This document shows positions 1-64,000 of a DNA stretch of 64,000 bases, piece by piece. The notes below the pieces were generated by a model that worked only from the letters and a program-made list of their open reading frames with translations, did no database searches and was not told the DNA's origin. The DNA comes from Ulota crispa (taxonomy: Eukaryota; Streptophyta; Bryopsida; Orthotrichales; Orthotrichaceae). Within the stretch, counting starts at the first letter, position 1; each line of letters opens with the position of its first letter. Location: positions 558,001-622,000 of the forward strand of contig OY987247.1 of the NCBI GenBank assembly GCA_963920765.1. Reading direction: 5' to 3'. Made by a program: the position numbers and the translations under genes.

Positions 1-680
1 AATTTAAAAGACTCTCTAAAAGTTGCCATGCCCTTTACTAAAATTTCTTTATTTAGACTTGATTTGGAGAAGTCTTTAAGTATTTTGAAAATGAACTAAC
101 ATTTAATCTGATGCACCTAAATCAACCAATTTTTAAACCAAAAAAATCCACAAAAAAACTACAAATTATTTTAAAGTTGTGCCTCTATTTGTAATTATTT
201 TGAAACCATGCCCCTATTTGTAATACTTTTCATTTCATGCCCCTATTTGTAATCTCCCCTAATTTTTATGTGCTTTCGCCTCGTTCACACAATGAGAATA
301 TTTTCAACTCCACGTGGATTTGTGCGGCTGGTGAGTGAGGCCACTTTTGGCTAGAAAACGGCCTACAGTTTACTACGAATAAAGTAAAGTTTATTTGAGA
401 GTCAGGGGAAAGGATGAATTGTCCGTGGTGGCGTGTGTACCCTAAAATTGTAGAATACTAGATCGTGCCGTATGACCTCCAGCACTGGACTGTCCTTGCA
501 CCAACGTGAGCAGGGAAAACTGTACAGAACTTGTACTCCTCCACTGGTAGGCTCCCAAGAGGAAAGTTGTCTTTGACTCTCAGAAGGAAGCGTGCGCTGG
601 CAATGACACGTGTCCTAGCCTGAAATATATGTTTCCAGACGTGAGAGAATTGGGTTCTCCCAACACTTGAGAATGAGCAT
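1..680. other. intergenic, no gene recognised
   Basis: The first 300 bases are AT-rich, with a phrase about 'gcccctatttgtaat' repeated at roughly 180-255. From about 300 to 680 the base composition is more balanced and the minus strand stays open for about 100 codons (458-772). That frame runs into the MITE beginning at 687, shows no domain I recognise and is probably not a gene. Confidence 0.5.
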
Positions 681-686
681 CTCTCA

Positions 687-1105
687 GGGCATCCCCAATG
701 CAGCCGTAATAGAGGCAGGCAAATGCTTGTGCAGTGGTTTAAGCTGGACTTGAGCAAAAATATGGGCTGCAATGCAGTAGGTAAATCATACTACATTTTT
801 CAAGTGTCCCCACATAAAAGTCCCTCCTTTGCAAATTTTCACTATTTGGAGAGTCCTGCATACCATTCCAATTCTGACACTGACACAATTTCAGAGAATT
901 TCAGATACTTTTAACATGAATCAGCCACACATAAGCACTTAAAATATACATAAACTATTAAAAACTCATGTTTAGTGAGTGTTAAAGCTTGTGTGCATTG
1001 GGGCTACTACACTGGGGAAATGTCCCTGCTTTACATCTGACGTAGTATGACACACGGTCTGACAGGATTTTGCCTACCTCTATTACGGTTGCATTGGGGA
1101 TGCCC
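687..1105. mobile_element. Tourist/PIF-like MITE with TCA target duplication
   Basis: Both ends carry nearly the same inverted sequence: the left begins GGGCATCCCCAATGCAGCCG and the right end read on the other strand begins GGGCATCCCCAATGCAACCG, continuing for almost 40 bp. TCA flanks both sides (684-686, 1106-1108). A 3-bp target duplication and GGGCATC-type ends fit PIF/Harbinger (Tourist-like) elements. There is no transposase frame. The right end has a second tandem copy just outside (to about 1212). Confidence 0.75.
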
Positions 1106-1240
1106 TCAGAATGTACGTGTTTGCTGACATGCAGTTGTAAAATTTGTCGTAGTATGACACACGGTCTAACAGGGTTTTGCCTGCCTCTATTACGGTTGCA
1201 TTGGGGATGCCCTCAAAATGTACGTGATTGCTGACATTCA
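1041..1240. repeat. tandem duplication of the MITE right end (~107-bp period)
   Basis: The stretch starting CGTAGTATGACACACGGTCT at 1041 recurs at 1148 with few differences, including the terminal ATTGGGGATGCCCTC and the downstream 'aatgtacgtg.ttgctgaca'. Two copies, about 107 bp apart. The right MITE end and its flank were duplicated after insertion. Confidence 0.8.
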
Positions 1241-2822
1241 GTAGTAAAATTTGTCTATAATTAGGGTATGCGCACCTTAAACCACAGCATGGGTTCCTCT
1301 CAGCATATGAAAGTAGATTTTAGTGCAATATGAGTGTTTTTTTGTGCATTTAATGAATTAAATTCTTAACTTTCAAAATGTTGATTCAATGAATATCTCG
1401 AGATTATGGACAATTAAGGCGAAATTGTACACGACGGTCACTTTGAAAAAAAATCCAATCTGTACCACCTATCCTAGAGTAGGGTAGGGTAGGGTAGGGG
1501 TAGAGCTTCCGTGGATGAACTTGCATGCATGGATGATTCTACCCAATTTTCTCAGAGTGGCATGGATTTTAGGCAAGGGGCACCACTGTAAAAAAGTAAG
1601 AGAAATCCCCTACCCCAACGTCAAAACTACAAGTGTCTAAGCATGAACCTTTAAAAGAGGCAGGACAAGTGCTTATTTGATGTGTGCAAGTGAATTGTTT
1701 ATATGGCAAATTTTTGACCAAAATTTTAACTCATATTGACATTGACTACTTTTGTACTTGGAAATAAACTAGGAGAAATTCTTGATGAAACCACCAAATT
1801 TTCCTAAAGGAAAGCCGGAACTATTATTGCCTTCTAGTACAGGCTTGCGTCTTACTTGAAATTTTGGGGAGCAATCCAAGACAATGATCAATCCTTGTAT
1901 ATGTGAAAATTGATTTTGTGTCACACTTACATCATGCATACTTTTCTTTATTATGCACCTGAGCTGTAAACCTGGACTCCATAAGCATACTAGCTAGATC
2001 CCATTATAAAAGTTTGTGAAAGTGAAGAAAACAAGGAAGGAAACTATTGTTGTGAAATACTAGAAAACACAATTTCGATAATTATTGTGGCAAATAACCT
2101 CACTCAAAAGACCCATGTTTTTGCATATGAAAGAAAGGCTAGTGTGAGCATGGTGTTAAAAAACAAATATTGACCTTGGGTTGCACAAGAAGCCACAAAG
2201 TAGCACTTGAATGATTTCAAACGCAAATTTTTGGATAAAAATTTGTAGTTTTCATTCCATTGTTTTGAAAGCTCGTTGAATGTTTTTGCAGGTTGTTGCA
2301 ATGGGAATCTTCTCCTTGATTTTTTTATTGACCTCTCTTGAACAAAAGATGCTAAGAAAAAAGGATTCCAAAAGATGCCTTTCTTGTGTATTTCGAAAAC
2401 ATGTATTTCCTTGCTCTAAATCTAAACTTTAGCAATAAACATAATCCTTTTATAATTTTATACCAATAACAAAATTAAGCTTACTAAGTTTAGTTTCTAC
2501 TCCAATTTGACAACTTGAAAATTTCTAGAATTTGAACATTATATTATAATTTGAACTTTGGGACTGTAACCAATTCATAATTTACCCAGAAATAGGGGTA
2601 CATAGAACTTTGATTTACACCATGATGTTCTACACTATAATGTACACATGTGAAGAAAACTTTGAAGTTTTCTTAAACTAGTTTGTATTTGATACAAACC
2701 TAAAAACTACGCTAAATTTCGGAGTTTCACTTTTTTTTTGAAAATTTAAAGAATTATAGACGACACTTGGTTTCATCTCTAAAAAATGAGATTAAATCAG
2801 GCCCACTCATACTCAGTAATAA
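1241..2822. other. intergenic, no gene recognised
   Basis: AT-rich sequence with no convincing coding frame. A short GTAGG-type pentamer run lies at about 1480-1500. A minus-strand frame of 65 codons at 2104-2301 has no recognisable motif. Confidence 0.5.
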
Positions 2823-3212
2823 TTAGCCCCTAAACGCCCATGAGGACGATTATCGTCCTTTGTCCCTAAAAAAACAATCTGTACAACAGAAAAAAGTCGT
2901 TTTCATATGATTCTTTTTCCAAAGTGACCGTAAACACATGATCCATCATAGAAGGCAAATAACAATCTTATCAAATATATTCATATTTTTAAGTAACCCA
3001 GATTGTGAGAAAATTCAAAATCACAGTGTTGGGTCCTAAGCTGCTCTTATTGCAATTTTCATGGGGTCAACATGCACTATTGACTTTTGAAACTTTTAAA
3101 AGCAATACCATTGGTGCCCATCAACCAAAACACTATTGAAACTACATTATAAATACTGTTGAAGCTACAGTGTGGGTAGGCCACGGCCACCCAGCGGTCC
3201 TTTAAGGGTTAG
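2823..3212. mobile_element. TTAN-flanked piggyBac-like MITE, ~390-bp subfamily
   Basis: The left end is TTAG followed by CCCCTAAACGCCC; the right end is GGTCCTTTAAGGG followed by TTAG, giving a 4-bp direct duplication TTAG. The interior has phrases ('gtgagaa.attcaaa', 'gttgggtccta.gctgctctt', 'attttcatggggtcaacatgc') shared with 38081-38468, 39893-40248 and 43241-43550, defining a short subfamily. Confidence 0.7.
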
Positions 3213-3438
3213 AGGACAAAGAATGTTGACACCCATTACACAAGTTCACAGGGTGCATCATTGAGGAATTAACCCCTAAATGCCCAAATTTGCTTTTATT
3301 ATTTTTGGAAGGCAGCTCTGAAGTTTTTGAATTGTTGTTGCAAGATCATTATTAAACATTGAAACTAAATTGTAACTGTAAGATTTTGAACTTCAATGCT
3401 TTTGGATTGAAAAAAACTCCAAACAAGTCTTTCAAATT

Positions 3439-4374
3439 TTAACCCCTAAAGGCCCATGCCATTTTTTTTGTGAAAAACAATGAAAACTGCCACTTTTGGG
3501 GGAATGAGAGGAATGGTTTTTTATTTTTTATTTTTTTTGAAATCCAACTGTAGGATCTTGCTCTAGACAGCATGAGGTTCTTGGGAAAAAAATCGAGCTT
3601 ATTCCAAATGACAAGGAGTGAGATTTTTACAAATGAAGTGAAGAAAAAAGTTTTTTTTCATATTGCCCAAAAATTTCAGATGCCGTTGACCACTCCTATA
3701 TCAAAAAATTTGCTCTACGCAAAGTTGAGGTTTTTTTTTTCCCATGTAGAAGATCAAGTTAGGTATGTATGGGAGAATTTTCAGATCAATTGGAACCATA
3801 CAACACATGGGAAAAATTAGTAAGTAAAAAGAAGTGGAGAATCAGTCAAAACACTAAATTGTTAAAAATTTAATTATTGAAATGAAAAACGCAAACTCCA
3901 ACCGTGATAATGTTGTAATAAACAATCTACTTCCTTTGGTTTAGTGTTTTTTCCAAAATATTGAAAATTGAGTAAAATAAAGGACTTCAAAGTTTATTTT
4001 AGAGTAGAGAATCCATAATTGCCCGCAAACAAAAACTCCTTATAATTTTCATGTCATTCATTGCAATTGAATGATTCAAAGCTTCTCATGTATGAAAAAA
4101 TCTAAAGAACCAATTTCAAATTTTCATTTTAAAAATTTACAATTTTTAAAGAAGTTTTTGGGCTGCCCAGAAGGGGAGCCTTCCCCAAAATTTCAGAAAA
4201 ACATGCATAACTTCTTCAATAAATATCAGAAGAAGTTTTTTTGATGCCCAAGGAGATCTTTGAATTCCCTATCTCCCATAAAAGTTTCAAAAAATTACAT
4301 AAAGTAGTTTACTCATAGGTACATGACCAAAACCCAAACGGTCCTCGAAGGGACAACGGACCTTTAGGGCTTAA
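3439..4374 (-). mobile_element. TTAA-flanked piggyBac-like MITE, ~935-bp family, reverse copy
   Basis: Bounded by TTAA at 3439-3442 and 4371-4374. Left terminus CCCCTAAAGGCCC, right terminus GGACCTTTAGGGC. Read on the minus strand, the interior matches the family at 9748, 26012, 29573 and 59424: 'gtacctatg', 'aattcaaagatct', 'tggaaggctttgaatcattc'. A further TTAACCCCTAAATGCCC at 3269 may be the end of an older element. The plus-strand frame 3572-3820 is repeat sequence, not a gene. Confidence 0.75.
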
Positions 4375-6048
4375 GGTATTTGTGGTTGGATGTGGATGAA
4401 TATGGAATTTTCTGTTTATTTTGGAGTTGCAAGACTCTTCTAATGCCAAAATGGTAATTTTTGTGTACAAAATTGGGAGACAACCACTTATGATGATTTA
4501 GTGTTAATTGTTGTTTCTTCAAAATTGATGACCCCCCCTTTCAAATCCATGACCACAATTTCACAAATGAGCTTGCAATGCACAATTGCAAAGCTACCAC
4601 TTAGTACAAAGAATTTTATTAGCTCCAATTATTGACCATAAATCATTATGATTGAACAAAAATTCAACGGTGAATGAAATTCAACTTCTATAACAAAGAC
4701 ATTCCAAGTGAAATTAGCCCAAAAGCACATTTGGGTTTTACTAAATGATGAATTTTCAATAGAAGGGCCTTCACTGCCCAAGGGAGTGCTTAGGAGTTCT
4801 TGATTTTATTTTCAACTTACTATTTGTTTTACCAATGTGGCAACTTGTCATACGCTCTTTAATGACACAATTCATCACACTTTTTGGTGCTCAAGAGGCA
4901 TACTTGTAGCTTAGCTTCCACCAGAAACAATTAAGATGTAGTATGGAGGACATTAAAATTGAATATTGAAGCTAACTTCAAATGTCATCTTCTTCAAAAA
5001 ATAATTAAAATAGTCAAATTTTTACCCTTACTAAAGTCTCAAAGTTTATTGAACACCCAAATTTGGTGCCTTGGATATATAGGAATTAACAAGCTAGCAA
5101 TGAACTTGAGTAACACCATAGGAGTAAGGTCTCAAAGTTTACTGAACACCCAAATCAAATTTGGTGCCTTGGACATATAGGAATTAACAAGCTAGCAATG
5201 AACTTGAGTAACACCATAGGACAAAACTGACTTTGCTAGCCCCACTATCTCTTATTAGCAAGTGCAATATGGACAATACCGATTTAAACAAAATATGTTA
5301 ACATTAAAATAATCTATAAGCCCCTCTAGCTTTTTTGAAGCACAAAATAGAACTATTTTATCCCTTAGTATTCCTTTTAATACTTAATTACAATGAGCTT
5401 TTATATGGTTCTGAATTCAATTGGTTTATCCAGCAGTTCACAACAAGGTGAACATAAACATTTTAATGGAAGACTCCCCCATTGAATGGGGTTTGTGCAA
5501 CAGTTTGAAGAATTTCCTATCTAAATAAAATTTGACGACACTTGGTTCTTTATATTAAAATCAATGCTAAAGAATGGTGGAGTTGTAGTGCTTTCGGCCA
5601 CGTTTATCTCACTAAAATACAACAAATTTGATTTCAAAAGAAGATGTTTGTGACAATTAGAAGAATATAGCTAGTACATCTGCTTAGTTGGACAGTCAAA
5701 TCTACTGCACTCATTTAGAGTGCGAACTTAGAGAGCATGCACTACTGTATAGTACAGCATGTGACAGCTTGTGGTTTCCCTCATAACGATATTACATTTC
5801 CAAGCCCGAATTGCAGCATTTGTCTTTTTGTAGATATTTCTTGATTCGCAAGAACTTTAACTTTTTAAGTACTTTGAAAAAATTCTAAGTCAATTTTCAA
5901 CAATTCTGACTTACAGATCTTTAAAGAATGTAAATGATGATGCTAATAGAAGACTTCGTTGGTAAGCCCAAAGCAATACAAGGGAAAATGAATGGCAACA
6001 AACTTGGAGGGAGGAATTGCCGCTTGTATTTATAGACTTGAATTGCAA
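4375..6048. other. intergenic with a short tandem duplication
   Basis: AT-rich. A unit of about 107 bp starting 'gtctcaaagttta.tgaacac' occurs at about 5035 and again at 5130 and includes 'aggaattaacaagctagcaa'. No gene was recognised. Confidence 0.5.
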
Positions 6049-6056
6049 TAAAGAAA

Positions 6057-6510
6057 GGGAATTACTATAGCAATATCCTAAATTGCTAATGGGATACCCC
6101 TATGAGCATGAAATTTGATCATTTGGTGCTATTTATTGCTAATGGGATACCCCTGTGGGCATGAAATTTGATCATTTGGTGCTATTTTTGATTTGATCAA
6201 GTGGTTCATTATTCATTCAATCATGGCATTACCACCTTGAAAGAAAACATGACAAGTACACATTTTTGTTGAATTATTATTGCACTAAACCCTATTTTTT
6301 GATGTATTTTTGCTTTAAGTAACTCAAAAGTCCTATGTTTTTTGTTTCAAATTTAAGCACATCTATTTTTTTTAGTATAGCCTTAGAATGATAAAGGTGA
6401 AACAAATCTTTTGATTCAATAAAAAAATCAACATTAAAAATTAAAAATCACATTTCATGCTCACAGGGGGTGTCCCGTTAGCAATGTAGGGTGTCGCTGT
6501 AGTAATTCCC
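6057..6510. mobile_element. hAT-like MITE (8-bp TSD), copy 1
   Basis: Starts GGGAATTACTATAGC and ends in the inverse (GTAGTAATTCCC). Flanks are TAAAGAAA (6049-6056) and TAAAAAAA (6511-6518), an 8-bp target duplication with one mismatch. The same family lies at 41570 and 53606. This copy has an internal tandem duplication at about 6090-6189 (unit starting 'ttgctaatgggatacccct'). An 8-bp duplication fits the hAT superfamily; no transposase is present. Confidence 0.8.
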
Positions 6511-6518
6511 TAAAAAAA

Positions 6519-7849
6519 TAACAACTTGGAATAGGGTAGAATAAGGATGTGCACATAGAGCCAGGATGAAACAGACTGAAGTCCCTCCTACAGCTAGACG
6601 GGGTCGATCAAGTCGGTAATAATGAAAGCACAAGTTGCTTGAGTTCTAGTTTTTCAGCTTAGAAAAAAATCAATCAAAAAAAACCAAAACAATCAAACAA
6701 TACAACCAAAGACGACTACAGCACAAGTTGCACAACGATGCCAAGAGAAGACGATTGGGATTATATAAGGGGCAATGGCGAAGGCGGAGAGCTGCATAAG
6801 ATGAGAACATATCAGAGAAACACAAAGGAAGGCAGGAGGAAGGGCAACGAGGCTGCTAGGAGGAAAGGGCAGAGGAGACCAACCAAAGTTTACCTACTAA
6901 GGAAAAACTGAAGAAACTCCTAAATACGCTCCTAGTATTGCTGCAACCACTACCACAATCAGAAAGTGCAAATACATTGGCACTTGAGAGGAGTCTTACC
7001 ACCAAAGTTCAAGCATCACAGAGGAAAAGATGGAGTTTAACGTGGCGTGGACATTCCACTACAAGAAGTGAACACGCTCACATGAACAAAATTTTATAAG
7101 TAGAAACTGGAACAAGATTCTTCTGTTTCTCAAGCCCACAGATGTTGATACTGTAGCAGCAGAACACGACGACACCCGTTGCTAGCGACTAAGAAAGCGC
7201 TACGTATCCATCTCCATGGGAATCCTGCCACAAAAAAAATAATATAATAGATGAGGTCAGTATTGCGACAGAGGCAAAACGTAGGAATCCCATGTTCTTT
7301 TCACCTCTTAAAAGAGACACGGAAATCATAACTGATTAAACAACCATGAGCCAGTCCGATCCTGCAGAACGAAGGATGTCTGACCATGTCAAGCTGTAAA
7401 AGCAGAGTATTCAATAAAGAAGAAAATGCCTACTCTTGAATTCCGACCTCAAGGTAATTAAGTAAGAAAACTCAGAACGAAGACACTGAGACGAGGTACA
7501 AAAATATGAAGATCTCAAATAAACCTAGAAAGTGACTTGGTGCGAGGCATGTCTCTGCCACAACTGAAATCACTTCCACTGGTTGCTGAAAGCCAGAAGC
7601 TGTTAATGTCACCGATTCACAAAAGCAAGTAAACCCTAGCGAGGGGCCAGACCTCATTCTAACAATCGAAAATATTGACATAAAGGTGGACGAGGAACAA
7701 TTTGCGTAAACGTTGAAAATGAATGTTAGGGTTACACGACTGAGCAACGCTGATGTTCTGCATGAGATTATACGTGGATGAATACAATCGGTTGTTACAC
7801 ATAGTGCAACAAAAAGCTTCACAAAGAAATCGATTATAAGATACCGTAC
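6519..7849. other. region downstream of eL14, no coding gene recognised
   Basis: Base composition is more balanced than in the surrounding spacers, especially 6700-7200. The part next to 7849 should be the 3' untranslated region of eL14. Directly after the eL14 stop codon the minus strand reads GTACGGTATC, which could be a donor for an intron in the 3' UTR. The minus frame 7472-7822 shows no recognised domain. A CACTACAAGAAG string at about 7055 resembles a CACTA end but has no partner that I can see. Confidence 0.45.
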
Positions 7850-8254
7850 CTAAGCCTTTGCCCTCCTGAGCTTTCCGAGCTCCCGACGGACAATAGAGCT
7901 CTTCTTCACACGCGCCACCATGACCTTGAAGCGGTCGAAGTCGTTGAGCTCCGCACGGCGAGTGCGCACAGCCAGCTTGCGGCCCCAGGCGCTGTTGGTC
8001 CACTTCTGGTCCACCTCGGCGTCGTCGTAAGCTTTCTTGAGCACCTTCTTGAGGGGCGTGCGGGGCAGGTCGGGGATGGTGATGTCGGTGAGCGAGAGAC
8101 GCTTGAAGTTGATCTGCGTGCGCACCATGTCGGGAGAATCGATGAGCGCCCTGTTCTGGTCGATGACGTCCACAATCACCACCAACTTTCCATAGTCGGG
8201 GCCATAGTTGATGAGGGCCACTCTCCCGATTTCTACAAACCTCCGGAACACCAT
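7850..8254 (-). CDS. RPL14: 60S ribosomal protein eL14 (RPL14)
   Basis: A structural protein of the large cytosolic ribosomal subunit. The single open exon encodes 134 residues, the usual length of plant eL14, from ATG at 8254 to TAG at 7850. The N-terminal half ([14 protein letters not shown], about 4-18, then [17 protein letters not shown]) is the SH3-like KOW-type fold of the family. The C-terminal half has the eL14 signature around [20 protein letters not shown] (about 91-110) and a basic end ([12 protein letters not shown]). The N-terminus [10 protein letters not shown] aligns with other plant eL14 proteins, which fixes the start. Upstream, on the coding strand, is a telo-box. Codons are G+C rich compared with the spacers, as expected of a highly expressed gene. 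Longer overlapping frames (up to 8336) are shadows. Family assignment is secure; no intron is needed. Confidence 0.95.
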
Positions 8255-8371
8255 AGCTGCTGCTGGCTTTGCAGGTGACAGTCGTGGCTATAAGCTTAGC
8301 GGCGATGGCGATGGCCTTGCTGCGAAAGAGAAACACCAGATGGCCCGTCTTCCACTTTAGGGCAGAACCCC

Positions 8372-8380
8372 AAACCCTAA
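8372..8380 (-). promoter_or_regulatory. telo-box upstream of eL14
   Basis: AAACCCTAA lies about 120 bp upstream of the eL14 ATG. Telo-boxes are typical of plant promoters and 5' leaders of translation-machinery genes, so the position fits. No clear TATA box was seen. Confidence 0.6.
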
Positions 8381-8462
8381 CTTCACGTCCTCAAATCCAC
8401 GTCCCGAAACGCTTCCTCTCTTGACCCCGAGTTGATAATAGAACCCAAATTCCCAACAACGG

Positions 8463-8779
8463 TAAGGTAGGAGCACCCATAAACGTCAAACTAAGGGGTT
8501 TGAACATGATGACTACTAATAAACAACTAGCAAATTATAGGTTCTTATTAGGAACAGAAAAAAAAAAATCTGCACTTTCAAATGTATTTTTTGGACGCTG
8601 TGAGAATAAGCTGTGAATTTTTAAAGAGCAAATTGTCATTGCACCCATAACCACTTTTAAGAATTCATGTCCACATGTTGTACATCCTTGTCATTACATC
8701 TATTCACTTCCACAGATTTTCCAAGATTTCAAAAGTGACAATTATGGGGACATTGACCTTTATGGGTGTTCCTACCTTA
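8463..8779. mobile_element. AAGGTAG-end MITE, family a, copy 1
   Basis: Left end TAAGGTAGGAGCACCCATAA, right end inverted TAAGGTAGGAACACCCATAA: inverted ends of at least 24 bp. Close relative at 40592-40906, with shared interior ('gggttttgaacatgatga', 'catgttgtacatccttgt'). It lies less than 100 bp upstream of the eL14 promoter region. The plus-strand frame 8675-8872 crosses its end and is not a gene. Confidence 0.8.
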
Positions 8780-8874
8780 GTGTCAGTTTTTCTCCTTTTT
8801 TATTATTCTTTTCTTTTTATCAGGAGAGGAGGCTTTGCATCAAGGGAAGCTATTTTGAGAAAGTTTGGGTAGTA

Positions 8875-9203
8875 AAGGTAGTGTGCACATAAATTGTCCG
8901 TCTAAGAACTGAAACTGAATTTTGGGGAGGTAAAACCTCTTGAACTATTTTTTAGTAAGTTTTCTTTGAAAAGACAAGAAGAATTGACATCTAACTCAAG
9001 TTATTTCATATTTTTTGGAGTTTTGTGGAATTAGTTATGAAATTTTGAAGTGGAAAGGCCATAGGTCTCTAAAACCGCCCACCTCCTCAAATGTAAACTA
9101 GTTGTACATTTTTAAAACCTATGAAAAAAAACATGTACATCCAAGATACATTTGAGAAGGTGGGCAATTTTAATGCTTGGACGATTTATGAGCACACTAC
9201 CTT
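8875..9203. mobile_element. AAGGTAG-end MITE, family b
   Basis: Left end AAGGTAGTGTGCACATAAAT, right end inverted AAGGTAGTGTGCTCATAAAT, followed by 'cgtcc' on both. Same terminal heptamer as the 8463 element but a different interior. A similar end (AAGGTAGTGTGCTTG) stands alone at 61996. Confidence 0.75.
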
Positions 9204-9747
9204 ATGTGCTTTAATTAAAAAGCAAACAAGTATTACAAGGATAAAGCCTATTGTAGCATTGCTTGATCCTAATGCAACACTTTGAAGCAAGTATTAAATA
9301 GCCTTGTTGGCAATTACATATTTCAATTCACTCTTGTTTATGTAAAAGGAAATTCTTGTAGTAAGGGTAAGTATAACCAATACTAAAGATTGTACCAACC
9401 TAGAAGCGATTTCATATTTTATGACATGAGTTTATTTATAACCAAAGAATGAGATGGGGTGTTTTCACACAATGAGAAACCTTTGATGAGGGGTGAGTAT
9501 ATTCTAGGCTATGAGTCAAACAAAGATGTTATTTTTAATGTCTGAAAGCCTTCAAAGTAGGAGTCTTTCATATTGAAGGTTTCAAACACATAACATCAAA
9601 TTTCAAGGAAATTTTATTTTCAAACTTACAAGAATAAAGAGATCCATAGATTGTAATTAGGATAAAATAGGTTATTATGGTTGTAGCAAGGAAACTTGTT
9701 ATGTTGATTTTCATTTTCAAATTATAAATGACTAAAAAGGTGCTCCA
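9204..9747. other. intergenic, no gene recognised
   Basis: AT-rich spacer without a convincing frame. The minus frame at 9568-9801 overlaps the end of the next element. Confidence 0.5.
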
Positions 9748-10682
9748 GTTTACCCCTAAAGGACCATTGTCCCTTTGGGGGACAAATGGGATTTCGAGCA
9801 TGTACTTATGACTCTATTTTGTGTGATTTTTGAAAACTTTTATGGAAGATGGGGAATTCAAAAATCTACGTGGGCATTCATATTTTTCTTCATTTTGACA
9901 TTTGATAAAAAAGTTATGCCTGAATTTATGAAAATCTGGGGAAGATTGCCCGTCTAGATAGCCAAAAACTTCTCTGAACTTCATATTTTTCTAAAATAAA
10001 AAATTGAAATTGGTTCTTTAGATTTTTTTATAAGTGGAAAGCTTTGAATCATTCAATTTCAATCAATGAGATGAAAGTTATGAGGAGTTTTTGTTTGCGG
10101 GTAGCTTTGGATTCTCTAATCTAAAATAAACTTTGAAGTCCTTTATTTACCATAATTTTCAATATTTTGGAAAAAGAATCAAACCAAAGGAAAAACATTG
10201 TTTATCACAACATTAAAATAGTTGGGAATTTACATTTTTCATTTTCAATAATCAAATTCATAACAATTTAGTATTTTGACTCATTCTCTACTTCTTTTTA
10301 CTTGCTATATTTTTCCCATGCCTTGTGTATTCCCAATTGATTTGAAAATTCTCCCACATATACCTAACTTGATCTCCTACATGGTAAATTGAAAGCACAA
10401 CATTAAGTAGAGCAATTATTTTCATGTAAGAGTGATCAAAGGCTTCTGAAATTTACAGGTAACAAGTAAAAAAACTTTTTTTCTCACTTCAGATGTAAAT
10501 ATTTCCCTCCTCTCCATCTAGAATGACCCGATTTTTTCCCACAAGTACCTCTTCTAGTCTAAGGCAAGATCCTATGGTTGGATTTCCAAAAAAAACATAT
10601 ACATACCTTCAACTCATCCCCTAGAATTGGCAGTTTTCAATGATTTTGGCACAAAAAAGGGCTTGGTTCTTTAGGGGTTGAT
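9748..10682 (+). mobile_element. TTAA piggyBac-like MITE, ~935-bp family
   Basis: Left end CCCCTAAAGGACCATTGTCC preceded by TTTA; right end GGTTCTTTAGGGG followed by TTGA, so both flanking TTAA sites look mutated. Interior landmarks in order: 'gcatgtacttatg', 'tggggaattcaaaaatctac', 'gaagcttt/gaaagctttgaatcatt', 'ggcaagatcctatggttgga', then the right end. The order matches 26012, 29573 and 59424, and 3439 in reverse. No long open frame, so non-autonomous. Confidence 0.75.
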
Positions 10683-10856
10683 GAGCTCTTTTTTCAAAAA
10701 GTTAGTTACCGTAATGGATAAGTAATGTATTTCAAAGAAACACATAAAACACCACAAGTTTCAGATTTAAATTATTTTTCACGCGTATTCATTCTTGTCT
10801 AACAAATGAACCATTTTTTAGAAAGATCAAAGTCTAAAAATGTTATAAGAATATCT

Positions 10857-11221
10857 TTAACCCCTAAAAGGACTGTTGTTGTGTTGTCCTCTTGGAGGAC
10901 AAATGGAGTTTTGGGCATGTACCTATGGCTAAATTATTTTGTGTGATTTTTTTAAACTCTTATTGAAGGTGGACAATTCAAAAGTCTACATGGGCATCTA
11001 CTTTTTTCTTCATCCCGACATTTGACAAAGAAGTTATGCAAGAATTCATCAAAACAAGGAGATGATAGGGCAGTTTGGGCAACCCAAAACACTTCTTAAA
11101 AAATCACATTTAAAAATAAATAAGATTTTGAATTTGGTTATTTAGATTTACATATATGTGGAAGGCTTTTAATCATTCAATTTCAATCAATGAGATGAAA
11201 GTTACGGGGAGTTTTGGTTTT
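10857..11221 (+). mobile_element. truncated TTAA piggyBac-like MITE, ~935-bp family
   Basis: TTAA at 10857-10860, then CCCCTAAAAGGACTG. The following 360 bp match the left part of the 935-bp family through 'gaagttatgcaagaatt' and 'gatgaaagttacggggagtt'. The similarity stops near 11221 and no right end is found. The break lies about 300 bp outside arm A of the inverted duplication. Confidence 0.7.
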
Positions 11222-11734
11222 ATTTTTCTTTGCTAGATTTATCAGTTGAACGACAAACAAATAAATATATAGTGAAATTAATAAAAACTCATTTGATATT
11301 GAACCCAAGCAATGTGCGGGGAGATTTTGAGCTTTTTCAGTTAAAAACCTACATTTCTCATTTTCATCCGGCTTCTTCAATGGACGCAGCTGCTATTCAC
11401 CATATACCTACACTATAATTGGAAATTTTCCAAAAAGTCGGTTTTTAGCCGATTTATTTAAATTCCAATCGGTTTTTTGCTCATTTCATTCAGCTGACTT
11501 TCTATTGTTTTTCGGCTCTCCCCGTTCGTTGGGTCCAACATTCCAAATGGCCTATCAATCCAACCAAGTCACAAACTCAGAATTGCAAGACAACGGTGGC
11601 GCCACATGGACACCACACCACAAGTTGGAAGAATGTGGACCAATACAATCGTATCTACTCAAGTTATGGCCTCTCTTTTCATCGGCTCGTGAGGCAAGCC
11701 TTTACAATAAATACGAGCCCAAACTTTGCCCTCG

Positions 11735-12183
11735 TCAGTCGTTCTGTCGGCTCGCAAGGTACGTCTCTCTCCTCCTTCTCTCTTCTTTTCTTGCTCTGCT
11801 CTCCTCTTTGGTTGCTCTTCTTCTCTCCTTGTCTGACAGGACAGGAGAGGCTGGAGCGGCTGGAGCGCCGGCTGGAGACAAAAATACTAACTTGTGGTGA
11901 TGCAGGCCGTCACCCCGTTTCACAACACGAAACCTAAAGCACAACCCGGAAAGTTGGCTGCATGCCTCAACTCTAATCCTTCGCAGACAAGAAAGAATGA
12001 AGTTGAGATACTTCTGCTGCCCAAGTGCTTCTTCATCTTTGGCCTTCTTAGCTGCTGCCTTCAACTCATGCACATCCAACTTCTGTAAGCCCCTTGCGGT
12101 GTACTGGCAGAAACATCATGTGCAGGAACATTGCGGACAACCGATTGGTTACCCTGCTGCATAGCTTGCTCGTTGGTGAGAAG
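11735..12183 (-). CDS. unrecognised duplicated gene or pseudogene, 3' part (copy A)
   Basis: I do not recognise this gene. On the minus strand two overlapping frames look coding. One, from the acceptor-like TTTTCAG at about 12212, reads EAGENEALLTNEQAMQQG and ends SWMCMS-stop. The other reads YTARGLQKLDVHELKAAAKK, stays open for 115 codons to the stop at 11735, is rich in Lys, Arg and Glu at its end and may run into an intron. Which frame is used cannot be decided here. The nucleotide sequence is identical to arm B, but the 10 bp missing in B at the boundary would shift the first frame there. No known domain seen. A true product, a captured fragment or a pseudogene are all possible. Confidence 0.35.
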
Positions 12184-12262
12184 AGCCTCATTTTCACCAG
12201 CCTCCTGAAAAGAGACGTTCCATATCCCCGGTATCTCCCAAGGTCTCTTCGTTCACAATTTC

Positions 12263-12740
12263 TCTCTCTCCTCTACTTAGCTACGAGGAAACACGACGTC
12301 CGATTTGAGCTTCTTAGGTCGTTAGGATTTCATGGCTTTTTAGGGTTTCCCGGTCATTGGTTCGAATCTCGAGCAGTTCTGGAATGCAAAAGGATGCTGA
12401 AGGCATAAGGAAACAAGCGCACATGCACTATTGAATAATTACCATATTTGGGAAAAATTTGAAGGTGGAAAATGATTGCACATACTTCAAATTTCGCAAA
12501 AAGAATCCTCCTCTACTTAGCTGCGAGAAAACAAGACATTCAATTTGAGCTTGTTAGGTCATTAGGGTTTCATAGCTTTTTTAGGGTTTCTCGGTCATGG
12601 GTTGGAATTTAGAGCACTTCTAGAATGCACAATGATGCTAAATGCATAAGGAATCGAGCACACATGCACTATTCAACAATTGGCATGTATGTAGAACTTT
12701 TGAAAGGGAAAAGTGAGTGGTGATAATCACTCATACTCGG
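12263..12740. repeat. tandem ~240-bp duplication inside arm A
   Basis: The unit starting 'cctctacttagct.cgag.aaacacgac' occurs at about 12269 and again at about 12512; both have 'agggtttc.cggtcat.ggtt', 'gcataaggaa.c.agc' and 'acatgcactatt'. Arm B has one copy only (about 43990-44170). Confidence 0.75.
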
Positions 12741-12755
12741 CAAAAGAGAAGTAGG

Positions 12756-13091
12756 CTACCTTTTCTCCGGCCAGCAGGACGAGCTGTAGAGTGCACTTCT
12801 CCTCGTTCTACACGCGCACGCAACCAGCTGCGTCTGCTTGGCCTTCATTTTATTCACCCGCTGGTATGCCTTCACGCTCGCCAAAGCCGCAGCGACGCCG
12901 TCGTCGTCTTCTTTTTCTTTTTCCTGTGGTGGTGCTCCGACGAAGTGGGGTCCATCGTCGCCCGCTTTACTACGAGGGTGTGCGAAGATGCAAATGAAAA
13001 TTACACAACCACGACGACTCAAGTATGTGTGATTTCCATGAGAGCCAGCTGCAGATCCTGAAACCCTAAACTCATAAATTAGAGATTTCAA
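12756..13091 (-). other. putative 5' exon region of the copy A gene
   Basis: GC-rich, open on the minus strand for 111 codons. It contains a basic tract (HHHRKKKKKTTT in one frame, an acidic QEKEKEDDDG in another) that is kept in arm B at about 43885-43930. A short ATG start (MDPTSSEHHHRKK) precedes the tract, but that frame stops soon after in copy A. GAAAAG|GTAGC at the downstream side is a possible donor, present in both arms. Telo-box-like AAACCCTAAA at about 13061 lies upstream. This could be the 5' exon of the unknown gene; evidence is weak. Confidence 0.3.
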
Positions 13092-13542
13092 AACCTTAAA
13101 CCAGCGACGTCGTGTGCAAGAGGGCAGATTGAGAGCAGGAGAAGGCTAGGGTTTAAGGTTTAAGTCCGAAGTGGGAGTGCTTCATTAGTGTCAATGGTTT
13201 TTCTGCTCTTGTGTGCAACAGCAAGTTCTTTTGGCGTGCTATCTTTGTTCTTATCCTACTAGCTTATGTTCTAAGAAATGTAAAAGTTGGGTTACCATAG
13301 GAAAAATATACAAAATTAGGTAATTTAAAAATACATATCAACCAATGATAGGACCATGTAGAAATTGAAGTAAATGCACGTACATATAATGTTTGATATT
13401 ATGAATTTAACTAATCCATATCTTTCTCTCGTCATAGCTAACTCACTTTTGTTTTAACTGGTTTGATGCCAACTTAGTTAACCCATGTTCATTTGCAAGA
13501 AAATGTACTATTTTATAGATTTTGCTTTTGTGTTGGATATAT

Positions 13543-13650
13543 GTGTTCCATATTGTTTGCAACTCTTTGGGTGTTTTTGTGTTCCATATTGTTTGCAACT
13601 CTTTGGGTGTTTTTGTGTTTCATATTGTTTGCAACTCTTTGGGTGTTTTT
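13543..13650. repeat. 36-bp tandem repeat, three units
   Basis: Unit beginning GTGTTCCATATTGTTTGCAA and ending GGGTGTTTTT, three times in a row with one substitution. In arm B the matching site (about 42750-42800, opposite strand) has a single unit, so the expansion is specific to arm A. Confidence 0.85.
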
Positions 13651-14012
13651 TACAAAGGTTAGAATGTAACGATAATACAGGAGGACATACTAGTTTGTGG
13701 TTTATAAATTGAAGAGTGTAATTTTTTGTTATGTATTTGTAATGAGTCTTCTTAGTTAATGGGAGACCTAATGGGTACATTAGATTTGACTAGAGATAAT
13801 CCCTCAAACTTATAGGAGAGTATTAGAGGTTACAAGTAAAGATTGTAAAAGGAAAAGAATTGTAAATTTCTTAATAGACAAATTGGATATGGTGTAGAAA
13901 CTCAACAACCAAGGAAAGTTTTTGAAATATAGCAAAACTACTTCAACACCTAAATCTATCATACTTGTTTGATTTTTTGGTTTAAGTTCTAATTGGAATG
14001 TGATTATTTCAA

Positions 14013-14324
14013 GGGAAAATTTCTTGGATACCCCTGAAGTTTGCAATAATTTCATAGATACAGCTGCTTTTTCAGAAATTTCATAGATACCCTTGGATCA
14101 AAAAGTTTCAGGTGTTTTTTTTGTTGTACATGCCACTTCCCTTCCTTTGTGCACACGCAAACAAGAAAGAATTAGTGTGCACACAAAGGGAGAACGGAAG
14201 TAGCATGCACAACAAAAAAAAACACCTCAATTTTTTTGATCCAAGGGTACCTATGAAATTTCTGAAAAAGCAGCAGTATCTATGAAATTATTGCAAACTT
14301 CAAGGGTATCCATGAAATTTTCCC
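14013..14324. mobile_element. foldback MITE with 9-bp TSD (MULE-like), copy 1
   Basis: Almost the whole element is one inverted repeat: GGGAAAATTTCTTGGATACC at the left, the inverse at the right, and 'gtgcacac' arms meeting in the middle. Flanks TTATTTCAA (14004-14012) and TTAATTCAA (14325-14333) form a 9-bp target duplication with one mismatch. Four more copies: 36762, 50552, 54148 and 60627. The 9-bp duplication points to Mutator-like elements. Confidence 0.85.
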
Positions 14325-14333
14325 TTAATTCAA

Positions 14334-15584
14334 TCTGTGTAGTATAGATCTCAATTGTAATCAAATCACTTGAAGTGTAGTTTTTGCTCACTATGTATTG
14401 AGAAAATTTTCTTCCATCTATTTATGATTACTATGATTACTATAGAAAAAACAAGGGTGCAAGATGAATAAATCTTTTAAAAAGTTAAAAGGCTTCAATT
14501 CACTTCAATACTTTGCTTTACATGAGACTAAATGGACAACACAAGTATACCATATCTCACTCTAACTCCCTAAACGTTGTAAAGCTATGATGCAAATTTA
14601 AATGTGTTTGATAAATAGGACCTCCAACTATTACAAAGTTCTCATGAAACAAAGAAAATGCTTAATGCTTGTCATATGTTTCAAAAATCATCAACTTATT
14701 TTATAAAAAATTATGAATCTTCAATGAATCATTTTACGAGTACTTAACTTTCAATAATAATCACAATTGGCAAAAAAAAATTAAATTTTGTTTGATAATG
14801 GAAAAACACTTGATAATAAAAGCATCTCTATATGCTTTTGACAAGAAACTTTTACCACTTGAACTTAAGAAATACACTTTTATCAGTTTATTTCCCACAA
14901 TTTACATGATCAGAGGGAGCAAACCAAAAAAAGTCTAGACAAGTTTTTCAGTTTGCATATGGATTATATTATAACAAAATTAATTCTAGTGGTTTGCTCC
15001 AACATGTGTAGATTTAATTCGAGATACTCATACATGCAAATACCTTCTATTCTTCATGACCATTGAGTTATTCTGCCTAATCAATGTTTCACCTAAGTTT
15101 AAACTTGCATGTATAAACAATATATGATTAATTGCCTTATACAAATGATTTCAATACAATGCAATTTGTCCTTGCATGTACCAAAGGAAGACCTCCAAAC
15201 ATGAATTTCAAAAAAAACTGACTATTCCATGAGAATGGAATTTAAAATTTTGATTTTGAAGAATAATCGGTTAACATTTGGTAAAATGTTGTGTTCTATA
15301 TCCCTCACAAATAGTTAGAGAAATAGGAAAAGGTAATATTTGAAAAGAAAACGGGCTACTTATTTTTCTTAAACCAGATTTTGTTCACCCCATTTTTCAT
15401 GATATATTCATTTTTATTAAATATCATGTTTCCAAAATCTAAAATGCAACACATCATTTGATGTATGACTAAAAAAAAGCAATTCCCCACACTATACATC
15501 AAGACAACCAAAATTTGCACAAAGTGAGGAATGGAGAAGTTAGTTGAGCGAATTGGTCCAAAAATAATTTGTTCTCATCTTGGC
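14334..15584. other. intergenic, no gene recognised
   Basis: Strongly AT-rich, with no frame of interest and no repeat end recognised. Confidence 0.5.
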
Positions 15585-16545
15585 TTAACCCCTAAAGGAC
15601 CAAGTGGTTGTTCAACATCCACTTCAAAACTCAAGTAGGGTCATATGGAGTCAATTTTTATTATATGTTCTGAGAATTGTTAAACAAGGTGCAAATATGT
15701 ATCCTCCAAGTGGAAATCTAGTTTTTTCCCCCAATTGGATGCCCAGTTCAAAAGTTATGTTGCCCAAAAGATAATGGGCAATTTGGGCAATTTGAGCATC
15801 TTTGGAGAAAGTTATGCTAAAACTCTCATTAACTTTTGAAAATTGGCAAATATGTAACTAAAAAAATATGGTGTACAATTGTCAAAATAAAATAAAAAAA
15901 GCGCTCACATCACATTTTGAAGGGAGTCAAACTTTGTTATCTATGTTCGGGCAGTTTCAAGAAAAAAAATTCCTCTAACTTCAAGCCCTGTTATCTTTCA
16001 ATTTATGGATCCAAAGCTCTTGAATTTTTTTTTCACATATTCCTAAAGTTTGTCTCCAACATTTTACCATTTGGATTTCAAATAAAAGACTTCCTCATTG
16101 CACAAGAAATCATGAAAAAATGACTAATGTATTGCCAATTCAATAAACCTCCTTGTATTGGAGGGTGATTTAGAATAAGCTAGACTCTATATTTGCATCT
16201 GAAAATTTTCATGAGTGAACCTAACATCATATACTTGTGAATGGTCACAAATCTCAAATTTGTGTAGAGTAAAAATTTTACTCCAGGAAGGCTCAAAGTT
16301 TGTTGACCTTATTTTGCAAAAAGGAAAAAAGTTGTTTTTCTCACTTCAAACGTTATAATCTTACAATCCATGTAGTCAAATGGGCTGAAATTTTTTACAC
16401 ATGTTGGTTTATTGGTTTTACAAAATTTTGTCTAGTTGAATTTGAGGAAAAAAAGTTTTTTATTTCTGATTTTGGGCAACGCACTAAAAGTTGACAGTTT
16501 CTGAGATTTTTTCTCAAAAAACACCCTTGGTCCTTTAGGGGTTAA
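15585..16545. mobile_element. TTAA piggyBac-like MITE, perfect 16-bp inverted ends
   Basis: TTAA at 15585-15588 and 16542-16545. Both termini, read inward, are CCCCTAAAGGACCAAG, a perfect 16-bp match. The interior differs from the 935-bp family, so this is a separate family sharing the ends. Plus-strand frames at 15917-16123 and 16300-16494 lie inside and do not resemble a transposase. Confidence 0.85.
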
Positions 16546-17069
16546 GCTTACATTGTAATGCAATTTAGAGCGGGGTACACAATTGCAAATAACTAGGTTT
16601 TGGAGCACGAAATTTTATCTTCCCTTATAATCATCTGCGTGAGGCCATATTCAACATTGGCTAAGCATATCACAATCTGGGGGTTGCTAGTTTGAAGTGC
16701 AGAAAACTACGCACTGTTTTACATGAGAGATACTGTGTGGTGGATTCTAATTTTCAAGTTTATAAAATAAAAATTACACAAGTTTATAATAGGGTGCTAA
16801 AATGTATTTTGGGTCAAAATAAATATTACAAGGTGCCTTTTATTCAGCACAATAGCAAACAACTACTTTAGAGTGGGTTAAAATGTCAAAAATAAGTATA
16901 TACATAGGGTACCATAAAATACTCTTGTACTTAGTAGTCCAAGGAGCAATTCACACTAAGTCTTATGTCTCATCTTTGCAAGTCTTATTGCAACACCAGA
17001 TCCTAGCTTTGTTGGGTAAGGGTTATCTGAGGGTTAGAGCTGTTTGAACTACTACATACAAGCTTTAAT
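16546..17069. other. spacer downstream of the SABATH gene
   Basis: No gene. The part next to 17069 should be the 3' UTR of the minus-strand SABATH gene. Confidence 0.45.
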
Positions 17070-19179
17070 TTACTTTCTGAGCAAAACAGCCAAACACAAG
17101 GGCACAGGCTTGAAGAACCGGACATCTTTCCACTGCTGGTACTGCTTCTCGAAGTTCTGCCCAAGTCGTTGGAAGAGCGCGTCCGCCAGCTCCGCTCCCA
17201 AATGAGCCGTGATCGTCGAGCCCAACGATCCTTTGATCAAGTTCGTTACGATGGTCGCGAACGAGCTTGCGTCTTTAAACATGGTCTCTCCTGCGTTTTC
17301 AGGGAAGGGGCTAAAATCAGGAATGTATTCCAGGTTATGAATATGAAACTCGGAGGTTGGATGCTCCACGGCCTCTCGAATGTCGTCTACGCTCGGGCAG
17401 AACCCTGTCAAGTTAAAAGAGTCCAGCAACTCCTCCGAGATTACACCCTGCACACAAAAATGCAAAGAGTTCATGGTTTATATTGCCAGTTTTGTAGGTA
17501 ATGCGAGGGGCTACGAATTGTTGTCAGATAACTTGTAACCCTAGCTATGGCTTCTCTGGTTTAGGCAGGAAATGGTGATACCTCGCTCACGAGCTCTAAG
17601 GTAAGGTAGAAGAACCTCAAAGTAACACTAGTCGTTTAGTGACATTTATAAGTAAACTTAAAGCTAAGCGCTCTTGGGCCCAAACAAGACATACATGCAC
17701 TCAAACTAGACACACAAGCTAACATAAGGGAACAAAAGTTGTGTAAATGGCAGTTTATGATTGAAACACCATATTAGGTAAATTGGGAAAAACAATACAT
17801 TTTGGGACTTCTAAAGGATTAAGGCAATCACCTTAATTTGAGCTCCAACATTTTTTTTGGTACATGTGCCCTCACCTGAGAGGAGGAATTTGGGAGGGAA
17901 CAAATCTTAGTGGCTTAAGCTAAATTTGATACCTTTGAATGTGGTTTAAGGTAACTTTTTGGGTTTAAGGTGGAGTGCAAAATGGGACCCCTGTTTTTCC
18001 CAATTTACCTAATATGGTGTTTTGATGTGACATGATCTTTTCATTGTTGCTTTTTTGGGAGTCTAGTGTCCACAATAAGTCAATCTAGAGAGTTACCTTC
18101 AACAATTTGTAATTTATTCATACAATCTCAAAAAATTCCAGAAACAAGTTTGCTTGCATCTGTACCCATTTCCTAACAAGCCCATGCCATTAGATTCTCA
18201 TAAGACCCTCCAAATTACCACATTTGAAGTAAGTGTCACTTTTAGGTACTACCTTATGAGCGCCTTCTCCATTCCTTCTCCATGTGCGGAGTGTAAATCA
18301 TTGTATTGTTGTCGGGAAGAGTTTATGGTTATATTAGCAGTTATGAAGATAATACGAGGGGTTACAAATTATTGACAGAAAATTTGTAGCCGTAGCTATG
18401 GCTTCTCTGGTGGTTTAGCCCATGAATGACCATAGGATATAGTATATATGCTGACGTATAATTGTCATTTGCTATTAGTAAGAAATTTTAATTTGGGATC
18501 TCAAGTAGTTCACTAGAATTGTATTGTTCTATTCTCCAATTTTTTTACTAGTTTCAAATGTAGTAAAGTTGTGGATCCATTCCAAATACAAGAAAAATAC
18601 CCATATTGTATTGGTCACAAAGGGCCTCTCAGTTGTTTAACCCTTAAGCGCCCCAACGACAAGATCCTGTCGTTGGGGCCCACAACTTTATCTCACTTTT
18701 TTTCTTAATTTGTACGGTGAAAACAATCATGGCTAGTCCCTGTCGGCAAAGAAGATAGCCCTTTTTGAAATCCTACTGTTACTTTTTTCTGAATGTAATT
18801 TTCCAAACTGTGGTGGCCATTAAACCCCATTTTCTCCTAAACCTTAAAATAACTCTGGGCGCTCAGGGGTGAAGGGTTAGGCAGGAAATGGCGATACCTC
18901 GCTCACGAGCTCTACCAGCGCCTTCTCCAAATGCGGAGTGTAAACCATCGTATCGTCGGGGTACTGCACCTCCGGGCGCGCTCGATCTCGTCGCCCCGCG
19001 CACAAAAACGCAAGCACTCCGCCCGGCGCCATTTCCTCCGCGCGACATTCGAAAAACCTGCGCAAGCCTTTCTGTGACACCTCGGCGAATGCCTCGGCCA
19101 CCGCAGGGCTGGCACCATACGCACCGATGTGTCCCCTGTTGTATGCCGGCGACGCCTTGTCGGCAACCGATGCCGGAAT
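17070..19179 (-). CDS. SABATH-family carboxyl methyltransferase, last two exons only
   Basis: SABATH enzymes methylate small carboxylic acids (salicylate, jasmonate and others) using S-adenosylmethionine. Two exons on the minus strand fit: 19179-18898 (94 codons) after acceptor GTAAACAG, and 17447-17070 (125 codons plus stop) after TTTTTGTGTGCAG. Both junctions are phase 0. The first reads IPASVADKASPAYNRGHI, matching the family's 'VP..L.DK.SPAWNKG.I', then FFECRAEEMAPGG. Across the splice the product reads LVSEGVISEELLDSFNLTGF, the conserved 'LV.EGLI.EE.LDSFN.P'. The C-terminus is of normal length. The N-terminal half with the SAM-binding 'DLGCSSGPN' motif was not found in the next ~1.4 kb upstream, where a MITE lies at 19781. 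So the gene is either 5'-truncated (pseudogene) or has a very distant first exon. The substrate cannot be predicted. Confidence 0.8.
17597..18257. mobile_element. AAGGTAG-end MITE inserted in the duplicated SABATH exon end
   Basis: Left end TAAGGTAGAAGAACCTCAAA and right end (inverted) TAAGGTAGTACCTAAAAGTG, followed by 'acact' on both sides, form imperfect inverted ends. The insertion splits the duplicated exon piece between 'gagctct' and 'gcgccttctcc'. Inside is a nested inverted repeat at about 17765-18025 with arms including 'ccatattaggtaaattggg'. Confidence 0.6.
18637..18872. mobile_element. short TTAA piggyBac-like element beside the SABATH donor
   Basis: TTAA at 18637-18640, then CCCTTAAGCGCCCCAACG, with an immediate small hairpin (CCCCAACGACA / TGTCGTTGGGG, about 18652-18680). 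Right end GGGCGCTCAGGGG followed by TGAA, a one-base change from TTAA. The right end lies about 25 bp from the exon donor at 18897. Confidence 0.55.
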
Positions 19180-19182
19180 CTG

Positions 19183-19780
19183 TTTACAAAACAAGATCCT
19201 AAACAACTATGTCCACAAAGCTTCAAAAAATATGAAACAGCTTGGATCAGATGCCAATTCCTCTTGTAAAAAATATTTCAAAAAGTTTCACATCCCCAAA
19301 ATCCAGTTTCAGCCCTTAGATGGACGGTTTATGAGCTTCCTACCTTTAGATCATGTTGGACGCAGTACTGTACAGTACATGAATCTAAGTTTCGGCCTGT
19401 TAGAGTGCCTCCTGCAGCACCAGTTTGAAAGAGAGTGTTCGAATTGAGTTTGCTTGTAAGAAAACAAACATACAAGTACAATTGCAGGTGCGTGACCTGA
19501 GAAGGTTTGATCATGGATAGGCAATTTGGCTACTGGTAGTCCCGATCGCTATGTCGACATGTAATGATCGGAATAGCCGGATTCGGAGGGGTCGTTGATT
19601 CCTGCTAGACTTTCTCTAGTCCTCGAGACTGTCGAGAGTGGAAACCTCGACAACGGTGCCGGACGGAGCTCTCAGCATTTCGGGGATTTGTGTACTTTTA
19701 TGCGTCTGGCTTGGCACTCTGCAATTCCATATGCGTGTTTGTAGGGGCCACTGGGAAAGCTCAGACTTTGCATTCCCTTA
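19183..19780. other. expected site of the SABATH 5' exons; not found
   Basis: Balanced base composition, especially 19545-19700, but no SAM-binding motif is seen in any minus-strand frame. A minus frame includes GINDPSESGYSDHYMST before a stop. It could be a remnant of an N-terminal exon, but I cannot support this. Confidence 0.35.
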
Positions 19781-20067
19781 GGGTATGTTCACACTTGGTG
19801 TTAAGGGCCTCCTTCCATGTGAGGGGGTGGCCAGTGGAAATAAAAAAAAAAATAGACCATCGATCATCGATCAGATTGGGGTTCAAAAAACTAAGATCCC
19901 ATCTGATTGAGGACTGGTGGTCTATTTTTATTTCTACCGGCCACCCCCTCACATGGAAGGAGGTCCTAAGAGGGGTATTAGGAATATGAATGCAGTCTAA
20001 AGGTGTGTCTAAGTACATCTAATTTTTCTTTGCTACTACCTCACTTAAGATCAAGTGTGAACATAAC
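19781..20067. mobile_element. Tourist/PIF-like MITE with TTA target duplication
   Basis: TTA (19778-19780), then GGGTATGTTCACACTTGG; right end inverted GTTATGTTCACACTTGAT, followed by TTA (20068-20070). A second, inner palindrome is almost perfect: CTCCTTCCATGTGAGGGGGT at about 19808 and its inverse at about 19945-19965. The ORFs here are mirror images produced by that palindrome. Confidence 0.75.
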
Positions 20068-20138
20068 TTAAAGTTAAGCAATGTAAGAGTTTAGAAACTT
20101 GCTAGTTTGGGAATTTTGAATTCATATTTAGCCTTGAA

Positions 20139-20275
20139 GCGTATAATCCCATATTCAATGAATATGAAGTTGTCACTTACATATGGAGTGTATTTGGAAC
20201 AACGCAATGTCTAGATGCACTCCATATGTAACTGAGAACTCCATATTCATCAAATATGGGGTTGTATGACTTGAC
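20139..20275. repeat. foldback element, ~137 bp
   Basis: Arms 'cccatattcaatgaatatg' and, inverted, 'ccatattcatcaaatatggg', extending through 'cttacatatggagtg' / 'cactccatatgtaa'. A small AT-rich hairpin element; no family assigned. Confidence 0.6.
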
Positions 20276-20869
20276 TTGTCAAGTCACCAAGTAAGCTTAG
20301 TTCTGAACAATCGATGGTTAAAACAATTTGGTGAAGATTGTATAGTCTATCCAAAGTCAACCTACATACACCTAAAGTGGAGACTTCCATTTCCAATTGG
20401 AGTTCAATTCTCAACCACTAGGGTGTTTTGGGTTCAACCAGCCTATTTCTAAGCCTTGGAGTGTGAATGTTTTCCCTTTTTAAGATTAAGACAAATGAAG
20501 TCATGACAAGTGTCTCAAAAGAAGGTAGGAAGTAGTGAGCAAGAAGTGTTTTAGCTATGATTGGGATAAAGAGAGTTTAGTGATTGGGTATGGCTTCCAA
20601 ACACTTTATGCACTTCAAAATTTGTATAAAACTCAAATTTGCATGAAAAATTCTGAAATTTTTTGTCACAATATTTTGTATGAAACTACCAAAGAAAAAT
20701 TTGCACCGCATTGTTGCTCTAATGTGCTGTCATGTAGGAGCTTAATTGATTGGGTATGGGCAGCTCTACCTTATGGGGCAGTGTGTTGTATGTTGTTCTC
20801 TTGCAAAGCAACCAAAACCTTGCCCAAACGATTGTTGGTCAGTGGAAATTTGCAAAGCTACACTAAAGA
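20276..20869. other. intergenic, no gene recognised
   Basis: A plus-strand frame at 20535-20879 is open for 114 codons but has no recognisable motif and its end enters repeat sequence; not called as a gene. Confidence 0.4.
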
Positions 20870-21077
20870 TTTTACTTAGGTTGTCTTTCCCTAAAACGTG
20901 CCTTAACCTAAAAAGTTAGCTCATGACTCATTACTCGGCCACTTGGGGGCGCAAGCAACTCTCTAGCTCTAAATACACTGGTGTTTGGGTAAGGTCAACC
21001 TTTGTAAAAGCAATGATTGGATAAGATCATAGCCCCACTCCCCTTTAGTCCAAAGCATGTATTATGAGCTTGGTTAA

Positions 21078-21659
21078 CCCCTAAAGGATGTTGCCTACCA
21101 AAAGTGTTGGATGTTTTTGTACAAGGACCGTTTAGTTCTTGAAGAAATGACTTCGTGACAAATGTCAAAAATTCCCCAAAATATCCTAATTGATTGGTAG
21201 TACGTTTATGACTTGACTTTAAATTTACAGCTTCAAGGGGATTCATGTGCTACCCAAAATATTCATTTGTATACAATATAGTGGTGCTTGGTTAGCATCA
21301 ACACTTTGGGCTAGCAAAAAGTATTGACCTTATCCAAGCATTGATCATAAACAAACACTCCACTTGTGTTACCTTTCCTAGTTCTAGTGGTTCCAACTTT
21401 GGAGGTGTTTCCTCACCCATGTTTTTGGTACACTAACCAAACGCCTTTCTAACTAATGAGTCAAAATGGGCATTGATGAAAAGAAAATGTTGACCATATG
21501 CAAGCACTTGACCTTAACCAAGCTCATCAAACATGCTTTGGGCAAAAGGAGAGTGGGGTTGTGATCTTATCCAATTTTTGCTCTTACAAAGGTTGACACT
21601 AACCAAGCACCATTGTATAGGAGAGCATACACGCACAATACATCAATATCCTTTAGGGA
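21078..21659. mobile_element. TTAA piggyBac-like element with an internal empty-site control
   Basis: Begins CCCCTAAAGGAT, ends ATCCTTTAGGGA. TTAA stands directly outside on both sides (21074-21077 and 21660-21663). The interrupted host reads 'gagcttgg' TTAA ... TTAA 'ggtcaagtgcttgc'; the uninterrupted relative at 21500-21525 (minus strand) reads 'gagcttgg' TTAA 'ggtcaagtgcttgc' with only one TTAA. This is direct evidence of a 4-bp TTAA duplication. The element carries a copy of its own host sequence (21277-21625) inverted inside it. Confidence 0.9.
21277..21625 (-). mobile_element. intact CTTGGTTA-type element inside the TTAA element
   Basis: Carries 'gtggtgcttggttagcatca' at the left and, inverted, 'caatggtgcttggttagtg' at the right. 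Aligns along its length with the disrupted copy at 20977-21900, in the opposite orientation. It gives the empty-site sequence for the TTAA insertion. Confidence 0.75.
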
Positions 21660-22105
21660 TTAAGGTCAAGTGCTTGCATATGGTCAACATTTTCTTTTCA
21701 TCAATGCCCATTTTTACTCATCAGTTAGAAAGACATTTGGTTAGTGTACCAAAAACATGGGTGGGGAAACACCTCCAAAGTTGTAAGCACCAAAATTAGG
21801 GAAAGTAATGCAAATGAGGTATTTGGTTATGATCAATGCTTGGATAAGGCCAACACTTTTTTCTAGCCCAAAATGTTGACCTTAACCAAGCGCCATTGTA
21901 CTAAGATTTCACATAGTTTCTGACTTGAACGCCACTACTTTGTTTTTTGACATCTTTGTTCTTGTTCCCATATCCTTTAAAAAATGTTTATTGCAATGAT
22001 TATTGATAAAAATTATTATAAAATTCAGTAAGTATCTATACAGTGTAAATTGTGAAGAAATTAGTGTTAGGCAACCTAAACACAATACTCAGTGTAGGTT
22101 TCAAT

Positions 22106-23109
22106 AACACTGGTCAAAGATGTCCGACTCCTCATTTCTACAGTAATATGCAAAAAAAACACTTCAGCCATTTGTCAACTTGATATTTATATTTGAAGAA
22201 AATGGGAATCTTGTACTTTGCCCAGCAATCAATGTGCTTTGATCTCAGTGGCGCCCACTTTCTAAATATTGGTCAATCTCGAATCTCCTTGATCTTTCTG
22301 GCTTGAGAATGAGCAATAAATCTTCTAATAAGTCAACATCTCCAACTTCGAAAATTTAAAACAAAAAACCAGTCTAACTTAGTTCATCGATTTTGGAGAT
22401 TGGGGACTGATGCCGGGGCCACACCGTCACACAAGCCAATATAGCCGGTTTGAAATGGATGAAGAAGTAACTTGTATTTTTGAAAAGTCGGGAGACAATC
22501 ATATTTTCAAGGATTTATCTACTAAGAGTAATCTCTACACCATTCTAGGGCAGGAGGTTTGAAAGACAAATATGTGAATTCTCAAAATTGTCAATTTTGA
22601 ACAAACCAAAAAAGTGAATGTAGAAAATCAAAGAATCTACTTTTTAAACATAGTAGTAAACACCACCACTAACTTTGCAAGTTCTTACAAAACACTATTT
22701 CAAAATATCGGTTTAGTTTGATGTGGCCCGGCCTTGAATTTCAAATTTTTGTCTTGCAAGCATTTGTACATTTGAGGGTTGGGTTTGCCAATATTTGGAT
22801 AAATCTGACAAATAATAGCTGATTTTATTGTTGAACATGCCCAAAAAAATGATCTTATATGTTTGTCCTTACGACCTGACCTGCATGGATTCTATGGGGC
22901 GTGTCACTTAACCAATGAAAAAACCCAAAAATCACAAAATCCCTGCTCTTGCCAACCTCCATCCCTCTAGGGTTGGGGTTGAGATGGCATGCCCTTTAGT
23001 GGAGCCAGGGTGGAAAATCTCAGCGTTTTGACAAACAAAGGGAAAATAGTACTCTCCCCCCCAACTTATGCTGTAATTGGTCAATTTTATCCTCACCTTC
23101 AGCTCTAGA
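22106..23109. other. intergenic, no gene recognised
   Basis: Mixed AT-rich and moderate-GC sequence (22200-22480 and 22870-23100). No domain or RNA gene recognised. Confidence 0.45.
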
Positions 23110-23565
23110 TTAACCCCTAAAGGACTAACTGTCCCTCCTGGGGCAAATGGATTTTGGGCATGTACTTACAACTAATTTATTTTTTGTGATTTTTTGAAAC
23201 TTTTATTGAAGGTGTGGAATTCAAATATTTATGTGGGCATTTAATTTTTTCTTCATTCTGACATTTATTGAAAAACTTTAAAATGAATTTCCAAAAATGG
23301 GCAAGATCGGGTAGCCCAAAAAAAAATTTAAATGCAATTTTTTAAAAAAAAATTGGGCTGCCTTATCTCACCCATTTTCCAAAAATTCAATTTTAACTTC
23401 TTCAATAAATGTCAAAATGAAGAAAAATTTATTTGCCCACGTAAATCTTTAAATTCCCCACCATTCATAAAATTTTCAAAAAATTACGCAAAGTAGTTTA
23501 GCCATAGGTACATGCCCGAAATCCCATTTGTCCCCCAAGAGGGGGCTTGGTCCTTTAGAGGTTAA
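23110..23565. mobile_element. palindromic TTAA element made of two left ends
   Basis: TTAA at 23110-23113 and 23562-23565. The left half (CCCCTAAAGGACTAACTGTC, 'gcatgtacttacaactaa', 'tttattgaaggtg') is the left end of the 935-bp family. The right half is the same left end in inverted orientation ('ggtacatgcc', 'ttcataaaattttcaaaaaattacg'). The halves meet near 23350 at 'ttgggctgcc'. The true right end of the family is absent, so this is a left/left hairpin derivative of about 450 bp. Confidence 0.8.
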
Positions 23566-23878
23566 AACAAGGTCTTTGAATTGAAATGTGATTTCAAAAT
23601 TCCCAAATTTAATCTCTAAATGACAAATCCCTAAACTCCTTTTTGTGATAGGGGAAAAAGTAGGGATTTTACACCTTGGCCCCATAAAGCGGCACGCCAT
23701 CTAACCCCAGCCCCTCTCTAGTGATCCCAAATGCAATTTTCATAATTAGTTCAAGTGGCTAATGACAATGCTACATCTTTTGCAATTTTTCAGCACTTGG
23801 GTTTTCACATTTTTGGTAACTATAAAATCATGCATAGACTATGTATGTTTTGCTAAAGTTTGCCACTTTTGTGACCAC
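23566..23878. other. spacer, no gene recognised
   Basis: AT-rich sequence between two TTAA elements. It includes 'ccttggccccataaagcggc' (about 23676) that weakly mirrors 'atggcatgccctttagtgga' near 22986; no coding signal. Confidence 0.4.
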
Positions 23879-24526
23879 TAACCCCTAAGTGCTTGAGGCA
23901 CTTTTTGAGCTTCTAGAAATTTGTTCTATGTTGAACAAAAAGCCAAAATTTTGATAAGCCATATTAGTTTTTTTTAAAGCTGTAACTATACAAAATCAAA
24001 CCAAGTATGTTAGAGATCACATAGGAAAAGAAATCACAACAATATCATTTACACATTGAAAATTTACATTATTTGATCAAGAGGGTGTTAAAACTATGAA
24101 AATGACTTGAAGTCTTTCAATCCTCTTTTCACATGTTAAATCTAAAAAATAATCACATGAAAAATATGAGGTTAAAAGACACAACATACATAACCCTAAT
24201 CAATTTATGGCTTTTCAAAATCTCCTTTGCATTTTTTTAAAATGAAATTCTAGTGTAAATTTTGCTCCAAGGTTTGGTGTATTTGAGGCTCATTTCTAAG
24301 AGCTCTCAACACTAATAAAGTATAGATTGCAATTGATACCCTTGCTCAAAAGAATAGAAAAATCATAGTTAATCATTTACAAATCGATTTTTTGATACTA
24401 AAACTAGACTTTGAAAAGAATATTTAAAAAATAAAATCTAGTAAAGATAGCAACATTGTTAGGTTTTATAGAAATTTAAAGTATTGTCAACACCATAATG
24501 TGGTGCCTTGGGCATTTAGGGGTTAA
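23879..24526. mobile_element. piggyBac-like MITE sharing a TTAA with its neighbour
   Basis: Left end CTAA then CCCCTAAGTGCTTGAGGCAC; right end, inverted, CCCCTAAATGCCCAAGGCAC, followed by TTAA at 24523-24526. That TTAA is also the left flank of the next element. Confidence 0.7.
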
Positions 24527-25442
24527 CCCCTAAATATCTTTTGTGTTTAGAGGCCCAAAATTGCTTCAAAATACTAGTCCCCAAACCAGGGTCAAAATCT
24601 TCATTAAAACTTATTTTTTAACAAATCCAACAGTAGGATCCTTTGGTTGACTTGCACAAGTACATTGTCCCAAAATTTTAGAATGAATATCCCCACCAAT
24701 TGCAAGACCAATGTGCCTAAACTTCAAAATGTAGGATTTTCTAATCCTTCCAAAAGGTGAAGTTTTGATTTTCAAACTTTTTAGAAAAATACACATATGT
24801 TGCATTTCTTGTGCAATTTTTGCATCATGTTGGAAAATGGGTTGAAAGCATATAAATAAAAAAATTTAACCAAAAAATACTTTGGATTCATGTTTACAAA
24901 AATTGTAAAGTGAAAGGTATTGATGAATGAAAAATATAATTGATATGCTAATAAGTTTTGGAAGAATTTGAAATTTTTTAATCCCAATGGTGAGAATGCT
25001 CTAATAGATAACTAGCAACTTTATTTTTTCATTTGTAATTTTTCAAAATTGAGAGTAAAAGATAACTTCATATGTTTTTTCTACCCTCTTTCTACCTTCA
25101 TTGCCCGCAAAAGAAAACTCCTTGTAACTCTTACCTCATTATTTGGAATTGAGTGATTCAATTTTCTTTGAGTAGGTACCAATCTATAAAATTCTATAAA
25201 AAATATTAAAAAGAAAGTTTAGAATGTATTTTTTGCTGCCCGATTTGACATTGAAATTGAAAAAACCTTCTAACTTTTGCAATACTTATCCGAATGACAT
25301 AAAATAAAATTTCACATGTGAATTATGATGAGTAGCATCCATCCTAAAAATTTCATGAAAAAATTCCAAATTATGAAATCAATAGAGCGTGCCCAAGTTC
25401 TCATAAAGCCCAAAGTGGGTTCCTTGGGCCTTTACGGGTTAA
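24523..25442. mobile_element. piggyBac-like MITE, back to back with the previous one
   Basis: TTAA (24523-24526), then CCCCTAAATATC; right end CCTTGGGCCTTTACGGG followed by TTAA (25439-25442). The interior includes 'taactcttacctcattatt' and 'caattgagtgattcaat'-type phrases also met in other TTAA elements. Minus frames at 24611-24987 are repeat sequence. Confidence 0.7.
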
Positions 25443-26011
25443 GTTACGTCCCACCCCGACTGCCTCACCCCACCTCAAGCTGCCTGCTGGACTTTTAAAT
25501 GGTTACCCCAGTTTTAGAATTTAGTTCGTTGATATCAACTTGCAAGTGGCAGTATATTAGGTTTCAACTTTGGGTGGAAGTTTGAAATTATGGAAATGCA
25601 AGGTGTTGAATCTTGTGACCAACCTGCCAGAGGAGTAGCCAGCAATTCATTCCTGGGCTGGAGTCACTGGGCTGTACCTTCAAATGTACAGTTGAGTCAT
25701 GCTTTGGCATGAAGCAACATGGATGGATGCAGTACTACTAAACTTACTTACCCAACTTCTGTCAAGGTCACTGTCAAACTCACCTGTCCCTCCGTGCAGC
25801 AGCAATCAGTAAGGTAATGTAAGTTAGTGTGCACTAATTGCAACTTTCTCATGTAAAGCGTCTCATAGGTAACTCAAGAATGGATATCAAATGGTTCATG
25901 AATGGACCTCTTTAATTCCTGAATTGCTCAAAGGCCCTTTCTGGCTGTATGTACAAGTTTAATACGTATCAATCATGATCACATAATATTTCAATCTTTA
26001 TTGTGAAACTC
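25443..26011. other. spacer with moderate GC, no gene recognised
   Basis: 25440-25500 is GC-rich ('tcccaccccgactgcctc'), and 25600-25820 has balanced composition without a long frame. It could be a decayed exon or an untranslated region; no evidence either way. Confidence 0.4.
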
Positions 26012-27371
26012 CTAACCCCTAAAGGCCCAACTGTCCTTACGGGGGAGAAACGGATTTTGGGCATGTACCTATAGCTAAAGTAGTTTGTGTGATTTTTTGA
26101 AACTTTTATTGAAGGTGGGGAGTTCCAAGACCTACGTGGGCATCTAATTTTTTAGTCATTCTAACATTTGACAAAGAAGTTATGCAAGAATTTCTGCAAC
26201 CTAGGGGAGGGAGGGCAATCCGGGTAGCCCAAAAAACTTGTTTAAAAATGGAATTTTTCAAAAGGGAATTAATATGTGTACCACACCCTTTCAATTACTG
26301 TACCAAACCCTAGAGTAAAATTTGGATTTCTACCATCAAAAAGCTGAATTTGAGAATTTGGAATTCAAATTTGGACTTAGAGGCCATAATTTAGTCTAAA
26401 ACTACAAAAAAAGTTGCAATCTAACAACACCCAATGAAAAAGCTTTTTTTTTTACAAACAAAAGTAAAAGTAACACTTTTCTCCCTAGCTAAACCTTTTC
26501 ATTGGGTGTTGTTGAATTACAACTTTTTTATGATTCTAGACTAAATCATGGTCTCTAAGTCCAAATCTGAATTCCAAATTCTCAAATTCAGCTTTTTGAT
26601 GGTAGAAATCTAAATTTTACTCAAGGGTGTGGTACAGTAATTGAAAGGGTGTGGTACACATATCAATTCCCTTTTCAAAAATAAAAATCTGAAATTGGTT
26701 CTTTAGATTTTTTTATATGTGGGAAGCTTTGAATCATTTAGTTTCAATCAATAAGATGGAAGTTATGAGATGTTTTAATTTGTGGGCAATTACGGATCCT
26801 CTACTCTAAAATAAACTTTGAAGTCCTTTATTTTCCACAATTTTCAATATTTTGGAATAAATAAATAAACCTAAGAAAGTAGATTTTTAATTACAAGAAC
26901 ATAACCGTTGGGATTTTAATATTTCATTTCAATAATTGAATTCTTAACAATTTAGTGATTTGACTTATTCTCTACTTTTTTTTACTTACTGTTTTTTCCC
27001 ATGTGTTATGTAGTTTCAATTGATTTGAAAATTCTCCCACACATACCTAACTTGGTCTTTTACATGGGAAAAATAAATCTCAACTTTGTGTAGAGTAATT
27101 TTTTTCATGTAAGAGTGATCAAAGGCTTTTGAATTTTTTGGACAACATGGAAAAAAAACTTTTTTTTTCACTTCAAATGTAAATATCTCCCTCCTCTCCG
27201 TCTAGAATGACCTAATTTTTTTTCCCACAAGTACCTTTTCTAGTATAAGGCAAGATCCTATGGTTGGATTTGCAAAACAAAATTTATTTCCTACTTTTCT
27301 ACTCATTCCCCCCAAAATGGCAGTTTTCAGTGACTTTCAAAGAAAAAAGGGCTTGGGTCTTTAGGGGTTAA
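26012..27371 (+). mobile_element. TTAA piggyBac-like MITE, ~935-bp family, with nested insertion
   Basis: Left flank CTAA (26012-26015), then CCCCTAAAGGCCCAACTGTC; right end GGGTCTTTAGGGG, then TTAA (27368-27371). Without the 406-bp nested element at about 26266-26671 the length returns to that of the family. Landmarks match: 'gcatgtacctatagct', 'gaagctttgaatcattt' and 'ggcaagatcctatggttgga'. Confidence 0.8.
26266..26671. mobile_element. nested MITE with 9-bp TSD
   Basis: Starts GGGAATTAATATGTGTACCA and ends in the inverse (GGTACACATATCAATTCCC). TTTTCAAAA stands directly outside on both sides, a perfect 9-bp target duplication, and the surrounding 935-bp element is continuous without it. The interior is one long inverted repeat ('ctgaatttgagaatttgga' both ways; 'cacccaatgaaaaagc' / 'ctttttcattgggtg'). 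A related element with expanded ends is at 31940-32490. Confidence 0.85.
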
Positions 27372-28065
27372 TTATCAACCACAATCACAAAATTCTTTAG
27401 TCTTTGATGTTGTTTTACACTTCTTGAAATTTGGTGAAGACAATATTTGACTAATATGAACCCCTATCTCTAGAGCCCTAGCCATTCAGGGGTCAAGTTT
27501 TAGAAGAAATTAAGGATGTATAATATTGCAAAAGCTAACCATACTCCTCAGTATCTCCTCATCTCTTTACAAATTTCTTTTGGCAAAATAAACATATCAT
27601 CACTCTCAAAGGTGCAAGGTAAATCAAATTTATAAGCTAAATAAAAATAAATAAACAAAAAGTAGAGATATATGTTTTACTAAGTTTAGTCATGATCACC
27701 CTAACATCAAAATCTATATAGAAAGAATTTTAAAGCTTTTTAGAGATTTTTGTTAGAAGGAAAGATGTTTATATGGATGTTTTCTATGTATCTATGTAAT
27801 CAAGTTTAAAAGATTCATCACCAGCATCTTTCAATCAATTATCAAGTAAAACCATAATTTTTTTTAAAAGAAATTCATCCAAATTAGGATTTTGAAATTT
27901 TGAAACTCAAAATTTGGTATGCTTGAATTGGGATTGCATAAGAATTGAAGACTAGTGATACAAGATACTAAAATACCAATTGTGTTCTATAAAACAGTAA
28001 AGTTTTGGAATGGTAAAAAAGGTCAAATGAAATTAGATTCAAGGGCGTAGTATTAGATCAAACCT
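27372..28065. other. intergenic, no gene recognised
   Basis: AT-rich. 'cattcaggggtcaag' at about 27490 may be an isolated right end of a TTAA element; no partner was found. Confidence 0.4.
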
Positions 28066-28068
28066 TTA

Positions 28069-28382
28069 GGGCATCTCTAGCAGTTGAGGCTCAATCAAAG
28101 TTTTTCATTTGGTTTGGCGAGGCTTGAAGGTTCTCAATCTTGACCCATGCTTTTTAGAAAGGTGTCCTTACACTCCAACACACCCCATAAATAAGCAATT
28201 GACCACTTATCTAAAGAAGTAGAGGATAAAGCTCACTAAATTTAAGATGAATAGTGCATGAACAATGGCTTGAAGAGTGGCTTGCTAGACTTGCTAAATA
28301 AGAGAATTTGAGAGGGTTTTGAGAGGCGCCTGGACACTTTTCATTCACTTTGAGCAAACTTGAGCCACCTATGAAGATGCCC
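28069..28382. mobile_element. Tourist/PIF-like MITE with TTA target duplication
   Basis: TTA (28066-28068), then GGGCATCTCTAGCAGTTGAG; right end, inverted, GGGCATCTTCATAGGTGGCT, then TTA (28383-28385). 'ggctcaa' follows both ends. The minus frame 28211-28498 overlaps it and is not a gene. Confidence 0.7.
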
Positions 28383-28389
28383 TTAGCCC

Positions 28390-29572
28390 AAATCAAACCT
28401 TTAAAGTTTAACGCAAGTCTCACCAATTTTTTCCGCATGAAATATTCATGACTTTCTATAGTACTTCTTTTTGCTACCCTACAAATTAAGGATCTCATTA
28501 TGAAGTGAGACTTGCAAAAGTGGAAAATAGGGCGTAACTGTGAAATTGTGAATTGCCCCTAATAAACAATAGAGAGCTCTTGGGAATCTGCTATGCCACT
28601 AGCATGTTTGTTTGAAAGTCACTATTATGGGCTAAGATCTTCCAAAGTGGACTTTGGAAATGATAAATATGGGATATATTGCCAAGAAAAGGAGAGGGGA
28701 ACTGAAAAGAAAGAAGTAGAAGAGAGTCCCTAATAAAGAGGGCATTGTTCTGTACTTCAGGCTGGCTGTGACCGTAGCCACTCAGAGCCAAGTACAGTAC
28801 CATCAAATTAGCCGGTCATCAACTCCCTGGCTCCCGTAATACGTGGTCATCCCCAACGATGCCCCGGCACCTTTCTGGACTGATCGAGTTTTGTGCTCCA
28901 GCCTCCAGAATGCCCGCCAATAGGAACACCCAAATTGCAAATCCGTGTCACTTGCTCAAAAATTCAAGTGGGGCTGTGTCCCACATAACATTCAGTAGCG
29001 TGAAGGGAGGCTGCCTTTCCCTCTCTTCAGGTATCATTCACGAACTTCATCATGACATAAAAAGTAAATTTTCTTTTTTAAAATTTTTCTAACATGTCTA
29101 GCCCCCACATCGACGTATGTGCATTAAACTGAGCCTCTCTTTCATAAACTCTTTGACAATCTCAGCCAAGTGTCCTCTTAGTTACTGATGGGTGTGGAAT
29201 ATTTCACACTCTTTCATTTTGCTGGATGAAAGAGTGTGGAATATTCCACACTTTTTCATCTAGAGGGAGGGCAGGCATAATGAGCGCTACTGAATGTTAT
29301 GCAGGGGCTTAAAAATCTTGGCAAATACTTGCCAGAAATCTTGCCTTGATTTGTGACTGGCTACTGTTACATTAGAATAATCGGGTCAAAAAATGGATGA
29401 AATTGTCAAATCCATCCCCAAGCTAATACTAGGTTTGTCAAAATTTGGATGAGAGATACTATTAGTAACTTTTGTAGATGAACTTTTACACTTCATTGAT
29501 TCTATCCATTCCTATCCAAATCTTGCTTACATTGATGGGTGCTTGTTGCACGACCAACAAAATAAACCAATT
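28390..29572. other. spacer, no gene recognised
   Basis: 28740-29090 is relatively GC-rich, with a plus frame of 77 codons at 28859 that has no recognised motif. A perfect short hairpin lies near 29195-29250 ('cacactctttcat' / 'atgaaagagtgtg'). Confidence 0.4.
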
Positions 29573-30522
29573 TTAACCCCTAAAGGCCTAACTGGTCCCT
29601 TGCAAGTCAAGTGGGGTTTTGGGCATGTACTTACAACTAATTACTTTGTGTGATTATCTAAAACTTTTATGAAAGATGGGGAATTCAAAATTTTGCTTGG
29701 GCATCTAACATTTTCTTCATTCTGACATTTATTGAAGAAGTTACGCATGAATATTTGAAAAACAAGGGAGAGTTGGGCAGCTCAAAAAAATGCAATTTTT
29801 TAAAATAAAAAATTGAAATTGGCTCTTTACATTTATACATATGTGGGAAGCTTTGAATCATTCAATTTTGATTGATGAGATGAAAGTTATGAGAGATTTT
29901 AGTTTGCAGGTAGGTATGGGACTCCCAAATCTCCATTCCTTTTGCCCATTGCAAAATTTGGTGCATTATTTTTTTGAGAAATTTGTGCATTTAATTTTTT
30001 TTTTGTTTTTCCCAAGTTGTAGTAGACTAAGATTCCTTGGTTTTCACCATTTGAATCACAAAAATTCAAATCTCTAAATTTTACATATGTCCTCCAATTT
30101 TGCCCAGTGTATATGCAAATTTCATGACCTTATGACATTCCAAGATTTTACAAAGTATGATTCACACCTCCAATTCAATTGAAAATTCTCTCACAATTAC
30201 CTAGCTTGGTTTTCTACATGGAAAAAATAAACCTCAATTGTGCACAGAGCAGCTTTTTTGATATAAGAGGTGTCAAAAGCTTTTGAAATTTTTGGGCAGC
30301 TATGAATTTTTTTTTTTTATCACTTTAGATATCAATATCTCATTCCTCTACTTCTAAAATGAGCTGATTTTTTTCACACAAGTACCTTCCATAGTCTAGG
30401 GCAAGATCCTATGGTTGGATTTCCAAAATAAATTTTTTTTCCTACTTTTCTACTCCTTTCCCCAAAAGTGATAGTTTTGAGTGACTTTCACACAAAAAAG
30501 GACTTGGGCCTTTAGGAGTTAA
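29573..30522 (+). mobile_element. TTAA piggyBac-like MITE, ~935-bp family
   Basis: TTAA at 29573-29576 and 30519-30522. Left end CCCCTAAAGGCCTAACTGG, right end GGGCCTTTAGGAG. Interior landmarks 'gcatgtacttacaac', 'gaagctttgaatcattcaat', 'ggcaagatcctatggttgga' are in family order. The plus frame 29841-30077 lies inside. Confidence 0.85.
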
Positions 30523-31239
30523 AGGCTAGTATCTCCTTCAACAATACCCCATCCATCCCAAAATGTTTGTTCACATTTAATCTCCAAATATTATTTCACT
30601 AATTTTGAACAGGTCTAATGAAATCTTTCTTGTATCCAATTTGAATATGAAATTGGCAAACTCATGCAATTAGCTTAATTGGTTATTGTATAAATTTAGG
30701 TGTTATTTTTAACATAATCAATGCAATGTAGTGCAATACTGTTGAAATAAAAGACAAGGACAATTGTTTTGGAACAAGTACTTGTTTACTGTCCAAAAAG
30801 CCTTCCATGTCTTTTGCTTAATCTATATACAATAAGTAAGTTGGTGTGTTCATAACATAATACATATCATTGGTAACTTGTAACTCATTCTCATTGAATG
30901 TCTTTGATGAACAATGCATTTGGAATAAATGTATGACGTGGATCGCTCTTTTGCTTAATGCAAAATGTTCTACCTCTTGGTTGTTTACTATAAGGAATGA
31001 TTTATACTTTCTCAATCACTTTAGGTTGAATTTCTTTTCATTTGCCAATTATTGTCCTAAGACAAAAAGAAAAAAAATCTCAATTGGCAAATGTCAATGT
31101 GTAATTATCCATTTTTATACGGTTTCAACTTGGAATAAAGTTTTTGTTAAAAAAATCGATTCATTGGCAGCTTGATTTCACATTGTTATTTGAAGGGGCT
31201 CAAGTTTAGCATTTAGGGAAAATTTTAGATAATTTGACA
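30523..31239. other. intergenic, no gene recognised
   Basis: AT-rich. Complementary frames of about 65 and 100 codons occur at 30818-31175 without motif or similarity that I recognise. Confidence 0.4.
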
Positions 31240-31575
31240 AGTCCCATTTTCAACTACATTGAATATCGTATTTAGGTTACCTAAACAATATGGTTGCTTT
31301 ATCTTGGAAAGTTACCTCATGACTAATTGTTTGACCACTTGGAGGACGCATGCAACTCTCTAGATTTTAGATTTTCACATAGTTTAAGATGTGGACTTCA
31401 CTAATTTGTTTCTATGTAGCATCATTGTAATTGTCATCATTGTTATTGCCAAGATCTTTAAAAATTGCTTATTGCAATAATTACTTATGAAAATTGTTGT
31501 ACAACAATGAGTAATCATATTGCATAAAATGTCAAGAAATTAGTATAGGGCAACCTCAATGCAATATTTAGTGTC
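31240..31575. mobile_element. dispersed repeat, uninterrupted copy (see 20870)
   Basis: Contains 'cctcatgactaattgttt', 'gcaactctctagatttt', 'tttcacatagttt', 'aaaaattgcttattgcaat' and 'gggcaacctcaatgcaata' in the order seen at 20870-22105 and 51665-51965. It shows how the 20870 copy looked before insertion. Confidence 0.65.
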
Positions 31576-31939
31576 ATTTTCTAGGGTGCCGCTATTTTGA
31601 GCGTGTAAAATGGTGAGCCCTTGAGCGGTGAGCCAAGATTTTGTGAGCATGAACCACTTTTGAGCTCAAATTCAATGAAAAAACCTAAAAAATAGTAAGT
31701 TTTTTCAAGAGATGAATGATTAAAATATACAATAAAAAGGCCTTGTGTGTACACATTTATAGGTGAAATTTGATATTTTGACAAAAAATCTAAGCTCACG
31801 GCTCACAACTCATGGATCCTTGCTCACAATGTAGCATTCCCTTAGTTTTTCTCAATCAAGCACCGGATATTATACTATGTTTACAAAGATATATCCTATG
31901 ATTAATTTTTTAGGGTGAAAAATTTGATCAATGTTTTTA

Positions 31940-32490
31940 GGGAACTGATATGTGCACACCCTAGGTTTAATATATGCACACCCTAGGTTTGATATATGCA
32001 CGCCCTAGGTTTGATATATGCATGCCCTAGGTTTGATATATGCACGCCCTAGGTTTGATATATGCACGCCCTAGGTTTGATATATGCACGCCCTAGGTTT
32101 GATATATGCACGCCCAAGGAGGGTAAATTTTAGATACTTACCATCAACAAGTTGAATTTGGAAAGTTTGAATTCAAAATTAGATTTAGAGACCTTGATTT
32201 TGTTTAGAACCACTAAGGAGGTTACAATTGAACAATGCCTAATGGAAAAGCTTAGCTCTTTTTACAAACAAGGGTAAAAGTAATAATTTGCCCTCTAACT
32301 AAGCTTTTCCATTTTCATTGTTCAATTGTAACCTCCTTTGTGGCTCTAGATTATATAAAGATATTTTAATCTAAATCTAAATTCAAACTTTCCAAATTCA
32401 ACTTGTTGATGATAAATATCTAATATTTACCCCTTGAGTGTACATATATCAAACCCCAAGTGTGCATCTATCAATTCTTTTGTTCATTCA
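31940..32490. mobile_element. MITE related to 26266 with an expanded left end
   Basis: The interior from 32115 to 32440 is an inverted repeat ('caagttgaatttggaaagtt' both ways; 'gaggttacaattgaacaatg') related to the element at 26266. The left terminus TGATATGTGCACACCCTAGG is multiplied into the 22-bp repeat described separately; the right terminus is single ('agtgtgcatctatcaattc'). Confidence 0.7.
31949..32115. repeat. 22-bp minisatellite, seven units
   Basis: Unit CCCTAGGTTTGATATATGCA plus CG; CCCTAGG recurs every 22 bp at 31959, 31981 and so on to about 32091, with one-base variants (TTTAA in the first, CATG in the third). The unit is derived from the MITE's own end. The direct repeats abut without unique spacers, so this is not a CRISPR array. 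Confidence 0.9.
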
Positions 32491-33068
32491 ATCGTTTCAA
32501 ATTTCAACCCTTTTTTGTGCAATTTCAAATAGTGTTTGAATTTTTTTTGGTCTTCACCAGCTAAAATTTGGCATTCTCCGTACTCAACCGATTTTTTGCC
32601 ATACTGAGCTGGATATTTTTCTAACTTTACGTAGTATTACATTGCATTAAATTTTTTTAGTAAAATCTAATTTGCTAGCAATTTCAAAATGCAACCAGTT
32701 TTTTTTCCCAATTCTTCCTGCTAAAGAAGCTGCCAGTTTTTCCCACACATTGATTTTAAACACTTTATTTTTGTGTAATTTTAATTTTAATTTTAATTCT
32801 TTTTCCAATTTCAACCCGGCTGACAATACAGTAAATGCCTTTAACACTGCTCGTGTTACACTAGCCGCCGGTTCCCCCGGTTCCGTGCTGCCATGCCCCG
32901 TGTAAGAAAATCTCCGGAAGTCCAGCTACAGCAAAAGCAGCAGTGTTTGGAATTACAGCAAAACCGGGGAAGAAACTGGGGATCACGCCCTTCGAGACTT
33001 CGTCTGTCGCGGGCGACAACTCTGCGGCGGAGTGTGTGTCGTGAAAGACAACCCTTCGGTCGTGTTTA
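32491..33068. other. distal upstream region of the WRKY gene
   Basis: AT-rich until about 32840, then a sharp rise in GC towards the WRKY leader. No coding frame; an (ATTTTA)n-type run lies at about 32780-32805. Confidence 0.45.
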
Positions 33069-33093
33069 GTAACTTACTAGTTTACTAAGTTAC
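33069..33093. promoter_or_regulatory. 25-bp near-perfect palindrome upstream of WRKY
   Basis: GTAACTTA and its inverse TAAGTTAC bracket 9 bp, and the palindrome partly continues inward. It lies at the AT/GC boundary about 850 bp upstream of the WRKY ATG. It might be a protein-binding site; function is inferred only from position. Confidence 0.35.
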
Positions 33094-33144
33094 GCCCCGC
33101 CCACCGGCTCCTGGCGTGACTGCAGTGGGGTCCTCCATAGCCAC

Positions 33145-33190
33145 GCCTACCATCTCCATCTCTCTCACTCTCGCTCTCTTTCACTCTCGT
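33145..33190 (+). promoter_or_regulatory. CT-rich tract in the presumed WRKY leader/promoter
   Basis: A pyrimidine run (CTCTCTCACTCTCGCTCTCTTT) typical of plant core promoters and 5' leaders. It suggests that transcription of WRKY starts near here, giving a long 5' UTR of about 700 bp, unless there is an upstream intron. Several short ATG frames in 33250-33850 would be upstream ORFs. Confidence 0.45.
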
Positions 33191-33925
33191 CGTCGTACCT
33201 TTCATGATTCCACGAGTGCAGAGATTGAGTGTTGGTTGTTCCGGTACAACGGTAGTTGTTGGTGGTTGATCGCAGGGCAGCTCGAAGCTGTGTCCAACGC
33301 TCACTTAAACTTACTCACTCACTCCTCAAAGCACACGTTGTCAACGCTCCACCTAATCGCTCACACCATAGCCGCTACTTAGTTTGCATTTTGTTTCTAT
33401 TCTCACAAGACACACTCAAACCTTCGGGTTGCAATCAGTAGTAGCTGGGGAGCTTGACGATCGAGCGGCATGTGCGATGATGATCAAACGCGATTACAAT
33501 GGTTGTCGTAGAAATGGCGGGCAGGCGCTTGTCGTGGCGAACCCGTAGCATCTCTCCCACCACCACCACCACCACACAAGGACAGCCGTGAGGTGACCGT
33601 TCTCTGCTCACGCTTCTTACTTTTCGTGCCTGCATTTCTTTGCACGCAATGCCTGCAACCAATGTCACTCACCTTGCATGTTCTCGACGACCATGTCTAC
33701 TTCTCGATGCCATATTTACAGAGCATGCCCTTGATTTTGGTAGGTTTGTTGTTGTCGTTGTTGCAGATGTTGTTGTTTCAATTTGCAGCGATGGGAGACG
33801 AGCTCGCGGGAGCGCAGGGCCGTACGAAGAGTAGTAGTAGTCGACGATGACAATTAGAGAGCCTTGAACGGGGGTTTCAGGGGGTTTACATTTTGGTGTG
33901 CATTGTGGTGACGACGATGGGCGCC

Positions 33926-38654
<4,729 letters not shown>

Positions 38655-39892
38655 AGTCTAAACTAAATCCACTGCAAAGCTTTAAGGTTGATGGAGAAAA
38701 GCGCACAAACTCCCCCTTCCTGCCTTCAAGTTTGTACACATTTTGCACTCCATTTTTTTTTGTAAAGATACACTCAGGATATCTTTCTTTCTCATTAGAA
38801 AGAGAAATTTTGCTGCATTCGTTCCCTGATGAGTTCTCTTTAGTTCCCATACAGTTTACCATACAACGTTCAAAATCTCTGCTTGTGAGGTACTGTTTTT
38901 CTTGAGCCATTTTTGTGCATTTATTATAAAGTTCTCCTAGGATAGAAAATATGTGGGGTTAAGTCAAACTTATTTTCTTTTGAGGCTTGTTTGCTGTAGC
39001 ATTTTAAATACACTTGAAAGGGAAAATTCTGTTATGATTTATTGCAAAAAAGAAATAAATATTAGTTGTTAATTGAGAGCTGTACTAATTTTCATCATTG
39101 CTATTGTAGTTTAGATGGTAGAAATTACAACGGAATGCATTTGTTTAGAGTTTTGTGCAGTAAATTACGGTTTTTGTATGGTGGAGTTTGATGCCTGCTG
39201 CTGAATTTGAAATTAACTGGGAACCTAAATTTTCGTTAATTTTATAGCATCTTTAGCTTTTTGTAGTGTTGCCAGGCTGATAAAAAAAAAAAATGCTTGG
39301 ATAACTTGTCAAGTTTTCTCATTTTCTGTAATCCTTTTGACGAATATACTTTGGTTCTTATGTGAATTTTTTTAGGTTAGCTTTGCAGTGTACACAGAAT
39401 TGGAACCTATAATTTGTAGTTCTCTAAACTAAATTCACACCATAAACTTCAACAATTCTACCTGTCAAACCTCTTCCAGTAAAATTAAGCATAAAGAAAA
39501 GTTGAACAAATCGTAGGTGCAAGACATGGTTGTGGTTAGAAAATCAGTTGAAATAAGGAGCTAAAACGAAGTTTCCAAAACAAGATAATTTTCTTGTGCA
39601 TAGTATCTACTTGGAAGTGTTATCATTTCCAATGGAATAGTGGCTGGTGTCTCCAATAGATTTGTTAGCGGTTTTGTTTGTTTTTAATTGTGGTAACCAC
39701 AAATTAAGTGGAGCATGTTGGAGCTTGGTTGAAGGAACTGGTATCTTTACTTTGATAGTATGTAATTCATACCAAAATAACTACTAGCATTTCTAATAAG
39801 TTATAAAAAAAATCTAAATGCTAACAAGTTACTGTATAAAACTGTCTTGTAGAAACATCGTACCTTGTATAATATGTCATAACTTCCAAAAT
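38655..39892. other. WRKY 3' UTR and spacer
   Basis: The first few hundred bases after the TAG should be 3' UTR; AATAAAT at 39053 is a candidate poly(A) signal. The rest is AT-rich without a gene. The 38507-38905 frame is a shadow of exon 4 and UTR. Confidence 0.5.
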
Positions 39893-40248
39893 TACCGCCG
39901 ATGGGGACAAATAACGTCCCTTGGCCACCAAAAAACACTCTATACCACAGAAAAAGTTGTTTTTCACCTGAATTTTTTTGAAGTGATTATAGATACATGG
40001 TGCATCATGGAAGGCAAAATAAAAATCTCAGTAAATGCACTTAAATATTTTAAGAACCCAATGTGTGAGAAGATTCAAAGACGTTGTGTTAGGTCCCACG
40101 TTGACCTTCTTGCAATTTTCATGAGGGCATCATGTATTGTTGACTTTTGCAACTTTAGGAAATAATGTTTCAATGGGTGTGCACCTATTACACCATTGTA
40201 ACCAATGTAAAGGTAGGCACAATCACCCATCTGACCTTTAAGGGTTAA
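39893..40248. mobile_element. TTAA piggyBac-like MITE, ~390-bp subfamily
   Basis: The right end TGACCTTTAAGGG followed by TTAA (40245-40248) is clear. The left end is degenerate (ATTACCGCCGATGGGGAC). The interior matches the subfamily: 'catcatggaaggcaaa', 'gtgttaggtccca', 'gcaattttcatgagggcatc'. Confidence 0.65.
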
Positions 40249-40591
40249 AACATATTGGTTTCTTGTAACATTCAAATTCTTCAATTGTGACCTTGTTTGA
40301 AATGAAGAAGCCAAACATGTTTTGTCTTTTAAGGCGTTTTTAAACAAAGTTTGAACAATGAATGGACTTGCTAATGGATATCTATTTTATTTTAAGGTAA
40401 TGTGTTGAGATAGAATCATCCAATAATCCTATATAGGGTTTTTCATCTATGGTGAGATGCGTGCATAATTACTTGAATCCTTTTGCATGTCATTCATGGT
40501 TTCAAACAATGCGTCACAACCTTGATGATGGTCATAATCCAAATTTCAATAAGAACATTTTTGTACATTTTGATATTGCAAAATAAGTAAC
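40249..40591. other. spacer, no gene recognised
   Basis: AT-rich sequence between two MITEs with no coding signal. Confidence 0.45.
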
Positions 40592-40906
40592 AAGGTAGGA
40601 GCACCCATGAGCGTCAGTTTAAGGGTTTTGAACATGATGAGTATTAATAAATAGCTAGCAAACTATAGGATCCTATTAGGAACAGAAAAAAAATGAGTTT
40701 GCATTTTTGAATGTATTATTTGGATACTGTGTGAATAAGTTATGAATTTTTAAGAGCAAACTATCATGGCGCCCATAACCAACACTAAGGTTTCATGTTC
40801 TCATGTTGTACATCCTTGTAATTACATCTATTCATTTCCACATATTTTCCAAGATTTCAAAGGTGACAATTATAGGGACACTAACGCTTATGAGTGTTCC
40901 TATCTT
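40592..40906. mobile_element. AAGGTAG-end MITE, family a, copy 2
   Basis: AAGGTAGGAGCACCCATGAG at the left; the inverse at the right reads AAGATAGGAACACTCATAAG. Collinear with 8463-8779 over its length. Confidence 0.8.
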
Positions 40907-41561
40907 ATGGATATTTTTGTTTTGTTATTACATAATTTTTGGATGATAAAAATGTCATCTTGATGAATGGTGGTGGATTCAATATCGTGTTGATATTATG
41001 TTTTTTTTTTTAATAATTTTGTTTAATCTAATATTTGGTTTTGATCTACTACAAAAATCAAGGTACTCATTAATGACCAATTGTTTTTGTATCTAAAAAC
41101 CCAAATTAATGGGTGAATTTCTATAGCCTTCTAAAAATCACCTATATGATCTTGCACTTAGTTATGATAATGGTCATGTGTATTTGAAAAATAAATTTTT
41201 CTAATATTAAATCTTTTGGTTGTTCTTCTAAAACCACACACCTTTGAAATGCCAAAAGATGATTGGATTAGTGAGATGTAAATGGAACATAATGAATTCA
41301 TGTGAACCAATTTCCATTCATCCTAAGTTTGGCAACACCATTCCAAAAGATGTATTTGAATATTTTGACAATAATTTGGAAATTGAGATTTTTTCTTTGA
41401 TTATGAAAACTCAAGATAAATCAAGCAAAAAAAAGACTTAACAAATCTAAAAAAACAAATAAAAAAATCCCTACATTATCATGTTGCCTCCAAACACCCA
41501 TGGCTTGACACCTAGCCTTACCACATAACATCATAAAATACAAACAAGCCATTTCAAGTAT
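40907..41561. other. intergenic, no gene recognised
   Basis: AT-rich. The plus frame at 41244-41441 (65 codons) shows no recognised motif. Confidence 0.45.
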
Positions 41562-41569
41562 TATTTATA

Positions 41570-41975
41570 GGGAATTACTATAGCGACACCCTAAATTACT
41601 AACGGGACACCCCTCTGAGCATGAAAATGTGATAATTTAGGGTTGATTTTGCTGATTTTTTAATTTGGATTTAAAAATTTGTTTCACTTTTATCATTCTA
41701 AGGCTATACTAAAAAAAAAAAAGTGTGCTTAAATTTCAAACTAAAAAGCAAGGGACTTTTGAGTTACTTGAAGCAAAAATATATCAAAAAATAGTATTGG
41801 TACAATAATGTTTCATTTTTTTTTGTATGTCATGTTTTCTTTCAAGGAGGTGATAATGTTGTGATTGAATGAATGATGGACCACTTAATAAATAAAAAAT
41901 AGCACTAAATTATCAAATTTCATGCTCAGAGGGGGTGTCCCGTTAGTAATTTAGGGTGTTGCTATAGTAATTCCC
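41570..41975. mobile_element. hAT-like MITE (8-bp TSD), copy 2
   Basis: GGGAATTACTATAGCGACAC at the left and its inverse at the right (GCTATAGTAATTCCC). Perfect 8-bp duplication TATTTATA at 41562-41569 and 41976-41983. Confidence 0.9.
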
Positions 41976-42449
41976 TATTTATATTTCACACAACCATACC
42001 TTGTTTTGCTTACAAAAAGATTTTCTGAGTCCTATAAGCTTTCTACCGTCCTCTCCTAACCGTTGGATTTTTCACCATTTTCTTCTTAATTCTTTTCCCT
42101 TGAGCATTCCAAAGTCCATATTTAATCAAGATACCTTTTCATTCATCTCGTTTAACACTTAGTTTTTAAATACCACCATTTCTTAAAATGACCATTTTGG
42201 ATAGAATTGAGATGAGTAACATGGAGATGTATATCATTCTTCTTACGAATAAATAAACCACAATATGCAAATACTCAAACAAAAAATTGGATTTGAAGAG
42301 ATCAATAATTTCACATAGTGGACTTGCCGGTTCTTATTGAGAATAGTCATCCAACTAGATCAAATAAAACTAATGAAATTCTAGACATTACTTCATAGTT
42401 TCATTCCCCTATAACAAGGAGGCAATTCTCCAAGTATTCCATGTCACGT
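41976..42449. other. spacer next to arm B, no gene recognised
   Basis: AT-rich; similarity to arm A ends near 42450. Confidence 0.4.
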
Positions 42450-43240
42450 AGGTGTTGCATTAATAAAGCATTCAAAAACTTTCCTTGGTTATTGAGTTTC
42501 AACATCTTGTCCAATTTGATTCTTAAGAATTTTTAAGTTCTTTTCCTTTTACAATCCCTTCTTCTGGACCTCTAATACTCTCCTATAAGTCTGAGGGATT
42601 ATCTCAAGTCAAATCTAATATACCCTTTAAGTCTCCCATTAACTTAGAAGACTCATTATAAATACATATAAAAAAATTACAGTGTTCAATTTATAAATCA
42701 TGAGCTAGTATGCCCTCCTATATCATTCTTACATTTTAACATTTGAAGGAGAAACCGAAAGAGTTAATTGCAAACAATATGGAACTACAAACATCCAACA
42801 CAAAACACAATGTTAATAAAATGGTAACTTTACTTGCAAATAAAATTTAAAAAAAATCCACCTCAATGCACACAAATTGAGTAAGTTGACATCAAATTAA
42901 TCATAATAAAAGAGAGTTAATGATGTTAAGAGAAAGATAACAATGAATTAACATCAAGCTATTAAATATTTCATGTTAATATATATCTAATTAAATTTCT
43001 ACATGGTCCTATCATTGCTTGATATAATGCATGATAATTATAACCAACATCTATTGGCCAAACAAGAAATACTAAAGCATAACACATATATCCATAAGCT
43101 CAAAAGTAATCCCACCACCAAGCGGGACAAACCCTAAGCTTCATCTTGGTGGATTCAAATTTTTGATAACATTTTTTTGACGTAGCCTTAGGCTAACCAC
43201 TTGATTTGGGAGTTATAAGTGCTAGGCACTGTATATATTC

Positions 43241-43550
43241 TTAACCCTTAAACAGCCCGCTATAGTGACTTCCATAGTGTTTCGCAAGGATTTCAAAACT
43301 ATGATTGGTATAACAAGTGCTCAACTAGCTACGAAAGTGAACAGTACAAGTTGACCTCACAAAACTTGTAGAAAGGACACTATGGATCTTCTCACAATTT
43401 GAATTGTTTAAAAATATGAGTGTATTTAATGAAATTATTTTTTGCCTTCCATGATGGAGCATGTATTTATGATCACTTTTGGGAAAGATCAGATTTACTT
43501 TCTTCTACCATATAGAATGTTTTTCGTCCTTCTGGACGTTTAGGGGTTAA
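43241..43550. mobile_element. TTAA piggyBac-like MITE, absent from arm A
   Basis: TTAA at 43241-43244 and 43547-43550; ends CCCTTAAACAGCCC and (inverted) CCCCTAAACGTCC. The interior belongs to the ~390-bp subfamily. In arm A the aligned site reads 'gtaat' TTAA 'aatac' (TTAA 13325-13328) and arm B flanks read (inverted) 'aaatt' TTAA ... TTAA 'gaata', as expected of an empty site. Confidence 0.8.
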
Positions 43551-43756
43551 ATTTCTTTCTTCTTATATAATTTTCCTTTTGAAACCACAACTTTTTCATT
43601 TCTTAAACTTAGTAGGAAAAGAAAGAAGTTAACACGCCAAAAGAACTTACTGTTGCACACAACTGAAGAGCAGGAAGAACCATTGACAATGAAAGCATTT
43701 TCACTTCGGCCTTAAACCCTAATTCCTAGCCCCTCCCCTGCTCTCACTCTGCCCTC

Positions 43757-43941
43757 TTGCACGCTTCGTCGCTGCTTCAAACCAGGTTTAGGGTTTTGAA
43801 GTGGAGAAATTGGGTTTTAGGGTTTCAGGATCTGGAGCTGGCTTTCATCGAAATCACACACACTCGAGTCGTCGTCGGGGCACCACTACAGGAAGAAGAA
43901 AAAGAAGACGACGACGACGACGGTAGAAAAGGTAGCTTACT
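43757..43941 (+). other. putative 5' exon region of the copy B gene
   Basis: Counterpart of 12756-13091. Keeps the basic/acidic tract (HHYRKKKKKTTTTTVEK in one frame) and GAAAAG|GTAGC as a possible donor, but lacks about 130 bp present in A. Telo-box-like 'tagggttt' motifs are at about 43787 and 43818. Confidence 0.3.
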
Positions 43942-44323
43942 TCTCTTTTGCCGAGTTTGAGATATCAGCATTCATTTTCCATTTCGAAAATTTTCACAAA
44001 CATGGAAAAATTGTTGAATTGTGCATGTGCGCTTGTTTCCTAATACCTTCGTCATCATTTTGCATTCCCAGTGTTGCTCTAGATTCGAACCAATGACCGG
44101 GAAACCCTAAAAGGCCATGAAACCCTAACGAAGTAAGAACCTCAAGTCCTGTTTTCTCGAACCTAAGTGAAGGAGGATTTTTCTTTGTCCATTTTACATG
44201 TTTTTAGACCATGACATGCAACCATCTGCACTGATTTTGGTGGTATGATTTCTTCCCTATTTTTCACAGTCCCATCTGGGAGATACCGGGGATAAGGAAC
44301 GTCTTTTTTCAGGAGGCTGGTGA

Positions 44324-44792
44324 CTTCTCACCAACGAGCAAGCTATGCAGCAGGGTAACCAATCGGTTGTCCGCAATGTTCCTGCACATGATGTTTCTGC
44401 CAGTACACCGCAAGGGGCTTACAGAAGTTGGATGTGCATGAGTTGAAGGCAGCAGCTAAGAAGGCCAAAGATGAAGAAGCACTTGGGCAGCAGAAGTATC
44501 TCAACTTCATTCTTTCTTGTCTGCGAAGGATTAGAGTTGAGGCATGCAGCCAACTTTCCGGGTTGTGCTTTAGGTTTCGTGTTGTGAAACGGGGTGACGG
44601 CCTGCATCACCACAAGTTAGTATTTTTGTCTCCAGCCGGCGCTCCAGCCGCTCCAGCCTCTCCTGTCCTGTCAGACAAGGAGAGAAGAAGAGCAACCAAA
44701 GAGGAGAGCAGAGCAAGAAAAGAAGAGAGAAGGAGGAGAGAGACGTACCTTGCGAGCCGACAGAACGACTGACGAGGGCAAAGTTTGGGCTC
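44324..44792 (+). CDS. unrecognised duplicated gene or pseudogene, 3' part (copy B)
   Basis: Identical over 469 bp to 11715-12183. The 115-codon frame 44428-44772 (DVHELKAAAKKAKDEEALG..., Arg/Lys/Glu-rich end) is the same as in copy A. Just upstream B lacks 10 bp that A has ('gaggctggtga' joins 'cttctcacc'), so the frame that reads GENEALLTNEQ in A is shifted in B. I do not recognise a family. If the upstream frame is the real one, B is a pseudogene; if the other is, both could be functional. Confidence 0.35.
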
Positions 44793-45286
44793 ATATTTAT
44801 TGTGAAGCTTTCCAATCGCGAACCAACGTGACAAGCTTTGTAGACGCGATTGTACTGGTGCAAATTCTATTCACTTCAGGTGTCGTGTCCATGTGGCGCC
44901 ACCTCACTGAGAGTCCTGCGATTTTGAGTTCCTAACTTCGTTGGAATTGCTTGCCGGGAGAACAAGGCATAGAAATCATCCATTTTAAATGGGAACTAAA
45001 GAGTCATCCATGTAACTAGGGTTGCGAACGGAGGTGCGAATGCGGAGATCACCATGGCCGTAACCGAAATGCTGGCTGCTTCTTCACTGTAACTCAACCG
45101 CCGGAACAGAAACGGTTAACCCTCGCATCATGGATCCCTCCATCATCCTCGGACACCATGGCCTCCATCATGCTCTCCATGCCCATCAACATCCAACGTT
45201 TTCACGCTCTTTAGCTTTACTTCACAGCTTCTCACCTCGTTTTGGCGGTATTCTTTGGCTATGGCGGATAAAAATCATCTCCATCT

Positions 45287-45294
45287 TATAAAAT
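45287..45294 (+). promoter_or_regulatory. TATA box of the MYB gene
   Basis: TATAAAAT, 70 bp before the ATG at 45364. Transcription would then start near 45320, which rules out the in-frame ATG at 45307 and supports 45364. Confidence 0.65.
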
Positions 45295-45363
45295 GCTACG
45301 CGTGTGATGTTTTCGTGCAGCACTAACTTAACTACAGGCTCTCAAGTCCTCTTCTTCGGTAGT

Positions 45364-48300
45364 ATGGCTTCCTCCGATGTGGTGATGATCCGGGACAGCG
45401 GCAGTAGCAGCAGCAACATTCAGCAGCAGTATTTGTGTCCCGATTTGTGCGACCTCACTGGTCGAGTGCGTACGCAGGAATCAACGTGTGACAAGCCTGG
45501 TTGCACTGGCTATGGTGCCACTTCTTCCGCCGCAGCTACGCCCTTGGATTCGCCTACGCAGTCTACCGATCCTCCGATTACGTTCAGTGAGCAGGTGAAG
45601 CGTCAATTTCCTCCACCGATTTGAATTTTTTTATACGAGAGTATCAGCATAATATTTGTATCAATCTTACTACACTATATATATGCGGATGATTGGTGAT
45701 GTGCTTCAGCTTCTTATCAATCCTCTTCAGACTTAGGAGCTCCACTACTATTTTTCCAAGTATTGCGAAATGCTTTGACTGTTGTACTTTTTATTCTTCT
45801 ACTGGAATGAAATTTGTTATTAATATTTTTAATGACATAGCAAGAAGATACTCTTTTCTTTTCTCAGTACTTATGAGCAAATACATAAACGAAACGCATT
45901 TTAGTAGAAAAAATGCGACGTTAAATCATTAGTGCGTCTGTCAGTACTTGAAGTAATGGTTTAGCTCTTTCTTTCGGTAATCAGAACCGGCATTTTCTTT
46001 CTTTATTCTGAAACTCGTATTATGCTTTGCTAAAGAGCTTATTGAAGCCAGTAATCAATCCCTGCATTAACTTGATTATCAGTCGTTTATGATATATGAC
46101 TTCATTGTGACAGCTACAGATTGTGGCTCTATAAAATCTAAAACTCGTTTTAGTGTGGTTTGTTATTGGTAGGTTGCGGTTAATTTGCTCAAATTCCGGT
46201 TTACATAATTTATCTGTGTCGTGTCCTGATGAGAATGCATGTACGTTGGCAGGAGGACGAGATCCTGCGAGAGCTTGTCAAGCGACACGGAACGAAGAAG
46301 TGCGAATTTGTTTCTTAACCTTTTAACTCCAAGTGTGTGTTTAGTGTTGTGCAGGATGGGCATAGATGCATGCACCGATTGTGTCTTTTTTGCTGTGATT
46401 GATTTACTTGAAAGACTGCAGGAAAAGTCGATCATTTTGTGCTCCTGATTGATCAGTGAATTTTGTCTGCCTGCAGATGGCATATCATTTCAGCCAAAAT
46501 GCATAAAAAAACACCTCGCGAGTGTAGAAAGAGGTACTACTCCGACTGCCCGTTCCTCTCACGCTCGTAATGCACAATCTTAGCTCAATACATGCCGGTC
46601 TATGGATTTTAGGCACGAATTTGTTCTTTGGGAAGCTGGTTATCGAGGTTAATTTGCACCTTATAATCGAAGCTGATGTTGGACTTGCGACAAAACCGTA
46701 TGATAGGAACTACAGCAGGAATGTAATTTTTGTAAATGTGGCTGTGTCTGGCAATCTCACAGATGGCGCACATATCTTCACATGTGCATGAACAAAAGTA
46801 GCTGGAGTGCAGAAGAAGATCACCTTCTCCTTCAGGTATCATCTCTATAATCCCGATTCGCCATTTATCAAAATATCACGGTCATTTTCTGTTCAGCACC
46901 AAGGAAACGTCGAGACTGCAATCCTTGCCCCCACGTACCCAATGCTGACACGTGACTCTTTTTGACGATTTAGGGACATAATGCATTTGGAAACCGCTGG
47001 ACAGAAATTGCGAAAATGGTTCCTGGGAGGTAGTAAAGCATAACCACTCTATCCATATATATTGCACGTTTCCTTTTTAGTGCACATGAGCCATGACCAT
47101 ATGAAGTCGACTAGGATGTCATGTACTAGCAGTGCAATTGAATGTAGCTGACTATCAAAGTAACTATGGACCAAGAGCCACTCCGTAAGCCTCATAGGTC
47201 CTGTATTCCGAACTTCTTAAGCTTGTTTGCATTTCGTTTACAACCTAGTTTCAACAAAAGCTGAACAGGATATACTTCGATTAAATTTCTCACTTCCCCC
47301 CTGCATTAGCCTTTGACAACAATCTGAATGCACTCTTCCGCTAGTCAATTTTCCTCAACCGATTCTAAAACCATGTCCATGCATAATCAGAGATTGCATC
47401 ACAAACGGTTGAATGCGGTACTGTGTAAATTGTGATTCAATTTTCATGAAGCAAGTTCGGTGTGAACGATTATTTGATTTTCCTATATATGTCCAATTTT
47501 TGAACAGGACAGACAATGCTGTTAAAAATCGATACAATGCTTTGTGCACTAAAAGATCGCATCCTGCAGCGAAAGCAGTCAATGGGTTTTCATCTTCTAA
47601 CGGAATAAAGCATCACCTGGTGGAGTCCTGGAATGATGCTAATGGTCATCAGTATGAACAAGAATTGAAACGAGCCAGGCGGGTAGCCCAAGAGGAAGAA
47701 GAAAGGTTCTTCCAAGCCCATTTTAATTCACATGTTGTGTAATTTAGCAATATACTTCGTCAACCTTGTCATTGATCAGCCATTGTTTTGTACGTCCTCC
47801 TGTCTTCAACAATGAAAAGGTGGCCATTTCTTGTTACTATATTTGAAACAGCTAACGTTGAGTCGCTGACTTATTTCAATAACATATAAGACTATTTATA
47901 ATTCTATAGCATCTCGCAACCATGGATGAAGGTCTCGTTCAGAGCTGCAACTATGGCATATTTAAAATCTAATATGATCTTTGAGACGTCTTGCTCACGG
48001 CTTGATCTAGGTATTGACGATATACCTCAAGTCGACTCTGATCACAACCGTAAGTTCAAAGATAGAGTATACTATGATATTTAAATGATAAATACTTTAC
48101 TTCCTTTTAATTATTTGCATGTAGTAAGTGTTGATCACAACTTTTTACTACCCATAATTAAATTAAAAGTGTTAATTTTTAGAAATATTCATCAGAAAAT
48201 CTCATGTAGACAATAAAGTCTTCAAAATGTCATAAGTTATCATTTTAATTTAATATTCTTATTAAATAATTACAAAGTTGTATTGTTTAAGTACTACGTT

Positions 48301-48871
48301 ATATCAACCAAGTGAAGTTTTCCTATTATTAGGGACAAGTGTCTCACGGAAAAGAATAATTGACCTTCATGAACCTGGCCAAATCATTTCACAAGAGGTA
48401 TCAACCAAGGGATACATCTACTATACTAATTTGACAAGAATCACTACTATAGCATTTGATTTAATGATTCCACATTGTTCACACTTTTCATAAATAATCT
48501 GTTAACAAATCCAAAAAAGCGTACTTATTGTGTTTTGTTTTTTTTGGCAGGACTATGTGCTTACAAATGTTGGTGATTCTACAACATCCCCTAAAGATGT
48601 CCATGTAGACATGGAAGAGGTTATGGGCTGGCTATTACAATCGCAAACGTCAACACCAACATTTGATTGTAGTGGCAATTCAAATTCCACTGTTACTTCA
48701 TGTACTCCTTTAACATCTGTGTCTACTGTTCTTAGTCGTGCTAGCACAAATCCTGACTCTTTTGGGGCTGAACAAGAAGGTCTCAATGCAAAGCTCAACA
48801 TCCAACGTTGTGCAAACAACTCTATCTTCGAGGAAACCTTGGGCTTTGATACAACCGCATACTTTGTATAA
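45364..48871 (+). CDS. R2R3-MYB transcription factor, FOUR LIPS/MYB88 type
   Basis: In Arabidopsis this MYB type limits divisions of the stomatal lineage and regulates cell-cycle genes; here the role is inferred. Exons: 45364-45594, 46253-46299, 46477-46533, 46763-46835, 46974-47029, 47508-47705, 47910-48049, 48333-48397, 48551-48871, all in phase, 395 residues. R2 spans about 74-120 (TFSEQEDEILRELVKRHGTK, then W94, W113) and R3 about 126-170 (SSWSAEEDHLLL, FGNRWTEIAKMVPGRTDNAV). W-to-aromatic changes (F74, Y164) keep the spacing. R3 and the join CRKRW-RTYL match FLP closely (family: FGNRWTEIAK.V.GRTDNAVK). RKRIIDLHE in exon 8 recalls the conserved RSHILDL of MYB88. The end of exon 6 is uncertain: with no splice at 47705 the frame runs to TAA 47742 (short isoform). 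The start of exon 7 could also be 47943. The C-terminus is otherwise unlike angiosperm FLP. Confidence 0.85.
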
Positions 48872-50542
48872 ATAGGTGAAGATCCAAATCAACCTAGTAC
48901 TATGTACTTTTTGGACAAAATATTTGGATAGTTGTATATCCTATTTCAAACAATGCATTGTGATTGCCTTGATCACAATAATGTTGATACTCAACTTTTT
49001 TATTTAAAAGTTAACTTCAAAATATTGCATCAAATTTCCATTTGTTGTACTACAAGTCTACATGTTTACTTTTGAAGCTATCAAAAGTAACTAATTTTTC
49101 TTTGTAATGTAATACTGGTAATTGATTATTGCCTTTTAAAATTCAAGTATGATATTGTTTAGCAATGGCGTTGGTAAGTAATGGCTTTATCTAAAGGTCC
49201 ACTTTTAGGTTTGTGTATTTTGCTTGTGCAATTCACAAATTTGAAAACTTGATTTAAGGTATTTGAGGATAACTTCTAGCAGATTTTGGCTGTGAAAATA
49301 ACAACTCTTCCTATTTTTTGGTTGTCAAAATTGGCAACCTTTTTTTTTTCTTTTGTTCTTGTAGTAATTTTTTTACCAACACCCAATTTTGTTCAACTTT
49401 TCAACTACAGACCAAAATACTCAGATATTACTGTAATGAGAATTTAAAATTAAATTTTGACAAAAGTATCTCAATACTGTAATATAGTCTAAGAAATGAA
49501 AATGTATTTGTACTAAAATATTCCTTCCTTTTGAAAATTTCCAAGAATGCAAAAATATAATATTTCCAAACTTTTATGGATTTTCAAATGTGCTATGTTA
49601 ACAAATAAAAACAAAGTTTTGGCCTTTTGGACTATTTTGTCTTGCGTAAATAGATGTAAATTTCAGATCTTTTTATTCAAAACTTTGTGGCTTTTTATGT
49701 TTTGCATTGAATAATAATTTTTGCCATGTGGCTTACAATTTTCATAAGAATAACTTTTGAAATTGACATCTTTTTTTTTGTCTTTTCAAACCATCTCAAG
49801 CAATATGTATGATTATAACCCTAAGTAAAAATTTTCCAAAGTTGGTGTTTTACTATATTAGAATAAAACTCTATAAGATATTAGTATTCTTCTACCAAAA
49901 TATTATAGAAGCTATAGCTATATTGCAAATGGTTTTAGCATGGAACTTTAGCATGGAACATTAGTTTGTTGTTTGATCCAAACATTGATTTTGTAAATTC
50001 AAAGCCTCGTTTCCTTTTGCTTAAAGCCAACAAATTTTAATGGTACACCTTGAGATTAAATCGTTGTGTTGAAGGCAAACAAATTCTTTTCAAAACTTAG
50101 GTTTGAATGTCATTTTTTGTAGTTGAAGAAGAAAATTGAGCTAAACAACAATGTTCAATATTGGTTAGGGCATAGTTTATTTCAAATGTTGTTTACTAAA
50201 TATTGATCCAAATTTTCAAGGAGGTTGTATACTCAAACAATTTTCTTAATTTTTTTTTAAAGTAAAAGTTGCATCTAACCTATTTTGAATACATTTATCA
50301 AATTCTAGTCAGCAAGTCATGAGATTTTTAAATTAAAAATTTGACATTTAGAAAATTTTGATTACTTGAAACTTTTATTATTGACATATAGAAAACTTTG
50401 AGAAGTACCCTTAAATAAAGCTTTTAGGACTAGGAGGAAGTTTTAATGCATCTTCACTTAGATCATTTTTTGTGAATATTTGCAAATTTTGAAAAATAAA
50501 TGGACTTGCTAAAATACAAACCCCTATCCAATTTGTTGGTTA
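48872..50542. other. spacer downstream of MYB, no gene recognised
   Basis: AT-rich. The first part should be 3' UTR. No MITE ends were recognised. Confidence 0.5.
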
Positions 50543-50551
50543 TACATAGTT

Positions 50552-50873
50552 GGGAAAATTTGATGGATATCCCTGAAGTTTGCCATATTTGTATAGATAT
50601 CCTTAGTTTTTCAGAAATTGCACAAGTACCCTTGGATCATAAATTTTAGGCATTTGTTTTGTTAGGCAAGCTACTTCCTTCTTGACCAATGTTAAAGCAA
50701 GGAGTGTAATAGAACAAAAAAGAAGCAACATGAGCATAAGGGGAAAAAAAATGGCATGTATTGTATAACAAATACCTGAAAATGATGGACCAAAAGTATT
50801 TGTGTGATTTTTGAAAAATCAGGAGTATCTATACAAATTTGGCAAACTTTAGAGGTATCCATTAAATTTTCCC
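50552..50873. mobile_element. foldback MITE with 9-bp TSD, copy 3
   Basis: GGGAAAATTTGATGGATATC at the left, inverse at the right. Perfect duplication TACATAGTT at 50543-50551 and 50874-50882. Confidence 0.9.
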
Positions 50874-50882
50874 TACATAGTT

Positions 50883-51664
50883 TTGGGTGTAGCTGATCAT
50901 AAATGCACAAGTATTTGAATAGTGCAATACTAACTGATCAAATTAAATTTCTTGCCTTTACCATGTCCAAGGATAGCCCTCCTTGTTTTACCCCCTAGGG
51001 TTTTGCAAGATTCGCACATGGAAAAACATGTTACAACCTCAACTTCTCACAACCTTCATTTATGCGCACATTTTAGAACGCATATGTCATTGCAAGCATG
51101 AACTTTATATGAAACGTATTTTTTTCTTTAAAATCATGTAAACGTCTTCTTCATGAGATTTTTTCTAAAAAATTGTAAATAAAATAAATAAATACTTGCA
51201 CGTAGTATAAAAATTTCACCTTTAAAAAGCAATGGACTTACAAAAATCAACCTACAAATGGCCAAAACTTATGATATTTATTTTAAAATCATCCAAGTGT
51301 TTGGAATTTAAACTTTCGTCTACAAAATAATATTGTCCAATAATTAACAAAATCTTAATTTGAGTTTTGCTTGCATGGCAATACTTTCTCAAAGTTTTAA
51401 TAGCAAGAAGGTGGGGTTTTGGTCAAGGTCTAGGTCTATCATTTTGCTTCATCCTACTGTTGCTCCCTTAAGATTTTTTTTTTTTTGCATAAAATGTTTA
51501 CTTTAGTATTCTTTTTTGAACTTTAATGGCCCAATAGAATTGGGGTCTTGCGGTGAGGTGGAACTTGCACAAACATGATGTGAAACATAGTGTGAACCCC
51601 CCTAAGCAATTGAAATTACCCACCATCCACCTATTGGAAGTTGTTATGTTTGCACTCTTAGGAG
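50883..51664. other. intergenic, no gene recognised
   Basis: AT-rich spacer without a supported feature. Confidence 0.45.
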
Positions 51665-51965
51665 GTAACTCCTATATTGAATATTGCATTTAGATTGCCT
51701 TACCATGAAGAGTTACCTCATGACTCATTACTTGGCCACTTGGAGGTGCATGCAATTCTTCAAATATTAGGATTTCACATGTTTTACACCTTGAGAGCCG
51801 CTAACTTGTTCTTTGGCAACTTTGGTGTGGTTGCCATGCCTTTTAAAATTTTGATTATTGTAGTAATTATTGATGAAAAATAGTAAGTATTTATATATGT
51901 AGTGTAAAATGTTGAGAAATTAGTGTGGAACAACCTAAACACAATATCCATCCAGTGTAGAGTAA
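51665..51965. mobile_element. dispersed repeat, uninterrupted copy (see 20870)
   Basis: Ordered matches 'acctcatgactcattactt', 'ggccacttggaggtgcat', 'aggatttcacatg', 'gattattg.agtaattattgatg', 'caacctaaacacaatat'. The ends are weakly inverted (ATATTGCATTTAGATTGCC and, from the right, ATATTGTGTTTAGGTTG). Confidence 0.6.
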
Positions 51966-52633
51966 ACATGGGCCCTTACATATATAACTACTGAAACTGT
52001 TTGTAAATTACTGACTGCTGCTGCCTAGGGAGGGATGGGTGAGATTGACAGTGACCTTAACCGAGGTTAGATTAACCATTGGAAATAGGTAGAGTTTAGC
52101 AAAAACATAATTATGTATTATTTTTATGATTTTATACTTAGTTATGTACCAAAATCGTGAAACCCATAGTCTTGAGCTTGCATCCGTGGGCCTATAAATG
52201 GTTAAGAATAAAGAAGTAAAGAAAAAGAGAGAAAATGTAACAAAAGTAAAAGTAAAGTAAAAGTAAAAGTAAAAGAAAAGGTGAATTGTGAATATCAAAA
52301 GGGGAGAGGGAGATGTTTGAATTATATATTTTGTGTGTTAGAAATTGTTCACTTTCCATACTACTAGATATACTAACTGGAAGCTCCTTGAAATCATGGC
52401 ATCATGTTTAGCATTCTATACTGTATGCATTTTTTTATGCGGCATGTAGTGTATGGAGGAGTCATTGGTCTGGCGACTTTCCATGAAATTGTTAATTTGT
52501 GTTAATTCATGCCCTTAATTTTTGGTTTAGCATTAAACTTTGGGCTTCTTTTAAAATCACACTGCTCATGTATTTATATTCACACTTGTTGATTTTATAA
52601 ACACTTGTGCTATCAAATATTCTAAATTTTGCT
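51966..52633. other. spacer with a GTAAAA microsatellite
   Basis: A (GTAAAA)-type run lies at about 52243-52276. No exon with a start codon or signal peptide for the dirigent sequence was found here; the dirigent frame is blocked by a TAA near 52554 with no acceptor AG in between. Confidence 0.5.
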
Positions 52634-53097
52634 ATGCAACGGCACCACCTTGTTGCAATGCCCTACACTTGACCTATTACGCACATGAGAACCATGCGGG
52701 GCCCAATGCAACAATTTTATCAGCGGCAGGCACAGGGCAAGGCAACTTGGCACAGATGGGGTGGGGAACATTCATGGTGCTGGATAATGCACTTAAGGAA
52801 GGCAATGCCACAGATAGTAAGTTGTTAGGCTCCACCACGGGAACAGCGGTGGTGACCACCATTGGCAGACTTGCCACGGGCGGAGTGCAAGTGAACACAC
52901 AACACATCTTCAACAACACGTACATGTATAATGCCTCTAGCCTCACTGTCATTGGCACCATAAGCACACCCACTCTACCATATGAGTGCATCATCCCTAG
53001 CGGCACCGGCTTTTTTTGAGGATATGCCGGTTACGGCACCTTGACTCCCTTGGCTGCCGCTAGTAACCCTCCTATTTATGTTAATCAGTGCTCCTAG
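52634..53097 (+). pseudogene. dirigent protein pseudogene
   Basis: Dirigent proteins are secreted plant proteins that steer coupling of monolignol radicals. The frame reads LTYYAHENHAGPNAT, MGWGTFMVLDNALKEGN, then TYMYNASSLTVIGT and IIPSGTGFF, in family order (Y.H......A..., G.G...V.D..L.., YN.S.L...G, GGTG.F...G). An in-frame TGA at 53017-53019 stands where the family has Arg in GTG.FR.A.GY; a C-to-T change of CGA would give it. The frame continues after it as GYAGYGTL...VNQCS to TAG 53095-53097. At the 5' side there is no usable ATG in frame; ATG 52634 would need a frameshift before LTYYAH, and no signal peptide is seen. So at least two lesions. Readthrough or an unseen first exon cannot be excluded. 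Confidence 0.8.
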
Positions 53098-53597
53098 AAA
53101 ATGTAACCGGCACGCAAGGAATAGAAACCATAATCTCTATAGTGTGCTTATCTTTCAAAAGCTTTACATAGATCAAATTTCTTGTTGCTTTTTTTCTTTC
53201 TCTTTTATAGACATGAAAGTTTGATGAATTGCAAGGTATTTTGAGATTCATGTTGCAAAAGTGAGTTTTACGGCTTGTAATTTTTAATTTGTGATCAATT
53301 TTTTTATTTCAAATTGAAAAAATTATACAAATTTTTGAGGTATGGAATAAGATTGTGCATAAAACATTTTAAGTATGCATAGGAATCTTTTTTTTGTTTG
53401 ACATGAAATTGTTTGCTTTGATGATCATTTTCCATGAACGATTCAAATGGCGTTGAAACTAATTCTATATGCACAAACAATCACATGAAAAATGGCCATG
53501 ATTTTTTGTTTACACAGTGAATATTTAAACTCAATTCAACCTAACAACTGAGATTTTGAAATGAAGGGTAAAATTTCATTAGTGGACTCCTTGTTAA
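53098..53597. other. spacer, no gene recognised
   Basis: AT-rich sequence after the dirigent pseudogene. Confidence 0.45.
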
Positions 53598-53605
53598 TAA
53601 ATCTA

Positions 53606-54000
53606 GGGAACTACTAATATGACACCCTAAATTGCTAACAGGACGCTTTCTGTGAGCATGAAATGTGATTTTTAATTTTGATTTTTTTATTGAATCAAAA
53701 GATTTGTTTCACCTTTATCATTTTAGTGCTATACTAAAAAAAATGGTGTATTTAAATTTGAAACTAAAAATATAGGACTTTTGAGTTACTTAAAGCAAAA
53801 ACAAATCCAAAAATAGTACTAGGGAAATAATATTTCAACAAAAATTTGTATTTGTCATGTTTTCTTTCAAGGAGATGGTAATGCCGTGATTGAATGAATG
53901 ATGGACCACTTGAATAAATCAAAGTCAGCATCATAAATCACATTTCATGCTCACACGGGGCGTCTTGTTAGCAGTTTAGGATGTTGTGTTAGCAATTCCC
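53606..54000. mobile_element. hAT-like MITE (8-bp TSD), copy 3
   Basis: GGGAACTACTAATATGACAC at the left; inverse GTTAGCAATTCCC at the right. Perfect TAAATCTA at 53598-53605 and 54001-54008. Confidence 0.9.
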
Positions 54001-54147
54001 TAAATCTATTAAGAAGAGACTAATAAAACCACTTTTGGCACAGTTTATAAAACACCATAGCAATACTATGTTTGACAAGCTTTAAGGTTTATCTATCTAT
54101 ATTTTAAGCCTTGATGATGTGCCTATCTATCATGTGATTTAATTCTT

Positions 54148-54468
54148 GGAGAAATTTTATGGATACCCCTTAAGTTTGTCATATTTGTATAGATACCCTT
54201 GGTTTTTTAGAAATTGCACAAGTACCCTTGGACCATAATTTGCAAGCATCTGATTTATTATGTACACTCCTTCCTTCATCACCAATGTTAGAGCAAGGAG
54301 TGCAATAGAATGGAAAAGAAGCAGTGTGCGCACAAGGGAGAAAGAAGTGGTATGCACAATAGAACAAACGCCTCAAACTATGGTCCAAGTGTATTTGTGC
54401 AATTTCTGAAAAAACAAGGGTATTTTTACAAATATGACAAAGTCTAGGGCGGGCCATAAAATTTTCCC
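54148..54468. mobile_element. foldback MITE with 9-bp TSD, copy 4
   Basis: 'gaaattttatggatacccct' at the left, inverse at the right. Flanks TTAATTCTT and TTAATTTTT differ by one base. The minus frame 54179-54652 is an artefact of this element. Confidence 0.8.
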
Positions 54469-54615
54469 TTAATTTTTTATCAACACCATAAGTTCTATTA
54501 GAAAAGGAGAGGGGAGAGAGGAAAAAGCTTTCAAAAGGAGGGTAGAAATCATTGCAATTTTTTTCAAAATTCTCTATTATAAAATATTGGGTGTCAAATA
54601 TTGGTTGTAATTCAA

Positions 54616-54641
54616 GGGAGGGGGGGGGGGGCGGGGGACGG
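54616..54641 (+). other. G-run, potential G-quadruplex
   Basis: GGGAG followed by more than ten G, then CGGGGG: four or more G-tracts in 26 bp, unique in this AT-rich window. It could fold as a G-quadruplex; length may be affected by sequencing or assembly. Confidence 0.5.
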
Positions 54642-55011
54642 TGAAAGGCCACCTAAATAATCAGAAGAAGAAATGAAGAAAGACATAGAGAGATCGTTGA
54701 ATGCGTGCAAGGTTTACTTGTATTGTTATCAATAATCTTAATTCTCAAATGACATTTCAATTTCAAATGGTTCTTTGTGTTTATCTCTCTAAACCCTAGG
54801 GTTGTTGTTTTTTAAGTATCAGTTCCTAAACCCAAAGCTGGTCTCTCCCCTATCTAAGAGCCATAGCAAGCCTTTTGTTTACTCTAAGCCTTGTTTACTC
54901 TAAGCCCTCTCTCCCTTGCTATTGCCATGTGATCATTTGCAGTTGTTCTTGCTTGCCCTTCTTGATTTACATAGTGCAACATCAAACCGTATACTTGACA
55001 AACTAGGATAT

Positions 55012-55162
55012 CACTACAAGAAATTGTGTCCTAATTGACATCTCCAAATTGACTAAATGTGTCCATAATGACAAAAAGATTGTCAAATTGGACAATTTTT
55101 GTAGATTTGGCTATGTTGATTTGGACATATTTTTGTCATTTTGGATAGTTTCCCTTGTAGTG
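55012..55162. mobile_element. CACTA-type (En/Spm-like) MITE
   Basis: CACTACAAGAAATTGTG at the left and (inverted) CACTACAAGGGAAACTATCC at the right, with internal inverted phrases ('tccaaattgac', 'gtcaaattggaca'). CACTACAAGAAA is the canonical end of plant CACTA elements. A clear 3-bp duplication is not visible. Confidence 0.75.
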
Positions 55163-55285
55163 GTACTAATTAGTTTGACATATTGATGCTTTTTAATCAT
55201 GTTACTTGTTTCTTATGGAACAAATTTTGCTGTCGGTGAGTGAAACAGAGCGTTCTTACAGGTTTGTGGATCAAATTGAGGTAGA

Positions 55286-55471
55286 ATGGGGCTCCCTACG
55301 TATCAGATTCTAAACATTCTTGGAGAGCTTGAACTGTCGTTGGAGCCACAATTGCAAAAGTACATGCGTGACAACACCAAGGCCATGATCAGCACCGGTG
55401 TTGACATCATGGATAATTCTGATGCTTATATCCTTATCGCGGACATGCCCAGTCTCAAGTTGGCCAAATAA
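55286..55471 (+). pseudogene. small heat-shock protein (HSP20) N-terminal fragment
   Basis: 61 codons ending GVDIMDNSDAYILIADMPSL-KLAK-stop. This matches the start of the alpha-crystallin domain of plant small heat-shock proteins (VDI.E..DAY.L..DMPGL.K.DVKV). The rest of the domain, about 80 residues with the GVL motif, is missing: the frame ends where the direct repeat begins. The frame opens just after an AG (TTACAG at 55261), so it could be an exon fragment. The preceding residues do not show which compartment the parent acts in. Most likely a captured or broken gene piece. Confidence 0.65.
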
Positions 55472-55569
55472 AGACATAGAGAGACCACTCAGTGCGTGCA
55501 AGGTGTACTTGTATTTTAATAACAATAATCTTAATTCTCAAATGACATTTCAATTTCAAATGGTTCTTT

Positions 55570-56162
55570 TTTTATCCGACTTATTTTCCAAATAAATTGA
55601 AAAAATTATGTAAGACTTGACAAGCAAGAAGGACTATTAAGAATTTTTTGAGGCTATGCAATTTTGTGAAAGTTCAAAATTGTTGTCATTAAACAATGGC
55701 GGATTAAAAGACAAATAGAGAAAACCAAAACAATTAGTAATGGTCTAACATATGAGGATGAAAAATTTAATAGAGTTGTCGAAATTGTATGTGTCAGTAT
55801 TCTACTTTGTCAAATTAGTAAATTCATGCAAAAATTTGCAACAGTAACTTCAAACTAAATTATATTCAAGAACATAATAACAGCAATGGATACTTTTATT
55901 TAATACTTTGATTTCAACAAAAATCTAACATAACAATTGCGCACAGAACCAATAGACAATTATAAATAGACATGTAAGTAAAAATGTTAGAATCAACTTT
56001 GGAGGGTAACAAAAAAGTTTAAATTAATCATGTAGTGTAACAAACTTGTTTTTATATTGAAAATTACAAAGTACTCTAAATAGAATTTCACTACTTCATT
56101 AAAATATAAAATAAAATTGAAAGTTAAAATTACAAAGGCAAGTTGCCATAGTTTCAAAGACC
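55570..56162. other. intergenic, no gene recognised
   Basis: AT-rich spacer without supported features. Confidence 0.45.
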
Positions 56163-56411
56163 TTAACCCCCGAGCGCCCCACAGCCTCAAATATTGCCTC
56201 TCACGGTTGAAAAAGTTCCATGTTTGATTGTTATAATCTTTTCATCAATAAAGACAAATCATGTGTCCTTTTTTCCTATACTTCTTGGCCTATGTCCCCT
56301 ACCAATCCATCCGGCTGGATTTTATGGATCTCGTTTGTCATGACATATTAGTTGAATTCAATGTGATTAGGTTTGCATTTTGGTGAATATGGCTTGGGAG
56401 CTCAAGGGTAA
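56163..56411. mobile_element. short TTAA piggyBac-like MITE
   Basis: TTAA 56163-56166, then CCCCCGAGCGCCCC; right end GGGAGCTCAAGGG followed by TAAT. The ends resemble those of 18637-18872 (GCGCCCC / GCTCAGGGG). Confidence 0.55.
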
Positions 56412-56427
56412 TCAACAACACTCTCTC

Positions 56428-57337
56428 TTAACCCTTTAGAGACCACCAAACCATATTTTGGTTCGGGAGAGTGGTTTTTGGCTTATAGAGTAAAATTGTT
56501 CAACAATTTAGAAATTGGTCTTGCAGAACGCTTGTGCTCACAAGAATTTAGCATCCAACCCAAGAAACAAAAATGGAATCGGATATGTGAGTTGATAAAT
56601 AATGGTGTTTATACATCATTGCCTCAAAATACGTATTTATATTTGGTCAAAGATGGATCAAAGCAACTACACAATACATGAAACATCCAAGAATGTCACA
56701 TTTCAATTGCACAATTTTAAACAAATTCAGATTGCTTAAGGAATACGCTTGTATTGTTTCTCTATATGGTAGTAGTACAATTGTAGTATTTGAGAATCCA
56801 TCAAAATGATACTATCATTTTATTTAAAAAAATTCATCCTACATTTAAGGCCAATTCTTGATTGTTTTCACCAATCGGATTTTCCATAACAATTATCAAA
56901 TTTCTTGTAGAACCATTTTAGGGTAGCAAAGAAAGTGGGATTTTTGACCCTTTTTGTGCACTTAGCTACACCTTGTGATTGCTATTTTTGTCTATTTTGT
57001 GTGAAACTAGTCTTGTTGGAAAGGTGAGAAATCTTGCTTTCTAGAAATGTAAGGCTCTTCTCAACCAAAGCTTGCATGAAGCATTAACATTCAAAACCAC
57101 ACAAGCATGAAAAACTAAAGATTTTCCATATAAGGCTCACTCGATCATTATAATATTTCACCTCCAACGATAGATCTAATTGAAATTTTGATACATTACA
57201 ACAAACAAGGTGTCCTTCACATTTGTACGGTTGGATTATTCAAATTGGGTCCTTATTTGAATCAAATGCACATCTAATTTTATTGCCACAATTTCTAGTG
57301 AATTTTGGGAAAATGTGTGTGATCCTTAAAGGGTTAA
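56428..57337. mobile_element. TTAA piggyBac-like MITE, ~910 bp
   Basis: TTAA at 56428-56431 and 57334-57337; ends CCCTTTAGAGACC and (inverted) CCCTTTAAGGATC. The interior is not that of the 935-bp family. The plus frame 56478-56681 lies inside and is not like a transposase. Confidence 0.7.
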
Positions 57338-57556
57338 ATCTCTTGTAAAACTGGAATTTCAAGTCAAGGGAAATCTTCCACTTACACATTCAATATCCCA
57401 AAATATGATTAGCCTTAATTTCACTTGCCAATCTATTGAAGATTGTTTTAGTAAACATGTCTTTGTCTTGTCCACCTCCAACATGTTCCTTTGATTCAGT
57501 TCTCACGTCTTCTACAGTACGTGGGTCAAAGTCTAATCGACTTTTGTTAGGGTAAA

Positions 57557-57783
57557 TATATTAGAAGAAAAACATGCCATAAATGACTTCCATAAATTGT
57601 CACAACTAGGTCACAATAACTGTCTTACAACTCCACAAACAACTGCACAATAATTGCACGACTAGATTGTAGTTGTGCAAATGTTGTGCAGTTGTTTTGC
57701 AATTGTTTATGCAATTGTAAGGCAGTTATTGTGACTTAGTCATGGCAATTTGTGGCAATTATTTATCCCTATTTTTCTTCTAG
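57557..57783. mobile_element. CACTA-like foldback MITE
   Basis: The right end, inverted, reads CACTAGAAGAAAAATAGGG; the left end is TATTAGAAGAAAAACATGCC. The interior arms are 'gtcacaataactg' / 'cagttattgtgac' and 'caactgcacaa' / 'ttgtgcagttg'. Confidence 0.6.
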
Positions 57784-57787
57784 TGAT

Positions 57788-57935
57788 ATACAACACGAAT
57801 TTTGATTAATGTGGAGTTGTACAATACTTTATATATGGAGTTTATCTAGAGTCTAGACCAATGCAATGTCCAAATATCAATACTCCATACTGTATATAAC
57901 ACACAACTGCACATTGAACAAAATTCACGTTATAC
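57788..57935. repeat. foldback element, ~148 bp
   Basis: 'aacacgaattttgatt' at the left and 'aacaaaattcacgtt' at the right, with 'gtggagttgt' / 'acaactgcac' and a central 'tatatatggagt' / 'actccatactgtata' stem. It abuts the CACTA-like element. Confidence 0.5.
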
Positions 57936-59423
57936 TTTTTTTTATTCAATTAATTTGACTTGCCTTGGAGAAGCCACATATACTCCACATAGGATTCCAT
58001 TTTCTTTTGGATCATTTCCTTTAACAAATAAGCTCTTAATTGAGGTACATTAACCTTTACAGGTTTGTGCATCCAAAAAGTGAATGTGCCTTGGTCAACC
58101 CTGATTGTAACTTTCAAAATATCAATTTTTTGTACATGGTTCAAACTAAGAAAATGAAACTTGACAAATTTATTTCCTATCTTGTTTTTTTTTTTGAAAA
58201 ATGTCAAAAATTGAAAGAGTTGTTACCATTAAAAGCTCCAAGTATTAAAATCCAAATAACACAATATGGTGTGTTTTTCAATCATGTTTTCTACTCTTTA
58301 AATGCATTTAAACTTAAACTACAAAATTACATTTCTCATTTTACCATTCATTCATGGTAGAAGTTACAAATTTTTTTAATATATATTCTAATTAATATGA
58401 TTTAATTTCCTCATTTAACTTTAAAAATCACAACAATTCAAAATTTTCATCAATATTATCAAAATAAATAACATAAATAGAAAATGAACATGTCTTCTAA
58501 CAAAAAAACATCAAAATTTTAATGAAATATATGGATAAATTTGGTTTGATGGTCAGATTTGACTTTAAATTCTTTGTTGTGGCTATTTTGGGTGTAAAAG
58601 ATAAAATAACAAGTTGAAATTTTTTCACACTAATCTTTAATGTAGCTTGTACCTCTTGGAAAAAATTCAAGTACCTTGGATTATTTTTGCTATTTTAACA
58701 TATTTATGTTCATTTTCTGAAAAGAAATTGATAACAATTGCAAATTTTCATGAAACAAATTGAAATTTCTCATGTAGTGATATATGATTCATTGCTTCAA
58801 GCAATAATATATATATATTTTTTAACACACTTTAAAAGGCAAAATTGAGCTTAGACCTGAAGTTTGACCATTTCAAAATGGAGCAAGTTCTTTATGGGTT
58901 AAGCGGGTACTTGTAGATCTTTGCATCAATGCCAATGTTTTTATGTCCATGTGAAAACTATTTGATGTTTATCATCAGTCACAAATACAATCATTTTTGT
59001 CTCATGTGCGCTTATATCCATGATCCATATAGGAAACTTTTGCTTGGCTTTTACAGTCGGATACAATAATCTTGCAAGAGGCATGTTTGAACCTTTCAAT
59101 TTCTTTTGTAAAATGTGAAGTATAATCGGTATACTTTGGTAAGATAAACTATCATTGCATCTTTTATGGAATCCCAAATCAATGATCAGCTTAAAAAGCA
59201 AAACTTCATTTGTAGTGAATTTTTTAAGTGAATTTTCATGGTTTCACATGACATTTTATTAAAAAAAAAATGGTAATGAATTTCTTAGAATTGATTAAGA
59301 AGGTATGTTAAGAACATCCATACACACGTTTTCTCTTCACCAAGCATCTCCAAAAAAGTTTCATAGGTCTTTCTATAAAGATTTCAGTGTTTGAGGAACA
59401 ATGCCGTAAAAATTGATGTTTCT
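57936..59423. other. intergenic, no gene recognised
   Basis: AT-rich, with mirror-image frames at 57950-58360 but no motif. 'ctttatggg' followed by TTAA at 58899-58902 looks like a right end of a TTAA element; no left partner found. Confidence 0.45.
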
Positions 59424-60355
59424 TTAACCCCTAAAGGACCATTGTCCCTTTGGGGGACAAGTTGGACTTCAGGCATGTACCTACAACTAAACTACTTTGT
59501 GTGATTTCTTGAAACTTTTACTGAAGGTGGGGAATTCAAAAATCTATGTGGACATCTAATTTTTCTTTCATTCTGACATTTGATGAAGAAGTTATGCATG
59601 AAATTATGAAAATTTGGGGAAGATTGCCCGCTTGGGCAGCTCAAAAACTACTTAAAAAATTAGATTTTTTTAAAATTAAAAATTGAAATTGGCTCTTTAG
59701 CACTTTTTATAGGTGAAAAGCTTTGAATGAGCCAATTCCAATCAATGACATGAAAGTTATGAGGTGTTTTTGTTTGCGGGCAGTTATGGATTCTCTACTC
59801 TAAAATAAACTTTGAAGTCCTTTATTTTACTCAATTTATTTTGAAAAAAAAAGTAAAACCATAGGAAGTAGATTGCTTATCACAACATTATAACTGTTAG
59901 GATTTGCATTTTTCATTTCAATAATTAAATTCTTTACAATTTAGTGTTTTGAATCATTCTCTACTTCTTTTACTTACTGATTTTTCCCATGTGTTGTATA
60001 ATTCCAATTGATTTGAAAATTCTCCCACACATACCTAGCTTGATCTCCTACATGGAAAAAATAAGTGCAACTTTGGGTAGAGCAATTTTTTTGTTATAAG
60101 AGTGGTCAAAGGCTTCTGAAATTTTTGGGCAACATGGAAAAAACTTTTTTTTTCACTTTAGATGTATACATCTCACTCCTCTCCCTCTAGAATGAGCTGA
60201 TTTTTTTTCCATAAGTACCTCTTCTAGTTTGGGGCAAGGTCCTACTATTAGATTTCCCAAAATCAAAACATAAAATCTCTTTTTACTAAACCTCCTAAAA
60301 GTGGCAATTGTTAGTGATTTTCACAAAGAAAAGGGTGTGGTCCTTTAGAGGTTAA
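59424..60355 (+). mobile_element. TTAA piggyBac-like MITE, ~935-bp family, complete
   Basis: TTAA at 59424-59427 and 60352-60355; ends CCCCTAAAGGACCATTG and (inverted) CCTCTAAAGGACCAC. 932 bp, collinear with 9748-10682. This is the best-preserved copy for defining the family. No long frame. Confidence 0.9.
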
Positions 60356-60626
60356 TATTACTAGATTTTTCTATTTGCCCCTCACATGGCATCTAACTTT
60401 GTACATTTGAGCATGCAAATACAATTATTTTGCCAAAATCTAATTAACTTTATAAAGACATGTATTGTATAAAATTCAAGCATTGTCCTTCAGACATTGA
60501 AATCTCTATACATAGAAAGAATTGTGAAACTTTTTTGGAGATGATTGGTGAAGAGAAGACGTGTGTATGGATGTTTTCAACATATCTCCTTAATCGATTC
60601 TTAGAAATTCATCACCTTTTTTTTTA

Positions 60627-60939
60627 GGGAAAATTTCATGGATACCCCTGAAGTTTGCAATACCTTCATAGGTACCCTTGCTTTTTCAGAAATTTCACAG
60701 ATACTTTTGGACCAAAATTTTTAAGCATTTTTTTTGTTGTGCATGTCACTTCCCTTCTCTTTTTGTACACACACTACTTCTTTCTTGTTCTGTGTGCACA
60801 CAAAGGAAAAAGGAAAGTGACATGCACAACAAAAAAAATCTTGAAAATTTTGGTCCAAATTTATCTGTGAAATTTCTGAAAAAGCAAGGGTATCTATGAA
60901 GTTATTGCAAATTTCAGGGGTATTCATGAAATTTACCCC
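60627..60939. mobile_element. foldback MITE with 9-bp TSD, copy 5
   Basis: GGGAAAATTTCATGGATACC at the left, inverse at the right; inserted in a T-run, so the 9-bp duplication (TTTTTTTTA-like) is approximate. Mirror frames at 60655-60969 come from the palindrome. Confidence 0.8.
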
Positions 60940-61050
60940 TTTTTTTAATATTATGCCCTGTAAAGCCATGAAAAATCACTTAAAAAATTCACCACAAATG
61001 AAATTTTACTTATTTGAAATTGATATTTGATATGCTTTGATTGGGATTGC

Positions 61051-61130
61051 TTAACCCTTTAACAACCGCGCAACCATCAGATGGTTGATTTGCACTATAT
61101 TTTACATACATGCGGTAGTTAAAGGGTTAA
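61051..61130. mobile_element. 80-bp minimal TTAA element
   Basis: TTAA, CCCTTTAACAACCGC, about 40 bp, then the inverse of CCCTTTAACTACCGC, TTAA (61127-61130). Within it CAACCATC / GATGGTTG forms a second hairpin. It is the smallest element of this type in the window. Confidence 0.8.
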
Positions 61131-62179
61131 GGATGCAATGTTGCTAACCAAAATATACCAATTATACCCCCATATTTTACAAATAAAAAAATAAATAATA
61201 CAAATAGGCCAATTGTAAGGTCATTGTACCCAACTATACGTATACATCAAATTAAGTTTCATGAAATCATCCAAATATTTAAGGGCTTTGTTCATAGAAT
61301 TTTCAAAAAAAGTATTACCAAAATATCTTAAATTTAGTTACAAACATGCTTTTGTGTGCCAAAGAGAATCTAGCTCCAAAGCCTTACAATTGTCTCAACC
61401 CTTATCATTTTGAAAAGAGGTCTTTGGGTGTGTGTGCCACTTTTGGTAATAGAAAATCTATCATTGAGGAATTACAAAAACAATTGCACAAAAAAGTGGT
61501 TAAATGTATTGATAATAAAATATGCAAAATCTACTAATGGTATAAAAAAAAACCTTCCTTGTATACTTGACAACTTCTATCTCTTTATTTTAAAATTTAA
61601 AATTTTTTCCATAAAAATGATATTTTTTGTATCCAAATTCAACAAGTAAAATGAAGCTTCCTTAATCTAATTTAACTTACAATTTCAAAATCTGAAGTTC
61701 CCAAACTTAGAATGTTATACTGCAATTTTGAAAATTTGCCCTAAAACCAAGCGCTACTAATTTTCCAATTATAATACAAAATTTGAGTTACAATAAAATG
61801 CTCTACAGTACATTATACACCTATGGTGATTTTTCAAGAAAATCAAACTCATAGTGTGTTTAACATGAGTTTTATTCACGATTTTTTTTTAATATTCACA
61901 ATAATTTTGAAATGTCACAAAGAAATTTGAAAATTAATTTTACGCCTCATAGGAGATGGAGACACATGTTTTAGTATCTAAAAAATAAAATAATTTAAGG
62001 TAGTGTGCTTGAATTGTGACCCTCTCTTGTAAACTATTTCTATAATTAGTTCAAGACTAGATATGAAGTGGTCATATGTTAGACCTTTTTAGTTAGTAAG
62101 TAGATAGAAAAAAAGGTGTATATATTCTATTGTAAGAGCCAATCATACTCCTTGATTTCATCTTATTTCTTTACAAGTT
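61131..62179. other. intergenic, with one isolated MITE end
   Basis: AT-rich. AAGGTAGTGTGCTTGAATTG at 61996 matches the left end of the 8875 element, but no right end follows. Confidence 0.45.
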
Positions 62180-62583
62180 AAGGTAGCAGCACCATAAGTG
62201 TCAAACTAGAGATTCTAGAATAGGAAAATGAATTGATGGACTTTGAAACTAATATTGTCAAGTTAGGAAGAGGAAATCAAAAATATTGGCATCAATTTTG
62301 TCCCAATTGCAAGCATTTGTGCACAAAGGTTTTTCAAAGTCCAAAATCATTAAAATTGTACAGTTGTGTGTAAAAGATGCTAAAAACAATGCTTATTGGT
62401 TCTTAAATAGTGAGATGGGGCTCTCAAAATTATCATGTTAGTCACCCAAAACCACCACTTTGTTATCCATAATCATCACTCCATCCCCCACAACCATTGC
62501 TTTGTCACCCATAACCATTATCAAACAGTGACAGTGTGTCGAATGATGGCCATGGGGACGCCCACGCATATGGGTGCGACTAA
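62180..62583. mobile_element. degenerate AAGGTAG-end MITE
   Basis: Left end AAGGTAGCAGCACCATAAGT matches family a (8463, 40592). The right end is only suggested by 'atggggacgcccacgcatat' resembling 'atggggacattgacctttat' of the 8463 copy. Inside, at 62439-62522, is an imperfect repeat of 'cacccataaccat'-like words. Confidence 0.45.
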
Positions 62584-64000
62584 CATACAAGTGAAGGGAT
62601 TTTGGAAGACATACAAGTCACAAATAGATGCCTACTACATAAAGCTTTGAAAATTCATTAACAATTCAATAGCGCTTCAAAAAATATGAACAAAATTGTG
62701 TTACATTTCACATCTACTCCTCTTTGTCTGAAAATTAGACTGAAAAAATCCTCTTGTCTTGGAAAGCGCATGAAAAGGCAAACCAACCCTTACAGTGTTG
62801 CTATTTGAGAGTAACCATATAGATATTAATATTTGGCCACGTAGGCATCTGCTCCATCCTTTAAATTATTAATATTACATACTCTTTTGAAGCTGAGCTG
62901 CTGAGGTCAGTGAGGCCGGACGTTAGACAAGGCTTATGACCTCCTGCCGAGCCGAGGTGGTCCCGTCTGTCAGGCCCTGCCCCGGCCCCGCTCTCGGCCA
63001 AGCGTGCCCAATTGCCCATCCGTTTTTTTGTTTTTCAGTTTTCAGCCCCCGCTCGGGCACACAACAAGCTTCACCCTGACGGAGAGCGACAAGAGAGAGC
63101 GCGCCTTCCATGTTGATTGCTGTGGAAATCATCTAGGGTTTTGGATGAGCACACTAAGTAAGTTAAAATAGTCCTTGTCTTTGCGTGAGAGATTTTGGAG
63201 CTAAGCTATGGTGTCCTCAATTTGACGAAGCTCTCCTCATCCCTCTCTTGTTTGGTAGTTTGCTCTTTGTGGTTTCTATACAAAGCAAGCTCTCGAAGTA
63301 ACTTGGCGTGCAGTTGTAAATTAGGAAGGAAGAATTTGTGGCTATGGCGTACCTTGCTTGAGAGGCAATTCTTTTGCGTGGTGGTTTTCTTTCTCAGCAA
63401 GTGAGCTCTTCTTGGAGACCTCTATGTGATCTTGCCACTTCCAATCACCAAAAACCTCTTAGTAGAAGACTTTACAGCAAAACCTAATTTTGGCGTCACT
63501 GATTCTCATTTAGGGTTGCCAATTCTTGCAGAGTTCTAAAGTTTGTCAAGTTTGAAGTGCTAACTTAAGATTTTTGCTCTTCCAACAAACGGTCAACAAG
63601 TAGGCAAAAAGTCGGCCAAAATTGCCTATGAAAAGTGAAAACAAAGAATTTGACAAACCCTCGTGGAACTCCTTCTCAGCTTGCTTGCAAGGGTGCATGT
63701 TGTGAGTTCCTAGTTTCTGCTTAATTTGGGGATGATGAAAGTTAGTTTTGCTCAACGTCTCAGCATACTCATGGGATAATATTACCCCAGCTTTGCTATA
63801 TGTACTTCTACTGAGCAACATTTGTTCTGGTGTAGCATTGTCTTTGTTTCAATCTCTTGTTAGGTTAAATATGTGCTTGATATCCGTCATTCTTATCAAG
63901 TCCTTCTTGATTAGGTTGCTTTCATGAACTTCACTCAAACTTGTCTATTCCCATTTTATAATTGCATACTTCCCATCTCTCATGTTGTATTTAAATCAAT
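62584..64000. other. right-hand end, no gene recognised
   Basis: 62900-63130 is markedly GC-rich, with a minus-strand frame (62923-63132, 69 codons) that shows no known motif. 63150-63830 has balanced composition and may hold untranslated or intron sequence of a gene extending beyond the window. No supported coding region. Confidence 0.4.

Follow-up and report, generated by a model that had tools for sequence, protein, structure and literature searches.

The window, a 64-kb stretch of moss DNA, contains at positions 21078-21659 a 582-bp element whose inverted ends are enclosed by TTAA at 21074-21077 and 21660-21663. The left end reads CCCCTAAAGGATGTTG and the right end, taken as its reverse complement, TCCCTAAAGGATATTG; these 16-bp ends are identical at 14 of 16 positions, and the 20-nt arms that include the TTAA are 90% complementary. 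Approximately 343 bp of the element is a nested copy of a host repeat and the other 239 bp is non-coding. The host repeat (~345 bp, here named MITE2) is itself split by the element into two parts, 20973-21077 and 21660-21900. The features of the locus are as follows.

20973..21077, minus strand: left part of the interrupted MITE2, ending in the left TTAA (86% complementary to 21514-21618)
21074..21077, no strand: left TTAA target-site duplication (empty site with one TTAA)
21078..21093, plus strand: left terminal inverted repeat CCCCTAAAGGATGTTG (1,465 genome matches against 14 controls)
21078..21276, plus strand: first 199 bp of the 239-bp non-autonomous element, probably of piggyBac type (84.9% identity to consensus positions 1-199, 22 copies)
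21277..21619, plus strand: nested intact MITE2 inside the element, boundaries within a few bases (seen as an insertion relative to the 239-bp consensus)
21620..21659, plus strand: remaining end of the 239-bp element (consensus alignment)
21644..21659, minus strand: right terminal inverted repeat, TCCCTAAAGGATATTG on the minus strand (sequence, inverted-end comparison)
21660..21663, no strand: right TTAA target-site duplication (sequence)
21660..21900, minus strand: right part of the interrupted MITE2, starting with the right TTAA (88% complementary to 21277-21517)

When the host flanks were joined and one TTAA removed, they aligned without gaps to the intact MITE2 copy (the reverse complement of 21277-21619), which has a single TTAA. 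The original prediction, made from the sequence of the window, had described inverted ends with TTAA on both sides and an uninterrupted copy of the target with one TTAA in the same window, and had argued from the filled and empty sites for a 4-bp TTAA duplication. The inverted ends were borne out by the comparison above, and the uninterrupted copy and the argument built on it by the gapless alignment; to this we add that the empty-site copy sits inside the inserted element, nested within it.

The nested MITE2 matched 38 other places in the genome at 88-92% identity, a set drawn from 40 scored of 2,218 candidates found with a composite query. Seven other loci (L002-L008) carry MITE2 uninterrupted across the insertion point at 84-89% identity; the one junction read among them, that of L004, has ATAA in place of TTAA. 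The ends of MITE2 are close to TACARTGGTGCTTGG, and its flanks suggest a TA without a clear longer duplication. The locus is built of three layers: a host MITE2, a 239-bp element inserted into it, and a further MITE2 copy, in inverted orientation to the host copy, within that element. The nested MITE2 probably arrived after the insertion of the 239-bp element, since it is closer to its relatives (88-92%) than is the host copy (84-89%). A 571-bp form of the element at L002, on another contig, likewise holds a MITE2 copy, inserted in the same orientation. There the alignment to the 239-bp consensus is interrupted near position 207, as against near 199 in the window element, and the difference between these breakpoints suggests that the two nested insertions were separate events.

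All evidence presented here comes from one assembly (274.8 Mb, 157 contigs). With up to one mismatch, the terminal 16-mer was found 1,465 times in this assembly (706 + 759), against 14 matches (6 + 8) for the reversed pattern. This count is strong evidence for the element, unlike pair statistics confined to the window. There, at the strength chosen, seven inverted pairs flanked by TTAA were found against none in each of five block shuffles, and ten other 4-mers in the real window yielded 0 to 26 inverted pairs of the same strength; as the window contains other inverted repeats, this test proves little alone.

The consensus of the 239-bp element rests on 22 distinct copies, all complete and 236-264 bp long, drawn from the first 30 listed places of the terminal 16-mer, all of them zero-mismatch matches on contig C1. 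Exact TTAA is present on both sides in 15 of the 22 copies. One copy (L035) has CTAA on both sides, and in six (L010, L020, L021, L026, L027 and L031) the flank differs on one or both sides. The non-palindromic CTAA pair, together with the empty sites, argues for a duplication of 4 bp. At L023 two copies of the element lie head to tail with one TTAA common to both. At many other loci the element was found with TTAA and without a nested MITE2. Among the 30 end loci, longer end spacings (477 to 1,228 bp) represented insert-bearing copies or unrelated ends, and no transposase-bearing long form of the 239-bp element was found.

Further TTAA-flanked elements lie elsewhere in the window.

15585..16545, no strand: 961-bp element (length counted with both TTAA) whose ends are of the same type, 16/16 inverted, CCCCTAAAGGACCAAG
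59424..60355, no strand: another such element, 932 bp on the same count, with ends CCCCTAAAGGACCA / CCTCTAAAGGACCA (related empty site at 69%, gapped near the junction)
61051..61130, no strand: 80-bp TTAA-flanked element with ends CCCTTTAACAACCGC / CCCTTTAACTACCGC (related empty sites at 73%, with a 4-mer other than TTAA at the junction)

Exact TTAACCCCTAAA ends occur in the window as nine left ends (3269, 3439, 10857, 15585, 21074, 23110, 24523, 29573 and 59424) and four right ends (16545, 24526, 27371 and 43550). These ends continue differently, so several families are present in the window. At 24523-24526 one TTAA is common to two elements. A tblastn search of the 64-kb window with 21 transposase domains from the assembly (described below) revealed no transposase remnant.

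The window also includes an open reading frame at 36046-36549 with a plant zinc-cluster match just under the Pfam cut-off, within a region (33893-36549) whose pieces resemble a WRKY group IId gene. Outside the window, contig C157 carries rbcL and accD adjacent to one another and was taken as plastid; the protein encoded by its accD is closest (93%) to a cluster whose representative is the moss Timmiella anomala, followed at 85% by relatives among which are Sphagnum, Physcomitrella and the liverwort Pallavicinia, so that the plant is most likely a moss. At L098 (G000:C97) a plastid-like rbcL runs into a reading frame of non-plastid appearance, which may be an artefact of assembly or contamination.

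We compared the joined flanks of 33 elements with the available sequence of this assembly. Ten of the 33 matched across the junction; three of these were self-locus matches (one at L021, two at L023) and were dropped, leaving seven. Beside the window element, the clearest case is T057, a transposase-bearing element of 5,556 bp with stops, whose flanks align at 76-79% to two stretches of L029, in mutually opposite orientation, with one TTAA; one of these alignments has a 1-base gap directly before the TTAA. For L034, which belongs to the 239-bp family, the empty site lies in the window (79%, one TTAA). That of L032 reads TTGA, and the joined flanks of T043 aligned more weakly, with gaps near the junction.

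A profile search of the assembly for the piggyBac transposase domain (PF13843, DDE_Tnp_1_7) returned at least 120 matches, all above the cut-off (best E 1.3e-73); this is a lower bound and not a gene count, as 116 of 528 candidates were scored and some matches are pieces of one gene. No match was found in 14 control genomes, of which those named are bacteria and archaea and hence little informative. Internal stops occur in 110 of the 120 matches listed. In 21 translated domains the stops comprise 40 TAG, 27 TGA and 14 TAA codons (TAG and TGA together 67 of 81). Aspartate is present at four aligned motif positions in 19, 14, 19 and 17 of the 21 copies, positions which presumably include the catalytic ones, and a C-terminal cysteine motif was found in ten of the 21. 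Replacement of aspartate by asparagine at the aligned motif positions is frequent (12 of 84 cells across the 21 loci T039-T059). The predominance of TAG and TGA, together with the change of aspartate to asparagine, would fit decay of the transposases by C-to-T change.

An open transposase frame of 365 aa was found at L049 (PF13843, E 8.1e-63). This frame matched the solved piggyBat structure 9c0f (E 2.5e-20) and 6x67, named 'Transposase' (E 7.2e-19), which we take to be T. ni piggyBac. A protein search gave 42 relatives, all with precomputed PF13843; the best three of the 42 are 46-50% identical to the query, with a coverage of 96% or more, and their names are uninformative. The median pairwise identity of the 21 transposase domains is approximately 35%, and several transposase lineages are therefore present.

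The 21 transposase loci (T039-T059; the 20 best matches plus one) were scanned for TTAA-flanked inverted ends either side of the domain, with a score of at least 8 for a C-rich pair. C-rich TTAA pairs bracket the domain in seven of the 21 (T039, T040, T041, T042, T043, T044 and T057), defining elements of 5.0-6.0 kb, and no bracketing C-rich pair reached that score at the other 14. At T041 the C-rich pair is equalled by an A+T-rich one, and at T057 it is outscored by one. When TTAA was replaced by 14 other 4-mers, 0 to 5 of the 21 loci reached the bracket score. The top pairs shown for these 4-mers lack a C-rich start except for one TTTA pair (T058), which corresponds to a C-rich TTAA end displaced by one base. 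The ends of the bracketed elements begin CCCCTAAA, CCCCTAAG or CCCTT. T042 possesses a perfect 15-bp inverted repeat (15/15), CCCCTAAATGCCTAA, over 5,746 bp; with TTAA and up to one mismatch, its end gave 3,938 genome matches against 0 for the control, and the exact 12-mer TTAACCCCTAAA gave 30,972 against 77.

The window element shares its first 8 bp, CCCCTAAA, with the ends of T042 and T041. Its full 16-bp end, CCCCTAAAGGATGTTG, was found at none of the 21 transposase loci in a fuzzy search, in which end motifs alone matched, and its GGATGTTG continuation likewise at none of the 21; the nearest sequence is an unpaired CCCCTAAAGGATTGAG beside T056. Additionally, the interior of the 239-bp element gave no BLAST match to 20 of the 21 transposase loci, 11 of which were searched together with flanking sequence.

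We conclude, with a probability of about 0.93, that the moss element at 21078-21659 represents a 239-bp family of non-autonomous DNA transposons (MITEs) and that this family belongs to the piggyBac superfamily. The piggyBac label is well supported: the terminal inverted repeats start with a short C-run, as in the piggyBac superfamily, TTAA flanks the element, and PF13843 transposases lie between like ends elsewhere in the assembly. The piggyBac-type insertion of the original prediction is in this way upheld. That prediction had named two findings that would count against the label, a different duplication among the genomic copies and a closest transposase from another superfamily; the copies keep TTAA, exactly and on both sides in most of those aligned, and the bracketed transposases are piggyBac (PF13843). 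It had also looked to a genome search for such transposases, which the profile matches now supply, and for autonomous elements with the same ends. On this last point, C-rich ends bracket seven loci, and the longest stretch shared with the window element is the 8 bp at T042 and T041; the full 16-bp end was found at none of the 21.

This same absence, together with the unmatched interior, would be expected if the element belonged to another TTAA-using superfamily, or to an undescribed one, and its C-rich ends were convergent; Sola3, for instance, uses TTAA. Against this, piggyBac transposase elements of this very assembly have TTAA and C-rich ends, three of whose starts are given above, and one of them, T057, aligns to single-TTAA empty sites. 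We consider this explanation improbable. Far less probable still is that TTAA is a misreading of a 3-bp TWA duplication and the element a Tourist-like member of PIF/Harbinger. Domains of that superfamily are numerous in the assembly (at least 150 PF13359 matches), but a 3-bp reading puts the two ends out of register by one base, and L035 carries CTAA on both sides. No 3-bp TWA duplication was found, the duplication being 4 bp. The one locus examined of the at least 150 matches lacks a TTAA/C-rich bracket, which is a weak control.

It might also be argued that nothing was inserted, and that the host repeat was instead duplicated in inverted orientation, TTAA lying at the breakpoints by coincidence; the nested copy and the host repeat are indeed inverted to each other. 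The host repeat is, however, continuous in other copies, and the solo copies of the 239-bp element with TTAA at many loci refute this reading, to which we give almost no weight. For the piggyBac-type MITE, a piggyBac transposase from a 5-6-kb element with like ends would bind the inverted ends of the 239-bp element in trans, cut the element out and join it to TTAA.

piggyBac is best known from insects and other animals and is thought to excise without a scar. With the members of its superfamily, such as T. ni piggyBac and Myotis piggyBat, the elements described here share the duplicated TTAA, ends with a C-run and DDE_Tnp_1_7 transposases in the genome. They differ in that the window element has no coding sequence (239 bp once the nested repeat is set aside), that the host is a moss, and that 110 of the 120 listed transposase matches have internal stops. 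Animal and angiosperm MITEs with TTAA that have been attributed to piggyBac are likewise short and non-coding, with inverted ends; here, in contrast, transposase-bearing elements occur in the same genome and a related 12-mer end has 30,972 exact matches. Plant MITEs of the Tourist and Stowaway types are, as generally understood, alike in size class and copy number, but the element here has a 4-bp TTAA instead; Stowaway elements duplicate TA. Tourist duplications are given as TAA/TTA in a passage of one review (PMC10004981).

The original prediction had regarded piggyBac as little described in land plants, which needs softening. According to the same review, PiggyBac is one of seven MITE superfamilies recorded from angiosperms (PMC10004981), a table for the C-fern genome gives 1,230 PiggyBac pieces (PMC6890710), and piggyBac-like elements in plants are mentioned in passages of two papers (PMC8086355; PMC10004981). 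Plant engineering employs a piggyBac of moth origin, according to a 2023 review that also states that all plant DNA transposons leave an excision footprint (PMC10905368), and a passage from 2017 describes piggyBac as yet to be tried in Physcomitrella (PMC5505980). Among the matches listed in a literature search that reached few subscription journals, no account of native moss piggyBac elements was found. The window element is an addition to a known superfamily, in an uncommon host and on an uncommon scale.

More tentatively, and at somewhat less than even odds, mosses may carry a native piggyBac radiation of many lineages as a leading group of DNA transposons, with scar-free excision at TTAA occurring naturally now or until recently; as lower bounds in this assembly, PIF/Harbinger (PF13359) has at least 150 matches against at least 120 for piggyBac (PF13843). 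The finding bears on the distribution of piggyBac among land plants, where it is thinly documented. With its 120 or more transposase matches and 30,972 exact TTAACCCCTAAA ends, such a moss genome would be a native test system for scar-free excision.
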